From the NCBI RefSeq assembly GCF_003610455.1, contig NZ_RAQK01000002.1:744001-808000 (forward strand): a stretch of DNA of 64,000 bases. Direction: 5' to 3'. This DNA comes from Sulfitobacter guttiformis. GTDB taxonomy: Bacteria; Pseudomonadota; Alphaproteobacteria; Rhodobacterales; Rhodobacteraceae. Both the position numbers and the translations under genes were made by a program. Under the pieces are notes generated by a model, which was not told the origin of the DNA, made no database searches, and worked only from the letters and a program-made list of their open reading frames with translations. Positions 1 through 64,000 of the stretch are shown here, in pieces; the first letter of the stretch is position 1, and the number at the start of each line of letters is the position of its first letter.

Positions 1-489
1 GTGGAGCGACAAATAACCGAGCGCAATGGCACCCTGACGGGTGTCATAGGCCTGCTGGACATCAGCAAGCCGCGCGGCAATGTGTTTCTGGACGAGTTGG
101 AAAGCCTGCTCGTCAAGCACGATGCCGGAATATCGGTGCGCCGATACATGAAGCCCACATTCGCCAAGCCCTGCCCAGACGTCCTGCGTCAGCAGATGCG
201 TGACGAATGCAACTTTGTGATCGAAGCGCTGGCCGACTGAGGATCCTGTACGACGTGCAGTATGCACGACAATTTCTGGTTTGAAACCCAGGGGATCCCG
301 GCAGTCGCCATCGCCTCGAGCGAGTTCGGCCAGGCCGCAATCGCGCAACGTAGCGCGCTTGGCATGAACGATGCGCGCTATCTCCTTGTGCCACATCCGA
401 TACAGGATGCCACGGACGACGAGATGCGGACAAAAGCGCAAGAAGCGTTTGGCGATGTGCTCAAGGCGCTGACGCAGAACGATACGTAA
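1..489 (+). CDS. UGSC-family (seleno)protein, 5' end probably outside the window
   Basis: The frame is open from base 1 to the TAA at 487-489 except for one TGA at 238-240. Read through, the TGA gives Sec-Gly-Ser-Cys followed by TTCSMHD, the motif that names the UGSC family. Both halves match the family pattern as I recall it: a GLLDISKP...FLDELE start, and a C-terminal half with GIPAVAI and VPHPIQ. The product visible here is about 162 residues. Base 1 happens to be GTG, but the family usually has a longer N-terminus, so the true start is probably upstream. The biochemical function of UGSC proteins is not established to my knowledge; a redox or thiol role is inference. A standard gene caller would break it into two genes at 1-240 and 262-489. 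Confidence 0.85.
238..270 (+). promoter_or_regulatory. Putative selenocysteine TGA codon with bacterial SECIS-like hairpin
   Basis: TGA is at 238-240. Thirteen bases later CGTGC (254-258) pairs with GCACG (264-268) around the loop AGTAT, with a further G-C pair beyond an A.A mismatch. The apical loop starts 18 bases after the TGA and has G as its second base. Both features agree with the published bacterial SECIS rules (loop about 16-37 nt downstream, a G in the first two loop positions). The stem is short, so this is support rather than proof. SelB would read it; no sel genes are in the window. Confidence 0.65.
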
Positions 490-495
490 ACGAAA

Positions 496-526
496 CGGGC
501 GCGGGCATACAACATGGCCGCGCCCG
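496..526 (+). terminator. Hairpin after the UGSC gene
   Basis: CGGGCGCGG (496-504) pairs perfectly with CCGCGCCCG (518-526) around a 13-base loop, starting 7 bases after the UGSC stop. No T-run follows, so it is a terminator-like or RNA-stabilising stem rather than a classic intrinsic terminator. Confidence 0.5.
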
Positions 527-644
527 AATTTCACGACGGGTCGAACCATACGAATGCGTATTGATTAGTGTTATTCGATTTTTGCTGACGGATGCCCGCG
601 CGGATGCCACGGTACAGAGATGTACCTCAAAAGGATTCCGCCCC

Positions 645-1559
645 ATGACGCTTACAAAAATCTGCGACGGCCTCGATTTTCCTGAAGGACCTATCGCTAT
701 GGCAGACGGTTCCGTGGTCCTTGTTGAAATCCGGCGACAGACGCTGTCACGGGTGCAACCTGACGGCCAAATCGAGGTAATTGCCGCGTTGGGCGGCGGC
801 CCCAACGGCGCTGCTGTCGGGCCGGACGGGATGATCTATGTCTGCAACAATGGTGGTTTTGTCTGGACCCAAACGGACGGTATCACCCGCCCGATCGGCA
901 CACCCGACGATTACATCAGCGGCTCGATCCAGCGGGTAGATCCCGCAACCGGTAATTTCGAAACCCTGTATGAAAGCTGTGACGGGGTACCCCTGCGCGG
1001 CCCAAACGATATCGTGTTTGACACCGAGGGCGGTTTTTACTTTACCGATTTGGGCAAATCGAACGCGGATTATGTCCATCACGGCGCATTCTATTATGCA
1101 AAAGCCGATGGTAGCGAAATCCGCCGCATGCAGTATCCCATGATCACTCCCAACGGCATCGGCCTGTCGCCTGACGGCAAAACAGTCCATGTCGCCGAGA
1201 CGCGCACAGGCCGCGTCTGGAGCTTTGATCTGATCGGACCGGGCAAGATCGCCCCTTTGCCCTTTAACATGCCGGGGCGTCTGCTCACCACCCTCCCCGA
1301 CTACCAGTTGCTCGACAGTCTTGCCGTGCAGGCGGATGGCAAGATTTGTGTGGCCACCCTGATGCGCGGAGGTGTGAGTGTCGTCCCCGTAGACGGAGGA
1401 CCGGTGGAGTTCATGAGCGTGCCGGGGGATCCCTACATCACCAACATCTGTTTTGGGGGGGAAGATATGCGCGATGCGTGGATCACCGCGTCGGGGACGG
1501 GATGCTTGTACCATACCCGCTGGCCCGCCGCGGGATTGAAGCTTAATTATAACGCTTGA
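645..1559 (+). CDS. SMP-30/gluconolactonase-like lactonase
   Basis: A 304-residue six-bladed beta-propeller protein of the SMP-30/gluconolactonase/LRE family, which hydrolyses sugar or other lactones using a bound divalent metal. Family features include DFPEGPIA near the N-terminus, the RGPNDIVFD and GGFYFTDLG segments, ITPNGIGLSPDGKTVHVAE, and a late DSLAVQADGKICVATL repeat. The ATG at 645 is preferred over the upstream in-frame ATG at 561 because AAGGA lies 9 bases before it and the protein motif starts there. There is no signal peptide, so it is probably cytoplasmic. The neighbouring exporter and peptide-type ABC operon do not reveal the substrate. Confidence 0.85.
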   Translation: MTLTKICDGLDFPEGPIAMADGSVVLVEIRRQTLSRVQPDGQIEVIAALGGGPNGAAVGPDGMIYVCNNGGFVWTQTDGITRPIGTPDDYISGSIQRVDPATGNFETLYESCDGVPLRGPNDIVFDTEGGFYFTDLGKSNADYVHHGAFYYAKADGSEIRRMQYPMITPNGIGLSPDGKTVHVAETRTGRVWSFDLIGPGKIAPLPFNMPGRLLTTLPDYQLLDSLAVQADGKICVATLMRGGVSVVPVDGGPVEFMSVPGDPYITNICFGGEDMRDAWITASGTGCLYHTRWPAAGLKLNYNA

Positions 1560-1568
1560 TTTGCGATC

Positions 1569-2462
1569 TTAAACTGGCGGACGCTGCCTGCGGCGCACAC
1601 TTACCAGCAGGCCAACGGTCAGCAAAACCAGCGCGCAGATGCTGACCACGTTCAGGCTTTCTCCAAGGATGACTGCGCCCAGAATGCCGCCAACCCCTGG
1701 CACTGCCGCGAGGATCGAGGAGGTATTGGCTGTCCCGATGGTCCGAGAGGCATGTGCGATAAACAGCAACCCCATGAGATTGGGGACAAACCCCTGATAG
1801 ACGGCTTGCAACAGCAATGGACCCATGGGCACATCGGCAAAGCCGGATGGCAGGAAAACTGCCCAGACCGGAAGATATACTGCCGCATTTACAATTGTGC
1901 CGCAAAAAATGATTTGCATCGCGCCCAGTTTCCAGCGCTCTGATAAAATCACGTAGAACGAAAAGAACACCGCACCCACAACAAACAGTAAATCCCCGAT
2001 CCACGCCTGTGCGTTCTGCGTCGATGTTCCGTCCCATGCAAGCACGATGGCGGATATCAAAACCAGTACTGCGCCCAGCATCTGACGGGTGGTGGGGGCG
2101 GTGCGAAACAGGCTGACGCCAAGGACGATGCCCACCAGCGGCAAAACCCCGTTCATGAAAATGCCGCCATGGGCTGCTGGCGCGAACAAAAAACCAGCAA
2201 AGACACAGAGGATATACAGCGGACCAAGTATGAACGAGATTATCGCAATCTGGATCAGCGAAAGACCACGCCACGGTTTGAAATAGAGGCACAACGGCAA
2301 AGCCACCACCGACGCCAGACCATAGCGAAGCGCCGCGAGATCAAAGATTGTGAGCCCGCTGTCACCCGCGACCTTGCTCACGATGAGCCAGAAGGACCAG
2401 ACGAAAACGATCGTCCATGCCGCCGCATATCCCGTAATCTGCGAGGGGGGTGTGGTGGTCAT
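1569..2462 (-). CDS. EamA/DMT-family transporter
   Basis: A 297-residue membrane protein with about ten hydrophobic segments, arranged as two EamA-type halves. Visible family features are AWTIVFVWSFWLIVSKV at the N-terminus, LRYGLASVVALPL in the first repeat and ILAAVPGVGGILGAVILGES in the second. Members usually export amino acids, metabolites or purines; the substrate cannot be read from sequence. The gene ends 9 bases from the convergent lactonase and is transcribed away from the peptide ABC operon, so the 2463-2708 gap should hold divergent promoters. Confidence 0.88.
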   Translation of the reverse strand: MTTTPPSQITGYAAAWTIVFVWSFWLIVSKVAGDSGLTIFDLAALRYGLASVVALPLCLYFKPWRGLSLIQIAIISFILGPLYILCVFAGFLFAPAAHGGIFMNGVLPLVGIVLGVSLFRTAPTTRQMLGAVLVLISAIVLAWDGTSTQNAQAWIGDLLFVVGAVFFSFYVILSERWKLGAMQIIFCGTIVNAAVYLPVWAVFLPSGFADVPMGPLLLQAVYQGFVPNLMGLLFIAHASRTIGTANTSSILAAVPGVGGILGAVILGESLNVVSICALVLLTVGLLVSVRRRQRPPV

Positions 2463-2708
2463 CTGCGGCGTGCCCCTGCGTCATGAAGATAATCAGTAGC
2501 CACACCAGTAGGAGGTGCCCCTGTGCAAGGCAAGGCTTGGCGGGCAATTGCCAAAGATGCGTCCTGCTGTCACGCCCTGCGCAAGAATTATTGCGCTGAT
2601 AATCCGAGGACTGCGCACCCTAACTGCACCACAATTCCGATCAGGCACTTGCCATCGGGGAAAAATCGTCCAACCTTGCGCAGATATTCAACAAACAGGG
2701 GAATCTCG

Positions 2709-4289
2709 ATGAAATCAACGATGGCAATTACACTTGGCGCAATGCTTTTGAGCACTGCCGCCCCGCTAGCGGCTGAAACGCTGCGTTGGGCACGCTCGGG
2801 CGATGCGCTGACGCTCGACCCACACTCACAAAACGAGGGTCCGACTCACACGATCCGTCACCAGATGTATGAACCGCTGGTAATCCGCGATGTGTCCGGC
2901 GCGTTCGAGCCGACACTCGCCACCGACTGGGCGCCGAAGGCCGACGATCCGAATGTTTGGGTGTTCAATCTGCGTCAGGGAGTGAAGTTCCACGATGGTG
3001 CCGATTTCACCGCCGAAGACGTAGTGTTCAGCATAAACCGCGCCAAGCAGGAAAATTCGGACATGAAAGAGCTTATCGGCTCGATCACCGAAGTGCGGGC
3101 TGTAGATGATCATACCGTCGAGATCGTCACAAGCGGACCAAACCCGATTTTGCCCGCCAATCTCACCAACCTGTTTATGATGGACAAGGACTGGACCGAG
3201 GCGAACAACACAGTCAACGTTCAGGATTTTGAGGGCGGCGAGATCACATTTGCCACCACAAACGCAAACGGCACTGGCCCCTATGTCCTGACCAGCCGCG
3301 AACCTGACGTAAAGACCGTCATGACCCGTAACGAAGCCTATTGGGGCATCGACCAGTTTCCGATGGATGTGACCGAAATCATCTATACTCCGATCCAGAA
3401 TGCAGCGACCCGTGTGGCCGCCATGCTGTCGGGCGAGATTGACTTCTTGCAGGATATGCCGGTGCAGGATCTCGAGCGTGTGAACGCCGTAGACGGTTTG
3501 CTGGTCAAGCAGGCACCGCAGAACCGCGTGATCTTCTTTGGCCTGAACATGGGCGCCGATGATATCGAAGCCGACAATGTTGATGGAAAAAATCCGTTGG
3601 CCGATGTCCGTGTGCGCAAGGCGATGTCGATGGCAATCAACCGCGATGCGATCAAGCAGGTCGTGATGCGCGGCCAATCCGAGCCTGCGGGAATGATCGC
3701 CCCCCCATTCGTGAACGGCTGGACCGCCGAAATGGATGCGGAATCTGTCACGGATGTGGAAGGTGCCAAGGCGCTGATGGCTGAGGCAGGATACGCCGAT
3801 GGCTTCTCGCTGCGCCTTGATTGCCCCAACGACCGTTATGTCAACGACGAAGGTATTTGTCAGGCGACAGTCGGCATGCTGGGTCAGATCGGAGTCAAAG
3901 TGAACCTCGATGCCAAGCCGAAGGCGCAGCACTTTCCGCTGATCACCGACGGCAAGACCGACTTTTACATGTTGGGCTGGGGCGTTCCGACCTACGATTC
4001 TGAATATGTATTCAACTTCCTTGTGCATGGCCGTGAAGCGGAAATCGGAACCTGGAACGGTACCGGCTATGACAACGACGAACTGGATGCAAAAATTCTG
4101 TCGCTAGCCTCCAACGTTGATCTGGAAGCACGTGATGCGGATATCGCTGACATCTGGCGCGTTGTGCAGGACGAACACCTGTATATCCCGATCCACCATC
4201 AGGTTCTGAACTGGGGCATGGCGGAAAATGTAGTCATGGAAGTCGATCCCGAGGACCAGCCCAAGGTCAAATACTTCACCATGAAGTAA
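2709..4289 (+). CDS. ABC transporter substrate-binding protein, peptide/opine type (SBP family 5)
   Basis: A 526-residue periplasmic solute-binding protein. A signal peptide (MKSTMAITLGAMLLSTAAPLAAE) leads into LRWARSGDALTLDPHSQNEG, typical of DppA/OppA-like family 5 proteins. DVVFSINRAK, NGTGPYVL and the C-terminal GWGVPTYDSEY are further family landmarks. Start choice: ATG 2709 follows an AGGGG box and the signal peptide; the upstream in-frame ATG at 2523 would add 62 residues of non-signal sequence. It is the first gene of a six-gene uptake operon. The ligand is unknown (peptide, opine, nickel and sugar binders all occur in this family). Confidence 0.92.
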   Translation: MKSTMAITLGAMLLSTAAPLAAETLRWARSGDALTLDPHSQNEGPTHTIRHQMYEPLVIRDVSGAFEPTLATDWAPKADDPNVWVFNLRQGVKFHDGADFTAEDVVFSINRAKQENSDMKELIGSITEVRAVDDHTVEIVTSGPNPILPANLTNLFMMDKDWTEANNTVNVQDFEGGEITFATTNANGTGPYVLTSREPDVKTVMTRNEAYWGIDQFPMDVTEIIYTPIQNAATRVAAMLSGEIDFLQDMPVQDLERVNAVDGLLVKQAPQNRVIFFGLNMGADDIEADNVDGKNPLADVRVRKAMSMAINRDAIKQVVMRGQSEPAGMIAPPFVNGWTAEMDAESVTDVEGAKALMAEAGYADGFSLRLDCPNDRYVNDEGICQATVGMLGQIGVKVNLDAKPKAQHFPLITDGKTDFYMLGWGVPTYDSEYVFNFLVHGREAEIGTWNGTGYDNDELDAKILSLASNVDLEARDADIADIWRVVQDEHLYIPIHHQVLNWGMAENVVMEVDPEDQPKVKYFTMK

Positions 4290-4297
4290 ACCCGTTT

Positions 4298-4328
4298 GCG
4301 GCGCGCCGGTTCGATACTGGCGCGCCGC
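4298..4328 (+). terminator. Intercistronic hairpin between tandem binding-protein genes
   Basis: GCGGCGCGCC (4298-4307) and GGCGCGCCGC (4319-4328) form a perfect 10-bp stem with an 11-base loop 8 bases after the first binding-protein stop. No T-run follows. Such stems in ABC operons commonly stabilise the upstream binding-protein message or attenuate the rest; which applies here is inference. Confidence 0.55.
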
Positions 4329-4376
4329 GCTCAATGCCCCCTGCCCGTTTTCACCCTACCCAGCTTAGGAAATAGA

Positions 4377-5942
4377 ATGTTACGCACATTAGGTTATGCC
4401 GCTGCTCTCGCTGCTTTTGCTTCTTCCGTTCACGCGGCTGAGTTTAAATGGGCCGTTACAACCGACCCCCAGACAATGGACCCGCATGCGGTAAACTCGA
4501 CACCTGTCTTGGGTTTCCTCAACAACGTCTATGAGGGGCTCGTCCAGCGTGGTCAGGACATGACGATCCAGCCCTCCCTTGCCACCAGTTGGGAGCCAAT
4601 AGAAAACGGGAGCGGCTGGCGCTTTAAACTGCGCGAAGGGGTTACGTTTCAGGACGGCGCGGCATTTACCGCGCAGGACGTCCTCTTCTCCTAACAGCGC
4701 GCATCGAGCCCCGAGGCCGACACCAGCAGCTGGTTTGCGCCAGTGTCCGAAGTCATCATTGTCGATGACTTCACTGTCGACATCATGACCAATGCGCCTG
4801 ATCCGATTTTTCCAGACAGCATCGCCAACTGGATGATCATGGACAGCGGTTTGGCCGAGGCCAACGATGCCACCCGCCCCGACAAAGAAAGCGGTAATTA
4901 CGCGACGCTCAACACAAACGGCACGGGCGCATTTGCAATCACAAGCCGCGAGCCGGGTCTGCGCACCGTGCTGGAGCCTTTTGCCGGATGGTGGGGCGAA
5001 GTCACCCATAACATCACCCGCGCCGAACTGACCCCGATCCAGAATGATGCCACCGCCTTGGCTGCGCTGCTAGCGGGCGATGTGGATTTCATCAATCCTG
5101 TGCCGGTGCAGGATGTGGCGCGCCTCAAGAATAACCCAGATGTAAAAATCATTCAGGGCGTTGAGGCGCGGGTCATCATGCTCGGCTTTGCGAATGATGC
5201 TGCGACCCTCAAATACTCGTCCGAGACAACTGATGCCAACCCCTTTGCCGATGCACGTGTGCGCCGTGCGGTGGCCCATGCGGTCAACGTTCCGGCAATT
5301 CTGCAAACGACGATGCGTGGCACGGCAGAGCAGGTGAACCAGTTGGTTGGCTCTGGCATACGCGGCTATACGGCTGGTCTGTCGAATGATGCGGCCTACG
5401 ACCCAGATGCGGCGCGGGCCCTGCTGGCCGAGGCAGGATACCCCGAAGGGTTTTCCTTCGGGTTCAAATGCTCCAACGACCGGTATTTGAATGATGAGGC
5501 CGTCTGTCAGGCTATTACAGGGATGCTGGCACAGGTCGGCCTGCGCGCCACTTTGGATGCGATGCCGGTGCAAAACTACTGGCCCGAACTGCGCAGCGAC
5601 AATTTCGACATGTTCCTGCTGGGTTGGTCCCCCGGAACGTTCGACGCGGAGCATCCGATTCGCTTCCTCGTTGCGACCCCGAACGAGGAAAAGCGTCTGG
5701 GCAGCTGGAACTTTGGCGGGTTCTCGAACGCCCGTATTGATGAACTGTTGCCTATGATCCAATCCGAGATTGACGATACAAAGCGCCAGTCGATGCTGGA
5801 TGAAGTCGCACAGACGTTGCAGGACGAGATGGCATATGTGCCGCTTTATGTGCAGCCGCTAGTCTGGGGAGCGCGTGCAAATATAGATGTGGTTCAACGG
5901 ACCGATGACTTCTTTATCTTGCGTTGGGTTACCGTTAACTAA
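4377..5942 (+). pseudogene. Second ABC substrate-binding protein gene interrupted by an in-frame TAA
   Basis: The ATG at 4377 (AGGA 7 bases upstream) opens a signal peptide (LGYAAALAAFASSVHA) and a family 5 binding protein similar to the preceding gene. After AQDVLFS a TAA stands at 4692-4694 and the same frame continues with QRASSPEAD to a natural stop at 5942. In the paralogue the same place reads VVFSINRAK, so one coding triplet has become a stop. No frameshift is needed. Without the stop the product would be about 521 residues. It is either a recent nonsense mutation or a sequencing error. A TAT/TAC to TAA change is the simplest origin. The downstream permease and ATPase genes remain intact. 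Confidence 0.85.
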
Positions 5943-5964
5943 GGCCTCTCGCGACAGGACCACG

Positions 5965-5987
5965 CGGGGGGCTGTACAGGCCCCCCG
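5965..5987 (+). terminator. G/C-rich hairpin before the permease genes
   Basis: CGGGGGG (5965-5971) pairs with CCCCCCG (5981-5987) around a short loop that is itself CTGTACAGG. It lies between the second binding protein and the permeases. No T-run is present; a role in differential expression within the operon is inferred. Confidence 0.4.
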
Positions 5988-6007
5988 ACCAATAGGAAAT
6001 TCACCAT

Positions 6008-6988
6008 ATGCTTGCCTTTATCATCCGGCGCGTTTTGCAATCCGCGCTTGTTTTGCTCATTGTCGGCCTTACTGCGTTCTCTATGTTCCGCTTTGTCGGT
6101 GATCCGATTGACAACATGCTGGGGCAAGAACGCACTGCCATGGACATCGAGCGGCTGCGCGAGCAGCTTGGCCTCGACCAGTCATTTCCTGTGCAATACT
6201 ATAAGTTCTTGCAAGAGGCCGCTCAGGGTAATTTCGGAGTGAGCTACCGTCAGGGGCGGCCTGTCGCAGAAATTTTGCTTGAACGGGCGCCTGCCACGCT
6301 TGAATTGGCGGCTGTGTCGGGGATTCTAGCCATTGCCTTCGGCATCGCTTTTGGCGTGTTCACTGCAATCAGGCGCGACGGATTTGTGGCCAATTTCATC
6401 ATGTCGGCGTCGCTTATCGGGGTATCTTTGCCCACCTTTCTCATCGGAATTTTGCTGATCTATATCTTCTCGGTCGAGCTGGGATGGCTGCCCAGTTTTG
6501 GTCGTGGCGAGACGGTGAAAATCGGGAACTGGACCACAGGCCTGCTCACAGCATCCGGCCTGAAGGCGCTGATCCTGCCGTCTATTACGCTGGGGCTTTA
6601 CCAGATGACGTTAATCATGCGACTGGTCCGTTCGGAAATGCTCGAAGTGTTGCGGCAGGACTATATCCGTTTTGCACGAGCCCGTGGCCTGCGCGACCGG
6701 ACGATCAATTTCCGCCATGCGCTCAAAAACACAATGGTGCCAGTGATCACGGTGATTGGTTTACAAGTAGGCGCAATCATCGCATTCGCCATCATCACCG
6801 AGACGGTATTCCAGTGGCCCGGCGTTGGTCTGCTGTTTATCAACGCGGTTCAATTCGTCGACATTCCGGTCATGGCCGCCTATCTGATGCTGATCTCCGT
6901 CATGTTTGTCGGCATCAATCTGATCGTCGATATCCTTTACTTCTTTATTGATCCACGGTTGCGGGTTGACCGCACGGGAGGCCACTGA
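6008..6988 (+). CDS. ABC transporter permease, DppB/OppB type
   Basis: A 326-residue inner-membrane permease starting MLAFIIRRVLQSALVLLIVG, the usual N-terminal helix of DppB/OppB-like subunits. About six membrane helices are visible, and the cytoplasmic EAA loop is recognisable around residues 217-245 (DYIRFARARGLRDRTINFRH). It forms the translocation pore together with the next gene's product. Its TGA overlaps the ATG of that gene, indicating translational coupling. Confidence 0.92.
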   Translation: MLAFIIRRVLQSALVLLIVGLTAFSMFRFVGDPIDNMLGQERTAMDIERLREQLGLDQSFPVQYYKFLQEAAQGNFGVSYRQGRPVAEILLERAPATLELAAVSGILAIAFGIAFGVFTAIRRDGFVANFIMSASLIGVSLPTFLIGILLIYIFSVELGWLPSFGRGETVKIGNWTTGLLTASGLKALILPSITLGLYQMTLIMRLVRSEMLEVLRQDYIRFARARGLRDRTINFRHALKNTMVPVITVIGLQVGAIIAFAIITETVFQWPGVGLLFINAVQFVDIPVMAAYLMLISVMFVGINLIVDILYFFIDPRLRVDRTGGH

Positions 6989-7932
6989 TGACAGATATGC
7001 CTGTAAAACCAGCCGAGCAATCGCGCCTGCGCGTCTTCCTCGACAGTGATGTTTTCTACATGTTCAAGAAATCTCCAGTGGCAATCGTCTCGGCGGTTGT
7101 GTTCTCCGCGCTGGTCCTGTCTGCGGTGTTTGCGCCGCTCATCGCGCCGACGAATCCGTTCGATCCCGCCTCGCTCAATCTGATGAACGGGTTTACCGGG
7201 CCGATGACGCCGAATGCCTTCACGGGCGAAAGCTTCTTTCTTGGCACCGACGATCAGGGGCGCGATCTGTTCTCGACCATCCTTTATGGCATGCGCGTCT
7301 CACTGTTTGTGGGGGTGGCGGCGGTGATGCTGGCCATGCTGATCGGCATTACACTCGGCCTGATATCGGGCTACGTGGGCGGCTGGACCGAGACAATCAT
7401 CATGCGTACGGCAGACGTGCAACTTACATTTCCCTCGATCCTTGTGGCGATGCTGATTTTTGGCGTGGCCAAGGGGATTACGCCGGTTGAATACCGTGAC
7501 CAGATGGCGATCTGGGTGTTGATCCTCGCCATTGGTCTGAGCGATTGGGTACAGTTTGCACGCGTTGTGCGCGGGGCAACTATGGTCGAAAAGCGCAAAG
7601 AATACGTCGAGGCGGCGCGCCTGATTGGCCGTACGCCATTTTCGATTATGCTGCGTCATATCCTGCCCAATGTTTTGTCGCCTGTGTTGGTTATCGCAAC
7701 CATCTCGCTGGCGCTCGCGATCATTGCAGAGGCCACGCTGAGCTTTCTGGGGGTCGGTGCGCCTGCAACACAACCCTCGCTTGGCACCCTCATCCGTATT
7801 GGCCAAGGGTTTCTCTTCTCCGGCGAATGGTGGATTTTATTATTCCCTGCTGTCACGCTTCTGACCCTAGCGCTCAGCGTCAACCTGCTCGGTGACTGGC
7901 TGCGCGATGCTCTGAACCCGAGGTTACGCTGA
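6988..7932 (+). CDS. ABC transporter permease, DppC/OppC type
   Basis: A 314-residue permease with an N-terminal cytoplasmic stretch and a first helix near residues 30-52, then HFLGTDDQGRD-like sequence (here FLGTDDQGRDLFSTILYGMR) that marks DppC/OppC proteins. The EAA loop reads YVEAARLIGRTPFSIMLRHI. It pairs with the DppB-type subunit; ATGA overlaps occur at both gene borders. Confidence 0.92.
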   Translation: MTDMPVKPAEQSRLRVFLDSDVFYMFKKSPVAIVSAVVFSALVLSAVFAPLIAPTNPFDPASLNLMNGFTGPMTPNAFTGESFFLGTDDQGRDLFSTILYGMRVSLFVGVAAVMLAMLIGITLGLISGYVGGWTETIIMRTADVQLTFPSILVAMLIFGVAKGITPVEYRDQMAIWVLILAIGLSDWVQFARVVRGATMVEKRKEYVEAARLIGRTPFSIMLRHILPNVLSPVLVIATISLALAIIAEATLSFLGVGAPATQPSLGTLIRIGQGFLFSGEWWILLFPAVTLLTLALSVNLLGDWLRDALNPRLR

Positions 7933-8909
7933 TGTCCGATGTTGTTTTGTCAATCAGGGGGCTCTCTGTCGAGATCCCTACACGCGCAGGCATCGTGAAA
8001 CCTGTGGACGGCGTGAGCTATGACATCCGCGCAGGCGAGATACTGGGCGTTGTAGGCGAAAGCGGTGCGGGCAAGTCGATGGCAGGCAATGCTGTCATCG
8101 GCCTGTTGACTGCGCCTGCGCATATCGCTGCAGGTGAAATCTGGCTCAACGGGACGCGGATTGACGCGCTCAAAGGCGAGCAGATGCGTCGCCTGCGGGG
8201 CAAGCAGATAGGCATGGTATTTCAGGATCCTTTGACCTCGCTCAATCCATTGCTGAGCATCGGCGACCAACTTACCGAAACGATGATGACCCATCTCGAC
8301 ATAAGCCGTGCACAGGCAAGAAAGCGGGCCATTGCAGCGCTCGAAGAGGTCGGCATACCCGGTGCATCCGAACGCATCGACAGCTTCCCCCACCAGTTCA
8401 GCGGGGGTATGCGCCAGCGGGTTGTTATCGCACTCGCGCTTTGCGCCGAGCCGTCGCTGATCATCGCGGACGAGCCCACGACCGCGCTGGACGTCTCTGT
8501 ACAGGCGCAAATCATTGCACTGTTGAAGCGTCTGTGCCGCGACCGGGGCACTGCGGTTATGCTCATTACCCATGATATGGGCGTGATTGCAGAGGCCGCC
8601 GACCGTGTGGCGGTCATGTATGCAGGGCGTCTTGCAGAGTTGGGGGCGGTGCGTGATGTGCTCACGGCCCCTCGCCACCCCTATACGTTCGGTTTGATGG
8701 CCTCGACCCCGCTCGCCTCTGCGGGAAAAGCGCGTCTGCACCAGATCGAGGGTGCGATGCCACGCCTGAACAGAGTGCCCGAAGGCTGCCCCTTCAATCC
8801 CCGCTGCGCCTATGCGCAAGATAAATGTCGCATGGCCCCGAGCCCGCAGATCAATGAAGACGGCGATGCCGCCTGCTGGTTCCCCATCGACGCGCAAAAG
8901 GTATCGTAA
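7932..8909 (+). CDS. ABC transporter ATP-binding protein, DppD/OppD type
   Basis: A 325-residue ATPase that energises uptake. Walker A is GESGAGKS, the signature is FSGGMRQRV, Walker B is LIIADEPTTALD and the switch histidine lies in LITHDMG. The C-terminal oligopeptide/dipeptide domain ends with the cysteine-rich CPFNPRCAYAQDKC motif found in OppD/DppD proteins, where it can bind an Fe-S cluster. It overlaps both neighbours by ATGA-type junctions and should dimerise with the next ATPase. Confidence 0.93.
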   Translation: MSDVVLSIRGLSVEIPTRAGIVKPVDGVSYDIRAGEILGVVGESGAGKSMAGNAVIGLLTAPAHIAAGEIWLNGTRIDALKGEQMRRLRGKQIGMVFQDPLTSLNPLLSIGDQLTETMMTHLDISRAQARKRAIAALEEVGIPGASERIDSFPHQFSGGMRQRVVIALALCAEPSLIIADEPTTALDVSVQAQIIALLKRLCRDRGTAVMLITHDMGVIAEAADRVAVMYAGRLAELGAVRDVLTAPRHPYTFGLMASTPLASAGKARLHQIEGAMPRLNRVPEGCPFNPRCAYAQDKCRMAPSPQINEDGDAACWFPIDAQKVS

Positions 8910-9871
8910 TGTCCCTAATTTCTGTTAAGTCCCTCACCCGCGTTTTTGACGTCTCTCGCCCGTGGCTCAACCGCGTACTGGAGCGTCGCGGAAAGTCTCT
9001 GCTGACCGCTGTTTCCGAAGTCGACTTTGAGGTGGCAGCGCGCAGCACCTATGCGCTGGTAGGAGAAAGCGGTTCGGGCAAATCCACAATCGGGCGGATG
9101 CTGGTCGGCCTGCTCACGCCGACATCTGGAACTGTAGAGATCAACGGCGTAAACCTCGCATCCGAGAAGGACGCAGCCAAAGTCGACGCTATCCGCTCTG
9201 ATATCCAGATGATCTTTCAGGATCCGTTTGCCTCACTGAACCCGCGCTGGCGGGTGCGCGACATTATCGTGGAGCCGGTCGTTGCACGGGGCGGTGATGC
9301 GACTGGGCTGGCCGAAAAGCTGCTGGAGCAGGTCGGTCTGTCGGCACAGGACGCGGGAAAATTTCCGCATGAGTTTTCGGGTGGTCAGCGCCAGCGTATC
9401 TGCATCGCGCGCGCGCTGTCTTCGGAACCAAAGCTGATTGTCTGCGACGAGCCTACGTCCGCACTCGATGTCTCCGTGCAGGCGCAGGTTCTCAATTTGA
9501 TGAGCGATCTTAAGGATAACTTCGGTCTGACCTATGTGCTGATCAGCCATGATCTTACTGTGGTTCAGCACATGGCTGACCGGATCGGCGTACTGTACCT
9601 AGGGCGTTTGGTCGAGGAGGCGAGCCCCGAGGATCTGTTTGCCAACACCAAACACCCCTACACAAAAATGCTGCTGGAAGCCGCACCACGGATGGATGGT
9701 TTCGGGCGTGAGGCGGTCCTGCCGGAAGGCGAGATCCCCGATCCGATCAATCCGCCTAGCGGCTGTGCGTTCCATCCGCGGTGCCCCGTTGCCGCAGACA
9801 TCTGCAAGCGCGAGCGCCCTGTAATGCGCACGCTAAACGACACAAGAGTTGCCTGCCATCTGGCGGAATAA
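8909..9871 (+). CDS. ABC transporter ATP-binding protein, DppF/OppF type
   Basis: A 320-residue second ATPase of the same importer. Walker A is GESGSGKST, the signature FSGGQRQRICIARAL and Walker B LIVCDEPTSALD. The C-terminal domain carries SGCAFHPRCPVAADICKRE, the DppF-type Cys motif. It is the last gene of the operon; a strong terminator follows about 85 bases later. Confidence 0.93.
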   Translation: MSLISVKSLTRVFDVSRPWLNRVLERRGKSLLTAVSEVDFEVAARSTYALVGESGSGKSTIGRMLVGLLTPTSGTVEINGVNLASEKDAAKVDAIRSDIQMIFQDPFASLNPRWRVRDIIVEPVVARGGDATGLAEKLLEQVGLSAQDAGKFPHEFSGGQRQRICIARALSSEPKLIVCDEPTSALDVSVQAQVLNLMSDLKDNFGLTYVLISHDLTVVQHMADRIGVLYLGRLVEEASPEDLFANTKHPYTKMLLEAAPRMDGFGREAVLPEGEIPDPINPPSGCAFHPRCPVAADICKRERPVMRTLNDTRVACHLAE

Positions 9872-9954
9872 GCCTCCCCCCCCTCCGACGCACCGAATAT
9901 TGTTTTCGCAGCACCGTTAAAAGCAGACAAAAGGGCCTGAACCGATGGTCTCAA

Positions 9955-9996
9955 TAAAAAAGGGTGCACCCGTTAGCCGGATGCACCCTTTTTTTC
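9955..9996. terminator. Bidirectional intrinsic terminator between the ABC operon and the RTX gene
   Basis: AAAAAAGGGTGCA pairs with TGCACCCTTTTTTT around a 13-base loop, with an A-run on the left and a T-run on the right. Both strands therefore end in a T-tract, which suits its place between two convergent transcription units. Confidence 0.85.
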
Positions 9997-10015
9997 TTAT
10001 CGAAGGTTAATAGAT

Positions 10016-12169
10016 CTAATCGAGCAAACTATCATTCACGATGAACAAGACATCATCGGCCAATGCATTTACATTCGTAAAGTTATTGAGCGTTAGCGAC
10101 GTCTCGTCGCTAAAGGTCAAAACGAGATTGCCTTCAATTACCGCACTGACGGCGGCAAGATCATCAAAATTCGAGACCAGATCACTGTGGAAATGCAACG
10201 TATCAAGGTTGTTGCCAAAGTCGCGGATCACGTCGTGGCCGGCTTCCTGTGCAAAGACAAATACATCCGCACCCGAACCACCCCGCAGTAAATCATCGCC
10301 AACGCCACCAGCGAGATAATCATTGCCCGAATTGCCGTTAAGCTCGTCATCGCCGTCACCGCCGCGCAGTGTATCAAAACCGCTGTTACCGCTGAGGGTA
10401 TCGTTCCCATCGCCCCCGAACAGCATATCAAAGGCCTGTCCGCCATTAATGACATCATCGCCGGCACCGCCGTAAATGTCGTCACCGCTTGCGTTGCCGT
10501 TAAGCGTGTCGTTGCCCTCGTCACCGAAAAGGGTATCGGCCCCGCCGAGACCGTCGAGAACATCGTTGTCCAAGCCACCATAAAGCAGGTCCGCGCCCTG
10601 GCCGCCGTTCAGCTCGTCATCGCCCTGCCCGCCATACAAGGTATCGTTACCTGCGTTCCCGGAAATAACGTCATCGCCGTCATCGCCATAAATCACGTCA
10701 AATCCCTGAAGACCGGTGATTGTATCGTTGCCGGCACCCGCAATAACGGTATCGAATCCGATGCCCCCGTTGATCATGTCGGCGCCGCGCCCGGCAGTGA
10801 TCAGGTCACTGCCACCGCCCGCAGAAATAGTATCGGACCCATCTGTTCCGTCCAATGCATCGTTTGTTCCTGTGCCATTGACGATGGCACCGGGAACATC
10901 GGATTGCTCCTGCTCGAGATCGGATACCAGTTGAACATCCCCGCCGCGCAGATCACTTGCAAAAATGATCTCTTCTACTTCGAACAGGGTCGTTACAACC
11001 TCGCCTGTGGCATTGAACACGATGGTGTGGCTGCCATCATCCAGTGCGAATAACGAAAAGTAGTCATTGAACACTTCCAAAGTCAGTGCAGACGAGACCC
11101 CGCCCATCTCTGTAGCGGAAAAGTCAACTTCGACTCTGCTTACATCAAGCTGGTCCACGCCGCCGCCGCCAAAATACGTTAGCTGCGACCCGTCTTCTGA
11201 AGGTCTTACGATTTCGTCCGCGTCCGAGCCGATGAAAACAACTTCGGGCCGGTCAATGCTGATCAGATACTCCTCAAAACCGGCAAAACTAGTGGTGTAT
11301 TCAGGTGTGTCATTAGCAAAACCATAGCCGGTGATCGTCCCAGCGGTGGTGTCGATCACAACCCGCCTGCTGTCCTCATCCTCAATATTGAGTGTGTCTT
11401 CATCCAGACCGCCGGTCACGTCTGAATTATCATTCCGGTTAATGGAAATATAATCCCTACCTTCGTCACCCTGAAGGGTCAGGTTTGCCAAACCTTCGGC
11501 GGCATAGATTTCGTCATTTTCGTCGCCACCCGAAACAGTAAGTTCGGCCTCAAGGTCATACCCGTCTGAGAAGACGTTGATCGTGTCATCACCCAATCCA
11601 CCAAATACCGGCCTGTCGACGCTACCGGTTTCTATGTTGATTGTATCGTCCTCGTTGGAGAACTGGAAGCTGGCGGGGTCGGAGAAATCGATTTGCTGAC
11701 CCGGTGCAAAAGGCCCTGATGTGATGGCCGTCAGATTTTGAACACTATCAACGAAGGCGGAGTATGCCGCAGGGGAGCTGAATTCGGGAATGGCACTCCC
11801 GCCCAGATACAGGATGAACAGTGTATTTCCATTGCCGTTATCGACTACGGAGTTGAACATTAAAACTTGTGTGGAACGCTGCTGGCCATTCTCGGCCCAA
11901 ATCACATTGACGGCTGTCAAATAGGTTTCATCTGGATCAAGCGATACAACCAGATCGTTCATGGTTACCTGATAGGCATCGCTGTTAAGGTAGACTGTAC
12001 CCACATCATCGTTTGGGCCTCCGGACGTATCTGTGACCAGCGAAAAGCTGGGAGAACCATCGGGCGCCACAACACTTAGAACACCAGCCTCGAGCGTGCG
12101 TTCTTCGGTATTCTCAACGTCGTTAAAGCTGACTGTTTCAAAAAGAACTTCATAATTATGGGTCGTCAT
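10016..12169 (-). CDS. RTX-type calcium-binding repeat protein, probably secreted
   Basis: A 717-residue acidic protein. The N-terminal 430 residues match no family I can name but contain scattered short GDD-type repeats. Residues about 433-638 are a run of nonapeptide RTX repeats (GGxGxDxUx), for example [20 protein letters not shown]. The repeats fold as a calcium-loaded beta-roll. The tail after the repeats (about 79 residues, with [16 protein letters not shown]) resembles the C-terminal secretion region of type I substrates. No HlyB/HlyD/TolC genes are adjacent, so the exporter must be elsewhere. No protease or lipase motif was seen; adhesion or surface-layer roles are possible. Confidence 0.88.
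10256..10873 (-). repeat. RTX nonapeptide repeat block inside the RTX gene
   Basis: About 205 codons of imperfect 27-base units encode GGxGxDxLx repeats, often in 18-residue pairs such as [18 protein letters not shown]. The DNA repeats are degenerate and stay in frame, so this is a protein repeat array, not a CRISPR or satellite. Confidence 0.85.
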
Positions 12170-12409
12170 TCGTAATTCCTGCCAAATATGTTTCGAAAAA
12201 TTCTGGGCAAAGCACCTAAAAATACGTACTAAATCAGAGCATTAATAATCTAGTTGTTCTCGAAGTTTAGCAAGATAACCAAATTTGTAGCAAGGTTATT
12301 ATTATTGGCAGACGCCGCGGGCCAACCCTCTCTGATCGCGGCGTCAGGTAAGCGCGCGAGGAGTGCCAACGGGCAAAGGCAGCCGGATCAAAGACGGAGA
12401 AAAAGTCAA

Positions 12410-12441
12410 AAGCGCCCGTAAGTTAAAACCTGCGGGCGCTT
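12410..12441 (-). terminator. Terminator of the Tad-like operon
   Basis: AAGCGCCCG and CGGGCGCTT (minus-strand sense) form a 9-bp stem at 12410-12441 just past the stop of the last Tad gene. On the minus strand it is followed by a T-rich TTTGACTTTTTC. The remaining spacer up to the RTX start at 12169 is AT-rich and shows no gene; it should hold the RTX promoter. Confidence 0.7.
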
Positions 12442-12457
12442 CTGCATTTGACCAAAT

Positions 12458-13033
12458 TCAGGAATTCAGCTCATCCTGACCGTCATCGAATTCGATCTGT
12501 GGCGCATAGCGCGGACGGGTAAAAATGAAGTTTGTGACATCCTTTTCCCCCAAACCGATGCGGAAAGCAGGCGCATATCGGGACCAGGTCTCGACCACGA
12601 TCATTTCCTCGCCGTCCACCATCTGCGGCAGCATTTCGATCCAGTCGGCAACCGAGGCGTTATCGCGGCTGGCCAGACCGCCGCGGCTCTCGGACCATTC
12701 GAGCACCATTTGGTTTTCTTCACCGTCAAAACGCACCACCGTAACGCGGACACTGCTTTGCTGGCGCGAGCGGGTCATCACCTCGAAAATCATTTGCGTG
12801 CCGTCGATATACGCATCATCAATCGCCATGGTTTCACGCGAGAGCATATCGCTGATCGTGTATGCCGCTTTCTGGTTCATCGCGTACTGGCGATAGGCGT
12901 CGAAGGTTGTGAACAGAGCCATGAAAGTCAAAAACATCAATGGCAGCATGATCATTGTTTCAATGGCGATAACCCCGTCTTCGCGGCGCACGAATTTTGA
13001 CAGCAAAAGCTTTTGGAAGATGGACTTAAGCAT
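12458..13033 (-). CDS. TadE-like pilus assembly protein
   Basis: A 191-residue protein with one N-terminal hydrophobic helix preceded by REDGVIAIETMIMLPLM, the class III pilin-like TadE signature (Gly and Glu followed by Pro). TadE/TadF pseudopilins are processed by a prepilin peptidase and help assemble Flp/Tad pili. The remaining 150 residues are periplasmic and unremarkable. It is the last gene of a three-gene overlapping cluster; the stop/start overlap with the upstream gene is one base. Confidence 0.8.
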   Translation of the reverse strand: MLKSIFQKLLLSKFVRREDGVIAIETMIMLPLMFLTFMALFTTFDAYRQYAMNQKAAYTISDMLSRETMAIDDAYIDGTQMIFEVMTRSRQQSSVRVTVVRFDGEENQMVLEWSESRGGLASRDNASVADWIEMLPQMVDGEEMIVVETWSRYAPAFRIGLGEKDVTNFIFTRPRYAPQIEFDDGQDELNS

Positions 13034-13572
13034 TAGCTCGGCTCCTGTACAAAAGCGCTGATCGTCGACATTGCGGCTTTGCCATCGCTGTTTTTGGCAT
13101 AGGCAAAGCCGAGCCCAGTTGTCGGAAAGATCGGGGAAAAGTTGTAGCAGGCACGCAGCATCATCAGGTTGTGGCGCTGTCCGGGGGTAAAGCCGCGGAC
13201 GGGGCGAGGATCAAGCGCGGTATCAATGCAATCTGCACGCTCGGGCAGGCCTGCAAAATTGCGCGGATCCACGACGATCATTTCCAGACGTAATTGAGAC
13301 GCACAATTCGTCAATCCGCCCGAGTTCTCGCAAATCATGTTTTTGATACTGTCGTGCGTGATATTTGCGCTGGTATTGATGCGGATTTCACGGGCTGTGC
13401 GGTCTACACTGCGGTCCAGCAGCATCTGGCGGATCGAATACATGCCCAGCTCCAGCGCCATAAAGAAAACTCCGAAGACAAGCGGCACCATAATCATGAA
13501 TTCAAACACAATGGCCGAGCCGTCTTCTTTTTTGCCAAACTGACGCAGGGCTTTTTTCATTCGGGTGATCAT
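13033..13572 (-). CDS. TadE/TadF-like pilus assembly protein
   Basis: A 179-residue TadE-family protein: KKEDGSAIVFEFMIMVPLVF at residues 15-34 is the cleavage and membrane-helix region. It is a second pseudopilin, overlapping the upstream TadG gene by 4 bases and ending where the next begins. Function in Flp/Tad pilus biogenesis is inferred from family only, since no pilin (flp), CpaF ATPase or TadB/C genes are in the window. Confidence 0.8.
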   Translation of the reverse strand: MITRMKKALRQFGKKEDGSAIVFEFMIMVPLVFGVFFMALELGMYSIRQMLLDRSVDRTAREIRINTSANITHDSIKNMICENSGGLTNCASQLRLEMIVVDPRNFAGLPERADCIDTALDPRPVRGFTPGQRHNLMMLRACYNFSPIFPTTGLGFAYAKNSDGKAAMSTISAFVQEPS

Positions 13573-15098
13573 TGTGTGAGCCTTAGCTGATTGATCTGGC
13601 GTGCAATGTTTCGGAACGTGTTGCTGATATTATTATTGTCGGCGTTAAAGAAATGGGCCGGTGATGAGGCACAATTCCGCATCTGGGTCTGGGCGGCGGA
13701 ACTTGCACTGAATGCGATGGTAAACACGATGACTGGTCGCGGGGACTGCGCCTTTGCCAGCGCGCATTGGTCATAAAAGCTTTGAACATTTGTGGCAGCG
13801 TTCGTGATGGTCGTTTTGTCGGCAGCCCGCAGCGGGCTTACCAGATTTCGGGGTAAAAACGCGTTGATTGGACGGACCTGCTCGGTGATTGCACCATCAG
13901 TCATAAGGACGATGTATTTTGTCGTATCTTCGTCGTTGAAGGGCGCCGGACGATCCCTGAATGCTTCGGGTGCCACATTTGCGTCGATCATCGCATTCAT
14001 CGCATCGACCGAGTTGGGGTCCAACAGCGCAAGCGCCCATTTCATTGCATAGTGGGTGCCAGTACCGTCATGCATCCGCATGTTCTGGATGGTGCTTTGC
14101 AGGGCATCCCGGTCGTTGGACATATATTTGATCGCATTGTGATCCTGTGGACACCAGCCCCATTCCATCTCTTCGCCGCCATGAAGATCATCAGCATTGC
14201 GGGAGATTTCCCAGTTCATGAAATGCGCGGTCTGCCCGAACAACCCTGCAGGCGGCAGACCCATGCCGCCAAAGTCACGCGGCGCGATATCCAGACACGA
14301 AGAGACATTGGGATATACATATGAGGCGGCGGGATTGGAGCCTGTGCCGCCTACAAAGCCTGCCGGCAAAGTGCCGTTGCTCTGACCGGAAGGTATTCCT
14401 CCTGCGCTTTGATCAAGTGCGGTAACATTCAAACGGGTGCCGCGCAGATAATGAAACATTTCGCGGCCGGGATTGGTTTGGCCTGCATAGGGGATGAAGT
14501 TGACTGAGGTCCGCTGTGCGGCCTCGCCTCGTAATACTGTCCCCACGAACTCCTGCGCCGCAGGCCGCAATTTGTCGATTTTCTCGTCAAATCGCATCGA
14601 TCCTGAAATATCGAGCACAAGAGAAATTTCGATATTCGGCGCATCATCAATAGCAGCAGAGCGGGTCGGCACAGGCAAGGAACTGATGCCGATAAGCGGC
14701 ATGAAATTGGTCGGTGTTGCGTTCATCAGATCAACCGATACCGTCCGCGAGCTGAGGCCAGGCGAGACGGTCACATCCTGCGCACTAATTAGATGCCCCA
14801 GCCCTGCCTTGTCGAAGTAATCAAGAACCACAGCAGTCTTGTCGCGCGACTGATCAAGATCAGTCGCCGCAAGCACGGCACGGTCGGCTGTGTTCTGTAA
14901 CCGGACCCGTTCCATTTCGTTGCGCATCAGGTCCACACCGATCCCGCCCACAATCAACGAAAGCAGGATAACGGTAATCGCGAAAACGGTCATGGAGCCA
15001 TCCTCGCGCCGGACGAACCTCTGTGGGAACAATGTTTCCGACTGGTCAGTGCAACGCACGCCCGGATGGGTCGAAACCATGATTTTCATCCCTGTCAT
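13569..15098 (-). CDS. TadG-like protein with von Willebrand factor A domain
   Basis: A 509-residue protein with an N-terminal TadE/G helix (REDGSMTVFAITVILLSLIV at about residues 35-54) and a VWA domain opening at VLDISGSM, a complete DxSxS metal-ion (MIDAS) motif, with a later LMTDGAIT loop supplying the other metal ligand. TadG proteins are envelope-anchored accessory factors of Tad pili. Several ATG codons cluster at the 5' end (15098 and 15089); 15098 is the longest. This orphan TadG-TadE-TadE trio is common in alphaproteobacteria. Confidence 0.82.
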   Translation of the reverse strand: MTGMKIMVSTHPGVRCTDQSETLFPQRFVRREDGSMTVFAITVILLSLIVGGIGVDLMRNEMERVRLQNTADRAVLAATDLDQSRDKTAVVLDYFDKAGLGHLISAQDVTVSPGLSSRTVSVDLMNATPTNFMPLIGISSLPVPTRSAAIDDAPNIEISLVLDISGSMRFDEKIDKLRPAAQEFVGTVLRGEAAQRTSVNFIPYAGQTNPGREMFHYLRGTRLNVTALDQSAGGIPSGQSNGTLPAGFVGGTGSNPAASYVYPNVSSCLDIAPRDFGGMGLPPAGLFGQTAHFMNWEISRNADDLHGGEEMEWGWCPQDHNAIKYMSNDRDALQSTIQNMRMHDGTGTHYAMKWALALLDPNSVDAMNAMIDANVAPEAFRDRPAPFNDEDTTKYIVLMTDGAITEQVRPINAFLPRNLVSPLRAADKTTITNAATNVQSFYDQCALAKAQSPRPVIVFTIAFSASSAAQTQMRNCASSPAHFFNADNNNISNTFRNIARQINQLRLTQ

Positions 15099-15698
15099 CT
15101 TTCTGGCCTAAATGCGGCTACATCCAAATTTTACTAAATTCTTCATAATAATTGCTTCCAAATTAAGGCAAAAATAGGGCGCTGAATCCTAAAAATGACA
15201 TAAATTACAATTACTTATCTACAATGTTCGCGATTTGACAGGAGTGTTTCCAAGCCCTCAACAGTGTCTTCGGGATGAAACGGTGCTTCGGGAGAAAGCG
15301 CATTGAAAAGCGGTCTACACAGGAAAAAACCGCATTTTGAGGTGGTGCCGATTCTCTTCCAGCAATCAGCAAACCGAGCCCGTGCCACGAGCAAATGTGG
15401 AAGGTCGCCCATTCAGGCGGGCACGTCTAAGAGAAGGTATTTCAAAGTTGGCGCTACGGATGCACCCTAAGCTGAAGCGCAAAGGCCAAATGGATTAAAG
15501 GTTTTATCACACGGCAACCCCGACGCACCCTGCCCTTCTTATCCAGATTTGCGTTGACCCCGCCGACCACCATCCACGGCAGCACCCAAAGCAATTTGCG
15601 ATTGTCGATTGAGCTTGAAGGCCTGGCCGATGTGAATGCAAATACGGCACAAGCCCTGACCCAACTGTCTGCTCAGAACACGCCGAAGGAATAATGTC
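15099..15698. other. 600-base spacer; one unidentified open frame at its right end
   Basis: The left half is AT-rich and probably holds the TadG promoter. On the plus strand a frame open from about 15475 to the TAA at 15692-15694 ends in AQALTQLSAQNTPKE, only 4 bases before the next gene's ATG. It has no clear start codon with a ribosome site, and I recognise no family. It may be the 3' remnant of a lost gene once coupled to the AceE-like gene. Confidence 0.4.
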
Positions 15699-18074
15699 AT
15701 GTCCACGCATCTCAAGTCGATCGAACAACGTCTTTTGTGGCTGTCCCATTGGATGATCCACAATGCCAACCACATTCGGCCCAAGGTGGACGGAATCAAG
15801 GTTGGCGGGCATCAGGCGTCCTCGGCCTCAATGGTGTCAATCATGACGGCGCTTTATTTTCAGGCGCTGAGACCCGAGGACCGTGTTGCGGTTAAACCCC
15901 ACGCCTCGCCGATTTTTCATGCGATCCAATACCTGATGGGCAATCAGACGCGCGAAAAGATGGAGAACTTTCGTGGTTTTGGCGGCGTCCAGAGCTATCC
16001 GTCGCGGACCAAAGACATAGACGATGTGGATTTCTCGACGGGATCTGTTGGGCTTGGCGTCGCGGTGACCTCTTTTGCGTCCATCGTGCAGGATTATATT
16101 CAGGCCAAATCATGGGGCGCCGACCAAAAGATGGGCCGCATGATAGCGCTTGTTGGCGATGCGGAACTGGACGAGGGCAATATTTACGAAGCCTTGCAAG
16201 AAGGCTGGAAAAACGGGCTGCGCAATTGCTGGTGGATTATTGACTATAACCGCCAATCGCTGGACGGGGTTGTCAGGGAGGGTCTGTTCAAGCGTGTAGA
16301 GCAGATCTTCGACGCCTTCGGCTGGGATGTTGTGCGGGTGAAATATGGCCATTTGCAGCAGGCTGCGTTCGAAGAAGCTGGAGGGGAGAAGCTGCGCCAG
16401 TGGATCGACGACTGCCCGAACCAATTGTATTCGGCGCTGACCTTCATGGGTGGTGCTGTTTGGCGCAAACGCCTGATGGATGCGCTGGGGGATCAGGGCG
16501 ATGTCACCGCGTTGATTGAAAGGCGTAGCGATGCAGAGCTTGCCGCGTTGATGGAAAACCTTGGCGGCAACTGCGTGCAGACAATGGCCGACACGTTTGC
16601 CGCGATCGACCACGACCGTCCCGTCTGCTTTCTTGCCTATACAATTAAAGGCTGGGGCACGCCAATTGCGGGTCATAAGGACAACCACGGAGGGTTGATG
16701 AACAAGACCCAGATGGGAGAATGGCAAGATTATATGGGCGTGCCACAAGGCGCGGAGTGGGACAAGTTCGCGACAATCGCTGATCCCGCTGCATTTGAGG
16801 CCAAACTTGCCAAGACACCCTTCTTCGCAAAAGGTGCGCGCCGCTACGGCGATGATGTCATCGATGTGCCAATGATTGAACTGACTTCCGATCGCGAGAT
16901 CTCGACCCAGATGGCATTCGGGAAGATACTGGATAACCTGTCAAAAGGCGACAGCCCGTTGGCCGAGCGGATCGTGACCACATCGCCGGACGTAACCGGC
17001 ACGACCAATCTTAGCCCTTGGGTGAACCGCCGCAAACTGTTCGCGCGCGACCAGCAAGAGGACACGTTCAAAACCGAGAATATTCCGTCCACCGCGAAAT
17101 GGGAGTTTACACCCGAAGGTCAGCACATCGAGCTTGGTATTGCAGAAATGAACCTGTTCCTGCTTCTGGCCGCCGCTGGCCTGTCGCATTCGGTTTTCGG
17201 CAAGCGCCTTATCCCGATCGGCACCGTTTATGATCCGTTCGTGTCACGCGGTTTGGATGCATTGAATTATGCCTGCTATCAGGACGCGAGGTTCATGATC
17301 GTCGGCACCCCCTCGGGCGTGACATTATCCTATGAGGGCGGCGCGCATCAATCCATCGCGTCACCGCTCATCGGCATGTCGCAGGACGGGCTCGCCGCGT
17401 TTGAGCCCGCATTCGCTGACGAACTGGCTGTGATTATGGAGTGGTCATTTAAACACCTGCAAAAATCCGGCGAAAGCGATCCTGACGAGCGGACATGGTT
17501 GCGCGACGAGACCGGCGGCTCCGTCTATCTGCGTCTGACCACCAACCCCATCGAGCAACCCGGAAAACGTGTCGATGACGCCTTCCGCCAAGGTGCAATT
17601 GACGGCGCATACTGGCTTCGCGAGCCGGGGGCAAATTGTGAAGTCGTCATTGCATACCAGGGCGCAGTGGCACCCGAGGCGATCAAGGCGGCAGGTATGA
17701 TTGGCCAGGGCCGCCGTGACGTTGGTGTTCTTGCTGTCACATCCGCAGATCGTTTGAACGCCGGCTGGACCGCTGCACAAAGGGCGCGGGCAAATGGCAC
17801 GGAGGCCGCCAATTCGCATATCGAAACTCTGTTGCAGGGTCTGCCCCGCAATTGCGTCCTGATCACAGTCATCGACGGCCATCCCGCCACGCTGGCGTGG
17901 CTCGGCGGGGTATGGGGCCACCGGACGATCTCTCACGGAGTGGAGCATTTCGGGCAGACCGGCACCATCGCAGATCTGTATCGGCACTTCCGCATTGATG
18001 CCGAGGCGTTGGTACGGTCCGCAAGCGAGTTGTCCCAAGGCCGCAAAATCTCGCACATCAACGGCGCTGGATAG
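15699..18074 (+). CDS. AceE-like (homodimeric E1) thiamine-diphosphate enzyme / transketolase-like
   Basis: A 791-residue protein related to the homodimeric pyruvate dehydrogenase E1 (AceE) and transketolases. The N-terminal domain has GGHQASSASM, and the thiamine-diphosphate motif is GDAELDEGN near residue 153, ending in IIDYNRQSLDG about 30 residues later. The middle domain contains the pyrimidine-binding HIELGIAEMNLF segment. E. coli AceE is about 100 residues longer. No E2 or E3 gene lies nearby, so a classical pyruvate dehydrogenase complex is not encoded here; it may act with subunits elsewhere or on another 2-oxo acid. AAGGA precedes the ATG by 8 bases. Confidence 0.8.
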   Translation: MSTHLKSIEQRLLWLSHWMIHNANHIRPKVDGIKVGGHQASSASMVSIMTALYFQALRPEDRVAVKPHASPIFHAIQYLMGNQTREKMENFRGFGGVQSYPSRTKDIDDVDFSTGSVGLGVAVTSFASIVQDYIQAKSWGADQKMGRMIALVGDAELDEGNIYEALQEGWKNGLRNCWWIIDYNRQSLDGVVREGLFKRVEQIFDAFGWDVVRVKYGHLQQAAFEEAGGEKLRQWIDDCPNQLYSALTFMGGAVWRKRLMDALGDQGDVTALIERRSDAELAALMENLGGNCVQTMADTFAAIDHDRPVCFLAYTIKGWGTPIAGHKDNHGGLMNKTQMGEWQDYMGVPQGAEWDKFATIADPAAFEAKLAKTPFFAKGARRYGDDVIDVPMIELTSDREISTQMAFGKILDNLSKGDSPLAERIVTTSPDVTGTTNLSPWVNRRKLFARDQQEDTFKTENIPSTAKWEFTPEGQHIELGIAEMNLFLLLAAAGLSHSVFGKRLIPIGTVYDPFVSRGLDALNYACYQDARFMIVGTPSGVTLSYEGGAHQSIASPLIGMSQDGLAAFEPAFADELAVIMEWSFKHLQKSGESDPDERTWLRDETGGSVYLRLTTNPIEQPGKRVDDAFRQGAIDGAYWLREPGANCEVVIAYQGAVAPEAIKAAGMIGQGRRDVGVLAVTSADRLNAGWTAAQRARANGTEAANSHIETLLQGLPRNCVLITVIDGHPATLAWLGGVWGHRTISHGVEHFGQTGTIADLYRHFRIDAEALVRSASELSQGRKISHINGAG

Positions 18075-18247
18075 GCACGGCTGATGCAGCGATGACCTGC
18101 GCCACCGGATAGGTGTTGCAGTGCAAAGAGGTGTTGCATATTGGGCGGGAGTCAAAATATCGTATCCCCTAGCTGGGATATTGCCGTATTCTGTTCCCGA
18201 AACCAATTCCGACTTGGTGGTGCAGGGTCAACCTCGAGGAGACCAGA

Positions 18248-19498
18248 GTGAGTGATGTGACCGTGCAGCAAAGCAAAATGCAGAACCATGCTGCATTTCT
18301 AGAAGGAACACACGAGTTCCAGGCTGATATCGAGATGCTTTCGAACAGTGCTTTGATCGGAACAATTCTCGAGACAGTGATGCTCGCGACAAACATGCGG
18401 TTTGCGGCGGTGGCGCGGGTCACTGCGGATCGCTGGGTCGCGTGTCGCACGGTCGACGAAGTAAATTTCGGCCTTGAGTCAGGTGATGAAATCGAGATCG
18501 AGTCGACCTTTTGCCAGTCCGTCCGCGATACATCCCAACGCATTATGTTCAGCGATACAGCCACAGATGAGGTTTACGCAGGACACCCGATCGCCAGCAA
18601 GTTCGGCATTGTAAGTTACGCCTCGATGCCTATTCATCGAAGCGATGGCACATTCTTTGGTACACTTTGCGCCATCGACACAGAGGCCCGCGATGTACAG
18701 CACCCGCGTGCAACCGCCATGCTCGAGATGTTTGCCGAGATCATCGGGCAAAGCCTTGAGGCGGAGGAGCGGCTGGAAGCCCACGAGCAAATGGTTGCAC
18801 ACGAGCGCAACTTGAGCCGAATCCAAGAGGAATTTGTAGCTGTCCTCGGGCATGACCTGCGCAATCCTGTTGCCGCACTTGATGCCGGATTACGGCAATT
18901 GAGCAGCGAGCCCTTGACGGATAAATCAAAAATCCTCCTTCCTTTGATGCGCTCCTCACTGCGTCGGATGAACGATCTGATCGAAAATATCATGCTACAT
19001 GCAAAGGAACGGTTGGGAGGCGGCATTCGCATCACCGCAGAACCCAATGCTCCTCTTGCAGAGGCTATCACCCAAGTTGTCGAGGAAGTGCGGGCTGCGT
19101 CACCAACGCATGAGATCACACTCGATCTGGGCTTTGACCGGGCTTTGAGCTGTGATGCCCCGCGCATCGCGCAGGCAATTTCCAATCTATTGTCAAACGC
19201 TGTCCGCTACGGAACAGACGGCGCAACAATTTGCGTCGAGGGCCAGATAGATGCGGACGGCGTATGTATCAGCGTTGCGAACAAGGGTGCGGATGTGCCT
19301 GCCGGTCTGCGTCAGGATTTGTTCAACCCGTTCAAACGCGGCGACCATGCAGCAGGCGAAGGTCTGGGCCTCGGACTGCACATCGCATCAACGATTGCTA
19401 CGGCACATAACGGCCGGATCGAGGTCACCAGCGAGGGTGGCTTGACCACCTTCAGTTTCAGGTTTCCGCTGTTACCAGAAGCCATTCAAACGAGCTGA
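18248..19498 (+). CDS. GAF-domain sensor histidine kinase
   Basis: A 416-residue soluble kinase with a GTG start, placed after GAGGAG at a spacing of 5. A GAF domain spans about residues 30-175 (FCQSVRDTSQRIMF, PIHRSDGTFFGTLCAID). The dimerisation box holds the phospho-acceptor His near residue 202 in GHDLRNP, followed by the N box ISNLLSNAVRYG (about 310) and G box GEGLGLGLHIA (about 372). There are no transmembrane segments, so it senses a cytoplasmic cue. No response regulator is adjacent, which makes it an orphan kinase. Confidence 0.88.
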   Translation: MSDVTVQQSKMQNHAAFLEGTHEFQADIEMLSNSALIGTILETVMLATNMRFAAVARVTADRWVACRTVDEVNFGLESGDEIEIESTFCQSVRDTSQRIMFSDTATDEVYAGHPIASKFGIVSYASMPIHRSDGTFFGTLCAIDTEARDVQHPRATAMLEMFAEIIGQSLEAEERLEAHEQMVAHERNLSRIQEEFVAVLGHDLRNPVAALDAGLRQLSSEPLTDKSKILLPLMRSSLRRMNDLIENIMLHAKERLGGGIRITAEPNAPLAEAITQVVEEVRAASPTHEITLDLGFDRALSCDAPRIAQAISNLLSNAVRYGTDGATICVEGQIDADGVCISVANKGADVPAGLRQDLFNPFKRGDHAAGEGLGLGLHIASTIATAHNGRIEVTSEGGLTTFSFRFPLLPEAIQTS

Positions 19499-19536
19499 GG
19501 AAAGCGGGATAGGGCCGTAGGGCAGACAGCCCTGTC

Positions 19537-20118
19537 CTATCCGCCAAATCCGGTCCGTCCGCCACCTGACCCACCAAATCCGCCTCGCGAGCTTGCGGTT
19601 GCTCGTGTCATTGGCGTTTTCCCAACTGTCGCGGCAGGTCGGGTGAACTGGGATGTGTTAAGCTTTGCAGAACCACTGTTGGTCGAAAACGTGCTGCTCC
19701 GCGCCGCGTCGGTAAAACGACCACCGGAGGTTTTATAGAGTGGCTGGGCCGAAGACATGCCGGTCCGGCCGCCCAGCATATTACCGATGAGGTAGCCCGC
19801 CAGTAGCGGCATGAAAATGCCACCTGATCCTCCTTGGGTTGCTGCTGCTTCTGAGCCGCAGGCGCCCTCGCCGTGCTGCTCTTCGCACACTGCAAGGCTG
19901 TCATATCGCGGTGCTGCTTCTACGTGAAGTGTCTGGGCCTCGGCAAAGGACGTCTCGCAGTCCTGTGCAGTAAATATACCGCCACGTGATGCGTCGACCA
20001 GACAGCTTTGAAGGTCTGGAAATGCTGCGGCGTCCACCTGTTCTTCGCGGCACCCTGCGAGCGTAAACGCAGTGGCGCCAAGAATTGCGATGGCAACACG
20101 GTTCGAGCGTTTGATCAT
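19537..20118 (-). CDS. DUF1190 (YgiB-like) lipoprotein
   Basis: A 193-residue protein with a lipoprotein signal (AILGATAFTLAGC, lipobox LAGC), a central FPDLQSCLVDA and CETSFAEAQ region typical of DUF1190, a short hydrophobic glycine-rich patch (IFMPLLAGYLIGNMLGG) and a Gly/Ser/Arg-rich tail. E. coli YgiB is of similar length. It sits directly downstream of the YgiC-like gene, reproducing the conserved ygiB/ygiC partnership. The molecular function is unknown. Confidence 0.82.
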   Translation of the reverse strand: MIKRSNRVAIAILGATAFTLAGCREEQVDAAAFPDLQSCLVDASRGGIFTAQDCETSFAEAQTLHVEAAPRYDSLAVCEEQHGEGACGSEAAATQGGSGGIFMPLLAGYLIGNMLGGRTGMSSAQPLYKTSGGRFTDAARSSTFSTNSGSAKLNTSQFTRPAATVGKTPMTRATASSRGGFGGSGGGRTGFGG

Positions 20119-20160
20119 GACAAGCGTTCTTTCTGTCCAAGTGGCGTTAAGTCGAGTGCT

Positions 20161-21387
20161 TCATAGGGTAATATAGTGCGGTTTGAAACGGGACAAATCC
20201 TGTGTGATGCGCGACCTGTCTTCGCGGATGCCAATGCCCGCACACACCTGACCGACGACCCATGCGCCAATCACCGGACGGAACCCGTCGAACTGTGGCA
20301 GGGGCGCATAGGCCTGAATGATGTGAGGATGCTCCGCATAGTCGGAATTTTTCGACTGCTCGATCACTGAACCGGACTTGAGGATCGTGACCGAAGCCCC
20401 TTCCCGCGACAAGATAGGCTTGCGCACATGGCCGGCGCCAAGCTGCGCCTCGGCCCGCCCGAACGCCGTGGCGACAGCACCGGACGGCGCACCGCGCCCC
20501 GCCAATGCATCTCCGACATCCGCTTCAAAGAATGCGGGCAGCAGGTTGGGATGGCCCTCGAACATTTCCCATAAGACCGGCAACAGCCCTTTATTGGACA
20601 ACAGGGCCTTCCATGCTGGCTCCAGAAACAGGCACCCCGATCCGTCAATATGGTTCGCGTAGTCGTCGCGCAACAAATCCTCCCATGGATAAAGCTTGAA
20701 CAGGACCGCGATCCGGCGGTCTTCATCATCCAGAAACTGGCCGTCATCGCTGAGCGCTATCTTGTCGAGATCGCAGTAATGCGCGCCCAATCCGGCTTCG
20801 CGGGCGGCCCACCCAAGCATCTCAACGGTTCCATAGTCTTCCGGATTACCGGCAACGGCAGTGAAATGCAGATCGCTGTTGGCCTCGAACACTTCGCCAA
20901 ACCGCGCCACCAGTGCCTCATGAATACCGTTGAACTGGTCGGTCCCTTCGGGCAACACACCCGCGGCCAGTTGATCTTCCAACCACTGCCACTGAAAGGC
21001 AGCGCTTTCGTACAGCGAGGTCGGTGTGTCCGCGTTGTATTCCAAAAGCTTGGCAGGCCCGCTTCCGTCATAGGCAAAATCAAACCGCCCGTAGATTTCC
21101 GGATCGCCACGTTTCCAACTCTCGGCAACGAGGTCGCGATGGGCTTGCGGTATCGCAAGCTTCTCCATCAGGCTTTCGCTGGTGATGATATGGGCGATAG
21201 CTTCACGGCACATGGCATGAAGTTCTGTCGCGGGGTCCTCAAGGTCCTTCTCGATCTGCTCAAGCGAAAAGGCATAGGCCGAAGTTTCGTCCCAATAGGG
21301 CTCGCCGTACATATCCGCGAAACTAAATCCGACCTCCTTGGCCTGTTCCCGCCAGTGAGGCCGTTCGGGCAAAGTGATTTTCTGCAT
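20161..21387 (-). CDS. Glutathionylspermidine synthase-like ATP-grasp protein (YgiC/YjfC-like)
   Basis: A 408-residue protein of the glutathionylspermidine synthase pre-ATP-grasp family. Recognisable stretches are PYWDETSAYAF near residue 35, GRFDFAYDGSGPAKLLEYNAD, the ATP-grasp part ending in KPILSREGASV, and a C-terminal GAWVVGQVCAGIGIRED. YgiC/YjfC enzymes have ATP-dependent ligase folds but lack the amidase domain of true Gsp synthetases, and their substrate is unproven. It is cotranscribed with the DUF1190 lipoprotein (gap 42 bases). Confidence 0.86.
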   Translation of the reverse strand: MQKITLPERPHWREQAKEVGFSFADMYGEPYWDETSAYAFSLEQIEKDLEDPATELHAMCREAIAHIITSESLMEKLAIPQAHRDLVAESWKRGDPEIYGRFDFAYDGSGPAKLLEYNADTPTSLYESAAFQWQWLEDQLAAGVLPEGTDQFNGIHEALVARFGEVFEANSDLHFTAVAGNPEDYGTVEMLGWAAREAGLGAHYCDLDKIALSDDGQFLDDEDRRIAVLFKLYPWEDLLRDDYANHIDGSGCLFLEPAWKALLSNKGLLPVLWEMFEGHPNLLPAFFEADVGDALAGRGAPSGAVATAFGRAEAQLGAGHVRKPILSREGASVTILKSGSVIEQSKNSDYAEHPHIIQAYAPLPQFDGFRPVIGAWVVGQVCAGIGIREDRSRITQDLSRFKPHYITL

Positions 21388-21830
21388 CTGTCGCTCCTCA
21401 AGTTCCTGATCTCGTTTAAATGTTTTCGGTTGTAGCTACCAGCCATGGTTTTGCTGGCCTTAAGCTGGCGTGTGCGACAGATGGTGGCAGCACGTCGGCA
21501 GAACCGGTCTTCAGTTTCGTTCTGCTTTGCCTTCCTGCCTCAATCATGGCTGCCACAAATCCTGATTACGCCCGACACAGCATGACGATATTTACGTCCC
21601 TAAAAGCGGACCGCGCCGCGACCATTGGTGTTATCAGGTCTGGCGCTGTTCATCTGGGCAACAATTTGTTAGGTGCGAAGGCCAAGGTCGGGTTGGACGT
21701 GAACGCCGTGGTCACACAAATCCCGAATATCGTCGGTAAACTGCTGCCAAAGCGTGGCGGCGGTTCCGCCCTGCTTATCCGCGCGCATTGATGCGTAAGC
21801 CGGTTCAATAAAACTAACAGGAGGCATTTA
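21388..21830. other. Divergent intergenic region, no convincing gene
   Basis: This 443-base gap separates the YgiC-like gene (minus) from the BCCT gene (plus) and should hold both promoters. A plus-strand frame from 21420 to 21791 exists, but it has no ribosome site and no recognisable family, so it is not called. CAGGAGG lies 7 bases before the BCCT start. Confidence 0.5.
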
Positions 21831-23474
21831 ATGTCAGATGAAACGATCAACCAGGGTATTCCAGTGCCCGAAGGTACTGCAGACATTATCGAGACCGACT
21901 ATGAAATCGGTCAGGACAATGTCGACGGATCTGTCGGTCCGTTCGGGTACGACATCCACAATCCTGTATTCATGATTTCTGGCGCTGCTGTGGTGGCCTT
22001 TGTCTTTTTTACACTGGCCCTGCCTGAACAGGCCGGCGCAGTCTTTAGCGCTATGTTCAACTTCACCACGCAAAACTTTGACTGGTTCTTGATCGGATCG
22101 GCCAATATCGTTTTGGTTTTTGCCCTTTTTCTGGCGGTCTCGCCTTTCGGATCCATCCGGTTGGGCGGCTCGGGTGCGACGCCCGATTATACCTACGCCG
22201 GATGGTTTTCGATGCTCTTTGCCGCCGGCATGGGCATCGGCCTTATGTTTTATGGCGTGTCCGAGCCGCTCACCCATTTCTCGACGTCTGCGGGCGGAAC
22301 CGCGCTCAACGGTGATTTGCGCACCGACTGGGCGCCTCTTGGAGGCGCGTTGGAAGATCAGGCTGCTGCCGTCCGGTTGGGCATGGCCGCGACGATCTTT
22401 CACTGGGGCCTGCACCCTTGGGCAATCTACGCTACAGTAGCCCTCGCCCTCGCGCTTTTTACGTACAACAAGGGTTTGCCCCTTACGATACGGTCGGCGT
22501 TTTATCCGATCTTCGGGGATCGTATCTGGGGGTGGCCAGGTCACATCATCGATATTCTGGCTGTGTTTGCCACCCTCTTCGGACTTGCGACATCGCTCGG
22601 CTTTGGGGCGACGCAGGCGAACGCAGGTCTCCATGAGCTGTTTGGCATCCCCATCGGCAACACCACGGAAGTAATCCTTATATCGGCCATCACAGCGATC
22701 GCATTGATATCCGTGATGCGAGGATTGGATGGCGGGGTCAAAATCCTGTCAGAGGTCAATATGGGGCTTGCCGGTTTGCTGGCCCTGTTTACCCTAGTTG
22801 TGGGGCCAACAGCGTTTTTGTTCGCCTTTTTCTGGGATAGCCTTAAGGCATATGTTGAATTCCTTCCCGCACTTGCCAATCCGTTCGGACGCGAAGACGT
22901 GAACTTTAGCCAAGGCTGGACCGCGTTCTATTGGGCATGGTGGATTAGTTGGTCACCATTCGTCGGTATGTTCATCGCCCGCGTCAGCCGTGGCCGTACA
23001 GTCCGTGAATTCATCATCTGCGTTTTACTGATCCCGAGCTTTGTCTGCATCATGTGGATGTCAATTTTCGGCGGTACAGCGATACATCAGGTGATTACGG
23101 ACAACTTTACCGGCGCGCAGGATGCAGAACTTCCGCTCCAGTTGTTCAAAATGCTGGGTGAACTGCCCCTTGCGTCGATCACATCGTTCATCGGCATCGT
23201 GTTGGTTATTGTGTTTTTCGTGACGTCTTCGGACTCAGGCTCGCTGGTGATTGATACGATCACAGCGGGAGGCAAGGTCGACGCGCCTGCAACACAGCGA
23301 GTGTTCTGGTGCATCTTTGAAGGTGCTGTGGCGATCGCTCTTTTGATCGGTGGCGGATTGGCAGCTTTGCAATCCATGGTCATATCGACAGGACTTCTGT
23401 TTACCGTGGTGCTGCTTGTAATGTGCTATTGTATCTTCCGCGGATTACAGAGCGAACGCGCCGAAGGCAAATAG
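21831..23474 (+). CDS. BCCT-family betaine/choline/carnitine transporter
   Basis: A 547-residue, about 12-helix sodium- or proton-coupled transporter for quaternary ammonium compounds. Diagnostic features are GMGIGLMFYGVSEP (about residues 137-150, the glycine-rich unwound helix) and the signature FYWAWWISWSPFVGMFIARV, whose tryptophans form the substrate cage. A perfect SD (CAGGAGG) precedes the ATG. A role in osmoprotectant or nutrient uptake is expected in a marine bacterium; whether betaine, choline, carnitine or DMSP is carried cannot be told. Confidence 0.93.
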   Translation: MSDETINQGIPVPEGTADIIETDYEIGQDNVDGSVGPFGYDIHNPVFMISGAAVVAFVFFTLALPEQAGAVFSAMFNFTTQNFDWFLIGSANIVLVFALFLAVSPFGSIRLGGSGATPDYTYAGWFSMLFAAGMGIGLMFYGVSEPLTHFSTSAGGTALNGDLRTDWAPLGGALEDQAAAVRLGMAATIFHWGLHPWAIYATVALALALFTYNKGLPLTIRSAFYPIFGDRIWGWPGHIIDILAVFATLFGLATSLGFGATQANAGLHELFGIPIGNTTEVILISAITAIALISVMRGLDGGVKILSEVNMGLAGLLALFTLVVGPTAFLFAFFWDSLKAYVEFLPALANPFGREDVNFSQGWTAFYWAWWISWSPFVGMFIARVSRGRTVREFIICVLLIPSFVCIMWMSIFGGTAIHQVITDNFTGAQDAELPLQLFKMLGELPLASITSFIGIVLVIVFFVTSSDSGSLVIDTITAGGKVDAPATQRVFWCIFEGAVAIALLIGGGLAALQSMVISTGLLFTVVLLVMCYCIFRGLQSERAEGK

Positions 23475-23495
23475 CCTCAAAGCCTCCTTAAAAAT

Positions 23496-23522
23496 GACAG
23501 GCGCCCCTTAGGGGCGCCTGTC
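23496..23522 (+). terminator. Strong hairpin after the BCCT gene
   Basis: GACAGGCGCCCC and GGGGCGCCTGTC form a perfect 12-bp stem with a TTA loop, 21 bases after the stop. The A-run to its left (TTAAAAA) would serve as a T-tract on the minus strand, so it may terminate transcription in both directions weakly. Confidence 0.7.
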
Positions 23523-23633
23523 TCGTTAGTTGCTGGATCTTATAGACCGGACAAACTGCGACAGATTATTTTTTGACCAACATCCTAATAGACTGACGAA
23601 GAGCCTCCGAACCGGACACTGTATGAATTTTCA

Positions 23634-24614
23634 TCAGTCGCCCCCACCCGACCCTGTCGAGCCGTGCCAATTCATTGATTTGTAATCAAAGCCCAGTTCG
23701 ATCGTGGGCTTCACAACGCGAAAATAGGGCGACAGATCAAAGTCACGTGGCACAAACAGCGAATGGTGGCGAATATGAAATATTTCCTTTGCTTGAGGCC
23801 CAGCTACGATGCTTGGCAGGATGGGATAGCCGATTGACTGAAACCCCTCTGCAATCAGGGTAGAACAAATCGCGCGCGTTGGGTCGCCCGAACCCAAGGC
23901 AATCATACGTCTGCGAAACCGTGCTGGTACCGGGGGTTCCGGCAGCAGATAACGCATAAGATCCCAAATATGCTTGAGGTCATACACCCTCCCGATACTT
24001 CTTTTAACATAGTTTACGACCTTTCCAATTTCCTCATCCGACAAAGAGACGGGGCGGCAAATTCGTGTGTTAAAAGAAACGTATTTCGCTATGGGAACGC
24101 GAATTACGCCGTTTTCAAGGTGCGCTTCTATCAAGTCGCCGTCTGCGTGGTGATCGCCTACATAAAAAGCGGAATGTGACCATGTTGAGTGGGTCAGATA
24201 TTTGATCGCTGTAGAAACGCGGGTGTTGCCTTCCACGAGCAAGATATCACCCGGCTGAAGAGTTCGGCACAACATGTCCTCCGTCGTGCTAGCGAATTGG
24301 AGGTAGTTTGATTTCGGCGCCTCCAGGTAGCTGGCGATTTGTGTGCCAATGCGGGTCTTGAGATTATCCATTCGCAAAGCGTAGCGATCAGTTGTTGAAA
24401 TGTGTTTCACTTGCGCGTGATGTATCACTTGGTCCAGTCGGCTTTGCCAGATCCTTTCAGAACAAAGCATGCGGGACAGCAGTGCAGCAGTCTGTCGATG
24501 AACAAACACAACAGCGCCGGTTCGCAATTGCTCCTCACCACTCGACCTTTGATCGAAACAGCACCCAGACCGCGCAAGTTGAGCAGGCTTCGGCGGTAAG
24601 AGCAGTTTAGACAT
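23634..24614 (-). CDS. YiiX/YebB-like NlpC/P60-fold cysteine hydrolase
   Basis: A 326-residue protein. Residues about 110-290 match the permuted papain-like YiiX/YebB group: LQPGDILLVEG, then WSHSAFYVGD with the likely catalytic His, a DLIEAH acidic site and AICSTLIAEGFQ with the likely catalytic Cys. The first 80 residues are not recognised. AGGAAT stands directly before the ATG at 24614; a shorter start at 24371 lacks a ribosome site. There is no signal peptide. Substrates of this group (lipid or peptide amides) are mostly unproven. Confidence 0.75.
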   Translation of the reverse strand: MSKLLLPPKPAQLARSGCCFDQRSSGEEQLRTGAVVFVHRQTAALLSRMLCSERIWQSRLDQVIHHAQVKHISTTDRYALRMDNLKTRIGTQIASYLEAPKSNYLQFASTTEDMLCRTLQPGDILLVEGNTRVSTAIKYLTHSTWSHSAFYVGDHHADGDLIEAHLENGVIRVPIAKYVSFNTRICRPVSLSDEEIGKVVNYVKRSIGRVYDLKHIWDLMRYLLPEPPVPARFRRRMIALGSGDPTRAICSTLIAEGFQSIGYPILPSIVAGPQAKEIFHIRHHSLFVPRDFDLSPYFRVVKPTIELGFDYKSMNWHGSTGSGGGD

Positions 24615-24907
24615 ATTCCTATGCGCCGCTTTTACTTACCAACCGCCCCTATCCGATCGACAATCCCGCATTGCCCGGTAGTTCTATTATAAAACAGCTG
24701 CAGCCCTTGGATCTATGCCTAAGCTTCGAGTTTTAGCCAAAGCGCCAAGATACTTCGTTGTTGGCATCTTCTTATCGCAGAGCTTTTTTCCGTCGTCGCG
24801 AGAGCCTGTTTTCATGCGCACCAACATAAGCTACCGAATACATTAAGTCACGATAACGCCAATTCTTTACAGTTCCAGCGCGCGCCACTTTAGAGTACCC
24901 GTTTCCA

Positions 24908-27409
24908 ATGGATATCATTCTCGTTTTAACAGTCATTGCATCGCTTTTCATCGTAATCGGCGCAGCAGAACCGCTGGCGGCAAAGCTGCGTCTGCCTTAC
25001 AGCGTAATCCTTGCTCTACTGGGCATACTGATCGGGTCAGGCGCAATTTTCTTTTTGCAAACCGAGCTGACGGACGCCCTGAACCCTGTCGCCGAAGCCA
25101 TCCTTGGCTTTCCGATCAGATCCAATGTCTTCCTCTATGTGTTTTTGCCGACCCTTTTGTTTCAAGCAACTCTCGGTATGAACCTTCGCCGTATGCTGGA
25201 TGATTGGGTGCCGATAATGGTTCTCGCGGTTGTGGCGGTCGTCGTCGCGACACTCAGCGTCGGATATGCGCTGGCTTGGGCCAGTGCGCTGCCGCTCGCG
25301 GCATGCCTGTTGATCGGCGCGATTGTTTCGACAACGGATCCTTCCGCTGTCGTGTCCATCTTTCGCTCCCTTTCTGCCCCCCGCCGCCTTTCGCGGATCA
25401 TTGAAGGCGAAAGCCTGCTGAACGATGCGGCGGCGATCGCGCTGTTCGGGTTGTTCATGGGCTTTGTCATGCTCGGCACACCGGACCCTGAACTGGGCAG
25501 TGCGTTGGCGCAGTTTCCGGTCTTGATTGCAGGCGGTGCTCTGACTGGGTGGCTGGCAGCACGTGTTGCGATCTGGATTATGTCGCTCTTTGGCGCACAT
25601 GAACTGGCGCTGATCTCGGTTTCTGTCGCATTGCCCTATCTTGCCTACATCGGATCTGAACAGCTGGTCGGTGCATCAGGTGTGATCGCCGTTGTGGCCG
25701 CGGGTTTGACCTTGAACCTTATGGGACCGGGGCGATTGCCGCCACAGGCCTGGAAAAATTTGGGAGAGGTCTGGGGGTTGCTTGCCCATTGGGCTGGCGC
25801 GCTGATCTTTATTCTCGCCGCACTTTTGATCCCGCGCCTACTCGAAGGTGTCCGGTTCAGCGACTTTGCCTTGATCGGCGTAGTGATAGTTGCCGCCTTC
25901 GCTTCACGCGCTGTCGTCCTGTTCGGCCTTATGCCACTGCTCACATTTTTGAAAATCTCACCGGTTGTCGAGCGCCCTTACCGTGCAGCAATTCTTTGGG
26001 GCGGACTAAGAGGAGCCGTGACACTCGCGCTCGCCCTTGCTGTCACCGAAAGTCTGAGGGTGCCAATCGAGGTCAAGCGTTTGGTCGGCATTCTCGCCAC
26101 CGGGTTTACCCTGTTCACCTTGCTGGTGCAGGGTACAACGCTGCGCGCTGTCATCGGCGGGCTTGGGCTTGACCGTCTTTCCCCGATTGACGAGGCAATG
26201 GCACGGCAGGTGGTCGCCGTTGCGCTGCAAACCGTCCGCGAAGATGTGGCCCGCACCAACGAAGATTACGCCTTGTCCCGTGATGTCGTGCGCTCCGAGG
26301 CGAAAGCGTTTGGTGACAGATTGGAAATCGCCGTAAAAACCGCTGAAGACAGCTATGATATTCAGGACAAGGACCGGATTACATTGGGGTTGATCGCGCT
26401 GGCCGGCTTTGAACGCGATACGATCCTCGTTCGCGTGCACGAGCGAACAATCTCTGCACGTATGGCAGAGCAGACTCTGCTGGATGCGGATCGATTAATC
26501 GAGGGAGCGCGCACCAGCGGGCGGAGCGGCTATCAACAGGCAGCACGCAAATCCGTCGCGTACGGGAAGACGTTTCGCGCGGCAGGCATGCTTCATGGCC
26601 GGTTTGGATTATCCAAACCACTGGTCCGTTTGACAGCGGACCGTTTCGAGCTTTTGCTATCGCAGCGCCTGACATTGCGCGATCTTGATACGTTCATCGA
26701 AGGGCGTATTCGACGCATTCACGGGCGGCGTGTGGCTGACCTGTTGCTTGAACTTTTGTCCCGCCGGGTCGTACTGGTCGAGACCGCGCTTGAGGGTCTT
26801 CGCTTACAATACCCCGGCTATGCGGAGGAGCTGGAACGCCGCTTCATCCGGCGCACGACATTGCGGCTTGAGGAACGTGAATACACCGCCATGCGCGAAG
26901 ACGGCCTGATCGGCGCAGAGGTCTACACAACCTTAATGCAGGGTTTGACGTCGCGGCGGGCCGAAGCTGAAGAACGTCCCGCGCTTGACATCGCGGTGCA
27001 GCGCGCTGAATTGATAAAACAATTCCCACTGTTTGCTGACTTGGATGCGAAAGCCGTACGGCAGCTTGGGCGCGCCTTGAAAACACGATACGTTAATGCG
27101 GGTACGGTTGTTTTGCGGAAAGATAGCCCCCTCACCCACGTGTTTTTCATCGCATCAGGTGCCGTGGAGTTGGAAATTGCCGGACAGACATCGCGTTTGG
27201 GGCGGTCGGACATGTTCGGACAGGTTGCAATTTTGTTAACGAGCGCACCGCGCGCCGAGGTCCGTGCGATTGCCCCATCAACACTACTTGTCCTCGACGT
27301 TGCGCGTTTCCGGTCTTTGCTCACGCGGAGCGTGGCCTTGCAAGACGCCGTGCGAGCAAGTGCGAAACAGCGCGGTATCGACCCAAATTCGCTTTTGCCA
27401 AAGGAATAA
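24908..27409 (+). CDS. CPA1-type Na+/H+ antiporter with C-terminal cyclic-nucleotide-binding-like domain
   Basis: An 833-residue protein. The first ~410 residues are a 12-helix NhaP-like exchanger with the ion-site segment GESLLNDAAAIALFG and the helix ILWGGLRGAVTLALALAV. A long cytoplasmic middle region follows, and residues about 700-815 form a cNMP-binding-like fold (HVFFIASGAVELEIAG, DMFGQVAILLTSAPRAEVRA). This arrangement recalls SOS1-like and bacterial NhaP-cNMP proteins. It expels Na+ in exchange for protons; the ligand of the regulatory domain is unknown. It stands alone between spacers of about 290 and 690 bases. Confidence 0.88.
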   Translation: MDIILVLTVIASLFIVIGAAEPLAAKLRLPYSVILALLGILIGSGAIFFLQTELTDALNPVAEAILGFPIRSNVFLYVFLPTLLFQATLGMNLRRMLDDWVPIMVLAVVAVVVATLSVGYALAWASALPLAACLLIGAIVSTTDPSAVVSIFRSLSAPRRLSRIIEGESLLNDAAAIALFGLFMGFVMLGTPDPELGSALAQFPVLIAGGALTGWLAARVAIWIMSLFGAHELALISVSVALPYLAYIGSEQLVGASGVIAVVAAGLTLNLMGPGRLPPQAWKNLGEVWGLLAHWAGALIFILAALLIPRLLEGVRFSDFALIGVVIVAAFASRAVVLFGLMPLLTFLKISPVVERPYRAAILWGGLRGAVTLALALAVTESLRVPIEVKRLVGILATGFTLFTLLVQGTTLRAVIGGLGLDRLSPIDEAMARQVVAVALQTVREDVARTNEDYALSRDVVRSEAKAFGDRLEIAVKTAEDSYDIQDKDRITLGLIALAGFERDTILVRVHERTISARMAEQTLLDADRLIEGARTSGRSGYQQAARKSVAYGKTFRAAGMLHGRFGLSKPLVRLTADRFELLLSQRLTLRDLDTFIEGRIRRIHGRRVADLLLELLSRRVVLVETALEGLRLQYPGYAEELERRFIRRTTLRLEEREYTAMREDGLIGAEVYTTLMQGLTSRRAEAEERPALDIAVQRAELIKQFPLFADLDAKAVRQLGRALKTRYVNAGTVVLRKDSPLTHVFFIASGAVELEIAGQTSRLGRSDMFGQVAILLTSAPRAEVRAIAPSTLLVLDVARFRSLLTRSVALQDAVRASAKQRGIDPNSLLPKE

Positions 27410-28095
27410 CACTCGAAGCCCACGATCAATCACGGCACCACCGCCTACCCCACATTGTTGCGATTGTTTGAGCCGTACATCTGATGAGGGGCCTGCCATC
27501 ATCTGTCCAGTCTGCGGGCGTTGATGCTATAGCATCTGAAATGGCCTTGGCGCATCGCAAGACGACTGCGGAAACCAGAAGCTTTGCAGTGGCATACTCC
27601 AAAGTGCTTTTGCAAAGTTTGCCTCTAGTCCGGATGACAATGCCAACGCCTGCTTAAATATTATCGGCCTAGCAGGTCGTCAAAAGACCCCTCCCAAGAC
27701 CTATGGAAAATCTACTTAATCTGCTTCCCTTCAGCCAGAAAAAGCGAGGCCACGCTTCTACGCCAATCTGCGCATCTCAGGCGCTCAGTATAACTACTGC
27801 CTGACCGACACCGGCAGCTGCTTAATCTATGGGCAGAAAAATAACATGTTGCGCATCTGTGTTAATCTGAAAGAAGGTGGCAGCCATGGGAGGAATGCGC
27901 CAAGAAGTTGAGCGCGATGCGGGCCGCATCAGGATTATTGTTGTGAACCAACAAGATCACGTCGGAGCCGAAGCGCGCAGCACTCACGCTAATGGTGAGT
28001 AAAAACTTGGCAGGTTCGTGCCAGGCAAACCAAAAACAACCACGGAACGCCTGCTTTTAGGTAGGCAAATTAAGACAGACAGAGAGGGAACTCGA
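27410..28095. other. 690-base spacer upstream of the TRAP operon
   Basis: No confident gene is seen. A 38-codon frame at 27886-28002 has AAGGTGG 8 bases before its ATG but no recognisable family, and could be a leader peptide or chance. The region should carry the TRAP promoter. Confidence 0.4.
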
Positions 28096-29079
28096 ATGAT
28101 TAAACAATTTACGGCAGTCGTATTTGGGACGCTGCTCGGCGCTCAATCAGTTGCAGCCGACCAAATCGAAATCAACATGAGCTTGATTTTTCAGGAAACC
28201 GAGCTTCTGACGCAAGAGTTGATGAAGGTCACAGACAAGATCAGAGAGCGTACAGACGGCGACGTAGACATCAGGGTGTTTCCCGGCGGGCAACTACCAA
28301 CATATAAGGATAATCTTGAGCAAGTCGTCAACGGTGCCGACTGGATTGCCGTGGAAGACCTGACGTATGTCGGCGACTATGTCCCCGATTTCGGCGCGCT
28401 GGCCGGGCCAATGCTTTATGATACCTACGACGAATATCTCGCTATGATGGACACCGACCTTGTCGCAGACCTCACAGCGCAGGCTGAAGAAAAGGGTATC
28501 AAGATACTCAATGCAGACTACATGTTCGGTTTTCGTCATATGATTACCAACAAGCCAATTGCGACCCCTGCCGACCTCGAGGGTATGAAAATCCGCGTAC
28601 CCGGCAGCCAGATTTTCATCAGCACACTCGGTGCGATGGGCGCGTCCCCGCAGTCGTTGCCGTTCACAGAGACCTACTCCGGTGTTCAGCAGGGCGTCGT
28701 TGACGGGCTCGAAGGCTCGATCCTTACGATGTACTCGACCAAGATGTACGAAGTGGCAAAAGTCATGTCGATGACAAAGCACTTCCTCGGAACGGTTGGT
28801 ATCTACATCTCCCCAAAGGTCTGGGACAAACTCACACCTGAGCAGCAAGTCATTGTTAATGAGGAATTCGCCGCGGGCGCTGTTTCCAATACAGAAAACC
28901 TTGTCAAACTTGATGAAGAATACCGCGGTAAGCTTGAGGAGCTCGGTGTGACCTTTGTCGAAGCTGACACGGCTGCGTTCAGCGAACTGACAGCGAGTGT
29001 TTATACAGAGTTCCCTGCTTGGACGAGTGACATCCGCACTGTAATCGGTGCCGAACTCGACAAGATTCGGGGCAACTAA
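28096..29079 (+). CDS. dctP: TRAP transporter substrate-binding protein, DctP type
   Basis: A 327-residue periplasmic binding protein. A signal peptide (MIKQFTAVVFGTLLGAQSVAA) precedes DQIEINMS. Family landmarks are VFPGGQLPTYKDNLEQV, the arginine-bearing LEGMKIRVPGSQIF, which clamps the ligand carboxylate, and TYSGVQQGVVDGLEGS. ATG 28096 is preferred over 28018 because AGAGGGA and the signal peptide fit it. C4-dicarboxylates or other organic acids are likely; the exact ligand is unknown. Confidence 0.9.
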   Translation: MIKQFTAVVFGTLLGAQSVAADQIEINMSLIFQETELLTQELMKVTDKIRERTDGDVDIRVFPGGQLPTYKDNLEQVVNGADWIAVEDLTYVGDYVPDFGALAGPMLYDTYDEYLAMMDTDLVADLTAQAEEKGIKILNADYMFGFRHMITNKPIATPADLEGMKIRVPGSQIFISTLGAMGASPQSLPFTETYSGVQQGVVDGLEGSILTMYSTKMYEVAKVMSMTKHFLGTVGIYISPKVWDKLTPEQQVIVNEEFAAGAVSNTENLVKLDEEYRGKLEELGVTFVEADTAAFSELTASVYTEFPAWTSDIRTVIGAELDKIRGN

Positions 29080-29089
29080 GATCAAGACT

Positions 29090-29126
29090 CACGCAGCCTG
29101 GTTGACCGTGTTAACCGGGCTGCGTG
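29090..29126 (+). promoter_or_regulatory. Intercistronic hairpin between dctP and dctQ
   Basis: CACGCAGCCTGGTT (29090-29103) pairs with AACCGGGCTGCGTG (29113-29126): 14 bp with one G-T wobble and a 9-base loop. Similar stems after binding-protein genes limit read-through or protect the 5' message, giving excess DctP over the membrane subunits. A GTG at 29124-29126 lies within the stem, arguing against its use as the dctQ start. Confidence 0.65.
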
Positions 29127-29150
29127 AAGCGAAACATAGGCAAACAATAC

Positions 29151-29615
29151 GTGATTAACGTCATCAAAAATCTGGAAGAAATTCTCGCTTCTATCGCGAT
29201 TAGCATCACCGTAATTCTGGTGATCATCAACGTTGTTTTGCGTTACGGTTTTGGTTTCATTATGCCATGGGGCCAAGAGCTTGCTGTTCTGTGCTTTATC
29301 TGGGCGGTCTATCTGGGCATCAGTTCGTGCTACAAACACAACCTGCACATGGGTGTCGATGCAATCCTGTCGATCCTGCCGACAAGGCTGCTAGCCCCTT
29401 TCAAGCTTTTGATTTTATTTTTCTTACTCGGGCTGAACGTCCTGCTCACGTATCTGAGCTACGAGTATACAATGCTGTCCAACAAGACGACCCCGGTTAT
29501 GGGAATCTCCTATTTTTGGGTGAACATCGTTTTGATTTTCTGCTTCGGTCTTATGGCACTTCACACAGTGCGCATGATCGTGAATGACATAAAAACACTC
29601 AAAGCCGAAGCATAG
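29151..29615 (+). CDS. dctQ: TRAP transporter small membrane subunit, DctQ type
   Basis: A 154-residue protein of four membrane helices beginning MINVIKNLEEILASIAISIT, with the typical NVVLRYGFGFIMPWGQELA segment. The GTG at 29151 is preferred; the longer GTG at 29124 is buried in the upstream hairpin. AGG lies 11 bases before 29151, a weak site consistent with low translation. It joins with DctM to form the transport membrane complex. Confidence 0.88.
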   Translation: MINVIKNLEEILASIAISITVILVIINVVLRYGFGFIMPWGQELAVLCFIWAVYLGISSCYKHNLHMGVDAILSILPTRLLAPFKLLILFFLLGLNVLLTYLSYEYTMLSNKTTPVMGISYFWVNIVLIFCFGLMALHTVRMIVNDIKTLKAEA

Positions 29616-29630
29616 AAGGGCTCCAAAGGT

Positions 29631-30914
29631 ATGGAAAACTACATTCCGATGATGCTGTTGTTTGTGATGTTTTTGCTAAACATTCCTGTAGCATTCTCGC
29701 TGATCGCATCGGCGCTGGTATATTTTCTTTTCATCAACAACTCGCTCCCAATTGCTCTTGTTATGCAGCGATTTATTACCTCCGCCGAATCCTTTCCCCT
29801 TCTTGCCATTCCGTTTTTTATTATGGTCGGTTCGGTCATGAATTACTCTGGGATCAGCCGAAGCTTGCTTGGATTTGCAGATTCCCTAATCGGACATAAG
29901 ACCGGCGGTCTGGCGCACGTGAATGTACTGCTCAGCATGTTGATGGGCGGCATTTCCGGCTCTGCCAATGCCGATGCCGCAATGCAATCCAAGATACTTG
30001 CGCCCGAGATGATAAAACGTGGCTATGATCTGCCATTTACTGCCGCTGTCACGGCTGCGTCCTCGTGCATAAGCCCAGTGATCCCGCCAGGCATTAACCT
30101 TATTATCTTTGCACTGCTGGCAAATGTGTCGGTGCACAGCATGTTCATCGCGGGCTACGTTCCGGCGTTTTTGATGGCTCTGGCATTGATGGTTACCATT
30201 GCCGTCATTGCAAAGAAGCGCGACTACAAGCCGTCGCGCTCTGAACCCGCGTCGGCCAATGAGCGATTAAAATATTTTGCTAAGGCCATACCTGCTCTTT
30301 TTATCCCCTTCGGTGTTATTCTGGGGATGCGCTTTGGCCTGTTCACACCAACAGAGGCCGGAGCCGTTGCAGTCTCTCTTTGTGCGCTAATCGGCTTTTT
30401 CGTCTACAAGGAGCTAAAGGTTTCAGACTTTTCTTTGATCCTGAAAGAGACCGTGCAAGGGACAAGCACCGTAATGTTCATCATCATCGGGGCGTTACTG
30501 TTCGGATACTACATGACCCTCGAGCGGATTCCACACAGCATTGCATCCGCACTAATCGATTTGACGGATAGCAAGTTTGTCCTCTTGCTCCTCATCAATA
30601 TGCTCCTGCTGTTTGTCGGCATGTTTATTGAGGGTGGCGCGGCAATGATCATCCTTACACCTTTATTGCTGCCAGCAGTGCTGAACCTTGGCATCAATCC
30701 GGTCCATTTTGGCGTAATCGTTATCGTAAATATCATGATAGGCGGCGTGACCCCGCCTTTTGGCTCGATGATGTTTACAGTGTGTTCGATCCTGAAAGTC
30801 AGAATTCTGGATTTCGTGCGCGAGGTTATTCCGCTTGTCCTTGCTCTCTTGGCCGTGCTTTTGTTGCTGACGTATTCCGAGGGGCTAGTGATGTTCTTAC
30901 CGGGGCTTTTGTAA
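29631..30914 (+). CDS. dctM: TRAP transporter large permease subunit, DctM type
   Basis: A 427-residue protein of about 12 helices. Landmarks are AIPFFIMVGSVMNYSGISR, GGISGSANADAAMQSKILAP and the late GMFIEGGAAMIILTPLLLP and NIMIGGVTPPFGSMMF. It is the ion-coupled transport subunit of the tripartite system. The gap to dctQ is 15 bases. No regulator is adjacent. Confidence 0.92.
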   Translation: MENYIPMMLLFVMFLLNIPVAFSLIASALVYFLFINNSLPIALVMQRFITSAESFPLLAIPFFIMVGSVMNYSGISRSLLGFADSLIGHKTGGLAHVNVLLSMLMGGISGSANADAAMQSKILAPEMIKRGYDLPFTAAVTAASSCISPVIPPGINLIIFALLANVSVHSMFIAGYVPAFLMALALMVTIAVIAKKRDYKPSRSEPASANERLKYFAKAIPALFIPFGVILGMRFGLFTPTEAGAVAVSLCALIGFFVYKELKVSDFSLILKETVQGTSTVMFIIIGALLFGYYMTLERIPHSIASALIDLTDSKFVLLLLINMLLLFVGMFIEGGAAMIILTPLLLPAVLNLGINPVHFGVIVIVNIMIGGVTPPFGSMMFTVCSILKVRILDFVREVIPLVLALLAVLLLLTYSEGLVMFLPGLL

Positions 30915-31425
30915 GTCTGCGAAAGAATACAAATTTCATTATTTGGGCTTGGTGCCCCCGAAGTTGCACACCAGGGGACACAAACCGCCACGTCATCACT
31001 AAGATGAAACTGATATATCGTGGCGAACTTAACCGGCGTACTGAGGACTAGCCCTAAATGACGAGACGAGATCCGTCATCCAGTCGATCTCGAGATAAGG
31101 GCGTTTCCGGTTGGGAAATGTGAAATCGATGAATTTTAATTCAATGGTCCCCATCGGTGTCGGGTCTGTGAGGAAAAATTTGATACTGCTGGGATTGCTG
31201 AATGCAAAAATCACTGTTTTGAAAGATGAGTAAAACACCTGACCCAGTGCATAAAGAATCGTATTAATAGCCTGCAAAAACGCGGGGCAGATCGTCGACA
31301 AAAAGTGCGCGCACAGTCTTACTGTGACCGCGCATATCCGGCGCAATCAGCCGTGCACTTGATAACAGCCCTGCGATCAGCAGCAGCACCGACCTTCCTA
31401 TTTCTCCCAACCCCGCCGAGCCGCG
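30915..31425. other. Spacer between the TRAP operon and the formate dehydrogenase operon end
   Basis: Convergent region of about 510 bases. A minus-strand frame at 31029-31346 has no ribosome site or recognised family. A short stretch on the minus strand near 31330-31420 reads ARLIAPDMRGH, reminiscent of an alpha/beta-hydrolase, but it soon ends; it may be decayed coding DNA. Confidence 0.35.
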
Positions 31426-31581
31426 TTAGTCACTGATAAGGTTTTGCTCACCGATTGTGGGCCGCGCACCTTCGGTTGCGAATGCGTTGATGCTGTTGGT
31501 TTGGAACGTCGCGTTCAGGATAGCGCCGGCCCCTACTGCGATCACAATGATGGCGATGCATGCGAGAAGAAATGATTTCAT
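31426..31581 (-). CDS. Small single-span membrane protein, 51 residues, downstream of mrp
   Basis: ATG 31581 to TAA 31426 encodes MKSFLLACIAIIVIAVGAGA then a polar tail ending GEQNLISD. One helix or uncleaved signal is followed by about 30 periplasmic residues. GGAG lies 8 bases before the ATG, and the start is only 3 bases after the mrp stop, so it is very likely translated as the last gene of the formate dehydrogenase unit. I do not recognise a domain. Such tiny proteins are often missed. Confidence 0.72.
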   Translation of the reverse strand: MKSFLLACIAIIVIAVGAGAILNATFQTNSINAFATEGARPTIGEQNLISD

Positions 31582-31584
31582 TAT

Positions 31585-32688
31585 TCAGGCTCCTTGGAGT
31601 GTTTGAGTTGGTTTGATGTCTGGCTGCGGTTTTGTCAGTTGTGACCAGATACGGGTCGCCATATCGATGTAGAGACGCCCAAGCGGACCATCAGGATCGC
31701 GTGCAACAATCGGTTGCCCGCTGTCAGAGGCCACGCGTAGGTCCATTGTAAGCGGTATCGCACCCAGAAACGGCACGTTCAGGCGCTGTGCCTCTGCTTG
31801 GGCGCCGCCCGTTCCGAACAACGCGTGCTGGGTGCCGCATTGGGTGCAGGTGAAATGGGCCATATTCTCGATCACACCGAGGATGGGCACATCAACTTTG
31901 CGGAACATCGCAATACCGCGACGCGCGTCAATCAACGCCAGGTCCTGCGGCGTCGAGACGATAACAGCACCGGACAAGGTTGTGCCTTGGGCAATCGCCA
32001 ACTGTGCGTCGCCCGTTCCAGGTGGCATATCCACAATCAGGACATCAAGAACGCCCCAGTCAACTTCGGCCAGCATCTGGGTAATCGCCGACATTACCAT
32101 AGGACCGCGCCATACCATGGCTGTTTCTGCATCCACCATCATGCCCATGGACATGGCCGATAGTCCGTTGGATTGCATAGGCAACAAACGGCGATCTTTG
32201 CCCATACGTGGCTGGCCATGCAGCGCCAAAAGCGTTGGGATTGACGGTCCATGAATATCGGCGTCCAAGATACCAACCTTCAGCCCGTTGGCCCGCAACC
32301 CCAATGCAAGATTGACAGCGGTGGTTGATTTCCCCACGCCGCCTTTACCAGAGGCCACAGCGATCACATGTCGGACGTCGGGTAGCACTTTGGCAGCTGC
32401 GGGCTTTGGCGGGCTGACTAAACGCGGCGGGGGGGTGGCTTGGTCATTGGTCAGGACAACAAAAGCCGACTGAACCAGTGGAATGGCGCGCAATGCGACT
32501 TCCGCCTGCGTTCTGACATCTGTCAGCGCAATCGCGGCCTGAGATGTCGTCGTAATCGAAACTGTAACGCGGCCCTCTAAAACCACAGGACCTGAGACCG
32601 CTGACGCATCCAGAAACGGCGAACCATCGGGCATTTTCAGCCCTGACAACACCTGCCGTGCCGCCTGCAGGATCTGATCATCGGACAT
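31585..32688 (-). CDS. apbC: Mrp/ApbC-family P-loop ATPase, iron-sulfur carrier
   Basis: A 367-residue protein. An N-terminal DUF59/MIP18 domain (about residues 1-85) is joined by a linker to a ParA-like ATPase with the deviant Walker A GKGGVGKSTTAVNLAL (about residue 115) and VDMPPGTGDAQL. The C-x2-C pair CTQC near residue 275 binds the Fe-S cluster in this family. It loads Fe4S4 clusters into target proteins; its position after the formate dehydrogenase genes suggests it serves that enzyme's many clusters. Confidence 0.9.
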   Translation of the reverse strand: MSDDQILQAARQVLSGLKMPDGSPFLDASAVSGPVVLEGRVTVSITTTSQAAIALTDVRTQAEVALRAIPLVQSAFVVLTNDQATPPPRLVSPPKPAAAKVLPDVRHVIAVASGKGGVGKSTTAVNLALGLRANGLKVGILDADIHGPSIPTLLALHGQPRMGKDRRLLPMQSNGLSAMSMGMMVDAETAMVWRGPMVMSAITQMLAEVDWGVLDVLIVDMPPGTGDAQLAIAQGTTLSGAVIVSTPQDLALIDARRGIAMFRKVDVPILGVIENMAHFTCTQCGTQHALFGTGGAQAEAQRLNVPFLGAIPLTMDLRVASDSGQPIVARDPDGPLGRLYIDMATRIWSQLTKPQPDIKPTQTLQGA

Positions 32689-32721
32689 GTAGTACAGGAC
32701 TTTCTTTGGGAAGCAGTAGAT

Positions 32722-32758
32722 TGGCGCATCCGGTAATTCGTTATATCCGGATGCGCCA
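32722..32758 (-). terminator. Hairpin between the gamma subunit gene and mrp
   Basis: TGGCGCATCCGG and CCGGATGCGCCA form a perfect 12-bp stem with a 13-base loop, 5 bases after the gamma subunit stop. No T-run follows, so it may lower rather than stop transcription into mrp. Confidence 0.65.
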
Positions 32759-32763
32759 TTACT

Positions 32764-33798
32764 TTATTCAGCGGGCTGTGTGCCTTTGGCAGGAGTGATC
32801 TTTTCAATCTGGTTGGCCTGCACTTCGTCTACCCAGAGCGAGTGGTGCTCTTTCGCCCAGTTCAGATCGACGTCGCCTTTGCCCATGGCATCAAACGCAC
32901 CTTCCATCCCGATCGAGCCGATATAGATGTGGGCGATGATGATGAAAGTAAGGCCCGCAGCGACGAGCCCGTGCACGAGCTGATAGAAATGCCAATCCGC
33001 CTGTTCCGCACCCAGACCGAGGATTTGAACACCGGGAAACAACAACAGCAAACCTGTGAGAGACAGGATCGCCCCACCCGCCATTGTCGACCAAAAGATA
33101 ATCTTTTGGCCCGCATTGAATTTTTTCGCAGGCGGGTGAACACCTTTTTTGAACAACCCACCGCCTTGCTTGAGCCATTCCACATCAAGCTTTTCCGGAA
33201 TATTATGCGCCACCCAGAACACGAACGCCAGCGCCAGACCCAGCATGAAGGCCCAGCCCACATAGTTGTGCGAAACCTTGCCCCAATGCGTCAGCGTAGA
33301 AAACGCCCCTTCGCCAAGCCACGGCAGGATAATAATCCGGCCGAACACGAGATTGAGACCTGTCAGCGCCAGAACGACGAATGACCCCGACATAAGCCAG
33401 TGCGCAAAGCGTTCAATCGCGCTAAAGCGCAGGATGCGCATGCCGGAAAACTTTCCGTCAATCCGGATTCTGCCGCGGATCATATAGAACAGCGCGAGCC
33501 CTATAACGGCGCCGAGGATCGCAACAATCGTCAACGTGCGGACAAGGCCGTTATGGGTTCCAGCCCACGACTTGTTGCCCGGTTTGATCAAACCAGCGGC
33601 CTGTTTGTCGGGGATAGACACGCGACCGGAAACTGCCTCTTCGTCCTTTAATGTATTGAACAATTGCTCTTCGGTGACAGATTGTTCCGTCGGGTTAACT
33701 TGCTGCGCTTGGGCCGTTGTGGGCGCGGCGATGCCGCTAAAAGCGAGAAGTGTGAGGACCGCGATAAAAGCGGAAAGGCGTTGTGAAAGGTTTTTCAT
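32764..33798 (-). CDS. Formate dehydrogenase subunit gamma (cytochrome b)
   Basis: A 344-residue membrane subunit with an N-terminal signal (about residues 1-31, ending TAQA), a periplasmic segment and four to five helices. IERFAHWLMSGSF carries a likely heme-ligating His, and LVHGLVAAGLTFIIIAHIYIG supplies further His residues. It anchors the enzyme and passes electrons from the beta subunit to quinone. In roseobacters this longer gamma subunit, with its own signal sequence, is usual for the FDH3-like enzyme. Confidence 0.9.
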   Translation of the reverse strand: MKNLSQRLSAFIAVLTLLAFSGIAAPTTAQAQQVNPTEQSVTEEQLFNTLKDEEAVSGRVSIPDKQAAGLIKPGNKSWAGTHNGLVRTLTIVAILGAVIGLALFYMIRGRIRIDGKFSGMRILRFSAIERFAHWLMSGSFVVLALTGLNLVFGRIIILPWLGEGAFSTLTHWGKVSHNYVGWAFMLGLALAFVFWVAHNIPEKLDVEWLKQGGGLFKKGVHPPAKKFNAGQKIIFWSTMAGGAILSLTGLLLLFPGVQILGLGAEQADWHFYQLVHGLVAAGLTFIIIAHIYIGSIGMEGAFDAMGKGDVDLNWAKEHHSLWVDEVQANQIEKITPAKGTQPAE

Positions 33799-33819
33799 TT
33801 TTCTGTTCCTATTTCCCGC

Positions 33820-34416
33820 TTACACCGAGACCGTATCGCTATAGGCTGTACGCCAGCCCCATGCGCCAGAGCCGTAGCCCCGCGTCACAACGCGCTCTTT
33901 GTAGATTTCAGCAATGATATCACCGTCGCCCGCCAACAAAGCCTTGGTTGAACACATCTCGGCGCAGAGCGGCAATTTGCCCTCAGCCAAACGGTTCGCA
34001 CCGTATTTGACGTATTCGGCCTCGCTCAAGTCCTCCTCTGGACCGCCAGAGCAATAGGTGCATTTATCCATTTTACCGCGGGAGCCAAAGTTGCCCACTT
34101 TAGGATATTGTGGTGCGCCGAACGGACATGCGTAAAAGCAATAGCCGCAACCGATGCATGTATCCTTGGAGTGCAGAACCACGCCATCGTCGGTGGTATA
34201 GAAGCAATCCACCGGGCAGACCGAAGCACAAGGCGCGTCGGTGCAATGCATACAAGCCATAGAAACCGAACGCTCGCCTGGCAGACCATCGTTGATTGTC
34301 ACAACACGGCGGCGGTTGATGCCCCAAGGCACCTCATGCTCGTTCTTACAAGCAGTCACGCAAGCGTTACACTCGATACAACGATCCGCATCACACAGGA
34401 ATTTCATTCGTGCCAT
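33820..34416 (-). CDS. fdh3B: Formate dehydrogenase FDH3 subunit beta (4 x Fe4S4 ferredoxin-like)
   Basis: A 198-residue iron-sulfur subunit with four cysteine groups: CDADRCIECNACVTACKNEH, CMHCTDAPCASVCPVDC, CIGCGYCFYACPFG and a final set with CTYC and CAEMC. It wires electrons from the alpha subunit to cytochrome b. ATG 34416 is chosen because AGGGAGG lies 8 bases upstream; the longer 34452 start has no such site and would overlap the alpha subunit gene. Confidence 0.92.
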   Translation of the reverse strand: MARMKFLCDADRCIECNACVTACKNEHEVPWGINRRRVVTINDGLPGERSVSMACMHCTDAPCASVCPVDCFYTTDDGVVLHSKDTCIGCGYCFYACPFGAPQYPKVGNFGSRGKMDKCTYCSGGPEEDLSEAEYVKYGANRLAEGKLPLCAEMCSTKALLAGDGDIIAEIYKERVVTRGYGSGAWGWRTAYSDTVSV

Positions 34417-34430
34417 TTGTCTGTCCTCCC

Positions 34431-37391
34431 TTACGCTGCTGAGATCTGGCAAAGTGTCACTTTGCCTTCATGCATGCCTGTTACCGGATCGTATCCGTAT
34501 GATGTGACTGTGTTTACGCTTTCGCCCAGCACAATCGGGTCAGTTCCTTCGGGATAATTGCCCCGCTGGTCTACCCCCTCGAACCAGCCCGCAAAGTGGA
34601 ATGGCATAAACGCAACCCCCGCCGCCACGCGCTCGGTCACCAGTGCTTTTACTTTTGCCTTGCTGTCATTTTCGGGGCCGTTAACCCAGACCCACCCACC
34701 ATCACTGATGCCACGCGCCGTTGCATCCGCGGGATTGATCTCGACGAACATATCCTGCTGAAGCTCGGCCAGCCACGGGTTGGAACGGGTCTCTTCGCCG
34801 CCGCCTTCGTATTCCACCAGACGTCCCGATGTCAGGACGATCGGGAAGCTCTCTGAAAGTTTCCGCTCAACCGCAGAGGACTGCATAGAGAAACCCACGT
34901 TTGGCATACGGAACTGGCGACCGTTTTCTGCAGTCGGGTAGTCCGCGACCAGATCGGGACGCGGCGAATAGATCGGCTCGCGGTGCACCGGAATCGGATC
35001 GGGCAGGTTCCACGCGACTGCGCGGGCCTTTCCGTTGCCGAAGGGCACACACCCATGCTCGATCGCGACGCGTTGGATACCGCCAGAAAGGTCCAGCGAC
35101 CAGCTAACCTCCGCCATTGTCTCGGGGTCATTGCCGCCGATACGCTGGATCACCGCGAGTTCGTCCGCCGTCAAATCTACGTCCCACCCAAGCGACTGGA
35201 GGATACCGTAGGTGAACTGCGGATAACCATCCGTGATCTCGGACCCGACGGGATAGCTGCCTTCGGCCAACAGTGTCTCGCCTTCGCGGTCCACGCCAAA
35301 ACGTGGACGGAACGCGCCGCCGCCGTCTTTGACAGCGATGTTCGGGTTGTAAAGGATGTGGGTTCCGGGGTGATTGAACTCCGGCGTGCCCCAGCACGGC
35401 CATGGCAGACCGTAGTAGTCCCCGCCCACATCCGCTGCATCCGCAGGCGCACGCAGGGTGACCAGGTCAAACTTGTCCTGATTGGCCATATGCGCCTTGA
35501 GGCGTTCAGGGCTCTGACCGGTATAGCCTGTCGACCAACCTCCACGGTTGATTTCGCGCAGGATGGATTCTGCGGTAGGCTCCATCGAGAATTTGCCCTG
35601 CACCATCTCGTAAGGTTTGAACATATCGTCAGCAAAGCCGAGCTTTTGTGACAGGCGGAAAATCACCGCATAATCGTTATCGCTCTCAAAGATTGGCTCG
35701 ACGACTTTCTCACCCCACTGGACGGATCGGTTAGAGGCGGTACGGCTGCCGTTGCATTCGAACTGCGTCGAAATTGGCAGAAGATAGGTGTTGTCGGGAC
35801 GGTCGTGCAGCGCTGCGAATGTGGTGGGGTGCGGGTCTGCGACCACGAGGAGGTCCAGTGCGTTCATGCCCTTAAGACTATCACCCAAACGCGGCACAGT
35901 GTTACCACCATGACCGAACACAATCATCGCCTTGATGTTGTCGCGCTGGTCAACCTCTTCCACATCCAGCGTTGTCGCATCGAACCAACGGGTTGACGGG
36001 ATACCCGCCATTTCCATGTTCGCCTTGCGGTCTCGAGGGTCGCGGCCCCCTTTTGCTGGTACTTCGTCGAAACGCGACTGGAGATAGTCGTATGGTACGT
36101 CCCAGACACGAGCCCAATGCTTCCATCCACCTTCCGCCAAACCATAGTAACAAGGCAACGAACCGATATCGAGGCCGAAGTCAGTGGCCCCCTGTACGTT
36201 ACAATGGCCGCGGAAAATGTTGGCACCAGTTCCTACCGAGCCTACGTTTCCTGTTGCGAGCAAGAGGTTGCAATAAGTCCGCACGTTTGCAGTGCCGACA
36301 GTGTGCTGCGTACCGCCCATGCACCAGATGAAAGTCGCAGGTCCTTTGGTGGCAAAGGTTTGCGCGACGCGGCGCAGTTCCGCGCCCGCAATACCGGTAA
36401 TACGCTCGACTTCTTCGGGGTCGTACTTTTTAACTTCTTCGCGAACCTGATCCATCCCCCAGACGCGCTGGTCAATGTACTCCTGGTTCTGCCAGTTGTT
36501 CTCGAAGATGTGCCACATGATACCCCAAATAATTGCGATATCGGTACCGGGACGCATGCGAATATAATCGGTTGCGTGCGCTGCTGTACGGGTGAAACGC
36601 GGGTCAATCACGATGACATTGGCGCGGTTCGTCTCTTTACCAGTCAGGATATGCTGAAGGGATACAGGATGTGCTTCGGCCGCGTTTGATCCCATAAAGA
36701 TGATGGTTTTCGAGTTGCGGATGTCATTGTAGCTGTTGGTCATGGCGCCATAGCCCCACGTGTTCGCAACGCCTGCAACAGTGGTGGAATGGCAGATGCG
36801 CGCCTGATGGTCGACGTTGTTTGTCCCCCAGAAAGCTGCGAATTTGCGGAACAGATACGCCCCTTCGTTCGACATCTTCGCCGACCCAAGCAGATACGCG
36901 CTGTCGGCGCCGCTCTTCTCGCGGATCGCGAGCATTTTGTCGCCAATTTCGTCGATGGCCTGATCCCAAGAGAGGCGGACCCATTTGCCGCCTTCTTTTT
37001 TCATCGGGTATTTCAGGCGGCGGTCACCGTGAACAATTTCGCGGACCGATGCGCCTTTGGCGCAGTGGGTGCCACGGTTGATCGGGCTTTTCCACGCCGG
37101 TTCCTGTCCGACCCAAACACCATTCTGAACTTCGGCTTTGACCGTGCAACCGACCGAACAGTGGGTACAGATGTTGGTTTTGACCTCAATTGGCTGGCTG
37201 AAATTGGTTGGACCAGCTTCAGCGCGGCGTACTGTTGTGGCACCCAGCGTACCGATGGCGGCTAACCCGCCCACAGCGAGGCCGGAGGCGCGCAAAAAGC
37301 TGCGGCGATCAACGGGCTTGGCTGCAACATTCTGAGCCAATGCGGCAAGACCGCTGCGTGTGGCGTCTTTTGATCTGCGTTTGACCAGCAT
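34431..37391 (-). CDS. fdhA: Formate dehydrogenase subunit alpha (molybdopterin, Cys form)
   Basis: A 986-residue catalytic subunit oxidising formate to CO2 in the periplasm. A twin-arginine signal (DRRSFLRASGLAVGG, residues about 28-42) leads to the Fe4S4 motif CTHCSVGC ... GTHCAKG. The metal ligand lies in VDHQARICHSTTVAG: Cys replaces the selenocysteine of E. coli FdnG, and the neighbouring His is kept. A C-terminal molybdopterin-dinucleotide domain includes LTSGRLVEYEGGGEETRSNP. The enzyme is exported folded through Tat and bound to the beta and gamma subunits. Confidence 0.95.
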   Translation of the reverse strand: MLVKRRSKDATRSGLAALAQNVAAKPVDRRSFLRASGLAVGGLAAIGTLGATTVRRAEAGPTNFSQPIEVKTNICTHCSVGCTVKAEVQNGVWVGQEPAWKSPINRGTHCAKGASVREIVHGDRRLKYPMKKEGGKWVRLSWDQAIDEIGDKMLAIREKSGADSAYLLGSAKMSNEGAYLFRKFAAFWGTNNVDHQARICHSTTVAGVANTWGYGAMTNSYNDIRNSKTIIFMGSNAAEAHPVSLQHILTGKETNRANVIVIDPRFTRTAAHATDYIRMRPGTDIAIIWGIMWHIFENNWQNQEYIDQRVWGMDQVREEVKKYDPEEVERITGIAGAELRRVAQTFATKGPATFIWCMGGTQHTVGTANVRTYCNLLLATGNVGSVGTGANIFRGHCNVQGATDFGLDIGSLPCYYGLAEGGWKHWARVWDVPYDYLQSRFDEVPAKGGRDPRDRKANMEMAGIPSTRWFDATTLDVEEVDQRDNIKAMIVFGHGGNTVPRLGDSLKGMNALDLLVVADPHPTTFAALHDRPDNTYLLPISTQFECNGSRTASNRSVQWGEKVVEPIFESDNDYAVIFRLSQKLGFADDMFKPYEMVQGKFSMEPTAESILREINRGGWSTGYTGQSPERLKAHMANQDKFDLVTLRAPADAADVGGDYYGLPWPCWGTPEFNHPGTHILYNPNIAVKDGGGAFRPRFGVDREGETLLAEGSYPVGSEITDGYPQFTYGILQSLGWDVDLTADELAVIQRIGGNDPETMAEVSWSLDLSGGIQRVAIEHGCVPFGNGKARAVAWNLPDPIPVHREPIYSPRPDLVADYPTAENGRQFRMPNVGFSMQSSAVERKLSESFPIVLTSGRLVEYEGGGEETRSNPWLAELQQDMFVEINPADATARGISDGGWVWVNGPENDSKAKVKALVTERVAAGVAFMPFHFAGWFEGVDQRGNYPEGTDPIVLGESVNTVTSYGYDPVTGMHEGKVTLCQISAA

Positions 37392-37394
37392 GGA

Positions 37395-37604
37395 TTATGC
37401 CCCCTTATAGTAACGGTTGGTGCGGTAGTAGGCTTTGACGTGATCGGTCTCTTTGTACCGCGCCTTTGTGCGTTCATCTCCGGTTTCATCGGCAAAGGCC
37501 GGCCGCGCGCCCCCAGCAACAACACTTGTCGTCGCCGCAGCTGCTGCTACGCCAAAAAATCCGCGACGACCGATTACGTTCTTTTTATTGGTGCTGTCAG
37601 TCAT
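37395..37604 (-). CDS. Small Tat-signal protein of formate dehydrogenase operons (TIGR02811-type)
   Basis: A 69-residue protein with a Tat signal (IGRRGFFGVAAAAATTSV) and a short charged tail with TDHVKAYYRTNRYYKGA. It matches the small 'formate dehydrogenase region TAT target' family, found just upstream of the alpha subunit. Its role is unproven; escort of the apo-enzyme to Tat is a common suggestion. It ends 3 bases before the alpha start, so the two are coupled. Confidence 0.85.
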   Translation of the reverse strand: MTDSTNKKNVIGRRGFFGVAAAAATTSVVAGGARPAFADETGDERTKARYKETDHVKAYYRTNRYYKGA

Positions 37605-37661
37605 GCCAGTCTCCCTCTGGATTTCAGTATCGGAGCCCGAAAAATGCCGGGCCGATTGTTA

Positions 37662-38324
37662 TTATTGTTTATGTCCACGTGCGCCCGTGCCGCGGTGCGC
37701 CGCGGCTTCGAGCGCGAAAGCGCGGGTTTCTATATCGATGAAAACACGCCCGACCTCTGCCAATGCACGGTAGAAACGCGCACTCTGGGCCACGGCCAGA
37801 TCATCAAAGAATTGCCCTGCCCAAGGCTCCACGTGACGGGCGAAAAATCCGGCCTCGCCCGCTGCGCCACAGCCAAGAACCCGTGCATCAAACGTGCCCA
37901 CCGCAAGGCCCGCCATCACTTCGGCAAGGCTTGCGATGTGATCTTCCGGCTCGAATCTCCCGGCTGCCCGCTCCACACCCATCAGCTGGAGGTCGCGCCG
38001 CAGCTCGGCCAGAGGCCGCTCGTTCAGGAACCCAGTCAGGTAAAACGATGCATAAGGCAGCAATTCACCACGCCCAACCCCCACAAAAACCTCGAAAAAT
38101 TCGGCGGCCACCTCTTCAGGTTTGGTCTGTGCGGATATCTGGGCCAATACAGTATACGCCTGCCCCAATGCAGTATCGTCACCGGTTAGAGACTTGAGAC
38201 TATCGAGCATATCTTGATCAGGAGGAGAAACCAGCAAAGCAGAAATAAGGCTCCATTGCTGGGCCCTCAACGCTTCGTGCTCTGAAATGGCTGGCGCGGC
38301 AGGTGCCGGGCTGGCTGAAGTCAT
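37662..38324 (-). CDS. TorD/DmsD-family molecular chaperone
   Basis: A 220-residue all-helical cytoplasmic chaperone. Landmarks are LRAQQWSLISALLVSPPD, LPYASFYLTGFLNERPLAELRRDL and the EPEDHIASLAEVMAGL motif characteristic of TorD proteins, with a C-terminal FYRALAEVGRVFIDIE. It likely binds the alpha subunit Tat signal until cofactor insertion. ATG 38324 has AGGTG 5 bases upstream; a longer frame from 38384 lacks support. Confidence 0.88.
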   Translation of the reverse strand: MTSASPAPAAPAISEHEALRAQQWSLISALLVSPPDQDMLDSLKSLTGDDTALGQAYTVLAQISAQTKPEEVAAEFFEVFVGVGRGELLPYASFYLTGFLNERPLAELRRDLQLMGVERAAGRFEPEDHIASLAEVMAGLAVGTFDARVLGCGAAGEAGFFARHVEPWAGQFFDDLAVAQSARFYRALAEVGRVFIDIETRAFALEAAAHRGTGARGHKQ

Positions 38325-38437
38325 GATGTCACCTCGATAAATGGGGTGTGGGTGGTGTCTAACCCGCCGCTCATAATTCCACATTCGTGCAGACTTAGCA
38401 ACAATTTACGGCGGGGTCTTAACTGATTTTGATAATA

Positions 38438-39079
38438 CTACTCTGGCGCAGCCCCGCCATGTCGGCGCGGTGTGGCCTGCGGTGCCTCCCGTCGTTCGGC
38501 CTTTGGTTCCGGCGACGTCGGAGTTACGGACAGCCGCACCGGATCGGGAGACAAATCGGCAACCTGCTCGACCAGCGCTGGTACTGCTTCCTCCTCGGCA
38601 GGCTCCGGCAACTCTTCATCAGGTGCCGGCTCGTCCAAAGCGGGTTCCGCCTCGGGCTTTTTGCCCCCGATCAGGTCTTTTACCATTTTCGCCACGCTTT
38701 GCTCGGAGAGGATGCCACCACCGCCCGGAACACCACCCGGCGCATTCCAATCCCACGCATAGTCCATCGCAGGATCGACGTAATCGCGGACCGACGGGCT
38801 TGCCAGCCAAAGCTTTCGCATGGCTGCGTTCTTAATGCTGGCAGGCACGCCTTTGACCAAAAACGGTTTGATGTCGAACCCTGCGGTGATGTCGTCCAAT
38901 GAAGGAAGTGACGCGATCAATTCCGCAATCTCCGCCTCGTCCGGCAAAGCCTCTTGAGCAGCGTTTTCCAGTTCGGGATCCTGCGGTAGCAGAGGTGCAA
39001 CTTCCGGCTGCTTGGCGGCAAGTTTGCGCCGCGACCATCCGCGTAGAAATCCGCCGCTGTCGTCTTCGGGATCGCTCAT
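38438..39079 (-). CDS. DUF3306 protein, formate dehydrogenase accessory
   Basis: A 213-residue protein with FLRGWSRRKLAAKQ at its N-terminus, the hallmark of DUF3306, a conserved middle (DDITAGFDIKPFLVKGVP, LWLASPSVRDYVDPAMDYAW) and a long acidic Pro/Glu-rich low-complexity tail. No membrane segment or metal motif is seen. Genes of this family sit beside DUF3305 in formate dehydrogenase clusters; function is unknown. Its ATG overlaps the DUF3305 stop by ATGA. Confidence 0.82.
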   Translation of the reverse strand: MSDPEDDSGGFLRGWSRRKLAAKQPEVAPLLPQDPELENAAQEALPDEAEIAELIASLPSLDDITAGFDIKPFLVKGVPASIKNAAMRKLWLASPSVRDYVDPAMDYAWDWNAPGGVPGGGGILSEQSVAKMVKDLIGGKKPEAEPALDEPAPDEELPEPAEEEAVPALVEQVADLSPDPVRLSVTPTSPEPKAERREAPQATPRRHGGAAPE

Positions 39080-39612
39080 GTCTGCCCCTTGGGCGGCATG
39101 CCCGCCTTGCCGCGCGACTGCACCCATTTCTGTGCGTCTGTCAGGATGCGGGGCGCGCGCGGGTCTTGGTCAGAAGTTGCCGGCACACGCTTGCGTTTGT
39201 AAAAAACCTCATCCACATGATGAGCGGCAATAAACGCCTGCATCTGGCGCGCAATTGATACAGGCAGCGGCAACGCCTCGACAAGCTTTTCGGGATCGCT
39301 CGCCATCGCTTCCCCCTCATAGGGGTCGGCAGTTACAAGGCTTACTTCGCCGTTATCACAGGACACCCACAGAGAAGGCTGCGCAGCGCGCAAATTATTA
39401 ATATAATGCGCTGTCTCGCCCGAGTGCAGGACAACCGCGTGATCGCCCATATAATAGGTCCGCACCTCACCCTGCTCGGCCATCAGCGATCCCTTCGCCA
39501 GATCGGGAATATCCGCCATTAGCGCCTTTGGAACCACACGTCGCGTCGCCCATTTATTGGCGGGCGGATGCGAGACGCCCAAAACCGCTACGCGCACAAC
39601 TTCGCGGGGCAT
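39076..39612 (-). CDS. DUF3305 protein, formate dehydrogenase accessory
   Basis: A 178-residue soluble protein with ANKWATRRVVPKALM near residue 16 and YYMGDHAVVLHSGETAHYIN, a pattern typical of DUF3305. The middle part has PSLWVSCDNGEVSLVTADPYEG. It overlaps the neighbours on both sides by 1-4 bases, so all are made together. A role in assembly or maturation of formate dehydrogenase is inferred only from constant linkage. Confidence 0.82.
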   Translation of the reverse strand: MPREVVRVAVLGVSHPPANKWATRRVVPKALMADIPDLAKGSLMAEQGEVRTYYMGDHAVVLHSGETAHYINNLRAAQPSLWVSCDNGEVSLVTADPYEGEAMASDPEKLVEALPLPVSIARQMQAFIAAHHVDEVFYKRKRVPATSDQDPRAPRILTDAQKWVQSRGKAGMPPKGQT

Positions 39613-40625
39613 CAGGCCCGCCCCATGGCGGGGGGCAGTGCGTCTGTTAGCTCTGCTAACGGCAAACCTGTCACAAGGTTCTGCGGCTTAAAACGGATCA
39701 CATTGCTGCCGTCCAACCCCATTAACAGGTAAACGGGCGTTGTCCGGACCTGTGGCGCCACCCCTTCGGGGCGCAAAAACGTCAATGCAAACAGCCCCGC
39801 AAGTGATGCGTCTGGCGCCTCACCCTTCCACAAAGCATTACCGATTTCGGTGCCGGCCTGATCCAGCCCGACATACCATTGCAGGTCTACATCCTCCGCG
39901 ACCTGCAACGCGGTCACGGCAACAGGCACATCCATAAGATGGCTCACAAAACGCGACAGCGCGCTTGCCATACCCGCCCGCGCCAAGGGATCCGCACCAA
40001 AAGGCAGTACCATCGTATGCGCATCAGAGCGACTCCAATAGGTCCAGGCATTCGCCCCGTTCAATACGTCCAACTGATCCACTCCGCCGTTGAGCATTGC
40101 AAACAACGGATTGCTGTGGATTTCGCCCTCCAACTCGCTCACCAGCTCATCATCGGCAAGCATCAGGGCTCCCTCGTTCAGATAGGCACGCTGCGGACGA
40201 AACAGCATCTCGGCGGCGCGCAGAGTATGCACATCTTCACAGCCCTCCAGCGCATTGCGCAAAATCAGCTGTACCAATTGGTCGTAGAACAGATGCGGCA
40301 GGCGCACGCGGCCTCGCACCAATGCCAGATACCCCTCTTCGACGGAACCCGCTGCAAGCAGCGTATCGCGTAAGGTCATGAGAAATTGCCAGTTCTCCCG
40401 CGCATCGGGGTCTTCCATATTGGCAAGCTCCATCACCGATACCGCAGCCTGTGGTGCTTTCAACAGCCGCACATGCAGAGCGCGCTCGGCAGCACATGCC
40501 TCTGGCGGGGGAATGATCTCTGGGCGCGCCAACCAAGCAAGGATCAATGCATCGGTGACCTGCATGCGGCCAGACACATCAAGCGTTGTCAAATGGTGGC
40601 CCGAAGCGACCCAAAATTCCCTCAT
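39612..40625 (-). CDS. DUF6352-like protein in the formate dehydrogenase operon
   Basis: A 337-residue soluble protein beginning MREFWVASGHHLTTLDVSGR, with VTDALILAWLARPEIIPPPE, a helical middle and a C-terminal PVYLLMGLDGSNVIRFKPQN. I assign it to DUF6352 from memory of this N-terminus and context. No catalytic motif is evident. The stop overlaps the DUF3305 start by one base. Function is unknown. Confidence 0.72.
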   Translation of the reverse strand: MREFWVASGHHLTTLDVSGRMQVTDALILAWLARPEIIPPPEACAAERALHVRLLKAPQAAVSVMELANMEDPDARENWQFLMTLRDTLLAAGSVEEGYLALVRGRVRLPHLFYDQLVQLILRNALEGCEDVHTLRAAEMLFRPQRAYLNEGALMLADDELVSELEGEIHSNPLFAMLNGGVDQLDVLNGANAWTYWSRSDAHTMVLPFGADPLARAGMASALSRFVSHLMDVPVAVTALQVAEDVDLQWYVGLDQAGTEIGNALWKGEAPDASLAGLFALTFLRPEGVAPQVRTTPVYLLMGLDGSNVIRFKPQNLVTGLPLAELTDALPPAMGRA

Positions 40626-41185
40626 GATGTTTTTTTCCCTTCCATAAATGCCGCCAGATCAAAATGCTCCTCCGCCTCCTCATCCGTTTCGACCATATGA
40701 AACGCCTTGTCATGGCCACCCAGATACGCAGCAGAGAAAGCAGTGGTATCACGCGGCTTGAGGGTGCGAAACTGCTCACGGATGCCATCTTCTGCGGTGG
40801 TTCGGTGCAGCGCGATTAACGTCCCCTCCGCATGGCCCTGACACAGCTCCTCGGCCAGCGCCATTTCCTCACTGGCAGCAGGAAGGGCTGCCGCCATATC
40901 AGGCGCTCCGAACCTGTCCACCAGCTGTTGCGCAAGAATTTGTGTAGCATCATCGCGGTCCTGCGGGCGCACCAATGTAACAGTAACCAGCGTAGACCAA
41001 CCGAAACTCTCTATTCCCAAAAATCCGGAGCGAAAGGCGATCTGCTCTTTGCGATTGAGGCTGTCAGACTCACGGCCCGCAAACACAAAGGTTCCCGTGA
41101 CCGCCCATTCCCCCGGAACGGCCGCAGGCGCAAAGATCACGTTGTCCGAGCGGTCCAGCTGTATCGTGCGGGGGAGACGGATCAC
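40622..41185 (-). CDS. DUF6505-like protein in the formate dehydrogenase operon
   Basis: A 187-residue protein starting at GTG 41185 (VIRLPRTIQLDRSDNVIFAP), where GTGA overlaps the stop of the upstream ligase-like gene. The frame is open further upstream, but that part is the other gene read in a wrong frame. PGEWAVTGTFVFAG and SFGWSTLVTVTLV are prominent. The C-terminus is acidic (DEEAEEHFDLAAFMEG). The DUF6505 assignment is from memory and context; function is unknown. Confidence 0.7.
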   Translation of the reverse strand: MIRLPRTIQLDRSDNVIFAPAAVPGEWAVTGTFVFAGRESDSLNRKEQIAFRSGFLGIESFGWSTLVTVTLVRPQDRDDATQILAQQLVDRFGAPDMAAALPAASEEMALAEELCQGHAEGTLIALHRTTAEDGIREQFRTLKPRDTTAFSAAYLGGHDKAFHMVETDEEAEEHFDLAAFMEGKKTS

Positions 41186-41898
41186 ATCGCAGGCCCGTTT
41201 GCATCGCGCCATGCGGATTGGCCAAGCGCATCTTTCAGGCGCAAAAGACCCTCGGGTCTTTCCAGATCTCCTTGTGCTGTAAGCTGCCCGCCGGAGGCCA
41301 ATTGACCGCTGTACCGCGCGGCAAGCGGTTGAAATCCGCCATGGTTCATCCGGTCGATATTGAGCATCAGATATGCCGCAAAACTCTCGAGTATGGCGGG
41401 ATGGTCGGCAAAATCTTCCTCGGCCAAGGATACAGATGCGGGATATGTTCCCGGATCGGTGACATGATCGCGGTCGGCAATCAGCTCGACCCCCAGCACG
41501 ATCCAATCGGGAACCGCATCCTCGGCGGTATCAGGCGCGACACACATCCGCATACCGCCAAGTCGCCCCCCATCCAGCAAAACCTCGGAGGGCCAGCCGA
41601 AAGTCACCGCACGCTCGGGCGGGCAATGCGCCGCCAAAGCGTCACCAAGCGCCAGCATCCCCAATATGAACGCGCTGCGCGCTTCCGCCAAGGGCGTCTC
41701 AGGCTCAAGGACAACAGCGAAATCAAACCGCCCGGCCCCGTTTTCAACACCCGATCCGCTATGCCAGACCAAAGTGCCTGCTCCATGCACCTCTGCAAGC
41801 GCACAGGCATGCGCAAACGCATCTCCGCGCTCAAGCCAATGAGGGGTAAAGGGAGGAGGTAACAGTAACGCACGCGGCGTGGAAAGGTCGTCGGGCAC
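41182..41898 (-). CDS. Biotin/lipoate protein ligase-like protein
   Basis: A 238-residue protein with the fold signatures of the BPL/LplA/LipB catalytic family: HGAGTLVWHSGSG near residue 38 and FDFAVVLEPE, then AVTFGWPSEVLLDGGRLGGM, which holds the usual Lys/Gly region in altered form. The canonical GRGRxGR lysine-site motif is not obvious, so it may be a non-ligase relative. GTG 41898 has GGAG 8 bases upstream. It is the first gene of the formate dehydrogenase unit. Confidence 0.72.
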   Translation of the reverse strand: MPDDLSTPRALLLPPPFTPHWLERGDAFAHACALAEVHGAGTLVWHSGSGVENGAGRFDFAVVLEPETPLAEARSAFILGMLALGDALAAHCPPERAVTFGWPSEVLLDGGRLGGMRMCVAPDTAEDAVPDWIVLGVELIADRDHVTDPGTYPASVSLAEEDFADHPAILESFAAYLMLNIDRMNHGGFQPLAARYSGQLASGGQLTAQGDLERPEGLLRLKDALGQSAWRDANGPAM

Positions 41899-42002
41899 GT
41901 TGTCTTCTCCTTGCAAGAGGTTGTCTTTCATTAGATTGTAACGCACTGGACGCCCGCCGCAAGTGCAGCCATACCGCAACCATGCCACCTTGATCGGACA
42001 TT

Positions 42003-44012
42003 ATGCCCATGACCCACGCCCTTTCCAACCGAACTATTCTGACCTGCACTTGCGAGAGCACGATGGCACTCGACACAGGGGCGTTGAAGCGGGCGGGTTG
42101 TGGCGGCAGCGGCGCTGTAAACCAGCTGTGCCGTGCAAATCTCGATCACTTCCGCGCGGCACTCGCCGAAGGCTTGCCCGTCACTGTAACCTGCACACAG
42201 GAAGCGCCATTGTTTTCTGAAATCGGCGCGGATGAGGCGCCCGATGTGCCGCTCGCTTTTGTGAATATTCGCGAAACGGCCGGCTGGACGGCGCAGGCAG
42301 ACGTCAGTGGGCCGAAAATGGCTGCGATGATTGCCACCGCGGCGGTCGCCCCGGCACCGTTCGGAATTACCACACTGGAAAGCAATGGCGTGGCGCTGAT
42401 ACTTGGTCGGGACGCGGTAGCGGTTGATGCCGCGACCAAGCTGTCTGAGCATCTGGACATCACAGTTTTGTTGCTGCCGGACGCGCAAGTGATGCCACCA
42501 CAGCAGACCCGTTTTCCGGTGCTTCAGGGCCGCATTCGCAACGCTACGGGTCACTTGGGTGATTTTTCGCTGACTGTTGATGAATACGCCGTCCCCGCGC
42601 CATCATCGCGCAATCTGCTGGCATTCAACGCAGGACGAAATGGCGCCGTGTCCCGCGCGGATCTGGTCATCGATCTGACTGGCGGTCAGCCATTGTTCGC
42701 ATCGCCTGATCTGCGCCCCGGTTATTTGCGCGCCGATCCGCGCAATCCCGCCGCTGTGGAAGCCCTTATTGCGAAAGCCGGTCAGATGGTCGGGGAGTTC
42801 GACAAACCGGTTTATATCGATTTTCTGGCAGACCTCTGCGCACATTCGCGCAATGGCATCACAGGATGCACGCGCTGCCTCTCGCTTTGCCCCACCGGTG
42901 CAATTGTTCCTGATGGCGACACCGTGCAGATTGACGCCGCAATTTGTGCAGGGTGCGGACAGTGTGCAGCAGCCTGCCCCACAGGCGCGGCCAGCTATGC
43001 CCTACCAGCTGTTTCTACTGTCGCGGACCAACTGCGCGCCGCGCTGCGCGCATGGTATTCTGCGGGCGGGACGTCGGCGCCCGTAATTTTGCTGCATGAC
43101 ACGGATCACGGCACCGACCTGATCAACGCTTGCGGGCGTTTCGGTAGTGGCCTGCCCTTTGATGTTATCCCGATCGGCCTCAATGAGATTACCCAGGCTG
43201 GCCCCGAGGTGATGGCCGCCGCACTTGCATATGGTGCTGGCGCTGTTGCCCTTCTTGGAAGGGCAAAGCCGCTGCACGACCTTGACGGCCTGCACGCCAG
43301 CATCGACTTGGTCAGCAGGACAGCGGCTGCCATGGGCTCTGGTCCGGTTTCTCTGATCGAAACGGATGATCCCGATACGCTAGAGGCGGCACTCGCTGCC
43401 TTGCCCCGGACCGCTGTCTCGCCATCGCGATCTGGTTTCCTTGCCCCTGCTGATAAACGGGGGCTGCTTGTGATGGCATTCTCCGAGATGAACCGTATTT
43501 CCCCGACACCCGCCACCACGCTCGCGTTGTCCGCAGGGGCGCCCTTCGGGCAGGTGGTCGTCGACGGCGATGCTTGCACTCTATGTCAAGCGTGTACGGG
43601 CGTTTGCCCGACTGGCGCATTAGTGGACAACCCAGAAACACCATTGCTGCGCTTTACCGAAAGTGCGTGCGTGCAATGCGGGCTGTGTGCTGCAACATGC
43701 CCTGAGGACGCGATCATACTTAACCCAAGAATTGATTTCGACGCATGGCAGACACCTCGACAGATCCTACACGAAGAGCCACCGTTCTGCTGCATAAGTT
43801 GCGGAACTGCATTTGCCACAAAATCCGGCATAGCACGGGTACAAGAAAAGCTCGCGGATCATTGGATGTTCAACGGCGCCGAAGGCGCACAGCGGTTGAG
43901 AGTATTGGAAATGTGCGAGGATTGCCGTGTGACGGAGATTGTCAACCAAGGCTTCGATCCACATGACGCAACATCACGTAGGGTAAGAACACGCGATGAT
44001 TACAAAGACTAA
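42003..44012 (+). CDS. Polyferredoxin-type 4Fe-4S protein, divergent from the formate dehydrogenase operon
   Basis: A 669-residue protein. The N-terminal ~270 residues hold CTCES and a GCGGSG...LCR cluster, as in flavin or ferredoxin electron carriers. Then come two pairs of ferredoxin motifs: CTRCLSLCPTG and CAGCGQCAAACPTG near residues 285-325, and CTLCQACTGVCPTG and CVQCGLCAATCPED near 525-570. A C-terminal CCISCG ... CEDCR region follows. It probably shuttles electrons for formate metabolism. The 104-base gap to the ligase-like gene should contain divergent promoters. Confidence 0.85.
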   Translation: MPMTHALSNRTILTCTCESTMALDTGALKRAGCGGSGAVNQLCRANLDHFRAALAEGLPVTVTCTQEAPLFSEIGADEAPDVPLAFVNIRETAGWTAQADVSGPKMAAMIATAAVAPAPFGITTLESNGVALILGRDAVAVDAATKLSEHLDITVLLLPDAQVMPPQQTRFPVLQGRIRNATGHLGDFSLTVDEYAVPAPSSRNLLAFNAGRNGAVSRADLVIDLTGGQPLFASPDLRPGYLRADPRNPAAVEALIAKAGQMVGEFDKPVYIDFLADLCAHSRNGITGCTRCLSLCPTGAIVPDGDTVQIDAAICAGCGQCAAACPTGAASYALPAVSTVADQLRAALRAWYSAGGTSAPVILLHDTDHGTDLINACGRFGSGLPFDVIPIGLNEITQAGPEVMAAALAYGAGAVALLGRAKPLHDLDGLHASIDLVSRTAAAMGSGPVSLIETDDPDTLEAALAALPRTAVSPSRSGFLAPADKRGLLVMAFSEMNRISPTPATTLALSAGAPFGQVVVDGDACTLCQACTGVCPTGALVDNPETPLLRFTESACVQCGLCAATCPEDAIILNPRIDFDAWQTPRQILHEEPPFCCISCGTAFATKSGIARVQEKLADHWMFNGAEGAQRLRVLEMCEDCRVTEIVNQGFDPHDATSRRVRTRDDYKD

Positions 44013-44066
44013 ACGGGCAAGACGAGTTAGTCCTTACTCCCATCTCGTTAGCAATTAGGGGCGCAG

Positions 44067-44089
44067 GCGGGCTTCTTTTTCACGCCCGC
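44067..44089. terminator. Hairpin between convergent genes
   Basis: GCGGGC (44067-44072) pairs with GCCCGC (44084-44089) around a T-rich loop, between the stops of the ferredoxin gene and the 44131-44472 gene. The stem is short, so support is modest. Confidence 0.4.
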
Positions 44090-44130
44090 ACTTTCGCGTT
44101 AATGATCGCCTGAATCGGTAAGCCTGAGCT

Positions 44131-44472
44131 TCATTCGGTTGGCGTATCGTCGACCGGCGCGGGCGGAATTACAGCGTCCTGCGGAACAACAGGATTAGGA
44201 TTGGCATCCTCGACGGGCACAGCCGCCTCATCGGTCACGGTATCGACATCATTGGTCTCACCGTTAATTTCACCCGTTGTTTCATTCGCCTGTTCCCCGA
44301 CAACCTCAGCGGAAGGGACAGTACCTGCCTCGCCCACAGGGTCGGAGGAGACAAAGGCCCAAATCGCCAATGCGAGAACAACGGCAGCGAGAACGGCAAT
44401 CAACGTTATATTTGTATTTTTGCGAGGAGGCTGTTCGCCAGTCCTCAAGTCGGGTTTTGTAGAATTCATCAT
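44131..44472 (-). CDS. Hypothetical single-span membrane protein with acidic, Pro-rich tail
   Basis: A 113-residue protein: about 22 polar residues, one helix (ITLIAVLAAVVLALAIWAFV), then a periplasmic-side tail of Glu, Asp, Thr, Val and Pro with almost no basic residues. I recognise no family. Single-gene unit, convergent with the ferredoxin gene. Confidence 0.6.
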   Translation of the reverse strand: MMNSTKPDLRTGEQPPRKNTNITLIAVLAAVVLALAIWAFVSSDPVGEAGTVPSAEVVGEQANETTGEINGETNDVDTVTDEAAVPVEDANPNPVVPQDAVIPPAPVDDTPTE

Positions 44473-44804
44473 TTCCTCAATCTGCTCCAGCGAGCCATTG
44501 TCCTTTACGCACCTTACAAGGTTGGCGTGGACACTTACCGTTTCCGCAGATTCAACGATTGCCTCTCAAAATGGTTCAATTTTATTTCCATACCGTGAAT
44601 AAATTGTCATGGCGGCTGTTACGGCGACCGCTTTGCTGAATTAGTCCTGCTTTAGTGGCAGTTTTGCGGCTCAGCGAAGATGCAGGAAAAAGCAGGTAGC
44701 GGCTTCCTTCAATCCAGTTGTATTGTGACAGGAGCTTCGGTCGAATTGACGGTATAGGCAGCACCAATAAGCTGTGATGCGTGCGCCCCCTCCTCGGCAA
44801 GCTT

Positions 44805-45440
44805 TTAAGCGGCCGTATCCCCAAAGGGAGTATTCATGATCTCTGGCGCGCCGTATTTAACGATAACCTCTTTCAAGCTCTCAACATAAAAACTGGCGTC
44901 TAGTGTGTTGGGCAGCCGCCACCCTTCTCATGCATTTACAATGCGTCAACGGGCAGTGGATTAATCTCATTCATCAATTCCGGCGCCTCCCCATTCGCAC
45001 TACTGTCACTACATGCAGGAATGACCGTTTAACCTGAGCAGCTGACATTGCCCGGTAAGACCTGAATGGATCTCTGTAGATCATCATTTTGCTGCCACCG
45101 GCGCGCATCGCCTCTCGAAACGTTGCTGCGCAATACAGTGCCGATAATAGTTCTGATCTTGTGATAAAAAATCATTCTTGGCTACCAAGTTTGTGAACCT
45201 TCGCGTGAAGCTCTTTGACCTCAATTTCGTAGTATTCAACGCAGCTGACCTTATCGGAAAACGTGCCTGTCTACCCATCAATCGCTTGCCTTTCCACGTC
45301 CTCTCCAGCGCCGGGTCAGCCTTGTGCTGGTATGAAACCCCTTGCGCTATGCGGTCTCCGCGCAGCGCCTCAATTGCCAACATAGCTTTAAACTTGTCTG
45401 CAAAGCAGCGCCTCCTTGTCGTTTGTGCATGCTATCGTCA
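44805..45440 (-). mobile_element. Decayed IS3-family insertion sequence (orfA plus internally deleted orfB)
   Basis: Read on the minus strand, 45440 to about 45130 gives an orfA remnant: TRRRCFADKFKAMLAIEALR and later KELHAKVHKL, then after a frame change KNDFLSQ. From about 45060 down come orfB pieces: GQCQLLRLN, then LMNEIN, then after a deletion GWRLPNTLDASFYVESLKEV and KYGAPEIMNTPFGD, ending at TAA 44805-44807. The catalytic-core segment before GWRLPNT is missing, and frameshifts and stops are numerous, so it is dead. Terminal repeats were not found. Confidence 0.75.
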
Positions 45441-46247
45441 TGGTTGGATCCATCTTAACGCGCTGTCTGTTTACACAGGACCACTTCATTCAGACGCTGC
45501 AAGACTTTGTCCGTCAGGGAGCGTGCGATTGCTGCCAATCACTACGGATATTTGAGCTTGTTGCAGATCAGCTTGGAAAAGGCGCCATGCTAGCACCGCT
45601 GGGAGTTACCATTAAGCACAAGTTCACCCGCCGAAATGAACCATAACTCCCAATTCGGTCCAATTCACAATGGCAAGCGGTGGGCCCCGACATGCACAAA
45701 AACTACTAATATATCTATAAACTTAGTATGAACTGGCGGAGGTTCAGTCCACCCCATTGCTGTGAGAAAATAATGTTGTGAGAAACTAAAAATACCTCAT
45801 TAAATCTGATGCCTATACTATGAAATATAAAAAATTGAGTAGCAAAACGGGCAGGTCCTAGTATCCTAATTTACTAGCTTGAAGACCTAGATTGCGCGCT
45901 CTTTTCCTGCATTTCCAAATATTCAATTTGAACCATCGTTTATTCCATGGAAGTGTAGCCATGTGGAGTAGCGCCCTTAAAATAGTCAATGAGGGGTTTA
46001 AAGGCCGATAATAGTGTCTTTGATTGTAAGCGACTGATCTGAATCAGGAGCATTCGGCTTCATGTCCGGTATTATTTGGCAGTATCGGTTTACTCACTTT
46101 ATAATTCTGGGCTCATATATGAGCCGGAGCAAACCATCGAACTGATCCGCCAGTGTCAATTTGACCGAACCAACGCAGGCAGTCGAACACGCATAATCCA
46201 ACGACGACGACTCGATTGACATTCAATCGCGTCAAAAAAGGAGATCC
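45441..46247. other. AT-rich spacer, no gene found
   Basis: About 800 bases between the IS3 remnant and the universal stress gene. The stretch 45700-46000 is clearly AT-richer than the rest of the window, and no frame with a ribosome site or recognisable product was seen. The right end should hold the usp promoter, including the FNR-like site at 46034. Confidence 0.5.
46034..46047. promoter_or_regulatory. FNR-like palindrome upstream of the first universal stress gene
   Basis: CTGATCTGAATCAG is a perfect dyad matching TTGAT-N4-ATCAA except at its outermost bases. It lies about 200 bases before the usp start, plausible for a long leader. Two mismatches keep confidence moderate. Confidence 0.45.
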
Positions 46248-46979
46248 ATGACCATATACGCAAAAATGAGAATATCGAACCCCGCTCCCTACTTCGACAC
46301 ACCAGATCAAGTGCTTTGTGACGACAAGCTCAGCAGTTTCGACAAGGAAAAGGTCCTGAGATCCATGGCACTTGATGCTGATCAGATGGTAGAGGCGACG
46401 GCTGAGGGGATGGCTGTTGGCAAACTAGCGTACAATGCCAAGGATCTTCAGTCAGCCCTAATCCAGCTCGAAAAAGTGAAAGCACTTGAGGCTGCTGACG
46501 CCTCGGCTCTGAAAACCGCCCGTTTTCAGCGAGTTATTGTCGTAACGACGGTGGATCAGGATTTGAACCGCGAAATCGCAGATGTCGCTTATGGTATGGC
46601 AGAAGATGTTGGCGGGAAAGTATATTTGCTTAATGTTGTCCCGTCAGATTTCGACGGAACCGGATTGGCAGCTGCAGGACCAATGGTTACCGCCATACCG
46701 AATGTCACCTCCGATACCACTCAGATCATCGACGACCGCAGGCTACAACTCTCAGCGTTAAATCTTGAATGTGGCTCAAGCGTAGAGACCGAGATCGAGG
46801 TACGCTGCGGTCAAATCGAACAGGTGATCGTCGACTATGCTGCCGAGTGCAACGCAGATGTCATTATAGTTGGCTCGCCTAACCGGTCTTGGCTCGAAGC
46901 ATTGCTCGACCCTTCTGTTGCCCGCAAAGTCACCAAATCAGCACCATGTCCTGTTTTGGTTGTTCCTGAACCGGCATAG
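46248..46979 (+). CDS. Universal stress protein with N-terminal extension
   Basis: A 243-residue protein. Residues about 93-243 are a UspA domain: FQRVIVVTTVDQD start, VYLLNVVPSD, and the ATP-site-type stretch ADVIIVGSPNRSWLEALLDP with PCPVLVVPEP at the end. The usual G-x2-G-x9-G motif is altered (GSPNRS...). The first ~90 residues, rich in Asp, Lys and Ala, are not part of the fold and are unrecognised. AAGGAG is 6 bases before the ATG. Confidence 0.82.
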   Translation: MTIYAKMRISNPAPYFDTPDQVLCDDKLSSFDKEKVLRSMALDADQMVEATAEGMAVGKLAYNAKDLQSALIQLEKVKALEAADASALKTARFQRVIVVTTVDQDLNREIADVAYGMAEDVGGKVYLLNVVPSDFDGTGLAAAGPMVTAIPNVTSDTTQIIDDRRLQLSALNLECGSSVETEIEVRCGQIEQVIVDYAAECNADVIIVGSPNRSWLEALLDPSVARKVTKSAPCPVLVVPEPA

Positions 46980-47059
46980 CCCCTTTGCTTTCCACTTTAC
47001 CCAAGGTTTGCCTGACCGCAGTGCAGCCTTGTAACCATATACATTAAGGAGACTGATCG

Positions 47060-47281
47060 ATGGCCAGATTGGCAAAGGCAACTATTCAAGCAACGAAAAC
47101 ACCTCAAAAAGAGACCCCGCTGGAAAAAACGACGCGCATATCAAGGAGAATGAACAATGACGAAGCGGAGGTACGTCACGTCAAAACTGCGCGGCTACGA
47201 AAAGCCCGTTTTGAAAGTGCCGCGGCTACCCCGGATGAGCTTATTGCGGGAACATCGAACGCAGAGGGTAAAAAGCGATAG
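47060..47281 (+). CDS. Small basic hypothetical protein, 73 residues
   Basis: MARLAKATIQATKTPQKETP opens a Lys/Arg-rich, probably unstructured protein. TAAGGAG stands 8 bases before the ATG, the best evidence that it is translated. It follows usp by 80 bases and precedes a strong hairpin, so the two may be cotranscribed. No family recognised. Confidence 0.55.
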   Translation: MARLAKATIQATKTPQKETPLEKTTRISRRMNNDEAEVRHVKTARLRKARFESAAATPDELIAGTSNAEGKKR

Positions 47282-47305
47282 TTAAATCTGTGCTTTACCT
47301 GAACT

Positions 47306-47332
47306 CTTACGCCAAGGTCCGCTTGGCGTAAG
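47306..47332 (+). terminator. Terminator-like hairpin after the usp unit
   Basis: CTTACGCCAAG and CTTGGCGTAAG form a perfect 11-bp stem with a GTCCG loop, 24 bases after the small protein's stop. No T-run follows. Confidence 0.6.
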
Positions 47333-47821
47333 GCTCACTGAGTTTCTTCAGTTCGCTTATTGAGTTGGTCAAGTTTTTCAAACGCACCTTTGAGTATTCG
47401 TCTCAGCTTTTTAATCCCGCCCAAAGCATCATTCGCAAACAAGGGCCGCTCAAAAATGTCGGCACATGGCGCGCTGCTTTCCTTTCGCCACCAATAAACC
47501 AGACAATCGATGCATTCAGCAAACCTGCGGGAATTAGGATGTAGTCGGCTGGGGATATCACAATCTGTATCTCAGATTTCATCTGTGTTGACCCCGACAA
47601 CAGACTTTTCGGCAAAACCGCCTACAGTTAGAGCGTCAGCATTTTATGCTGGTGAAATCCGATCAGCAAACGTGGTAACGGTTTCGGCAGGGCAATCACT
47701 TTTCTCGAGCGTTGTGGCCCACATAAGGTCTTCATTCAGTCTTCTTGATAGTATTAATTCCTCTCGTAGGGTCCAAAACGGAAGCAAAAACTACAAAGCC
47801 AGCGTTGCTCTATTTTCCGTT
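47333..47821. other. Spacer of about 490 bases, no supported gene
   Basis: A minus-strand frame at 47403-47615 (71 codons) contains IPAGLLNASIVWFIGGER but has no ribosome site or known family. Nothing else is seen. Confidence 0.4.
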
Positions 47822-48268
47822 TCAGATCACCGAGAGGCAGGCACATTCAGCATGATGGTTGATCCGCTGAGACGTGCTTCCCGCCACAAGCGCACCGACA
47901 ACACCCAAACCGCGACGCCCCGTTACGATCAGATCAGCACTACCGTTCTTCGCGTAGTGCATAATGTTATCAGCAGGATCACCTTGACCAAGGTGCGCTC
48001 CCGTAACGGTACACTTCAACTTCTCGACAATCGATGTACCGGAATTTAATATCATTTCGCCTGCTGTCTTTACCTCTTCGGCAGACGGCATTGTTGTGAC
48101 AGCGTGATACCCGGCAACAGCACCCATTGCAAAGGCAACAGGTTGGGGTTGCGGTGTGTGTACAAGATGTAATTCCGAACCGTATTTCAGGGCCAAGTCA
48201 CAGGCGACCCGAAGCGCCTTTTCAGATGTGTCCGAGCCATCGAGGCCAACTACAATTCTTTTAAACAT
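47822..48268 (-). CDS. Universal stress protein (UspA family)
   Basis: A 148-residue single-domain UspA protein. It starts FKRIVVGLDGSDTSEKALRV, and the ATP-binding motif is GRRGLGVVGALVAGSTSQRI (G-x2-G-x9-G-S/T conserved). It ends SECACLSVI-like (HHAECACLSVI), where a Pro is usual. Such proteins bind ATP and aid survival under starvation or low oxygen. It lies opposite to the first usp gene across a 490-base gap. Confidence 0.88.
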   Translation of the reverse strand: MFKRIVVGLDGSDTSEKALRVACDLALKYGSELHLVHTPQPQPVAFAMGAVAGYHAVTTMPSAEEVKTAGEMILNSGTSIVEKLKCTVTGAHLGQGDPADNIMHYAKNGSADLIVTGRRGLGVVGALVAGSTSQRINHHAECACLSVI

Positions 48269-48540
48269 ACCGTTTCCCTACGCGTTTGAGCTGGAAAAAC
48301 AGTATCAGCAAGCTGGCGGACGACACTAACATGCATCAGGATTATGCGGCTACTCCCTATCGCTCAGTGAATTACTGGTAGAAATGCGTGTCAGAAATCC
48401 GCCAATGCGGCTTTTTGAGTTCTTGTCCGGAAAGGAGCGGGCTATTCATTCTGCGCGAGGTACTGAATATGGTTTGCGCTCCTCGGGCAGACAGGGCGAC
48501 CATGTCGCGGCTTGCTCAAAATTGCGTGGGATCGACGCAT

Positions 48541-48939
48541 TTAGTCCACGCCATATTCCAGCATCTTCTCGAGCCCTTCGGTCAAAAACTCTCCCACCTC
48601 TGGCTGTCCAAGAAAATAGCGGCTCACAGAGCCCGCATGCTGTTGCCGGGCGAGAGCCTTGGTCTGCTCCCATGCCTCGGGTTCCGCATCGCCACGGCCG
48701 ATCCAGAACAACGCAACAAGACCGTCCTGTTGCTCGTCATTCATACTCTCGATCTCTTGGCGGATTTCATTGCGACTGAGGTCCCCAGCAGTCTCTTGCA
48801 GGATTGCGGCAATTGGGTCGTCCGACGCATTGCCGCCAAGGTCAGAAATATCCGTTCCTTCCTTGGCCATCACGGCGTTGAACCGCAACACCAGTTGTTC
48901 GATCTCACTACTGTCAAAGGGAAGGGCAGCCATTGGCAT
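48541..48939 (-). CDS. DUF3775-like protein
   Basis: A 132-residue acidic soluble protein. NDEQQDGLVALFWIGRGD and EAWEQTKALARQQHAGSVSR followed by YFLGQPEVGEFLTEGLEKML match the DUF3775 pattern as I recall it. Function is unknown. An FNR-like site with one mismatch sits 48 bases upstream, the best spaced of those in the window. Confidence 0.75.
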   Translation of the reverse strand: MPMAALPFDSSEIEQLVLRFNAVMAKEGTDISDLGGNASDDPIAAILQETAGDLSRNEIRQEIESMNDEQQDGLVALFWIGRGDAEPEAWEQTKALARQQHAGSVSRYFLGQPEVGEFLTEGLEKMLEYGVD

Positions 48940-48986
48940 CTCCTGTATATATAATCTTCTCGATAGCAGGTCCGTCCCGCATCAGG

Positions 48987-49000
48987 CTGATTTCGATCAA
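48987..49000. promoter_or_regulatory. FNR-like site upstream of the DUF3775 gene
   Basis: CTGATTTCGATCAA differs from TTGAT-N4-ATCAA at one base. Its centre is about 54 bases before the DUF3775 ATG, suitable for activation by an FNR/FnrL-type regulator if the leader is short. Confidence 0.55.
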
Positions 49001-49151
49001 CAAGGGGCACATATTTCTAATAATGATCCCGTTAGTTCGGCCAGCTCCTATAGCTCTCATGAGGCCGCTCACTTGTTCAGACCGGCCAAGTCGGCAAATT
49101 ATTCCAAACCCATGGGATATTTTTGCTATCCGCCAACTCCAAGCCACAAGT

Positions 49152-50615
49152 TTATATCTGGCTGAAAAGGGTACCAAGCACCTTCGGCAAAAGATCCGGC
49201 AAATCCTCGGCTATAAGGCCCGGGCCGAAAGTCCGCGCTGCTTCACCATGCAACCAAACTGCGGCGGCAGCGGCCAGAAAGGGCTCCATCCCCTGTGCAA
49301 GGAGGCCCAGAATAATTCCGGCAAGGACATCGCCAGACCCTGCGGTTGCCAGAGTCGGCGGCGCATTGGAGTTAATAATGGCGCGTCCATCAGGGGCCGC
49401 AATGACCGTATCCGCACCTTTCAGCACAATGACCGCGCCGCTTCGCCTTGCTGCTGCACGCGTACGCAGAAGCTTGTCACCGCAAGGGTCGAACAGGCGC
49501 GCGAACTCTCCGTTATGAGGTGTCAGTACGCAGGGGCCGGAGATAGAAGCCATCAGCGTCTCCGGGTCGCTCTGAAACGAGGTGAGCGCATCGGCGTCCA
49601 GCACTGTCGGGCGGCCAGTCGCGAGCATTGCAAGCACGCTTTCGCGGGTCTGCTCCCCAACTCCGGCACCCGGCCCGATCAGCAGACCTGTGATGCGTTC
49701 GTCAGCGAGCAGTTTTACAAAACTAGCTTGATCACCAAGTGGCTGCACCATGATGCTGGTAAGCGCAGTTGCGTAGACCCCCAGCGCGACCTCGGGACAC
49801 GTGACAGTGGTCAGTCCGGCACCCGCCCGCGCCGCGCCCCGCGCGGCGAGGCGGGCGGCACCGGTCATCCGGTAGCCACCCCAGACCAGCGCATGCCCAC
49901 GGGTGAACTTGTTGCCGTCACCCGACAGTATTGGAAAATGACCCCGCCACAGGATCGGATCATTTTCAAAGGTCTGAGGCGAAATCATGTCCAGAACCGA
50001 AGGCGGTATGCCAATGTCCGCAACCACCACCTTGCCGCAGAAATGGCGAGCAGGCAAAAGAAGATGCCCCGGCTTTTTGCGGAAAAAGGTAACGGTGAGC
50101 TTGGCTGCAACTGCCCCTGACGCCTCTCCGCTGTCCGCAATCACACCGCTTGGCACGTCGATGGCGATGATCGGCGCAGTCCGGGCCGCAATGGCCAGCA
50201 ATTCCGCTACTGGCCCGTCAAGCGCGCGGCTCAACCCCGCGCCAAAGATCGCGTCCACAATCAGGTCCGCACTGTCCAGAACAGCAGGCGTCAGAGGCGC
50301 TGTTAGACCGGACCACAACCGCGCATGATGCGCCGCCGCTCCCTTCAGACGGTCGCGAGGCCCCAGCACACCAACCTGCACATCCCACCCTGCGTCAGCC
50401 AGATGGCGCGCTACAACAAAACCGTCACCGCCATTGTTGCCCGGTCCACACAAAACCGCCACGCGGCACGGCGGCCACGCCTTGATGATCTCACGGGCAA
50501 CCGATGCCCCTGCCCTTTCCATCAAGACCTCTTCCGCCGTGCCCGCAGCAATCGTCAGCCTGTCGGCCTCGGTCATTTGGTTTACAGTCAACAGAGCGCT
50601 TTGCGTGTCCAGCAT
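49152..50615 (-). CDS. nnr: Bifunctional NAD(P)H-hydrate repair enzyme (epimerase/dehydratase)
   Basis: A 487-residue fusion. The N-terminal YjeF_N epimerase domain (about residues 1-210) has CGPGNNGGDGFVVARHL and IDVPSGV. The C-terminal ADP-dependent dehydratase domain (about 220-480) has GGYRMTGAARLAARGAARAG, LTPHNGEFARLF and ATAGSGDVLAGIILGLLAQG. It repairs hydrated NADH and NADPH. It lies 4 bases downstream of cbpM, so it forms an operon with the CbpA chaperone pair. Confidence 0.93.
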   Translation of the reverse strand: MLDTQSALLTVNQMTEADRLTIAAGTAEEVLMERAGASVAREIIKAWPPCRVAVLCGPGNNGGDGFVVARHLADAGWDVQVGVLGPRDRLKGAAAHHARLWSGLTAPLTPAVLDSADLIVDAIFGAGLSRALDGPVAELLAIAARTAPIIAIDVPSGVIADSGEASGAVAAKLTVTFFRKKPGHLLLPARHFCGKVVVADIGIPPSVLDMISPQTFENDPILWRGHFPILSGDGNKFTRGHALVWGGYRMTGAARLAARGAARAGAGLTTVTCPEVALGVYATALTSIMVQPLGDQASFVKLLADERITGLLIGPGAGVGEQTRESVLAMLATGRPTVLDADALTSFQSDPETLMASISGPCVLTPHNGEFARLFDPCGDKLLRTRAAARRSGAVIVLKGADTVIAAPDGRAIINSNAPPTLATAGSGDVLAGIILGLLAQGMEPFLAAAAAVWLHGEAARTFGPGLIAEDLPDLLPKVLGTLFSQI

Positions 50616-50619
50616 GGGA

Positions 50620-50949
50620 TCATGCCTGCTTCATAGCGGCACTGATCCGGCTTTGCAGATCGGCAGGCAGCGCGTCTATGGCGCGGGCCATAATGGCTGC
50701 ATCCTGCCGCGCTGCGTGAAGCTGGTCAATCAATGAGACCACGATGCCCATCGCTGTTTCGTCCAGATCGAAATCTTCGGAAAGGTCGCACAGAAGCTCC
50801 AGCCGCGCGATGTCGATGCTGCGAAACACATAGCCGCGAGGCGCAGGCTCTGGCCTGACCAGATCTATTTCTATGAACCGGACAAGTCGGCTGCGGGTGA
50901 GGCGCGTCACCGTGGTGATGACGTCGTCTTCGGAATACCGGTCGGTCAT
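50620..50949 (-). CDS. cbpM: Chaperone modulator CbpM
   Basis: A 109-residue MerR-HTH-like protein that binds the CbpA J domain and restrains it. YSEDDVITTVTRLTRSRLVR and the helix IDIARLELLCDLSEDFDL fit the family. Its ATG overlaps the cbpA stop by 4 bases, the usual cbpAM arrangement. Confidence 0.85.
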   Translation of the reverse strand: MTDRYSEDDVITTVTRLTRSRLVRFIEIDLVRPEPAPRGYVFRSIDIARLELLCDLSEDFDLDETAMGIVVSLIDQLHAARQDAAIMARAIDALPADLQSRISAAMKQA

Positions 50950-51893
50950 GTTGCCGCTCCCTTCATCAGATCGGCGCGCGGATCAAAGGCGTGGCTTTTG
51001 CGCCAGTCCGTCAAGAACTCCTTCAGGCCCACATCGGTTTCCTTTGGCACCATGATTTTCAGTTCAACCTTTTGATCGCCTTTGGTCTTGCGCCCAGCGC
51101 GCCCGACACCGCGACCACGAAGGCGCAGAACCCTGCCAGAGCTTGCACCCGCAGGGATCATCAGCCCGACGGGACCATCGATGGTGGGCACCGTCACCTT
51201 GCCCCCTAGAATAGCCTCATCGAAAGTGATTGGCAGCACCAGCTCAATGTCGTCACCCACCCGCCGGAATAGGCCATGCGAATGAACCATCACTGTCACC
51301 AAAGCATCCCCCGCTGGCCCGCCGCCATATCCAGGGCCGCCCTTGCCCCGCAGCCGAAGGGTCTGACCGTCCTCAAGACCCTGCGGGATTTTGACCGCAA
51401 GATTTGCACCATCTGGCAAAGTGATGCGCGTCTCACCTCCACGCACCGCATCGAGAAACGATACTTGAAGTGTATAGCGCGCATCGGGACCTGCAGCTGA
51501 GAAGCCCCTGCTGCCATATTCTGATCCCGCCCCACCTCGCGTGCGGTTGCGCAGAATTTCGGCAAAGATATCCGCAGGATCACCGCCGCCCTCAAACCCG
51601 CGCCGCTGCTGGTAGGAATTGTCGGGGGCATCCGCAAAATCGCGGTAATACTGCCGCTGGGGCCGCTCCGCGCCCAGCCCATCAATCTCGCCCGCGTCAT
51701 ATCGCGCGCGGGTTTCGGGATCCTTCAATATCTCGTAGGCAGCAGAAATAGCCTTGAACCGGTCTTCCGCTGCCCGATCATCAGGGTGCAAATCGGGATG
51801 AGAGCTACGCACCAGCTTGCGGTATGCCTTCTTGATCTCGTCTGCCTTAGCGGATTTGGTCAGGCCAAGGGCCTCATAGGGATCGCTGTTCAT
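50946..51893 (-). CDS. cbpA: DnaJ-type co-chaperone CbpA
   Basis: A 315-residue Hsp40. The J domain (residues 1-70) has the HPD triad in RSSHPDLHPDD. A Gly/Phe-poor linker is followed by two beta-sandwich substrate-binding domains (LQVSFLDAVRGGETRITLPDG, LRGKGGPGYGGG). There is no zinc finger, which separates it from DnaJ. Upstream lies a near-consensus FNR-like site. Confidence 0.9.
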   Translation of the reverse strand: MNSDPYEALGLTKSAKADEIKKAYRKLVRSSHPDLHPDDRAAEDRFKAISAAYEILKDPETRARYDAGEIDGLGAERPQRQYYRDFADAPDNSYQQRRGFEGGGDPADIFAEILRNRTRGGAGSEYGSRGFSAAGPDARYTLQVSFLDAVRGGETRITLPDGANLAVKIPQGLEDGQTLRLRGKGGPGYGGGPAGDALVTVMVHSHGLFRRVGDDIELVLPITFDEAILGGKVTVPTIDGPVGLMIPAGASSGRVLRLRGRGVGRAGRKTKGDQKVELKIMVPKETDVGLKEFLTDWRKSHAFDPRADLMKGAAT

Positions 51894-51984
51894 ATCGGGC
51901 CTTTTTGCATTTATCGGTTCGAGCCTTTTCGAAATAGCCCCATAAACCTCGGTGTAATACTCTACCTTTTTCCGGTCGTTGTCG

Positions 51985-51998
51985 CTGATCTATATCAA
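51985..51998. promoter_or_regulatory. FNR-like site upstream of cbpA
   Basis: CTGATCTATATCAA differs from TTGAT-N4-ATCAA at one base and lies 92 bases upstream of the cbpA start. It could also have served the decayed exporter to its right. Confidence 0.55.
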
Positions 51999-52279
51999 TT
52001 TAAAGCGTAACTCAGTGGTCCAGTTTGCAGTGAAAGCCTAAATTTATCCAGATTCCCCGCTTGGTCTCACCAGGAACCTCTGCAGTTCAAACACTGTTCG
52101 CAAGAAAAAGGTGACTGCCAGACGGACAAAACCAGCAAAGATGCGGGAATATCCAAAAACTGGGTCGAAGGGCCCAATGCAGCCAGGCATCCCGCTCCGG
52201 CATTGGGAGCCACACCTGCAATGGCCATCCAAGCGCATGCAAAGCCACCCATCGGCTATGGATCTGGAGCCTAGGCGGA

Positions 52280-52800
52280 TTGCTGGCGCGCGATCAGGCG
52301 CTTGGGGCGAATATCCCCTGCAACCTACTGGAGAGCGTTGCGCACGTTGTGCAGTCTGCAGCCGAAGAGGTGACGCAAATGACAGCCCTGCTAAATGCTT
52401 CGCAGATAAAGTTGGGCGATTATAAACTTAGTGCAACGATGGAAGGCACTATTATGACGCTGTACGTCGATCCGGCCAAAGTGTCGGGCCTTCGAACGTG
52501 TTGATGACCCTCGCCGATCTGTCGCATCTGGAAGTGGAGACAGATTGGGACGAGGCCTTTGTCACGCAGATCCGCTTGGGCCAGCACGCAGTGCTGCAAC
52601 TGGCAGGCAAGACGACCCTGCGGGATAGCCGCTTCAGCAGTGTATCCCAGCGGGTGGACAAAAGATCGGAGTGCTGGCAGGAAAGCTGGCGTTTGATGCG
52701 CCTGTTACTGCGCCTGTTGGTATGACAGTCAGCGCAAACATCATCGTCGACAGCCTAACCCTGCCCCGCACAGCCACGTTGGCAGTTTCTTGGACATGTG
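52280..52800 (+). pseudogene. Remnant of a DevB/HlyD-type efflux adaptor
   Basis: Three successive frames are needed to follow one protein: YKLSATMEGTIMTLYVDPAK (frame of 52280), LADLSHLEVETDWDEAFVTQ then VLQLAGKTTLRDSRFSSVSQ (frame of 52498), and AGKLAFDAPVTAPVGMTVSA (frame of 52671). These are barrel and lipoyl-like parts of a membrane-fusion protein. The 5' half before 52280 is not recoverable. Confidence 0.72.
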
Positions 52801-53716
52801 CGCCGTTGATCGAGGCGGTGCCAGGTGTCAAAGGCGTTTCACCCCAGATCACCGGGGACCGGGTTTGTGATGCGCGGCGCGCAGGTTGCACAGGTCGCCA
52901 TCACGGGGGTGGAGGCAGGGCGTGAATCCACAATCCTCGATCTGGAGGGATATATGGCCGAGGGGCCTGCGCGGATAGGCTCGGGGCTGGTGGTGTCGGG
53001 GGCAATCGCTGGCGGAAGAACTGTCGCGGCGGCTGGGGCAGACGGTGCGGGTACAATCCTCCGCAGGTGTGTCGATGGTGCTGACGCACACCGGGATATT
53101 CAAGACAGGCAATGGCATGCTGGACGCCAGCAGCCTTTATGTCGGTCTTGCAACTGCCCGCACACTTTTCGCTCTGCCCCAAGGTGTGCCGCGGATCGAG
53201 ATCAATCTGACCGATCTGAACGCCGCCGATGCGACCACCCTGCGCATACAGGCGCTGACTGGCTTTGATACTGTTCCGTGGACAGACGGAGCCGAGCAGT
53301 TGATGGATGCCTTGAACGCGTAGGCGCAGACCGGATATTTCCTCAAGACCTTTGCTCTCATTACCATCATAATCGGTGTCACCTCTGCGCTTTTGCTTTC
53401 CGCCTACCGCCACCGACCGGAGATTGGGATCATGCGGGCAATGGGCGCGGGGCGCGGCTTCGTCATCTTTGTCTTTTTGACCCAAGGCGCGTTGATCGGT
53501 CTGATGGGCGGGCTCACAGGTGCCGGTCTGGGCAATCTGGCACTGCTGCCGTTCCCGTCGCGCGCCGCGTTTGTGTCCGGCACCCTGCCTCTGGAGATCG
53601 CCCAAGGGTCGTACGGGCTTGCGATAATCCTGACCGTGATCGGCGCGATACCGGCGTCCATCCTAACAGCACGACCGAAAGCGAGGGTAGATCCTGTGGC
53701 GGCGATCGGGCAATGA
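52800..53716 (+). pseudogene. Remnant of a DevC/MacB-type ABC permease (FtsX-like)
   Basis: From about 52800 the periplasmic core reads APLIEAVPGVKGVSPQITGD, then, with frame changes near 52860 and 53040, RVQSSAGVSMVLTHTGIFKT and GVPRIEINLTDLNAADATTL. A TAG at 53321-53323 interrupts ALNA*AQTGYFLKTF. The C-terminal FtsX helices follow: LLLSAYRHRPEIGIMRAMGA and GALIGLMGGLTGAGLGN. The N-terminal helix is lost. Confidence 0.78.
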
Positions 53717-54372
53717 GCAGCCGTCTGTTGCAGGTTACTGATCTGGTCAAGACTTACGGGAAGGGCTAAGCTGCGAAACGGGTGATGCGCGATCTGTCTC
53801 TGAACCTTGAAACTGGAGAGATAGCCGCTCTGCTGGGCCTGTCAGGTTCGGGCAAAAGCACGCTGATGCAGCCGACTTCGGGCAGCTACATGATGCCGGG
53901 GCAGGATCTGGTCGCCGCAACGGATGCAGAGCTGACCGAGTTTCGCAGCCTGCACATCAGTTTTGTGTTCCAGTTCCACAATCTTCTGCCGGATCTCACA
54001 GCCCTTGAAAACGTGATCTTTCCCACTGCGGTGAAAGAAGGACGCGAGACCGCCGCTACCCGCGCACGAGGGCGCGACCTGCTCACCCGAATGGGGTTGG
54101 CCGAGCGGATCGATTGTCCTTTCACCAACCTGTCGGGCGGCCAAAAGCAGCGCATCGCGGTGGCACGCACACTCATAAACCGCCCCGAATTGGTCCTTGC
54201 GGACGAGCCTACCGCCAACCTCGACCGCGCCTCCGCCATGCAGGTGATGGAGCTGATCGGGCAGATCAACCGCGATGAAGGCACGGCTTTCCTTATCTCG
54301 ACCCATGACAAAAAAATCGCAAGCCTGTGTCAGCGCCAGATCGTGTTAGTCGATGGCGTCGCGTCTGGATGA
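53713..54372 (+). pseudogene. DevA/LolD-type ABC ATPase gene interrupted by TAA
   Basis: ATG 53713 overlaps the permease stop (ATGA). After LQVTDLVKTYGKG a TAA stands at 53767-53769, and the same frame continues with AAKRVMRDLSLNL to 54372. Walker A is GLSGSGKST, the signature LSGGQKQRIAVARTL, Walker B LVLADEPTANLD. A GTG at 53782 could restart translation and give a nearly complete domain lacking the first strands. A GAA to TAA change is the likely lesion. Confidence 0.82.
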
Positions 54373-54712
54373 CGCGCACAGTGTCTTGTCTGGTTGACGC
54401 GCAAAGGGTCGTGACGGGGTAGCGAGCGCCCGAATTTTGCGTGTCGACGGTCAGGGATGTTCCCACGTCGTGCGAAAAGATGCCTAGTCTAATCTAGGTT
54501 AGTGACCGCCTGCCTTCATGGCCCTATTATCTACATGTGATCTGGGCCTCGTACCGCAGATGCCCCTTCATATCCGCTGCCGGACCTGATCCGGCAAGTG
54601 ACTAGTAGCCTTTTTCAAAATATTTTCACGGCTTAGGCCTTTGCTTGATCTCTAGCGAAATCTGCATTTGTCCACGGGCCTCATAAATAGATCTTCAGAA
54701 AAGGAGTTTGTC
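54373..54712. other. Spacer, no gene found
   Basis: Nothing coding is seen in these 340 bases. TTGATCTCTAGCGA at 54645-54658 is a weak FNR-like half match, 55 bases before the next small gene. Confidence 0.4.
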
Positions 54713-54892
54713 ATGACTGACGATAAAGTTGAAAAACCGACCGTCGCCAATGAAACCGTCGCACCGTTTAACTGTGCTGACACCACGAACAATGTTTTTA
54801 GGAAACCGCGTCAAATGACGTATATACGGCCTGTGAAAACCTATCTGACAGACGATGAGTACGATGAGATGTTCAACAATGTCCCTGTTTAA
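54713..54892 (+). CDS. Small hypothetical protein, 59 residues
   Basis: MTDDKVEKPTVANETVAPF begins an acidic, probably soluble protein ending DEYDEMFNNVPV. AAAAGGAG lies 7 bases before the ATG 54713; a longer frame from 54668 lacks a site. No domain recognised, yet the strong ribosome site argues that it is expressed. Confidence 0.55.
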   Translation: MTDDKVEKPTVANETVAPFNCADTTNNVFRKPRQMTYIRPVKTYLTDDEYDEMFNNVPV

Positions 54893-55384
54893 CAAGGTGC
54901 CTGTTTGAAAACACTATGCTAAACGACATACCCGAAACCGTAAAGCATCTGAGCACTTACGGGCTCCAAGCTTCATTCCATTAACTGGGTATGGCGGGCT
55001 TCAGCCGCTATGGCATCAGCCTGACCGCATACCCGGAAGTGCCGGAAGAAAAGCTGAAGCATGGTTCCAAGCGTGTAACCAATCTACAGGATGATCCCGA
55101 TGCACCACGCGCCGCCTTTGTATAGAGGAAGCGATTTTGGGCGACGCTCTTTTAGTAGCGTCCGCCGTTGTTCTTTTAGTAGCGTCCGCAGTTGTGGTGA
55201 CACCGAGGTTCATAGCCGCAAGTTCTGCAGCGGTCTCCATCGCAGTTTTTTTCAATCGCGGTATCTTGCTGTGGGTACGGCTATTACCGAAACGATCAGG
55301 ATCCGCCTGCCATAAAAATCATGACGAGTCACTCGGGACGCAATGTGCATGTTCACCCGTGAAGTGAATGAGGCTGACAACAAC
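54893..55384. other. Region with a possible small membrane ORF and a 24-base tandem repeat
   Basis: A plus-strand frame from TTG 55137 to 55367 has GAGGA upstream and encodes two hydrophobic stretches (LGDALLVASAVVLLVASAVV, FIAASSAAVSIAVFF). A 24-base unit starting CTTTTAGTAGCGTCCGC is repeated in tandem at 55149-55172 and 55173-55196 with two mismatches, inside that frame. No family recognised; the frame may be a remnant of a larger membrane protein. Confidence 0.35.
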
Positions 55385-55939
55385 TCAATAGAAGCCGACG
55401 GCCCGAATGAACAGATCGGCACTGTGATCCCGCCCGAACGCAGCAATCGCCAAACTACGCACTGATCTCGCGTCGAACCTCTGCCTCAAAAACCGCCCGT
55501 AAGGTGCAAACGCCTCGAAGGGTATCCGCACTTCTGTCCAAATGGCTGACGCCTCGAAGGACGCCTGGTAGAATTGCCACGGCAGCAGCGTCTGGGTCGT
55601 CCGCAAGTGGACGAAATAGGTTTGATCGTTGCCGCGTACACTCAATATTACCCCCTGCGCAGTCGGAGCCAAAGGCGTTTCAAGCTTGGCGCGGGCCTGA
55701 ATGAATCCGCCCCGATTGGCGGTGCTCACCTCACCTGCCAGACGCAGTACAGGCTGGTTGTCCATCTGTTCAAAACTGGCACGGCCCTCAGAGACACCGC
55801 CCATCACCTGGTCACTGAAATACTCCCAGCGGGATTGGTCCGACACAGAAATCGCGATCATGCCATCCCCGGCATGGGATTGCGCTGGCACGATCAAGAT
55901 AGCGGCCAACATCCAACGGCGCAGTTTTTTCAGCATCAA
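55385..55939 (-). CDS. CIA30-family protein
   Basis: A 184-residue protein with a signal peptide (MLAAILIVPAQSHAG) and a jelly-roll CIA30 domain: WEYFSDQVMGGVSEGRASF near residue 38 and VRIPFEAFAPYGRFLRQRFD. In eukaryotes CIA30 (NDUFAF1) helps assemble complex I; the bacterial exported versions are uncharacterised. The signal places it in the periplasm. Confidence 0.82.
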   Translation of the reverse strand: MMLKKLRRWMLAAILIVPAQSHAGDGMIAISVSDQSRWEYFSDQVMGGVSEGRASFEQMDNQPVLRLAGEVSTANRGGFIQARAKLETPLAPTAQGVILSVRGNDQTYFVHLRTTQTLLPWQFYQASFEASAIWTEVRIPFEAFAPYGRFLRQRFDARSVRSLAIAAFGRDHSADLFIRAVGFY

Positions 55940-56158
55940 GAGGTTCTCCTTATTTTACAAAATTAGGCGGGACAAAACCAAATTCAAATTTCCCGATGCT
56001 GGCCAGAAACATCTCACTTACGTGGCTACACTTTAAAACGGCCCACGGGACTGCTGCAGATCAATCCAGCAGCACCTCTATCCTGCTACTTCGGAGACAA
56101 CCGCTGGAGACCCCTAAAGCCCGATGAACTTTTCCCTAGTCAAATACTGGAGACACTC

Positions 56159-56746
56159 ATGACCACAAGCACCGACAAACATCCGTTCGCACCCGGTATC
56201 CGGCGCGACCACAACGTGATGGTCGCCCTTGGTATCTTGATGATCGTTGCGGGGTTCGCGGCCATTGCATTTCCCTTCTTCAGCAGCCTTGGTGTTGTCT
56301 GGGTGGCAGGTGTAATGCTGATCATTGCCGGTATCGCGCAAGGCTTCAGCGCATTCAGTTTCCCGAAAGGGGGCGGTGTTTTTCTCGGGCTCGTCGTCGC
56401 ATCCCTATGGCTGATTGCAGGCTTCTATCTCCTGATGCAACCGCTGGAAGGGGTGTTCATCCTGACCGTGGTCGTCGCCGTCGTCTTTGTCTCCGAAGGG
56501 TTCATCAAGACCATCCTTTCTTTGCAGATGCGTCCCCTTGCAGGATCAGGATGGCTGCTTTTCAATGGCGTTGTCTCTGTCCTCTTTGGCCTGATGCTCT
56601 GGGCACAACTGCCGTCATCCGCCCTTTGGGCGCTCGGCACACTTACGGGAATGAGCATCATGATTTCGGGCTGGACGCTTGTGATGATTCCCATCGCCCT
56701 GAGCAAAATGAGACGAAACCAGACATCGCAAGAACAACCTCTTTAA
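56159..56746 (+). CDS. HdeD/DUF308-family membrane protein
   Basis: A 195-residue protein of six helices in three hairpin pairs, for example VALGILMIVAGFAAIAFPFF and WLIAGFYLLMQPLEGVFILT. HdeD-like proteins are linked to acid resistance in E. coli, but their action is unknown. TTGCAGGAG is absent upstream; the AGTCAAATACTGGAG leader gives GGAG 8 bases before the ATG. A weak FNR-like motif (56051-56064) lies about 100 bases upstream. Confidence 0.85.
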   Translation: MTTSTDKHPFAPGIRRDHNVMVALGILMIVAGFAAIAFPFFSSLGVVWVAGVMLIIAGIAQGFSAFSFPKGGGVFLGLVVASLWLIAGFYLLMQPLEGVFILTVVVAVVFVSEGFIKTILSLQMRPLAGSGWLLFNGVVSVLFGLMLWAQLPSSALWALGTLTGMSIMISGWTLVMIPIALSKMRRNQTSQEQPL

Positions 56747-56780
56747 AACGAAAATCTGATCTGAATATCGCACTCCAGAT

Positions 56781-57149
56781 TTGGAGGCAGTCGTTTTTCA
56801 GGCAAAGACAAAGCCCGAGCACGACACTGATGTCAAAGCGTGGAGCACCTTAGATTCGGACCTCGGTGCTGAATGGCAGGGAATTAAGTACGCCGTTGAG
56901 ACCTATTGGAAAGCTGCCGGTGATAAATCCAACGACAAGTCGGTGCCCTATGCGGAAAGCTTCATGGCTCGGGCTGACGCACGACAAAAAGTACCGGCAG
57001 AAAAGGCAAGCCAGATCACGTAGACCGCCCAGATATTCCAGAAAGACCCCAAGACAGAGGGTGTAGCAGTGGTTGCACAGGCCGAACTTATCACTCTGGG
57101 TGCCGGCGCAAAATTGGACGGCATCAACACTGCGGGCGAGAGGCCCTAG
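56781..57149 (+). pseudogene. Broken small gene of unknown family
   Basis: An open frame (FQAKTKPEHDTDVKAWSTLD ... EWQGIKYAVETYWKAAG) is cut by TAG at 57021-57023 and continues in frame as TAQIFQKDPKTEGVAVVAQA to 57147-57149. There is no ATG or ribosome site at its 5' end, so the start is lost too. About 120 residues in all; family not recognised. Confidence 0.5.
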
Positions 57150-57370
57150 TCAGTGACCCGGTCGGTTTTGATGGAATCCCGCGCTGCCTTGGATACCACA
57201 AAGCCGAAAGCGCAGGCGGCGTTTTAGCTGCGGTGCAGAACGGCAAACCGACCTAGCGTCCGCTGACTATATTGACCCTCAAATGCTTCCACCAAGCAAA
57301 CGATTGATTGATGTGCTATAGTAGTATGGTCGGATTCCCGTGGTGTAGGCCGTCCGTCAGAGTGAGGCTT

Positions 57371-58819
57371 ATGTCCATCGAAATCATTTTTCAAATCCTG
57401 TTCAGCGCGTATCTCGTCCTCGTGACGGTCTTTTTGATCTCGGAAAACCGCGCGCCAAAATCAACTTTTGCGTGGATGCTGCTATTTATCATTTTGCCGA
57501 TTTTCGGATTGGTCATCTATCTGTTCGTAGGCCGCGGTTACCAAACGTTTGCGCGCCACCTTCATCTCAAACAGCAAGGTTCCACAGCAGATATTCGCGC
57601 CGTATTACAGGACGCAAGCGCCCAGCATGACGCGGCCCTTGCTCTGATGGAAAAGGAACAGTCTTTGGCAGCAAGGGTGGCGACACTGGTTAATTCAAAC
57701 GCGAGCTCACGTATTACCACATCTAACCGGATCGCCGTTCTTCAGGATGCTGAGGCGACATATCCGGTGCTTGTCGCGGCGATGGAGCAGGCCAAATCGT
57801 CAATCCATTTGAGTTTCTACATCTTGAACGATGACGTGTTCGGTAACGAGGTACTGACAGTGCTGATCAGGAAGGCATCCCAAGGGTTACACGTCCGTAT
57901 TCTCTTCGACCCGATCGGCAGCTTCAGAGGTCTGAGCCAGCGATACCTGCGCAACGCACGTGCCGCAGGTATCGAGATACACCCCTCTCCGTCGCTGTGG
58001 CAGGTGCAAGCGATTTCCTACCGCAACCACCGCAAGATTGCCGTGATCGACGGCAGCATAGGCTTTACCGGCGGCCTGAACATCGGAGACGAATACCTTG
58101 ATCCCCCGAAAGGATTCGACCGCTGGCGCGACACACATGTCCGGCTGACCGGCAGCGCCGTGTGGTCGCTGCAGGCGATATTCCTGACCGAATGGGAAAA
58201 TGCTACGGGCGAAATCCTTGATCCAGCCCACCTTTTCCCTGCAGTCTCACCACCTGATCGCACGGCCAACTTGCCCGTCCAGATCTGCCTGTCCGGCCCC
58301 GATACCTCATCTGCAGCAATCCGCCAGCTGTATTTCGAGCTGATCGTATCTGCCAAGTCGCAGGTACTGATCCAGTCGCCCTTCTTTATTCTGGACGAGA
58401 CTTTGGCCGAAGCACTCAAACTCAAGGCGCTCTCGGGGGTCGATGTACAGGTAATGATTTCTCCCAACGGCCCAAGACAGTTTTTACCGTTCTGGGCGGC
58501 GAACACTTATGCCCTTGATGTCGCGCGAGCAGGGGTAAAAGTGCACCATTACACCGCAGGGTTTATGCACGCCAAGACAGTTTGTGTAGACGGTGAAATC
58601 AGCTCGATCGGATCGGCAAATTGGGACATCCGGTCCTTCAGCATCAACTATGAGTTAACGGCTGTAATCTATGACGGCGACGTATCACAACAGCTCGTCG
58701 AGGCCTTCGGGCGTGATCTGGTAGACTGCAGGCCTTTTGACGTAGAGCGGTATCAGTCTCTTGGGCACCTACTGCGGTTCCGCGACAGCGTTGCCAGGCT
58801 GGCGTCACCTTTGCTCTAA
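57371..58819 (+). CDS. cls: Cardiolipin synthase (phospholipase D superfamily)
   Basis: A 482-residue membrane enzyme joining two phosphatidylglycerols into cardiolipin. Two N-terminal helices (IIFQILFSAYLVLVTVFLIS and FAWMLLFIILPIFGLVIYLF) precede two HxK(x)4D catalytic motifs: NHRKIAVIDG near residue 221 and HAKTVCVDG near 399. ATG 57371 follows GTGAGG; the frame from 57308 lacks support. It overlaps the convergent next gene by 4 bases. Confidence 0.9.
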   Translation: MSIEIIFQILFSAYLVLVTVFLISENRAPKSTFAWMLLFIILPIFGLVIYLFVGRGYQTFARHLHLKQQGSTADIRAVLQDASAQHDAALALMEKEQSLAARVATLVNSNASSRITTSNRIAVLQDAEATYPVLVAAMEQAKSSIHLSFYILNDDVFGNEVLTVLIRKASQGLHVRILFDPIGSFRGLSQRYLRNARAAGIEIHPSPSLWQVQAISYRNHRKIAVIDGSIGFTGGLNIGDEYLDPPKGFDRWRDTHVRLTGSAVWSLQAIFLTEWENATGEILDPAHLFPAVSPPDRTANLPVQICLSGPDTSSAAIRQLYFELIVSAKSQVLIQSPFFILDETLAEALKLKALSGVDVQVMISPNGPRQFLPFWAANTYALDVARAGVKVHHYTAGFMHAKTVCVDGEISSIGSANWDIRSFSINYELTAVIYDGDVSQQLVEAFGRDLVDCRPFDVERYQSLGHLLRFRDSVARLASPLL

Positions 58820-59514
58820 AGGAATGTAAATGTCGCGCTGACTGGCAAATGGTCCGATGCCTGCCGCGCTAAAGCGGTGCTATAGACCTGTGCGTCCAGC
58901 AGCTTCAATCCGCGCGTATGAAAAATTCGGTCAAACCGGATCATCGGCCAGCGCGTTGGAAATGTGGGGCCGCAGACGACTTCGTCTAGATGCGCATGGA
59001 GGGGAGAAAGGCTTGGTGGTGCCGAGCCCGCCGCGTTTAAATCCCCTGCCAACACGGTGGGACAAGCGGGATTGACGCAACCGGCCAGAAGCTGCGCCTG
59101 CCGCTTGCGCTGTGCAGGAACGAGGCCCAGGTGCGACTGGATCAAATCAAGCTTGCGGTGGCCCAAGCTGAGACGGGAGACGACCGCACCGCGTGGCTCC
59201 AACCCCGGCAGGGTGATTGGCTCTACTGAGTTCACCTCGACTCCAGCGCGCACCAGTAGCATGTTCCCATGCCAGCCCAGCCCGGGATCTTGGGGAGCAA
59301 CGTCTATGACAGTGAGGCCTGTCTGATCAAATAGATCCGCAGAGGAGAAGATGGCGCGGCGGCCTTTGAACCTCAGATCGCCTTCTTGCAGTATAACTAT
59401 GTCCGCCGACAATGCATTGAGCACTTCGACGATACGTTGGGGATTGCGTTTGCCATCGCGCCCGATTGCTTTGCGGATATTGTAGCTGGCAAAAGTGAAT
59501 TGATCATTCAACAT
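58816..59514 (-). CDS. Endonuclease/exonuclease/phosphatase (EEP) family protein
   Basis: A 232-residue EEP-fold hydrolase. The metal and catalytic residues are visible: TFASYNIRKAIG (Asn), VILQEGDLRF (Glu), LAGDLNAAG (Asp, Asn) and the C-terminal SDHLPVSATF (Asp, His). Such proteins cleave phosphodiesters of nucleic acids or lipids; the gene's pairing with cardiolipin synthase is common and hints at a lipid-related role. Confidence 0.86.
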   Translation of the reverse strand: MLNDQFTFASYNIRKAIGRDGKRNPQRIVEVLNALSADIVILQEGDLRFKGRRAIFSSADLFDQTGLTVIDVAPQDPGLGWHGNMLLVRAGVEVNSVEPITLPGLEPRGAVVSRLSLGHRKLDLIQSHLGLVPAQRKRQAQLLAGCVNPACPTVLAGDLNAAGSAPPSLSPLHAHLDEVVCGPTFPTRWPMIRFDRIFHTRGLKLLDAQVYSTALARQASDHLPVSATFTFL

Positions 59515-60123
59515 GGCGAAAGGTCTTGTCTGTCTTGCACAAAAATAAAAGGCTGGTGTTGGTTCTGCTGGCCACCAGTCAAATAAGAGCCAAGAAGAAA
59601 GGCTGCACCAGAGGGGCCCCTGCTTGATGCCCGCGGCGTGAGTTTAGATGCCGTATGAGCGACATCGACGGAAAAATATGTCCTTTTATCGACACCAACA
59701 AGCTGACTGCCAGAAGCGCAAACCCATTCCAGAGGACAGTAACGCCAGCGCTGTCCCGCCCCCCTTTCAGAGAGTCAAAAAAGCATAAGCAGTAAGGAAC
59801 CTCAAACCCCGACGACTGTCTATACAACCGGTCAAACCAAAGAGCGCCTGCATCAATCACATAGACGCGGCGTCCAACGCGCCCTTTTCAAGTGCGCGCT
59901 GTTTATCTTGGTGGAACGAACTCAACACCGCGACATCGCAGCAAAGGCTTCGCCAAGTCGCGGCATATCTATCCGCAACGCGGCCAGTCGCTGACATACG
60001 ATTTCGAACTCATTTGTAGTCGCACCGCTGGTGGTTTTTACTGATCCCTGCCATTGAAAGCTCCGCATTATTTAACTGAAAAAATTGGCACCTTGGCTGT
60101 GTAGCGGGCGTGAGCGCCAAAAC
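59515..60123. other. Spacer of about 610 bases, no firm gene
   Basis: A 48-codon minus frame at 59922-60068 (MRSFQWQGSV...) and a longer one at 59579-59860 show no ribosome site or known family. The region looks like decayed DNA. Confidence 0.4.
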
Positions 60124-60543
60124 CTATACGCGTACCGCGTCCGAGATCTTCTCGGTGGTATGGCCATCGAAAGCCTCGTCTGAGGCGTCCGCTTCGGTCT
60201 TGGTTTTCTGGACCAACTTATCACGGTGATGGGAGGGGCCGTAGATCGTATAGACCTTGAGCGGCTGATGGCCTGTGCAAATCAGATTGTGATGCGACCC
60301 TGCAGGTACCACAATTCCGCTGCCTGACTTTATTTTGTGCGCCTTACCGTCGATCACGACCCGCCCTTCCCCGTCCTCAATGCGAAAGAACTGGTCGGTG
60401 TCGGCATGGATTTCACCACCGATCTCCTGTCCGGGCTCAAGTGACATCAAAACCAGTTGAAGCTTTGACCCTGAATAGAGAACGCGGCGGAAATCCGTGT
60501 TTTCTTCCGTCAGTTCCTCAATATCTGCGACAAATCCGATCAT
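60124..60543 (-). CDS. Cupin-domain protein
   Basis: A 139-residue protein with one cupin barrel. Metal-site residues are visible in GGEIHADTDQFFRIEDGEG (His, His-equivalent Asp, Glu) and PAGSHHNLICTG. ATG 60543 follows AGGGGG; the frame upstream to 60606 has no site. It is divergent from the N-ATPase operon, sharing the FNR-like palindrome between them. Confidence 0.85.
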   Translation of the reverse strand: MIGFVADIEELTEENTDFRRVLYSGSKLQLVLMSLEPGQEIGGEIHADTDQFFRIEDGEGRVVIDGKAHKIKSGSGIVVPAGSHHNLICTGHQPLKVYTIYGPSHHRDKLVQKTKTEADASDEAFDGHTTEKISDAVRV

Positions 60544-60615
60544 AATAACCCCCTGAAACAGCTTCGCCTCCGTTGGCGATATACTGGCATCTGACGCTAA
60601 AATCACCGCGCGCGC

Positions 60616-62591
<1,976 letters not shown>

Positions 62592-62595
<4 letters not shown>

Positions 62596-62885
62596 GGTCA
62601 AAGAACAACCCCGAACCCGAAGATGACCCGCTGATCACCCAGATCCGCCTGCGTCGCGAACGGCGCGATCGCTGGCTGCGGGAGGGCGATATGTCCGTTG
62701 GTCGTCGCCTCGCCCAGATTGGCGTTCTAGGCTGGATATTTGTTGCACCAACATTGGCGGGCCTGTTTCTTGGCCGCTGGATCGATGCGCGCTTGGGCAG
62801 CGGTATATTCTGGAGCGCCCCGCTCATGGCAATAGGGCTTTGCCTTGGCGGCTGGACAGCATGGAAATGGATGAACGCGCGATGA
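62592..62885 (+). CDS. atpQ: N-ATPase AtpQ subunit (AtpI/AtpZ-like)
   Basis: A 97-residue protein with a GTG start overlapping the atpC stop, a basic N-terminal half (IRLRRERRDRWLREGD) and two helices (IGVLGWIFVAPTLAGLFLG, and FWSAPLMAIGLCLGGWTAW). The AtpI/AtpZ-like pattern and place in the operon identify it. Thought to aid assembly or ion supply. Confidence 0.85.
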
Positions 62886-63172
62886 TTGATCTGGCATCCC
62901 TTCCACTATTCATTACCCTCACCGCCTGTTTTCTTAGCGGATGGCTCATCGGGTACGCGTATTTCCGCGCCCTGCGAGAGACCACAAGACTGATCGTGAA
63001 CGAGGGTAAGCCGCTTTTAGCCCTCGCTCTAACCTTGGGCCGGATTTCTCTCCTAATTGCAGGGTTTTATATCGCAGTTCTTGTCGGAGCGCTTGCCTTG
63101 CTCGCAACTCTTGGCGGGCTGCTTTGTGCCAAGACGTTGATGCTGCACCGGACGCAGAGGGGCACAATATGA
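62882..63172 (+). CDS. atpR: N-ATPase AtpR subunit
   Basis: A 96-residue protein of three helices (FITLTACFLSGWLIGYAYF and two later). AtpR is unique to N-ATPase operons; it carries Arg residues proposed to interact with the c ring. ATGA overlaps occur on both sides. Confidence 0.85.
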   Translation: MIDLASLPLFITLTACFLSGWLIGYAYFRALRETTRLIVNEGKPLLALALTLGRISLLIAGFYIAVLVGALALLATLGGLLCAKTLMLHRTQRGTI

Positions 63173-63873
63173 ATTCCCCATTGGATTCCATCCCACTGTT
63201 TTACCTTGGCCCCGTACCAATCACGCAGGCCGTTCTAACGACATGGGCGATTATGGTGATCCTTGTCACAGGGTCCTATCTACTCACGCGGCGGCTGACC
63301 TTTGTTCCGGGCAGGCGGCAGGCCACACTGGAACTCATTGTCGCTACGATGGACACCCAAATCCGCGAGACAAGCGGTGCAGCACCTGCCCCCTACCGCG
63401 GCTTTATCGGCACGCTGTTCTTGTTCATCCTCGTGGCCAACTGGGCTTCGCTGATCCCTGGGATCGAGCCGCCAACAGCACAATTGGAGACCGACGCCGC
63501 ACTTGCCGTACTCGTGTTTCTGTCTGTGATCTGGTTCGGCGTACGTGGCGCAGGTGTGGGCGGCTACCTCAGATCATTTGCTGCGCCTAATGTGATAATG
63601 ATTCCGCTCAACATGCTTGAGAGCGTCACCCGCGTTTTTTCAATGTTCGTGCGCCTTTTCGGCAATGTTATGAGCGGCGTTTTCATTATTGGCATTGTCG
63701 CCTCACTGGCGGGTCTGCTGGTACCGATCCCGCTCATGGCGCTCGATCTGCTGACCGGGCTGGTACAGGCCTATATTTTTGCTGTTCTCGCGATGGTGTT
63801 CATATCCTCCACGATCGAGGACGGTCTGCCAGAAGCCAGCGATACCAAACCCAAACCTAAAAAGGATTCCTGA
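63169..63873 (+). CDS. atpB: N-ATPase subunit a
   Basis: A 234-residue membrane subunit. The essential Arg lies in FVRLFGNVMSGVFIIG near residue 163. Preceding it is NMLESVTRVFSM. It forms the ion channels against the c ring. Start ATG 63169 overlaps the atpR stop; a longer frame from 63124 is a shadow. Confidence 0.9.
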   Translation: MNSPLDSIPLFYLGPVPITQAVLTTWAIMVILVTGSYLLTRRLTFVPGRRQATLELIVATMDTQIRETSGAAPAPYRGFIGTLFLFILVANWASLIPGIEPPTAQLETDAALAVLVFLSVIWFGVRGAGVGGYLRSFAAPNVIMIPLNMLESVTRVFSMFVRLFGNVMSGVFIIGIVASLAGLLVPIPLMALDLLTGLVQAYIFAVLAMVFISSTIEDGLPEASDTKPKPKKDS

Positions 63874-64000
63874 TGGATTACGTCCCCCTTGCCAGCATTT
63901 TTTGTGCGGCCTTCGCAGTTGCCTTTGGCGCCATCGGCCCCGCCCTCGCCGAAGGCCGTGCTGTTGCGGCTGCAATGGATGCCATCGCACGCCAGCCAGA
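63873..64000 (+). CDS. atpE: N-ATPase subunit c, 3' end outside the window
   Basis: The first 42 codons of the c subunit. The first helix is followed by GPALAEGRAVAAAMDAIARQ and PE, the polar loop. At the place where Na+-binding c rings carry Gln (GxGQG) this one has Glu (LAEG), as I recall for N-ATPases. The second helix with the ion-binding carboxylate is beyond base 64000. Confidence 0.88.
   Translation, partial: MDYVPLASIFCAAFAVAFGAIGPALAEGRAVAAAMDAIARQP

Follow-up and report, generated by a model that had tools for sequence, protein, structure and literature searches.

The left edge of the stretch analysed here, 64,000 nucleotides of Sulfitobacter guttiformis DNA (the window, G000:C2:744001-808000), carries a reading frame containing a single TGA, which raises the question of whether this codon is read as selenocysteine (Sec) and, if so, in what kind of enzyme the residue would act. 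The gene belongs with UGSC, one of the commonest marine selenoprotein families, for which 255 sequences from the GOS metagenomes (PMC2398784) and a share of 8.2% of selenoprotein genes (PMC9402790) are given in the available passages of the respective papers. The corresponding passages of a 2026 review place UGSC among the selenoprotein families with largely uncharacterised functions (PMC13188914).

The UGSC gene and the probable decoding of its TGA

The frame (plus strand, 1-489, truncated at its 5' end by the window edge) contains one TGA at 238-240 and is open on either side of it, as the first-pass annotation of this DNA had read it, and runs to the next stop, TAA 487-489. The motif at the TGA is DUGSCTTC (context EALAD-U-GSCTTCSMHD), with U-G-S-C at the in-frame codon. 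The annotation had recognised the family from the Gly-Ser-Cys that follows the TGA, and two family models agree with it, both above their cut-offs over the joined frame: NF041046, 'UGSC family (seleno)protein' (165.9 bits, cut-off 125, residues 15-158, unbroken across the TGA), and PF24696 (148.7 bits, cut-off 25, one stretch spanning the TGA). Judged by these matches, the gene is a member of the known UGSC family, and it resembles the family as presented in the available passages of PMC2398784 in motif, in length and in having a TGA with a following hairpin. The extent of 1-489 that had been given for the gene needs correction: the window cuts the gene, leaving its first 39 bases outside on the left, and the full ORF (L018:11963-12490) likely starts with an ATG at G000:C2:743962, preceded by GAGGAGGAGC. 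The full protein is 175 residues long, and its Sec is residue 93, equal to residue 80 of the window part. The Cys codon of UxxC, encoding the probable resolving cysteine, lies at 247-249, and this Cys is invariant, together with the preceding Sec/Cys, in 46 of 46 fused homologues, whereas part of the invariance in the alignment of Cys loci follows from the pattern used in the search. The third Cys of UxxCxxC is encoded at 256-258. On the opposite strand, a 183-residue open frame (window 1-549, minus) lies antisense to UGSC and reaches the window edge, extending to 204 residues in L018; it is probably a codon-bias shadow.

The stem-loop with a G in its loop that the annotation had placed at 254-268 is present as CGUGC(AGUAU)GCACG, with stem 254-258/264-268, loop 259-263, GU at 260-261 and a possible sixth A-U pair. 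The 23 bases at 250-272 fold with -7.4 kcal/mol, a value that 6 of 200 shuffles reach. Because the single-sequence fold of the wider 62-base stretch (229-290) is no better than that of shuffles (z +0.67), and the Rfam search over 1-1000 gave no match up to E 1, the hairpin becomes convincing only through comparison. The comparison drew on 92 loci (24 from the search of relatives and 68 from or following up the search of the class), which gave 93 TGA-bearing UGSC genes and 87 distinct 63-base segments; membership required the TGA to stand in an Asp-TGA-Gly-(Ser/Ala/Thr)-Cys frame, Sec genes with other frames being left uncounted. At a fixed place, 16-20/26-30 after the TGA, five pairs form in 83 of the 87 and four pairs in 4, and the loop has the form xGU in 87 of 87 (AGU or UGU at the loop start). 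At pair 5, 72 segments have C-G and 15 have G-C, a switch that accompanies a change from Cys to Trp at the third motif position; pair 2 is G-U in 45, G-C in 32, A-U in 6 and unpaired in 4.

Under a synonymous-codon null using the codon usage of ORFs at the locus, the mean was 19.5 full stems and the maximum 32 in 1000 draws; with usage pooled from the segments, the mean was 32.2 and the maximum 45. When the 3' arm was shifted 1 to 3 bases in either direction, 0 of 87 segments formed full stems; a shift of -4 gave 29 of 87 and one of +4 none. The control set of Cys homologues (80 segments, from 79 loci among the matches listed) contains the full stem in 21 of 80 and the xGU loop in 0 of 80, where the counted sequences are related and Fisher values for Sec against Cys are descriptive only. 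By these counts, Sec genes preserve the hairpin, with compensatory base changes, and Cys homologues do not.

The machinery that decoding would require was named in the annotation as a check, and all four of its components are present in the genome. Three of them lie immediately upstream, next to UGSC: selA (568.1 bits, C2:738834-740222), selB (259.1 bits, C2:740219-742135, also matched by the SelB winged-helix model PF09107) and the tRNA-Sec gene (70.6 bits, gathering threshold 47, C2:742152-742242, anticodon tca by ARAGORN). The fourth, selD (289.9 bits), lies elsewhere. Between the tRNA-Sec gene and UGSC stands a gene for a protein of 529 residues (C2:742337-743926), referred to here as the partner, giving the contiguous order selA, selB, tRNA-Sec, partner, UGSC. 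This order recurs in 10 of 10 loci compared (the S. guttiformis locus and those of nine of the 19 other UGSC-bearing genomes of the genus); near the same 10 loci, a TAXI-type solute-binding protein is found in 7, a TRAP permease in 6, and an AMP-ligase (75% identity or more) and a TPP enzyme in 4. In the genus, selA, selB, tRNA-Sec, the redoxin-domain partner and UGSC make up one cassette. Sulfitobacter is a culturable, aerobic genus, and the one-cassette layout amounts to a small, nearly self-contained Sec system, through which selenium dependence could be tied to one enzyme. Formate dehydrogenase alpha, the one other candidate Sec client checked, gave matches without an in-frame stop.

A reading of the TGA as a genuine stop codon or a sequencing error, with the downstream frame a pseudogene remnant, would take the codon at its standard meaning and would sit comfortably with the unremarkable 62-base fold. 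Conservation speaks strongly against it: one TGA is kept in each of the 19 UGSC homologues from the other 35 genus genomes, in 24 of 24 matches among 60 relatives, and in 92 of 98 matches in the 385 class genomes (spread over 35 of the 40 that have a match). The covarying hairpin and the Sec machinery adjoining the gene weigh in the same direction, leaving a stop or an error practically untenable. From these comparisons we infer that UGA238 is almost certainly decoded as Sec in the cell, where SelB and tRNA-Sec would read the in-frame hairpin at 254-268. The 'probable selenoprotein' of the annotation is accordingly strengthened by the Sec genes, the conserved TGA and the covarying hairpin; close relatives were found to retain the TGA and the hairpin, rather than a sense codon with no hairpin conservation, which the annotation had named as grounds for dropping the idea.

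The partner protein and the distribution of the pair

The partner begins with a redoxin-like domain (AhpC-TSA, 34.9 bits), while its remaining approximately 400 residues (L018:10713-11924) have no Pfam or NCBIfam match; nor did seven partner relatives, two of them fused to UGSC, give a family match over cut-off for this part. Among the matches listed, 78 of 79 Cys loci contain the approximately 400-residue domain, all 78 on the strand of UGSC; the distance to UGSC is within 300 bases in 74 and more than 1300 bases in 2, and in 23 the domain stands in one reading frame with UGSC, as a fusion. A fusion of UGSC with a domain termed 'Unknown_1' is mentioned in the available passages of PMC2398784, and this may be the same domain, compared by description only. 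With the whole partner as query, at least 7913 of 8000 candidates scored E 0.001 or better, some of which may share only the redoxin domain.

UGSC and the partner occur together. Among the 60 relatives the partner is present in the same 21 genomes as UGSC, and among the 385 class genomes each is present in 40, of which 38 are common to both; the four genomes with only UGSC or only the partner have matches at E 2e-4 or weaker. Within Sulfitobacter (36 genomes), UGSC, selA and the partner are found in the same 20 genomes, and none of the three in the other 16. By contrast, selD exceeds its cut-off in 24 of 24 genus genomes searched (of the 36), including 10 without UGSC, so that selenium handling is general and Sec decoding is what accompanies UGSC. 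Outside the genus the match is imperfect: G042 and G049 carry selA without UGSC, and in G046 (77% complete) four Sec-UGSC genes are present but no selA match. A single genome of the class contains up to eight UGSC copies.

Exchange of Sec and Cys at the TGA place does exist. A scan of named genomes, using one pattern that required Cys (DCGSC with Cys or Trp at the third place), confirmed 80 of the 164 stretches and gave at least 79 loci with the Cys form; these belong to Pseudomonadota, Bacteroidota, Actinomycetota, archaea and others. In a tree of 100 rows, Sec and Cys must have been exchanged five times, two or more of these changes being forced by starred branches, and a clade of nine Cys forms is nested within Sec forms. 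Five archaeal loci with Cys-form UGSC (L113, L118, L121, L124 and L138) have lysS, thiC and a ribokinase-like gene nearby in 4 or 5 of 5; lysS and thiC as neighbours of archaeal UGSC gave no functional hint.

The identity of the third motif residue (the Cys at 256-258 in the window gene) co-occurs with the architecture of the partner. A partner with a redoxin (thioredoxin-like) domain stands beside 58 of 75 UGSC genes with a third Cys and beside 0 of 67 with Trp, the search for the domain being confined to the 900 bases upstream of the partner match and to hits with E of 1e-3 or lower; in 17 of the 75 third-Cys genes, the partner lacks a detected redoxin domain. The comparison started from 165 distinct UGSC genes and excluded 17 truncated genes, 5 lacking a partner hit and 1 that has Gly at this place; the genes are related and not independent, and Fisher values are descriptive. 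At the level of sequence, the pairing fits electron transfer from the redoxin domain to the third Cys.

Fold, kinship and possible chemistry

AlphaFold models were obtained for the window protein (pLDDT 95.1, pTM 0.90) and for a fused homologue (pLDDT 91.2, pTM 0.92). In both, five core strands alternate with helices, and the Sec/Cys residue stands just before the helix following the third core strand. The order in the window model is E14-20 H26-40 E44-50 H60-69 E72-78 H81-96 E101-106 H107-119 E126-130 H139-158, and that of the fused homologue is alike. The structural neighbours of the models have flavodoxin-, receiver- and B12-domain-like folds, and UGSC is predicted to be a flavodoxin-like domain. 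Its highest-ranked structural match is a subunit of the methanogen methyl-coenzyme M reductase (MCR) activation complex, and such a subunit (8s7v chain H) is listed among the systems closest to UGSC. Matches of the fused-homologue model cover mainly residues 25-300, and so hardly reach the partner fold. A thioredoxin-like fold had been proposed for UGSC in 2008 (PMC2398784, available passages); the predicted models, which lack the thioredoxin order of strands and helices, do not support it.

Kinship was approached through profiles. Sequence searches of the PDB yielded no credible match for either UGSC or the PrdB-like set described below, and the structure matches listed contain no selenoprotein B chain, which excludes nothing. 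In the class, PF07355 gave short matches in 43 of 385 genomes, a set that includes 26 of the 40 UGSC genomes and does not include G000. TGA-bearing PrdB-like proteins were found in 20 of the 30 PF07355 loci examined; of this set, 20 of 20 match TIGR04483 and 1 of 20 weakly matches NF041046 (E 0.0023). HHalign of UGSC against these 20 PrdB-like selenoproteins gave 78.2% and 77.7%, with Sec aligned on Sec, and 64.2% with seven motif residues masked, percentages that are moderate and uncalibrated; the best of 28 unrelated neighbour families reached 7.6%, the partner domain aligned to UGSC 3.2%, and reversed alignments 0.1-0.2%. When 27 UGSC members were compared with Pfam, none was matched by PF07355. 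Because the profile-profile match places Sec on Sec and a direct PF07355 match is absent, UGSC is called a probable distant relative of selenoprotein B on these alignments, and not a member of that family. The remote homology is to the Sec-bearing half of selenoprotein B of D-proline/glycine reductase, selenium enzymes that degrade amino acids reductively. As separate observations, PrdB-like TGA selenoproteins (LVPV-U-PxC type; L237-L266) are present in 26 of the 40 genomes with UGSC, provided that all PF07355 matches are of this kind, and G375 has one immediately downstream of UGSC (G375:C14:37504-37917 and 37974-38402, both on the minus strand).

Selenoprotein B systems have a pyruvoyl-bearing partner subunit, and UGSC differs from them in its partner protein. 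It differs also in where it occurs: in marine alphaproteobacteria (Sec form) and in actinobacteria, archaea and others (Cys form), instead of the Stickland anaerobes. The likeness to that family (PrdB, TIGR04483; GrdB/F/H, PF07355) lies, in the consensus lines, in a UxxC after a VDAV-type strand, followed by an LExxGIP helix. GrdB has UxxCxxC, and thioredoxin is the reductant of the glycine reductase complex (PMC13188914, available passages). Published UGSC accounts, in their available parts, do not describe the cassette of selAB, tRNASec and partner, the general partner or the link to selenoprotein B, and the titles and passages found (the scope being literature other than subscription papers) contain no function for UGSC and no link to GrdB or PrdB. 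The constant partner and the link to selenoprotein B offer a concrete protein pair and a reaction type for a family of open function.

The reading favoured here, with somewhat better than even confidence, is that UGSC is a selenoprotein in which UGA238 is decoded as Sec via the hairpin, that it is encoded in one cassette, and that it would serve as the small, catalytic subunit in a two-part reductase akin to selenoprotein B (D-proline/glycine reductase type). Sec93, at the start of a helix in the predicted flavodoxin-like domain, would attack the substrate, a small organic acid or its CoA ester, at the interface of UGSC with the partner domain, and a bond of the substrate would be reductively cleaved. 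The resulting Se-S or Se-substrate link would be resolved by Cys96 (of UxxC), passed to Cys99 (the third Cys) and reduced by the redoxin domain of the partner. This route of attack and recycling is proposed by analogy with glycine reductase, in which GrdB (UxxCxxC) binds the substrate and thioredoxin acts on its partner GrdA (PMC13188914, available passages). UGSC and its partner likely form a thioredoxin-coupled two-part reductase, and for a reductase specifically like selenoprotein B the chances seem evenly divided. The choice of an organic acid or CoA ester as the substrate is a guess from nearby CoA-ligase, CoA-transferase and TRAP genes. A broader proposal would make UGSC and its constant partner an undescribed two-subunit branch of the selenoprotein B reductases, present in aerobic bacteria and, in the Cys form, in archaea and actinobacteria, for whose one enzyme the whole Sec-decoding system is kept, gained or lost in the genus as a cassette; this we put forward tentatively, giving it somewhat less than an even chance.

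UGSC might instead be a real selenoprotein but a plain thiol oxidoreductase, thioredoxin- or peroxiredoxin-like, performing disulfide or peroxide chemistry and cleaving no substrate bond, along the lines supposed in 2008. UxxC is after all a redox motif, and the partner does carry a redoxin-like domain. That same domain tells against the idea as well, because with one redoxin domain already supplied by the partner a second would be redundant; in addition, both predicted models lack the thioredoxin order and match flavodoxin- and receiver-like folds, and UGSC is remotely homologous to selenoprotein B. A plain thiol oxidoreductase is considered unlikely, though not negligible.

The neighbourhoods of the Cys forms bring in another type of chemistry, in which the UGSC pair would act on CoA esters as a Sec/Cys nucleophilic lyase, hydrolase or acyl/CoA-transfer enzyme, and the redoxin domain would only keep Sec reduced. 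Near the Cys forms, CoA-transferase III is found in 17, AMP-ligase in 13, acyl-CoA dehydrogenase in 11 and enoyl-CoA hydratase in 9 of the 79 loci listed, these being raw counts of naive-ORF clusters named by representative, without a background rate, for families that are common in these genomes. An AMP-ligase and a TPP enzyme also lie upstream at the window locus, and the 67 genes with Trp as third residue, on whose partners no thioredoxin-like domain was found, suggest that the redox part may be dispensable. The remote homology of UGSC, however, points to a reductase family, and we judge an enzyme of this type to be rather unlikely, and prefer the two-part reductase.

Other genes in the window

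A formate-dehydrogenase-like ORF of 986 residues lies at 34431-37391 (minus); pieces of it match below the TIGR01591 cut-off, and it contains no in-frame stop. A peptide-type ABC cluster extends over about 2709-9871, its first gene being SBP_bac_5 and its second solute-binding-protein gene (4374-5942, plus) being seemingly broken by an in-frame TAA at 4692-4694. The region 10016-15098 (minus) holds a gene for a 717-residue protein whose glycine/aspartate-rich repeats, read from the translation, are like those of RTX proteins, and three genes that resemble those of pilus-assembly (Tad-type) proteins, likewise named by reading their translations.
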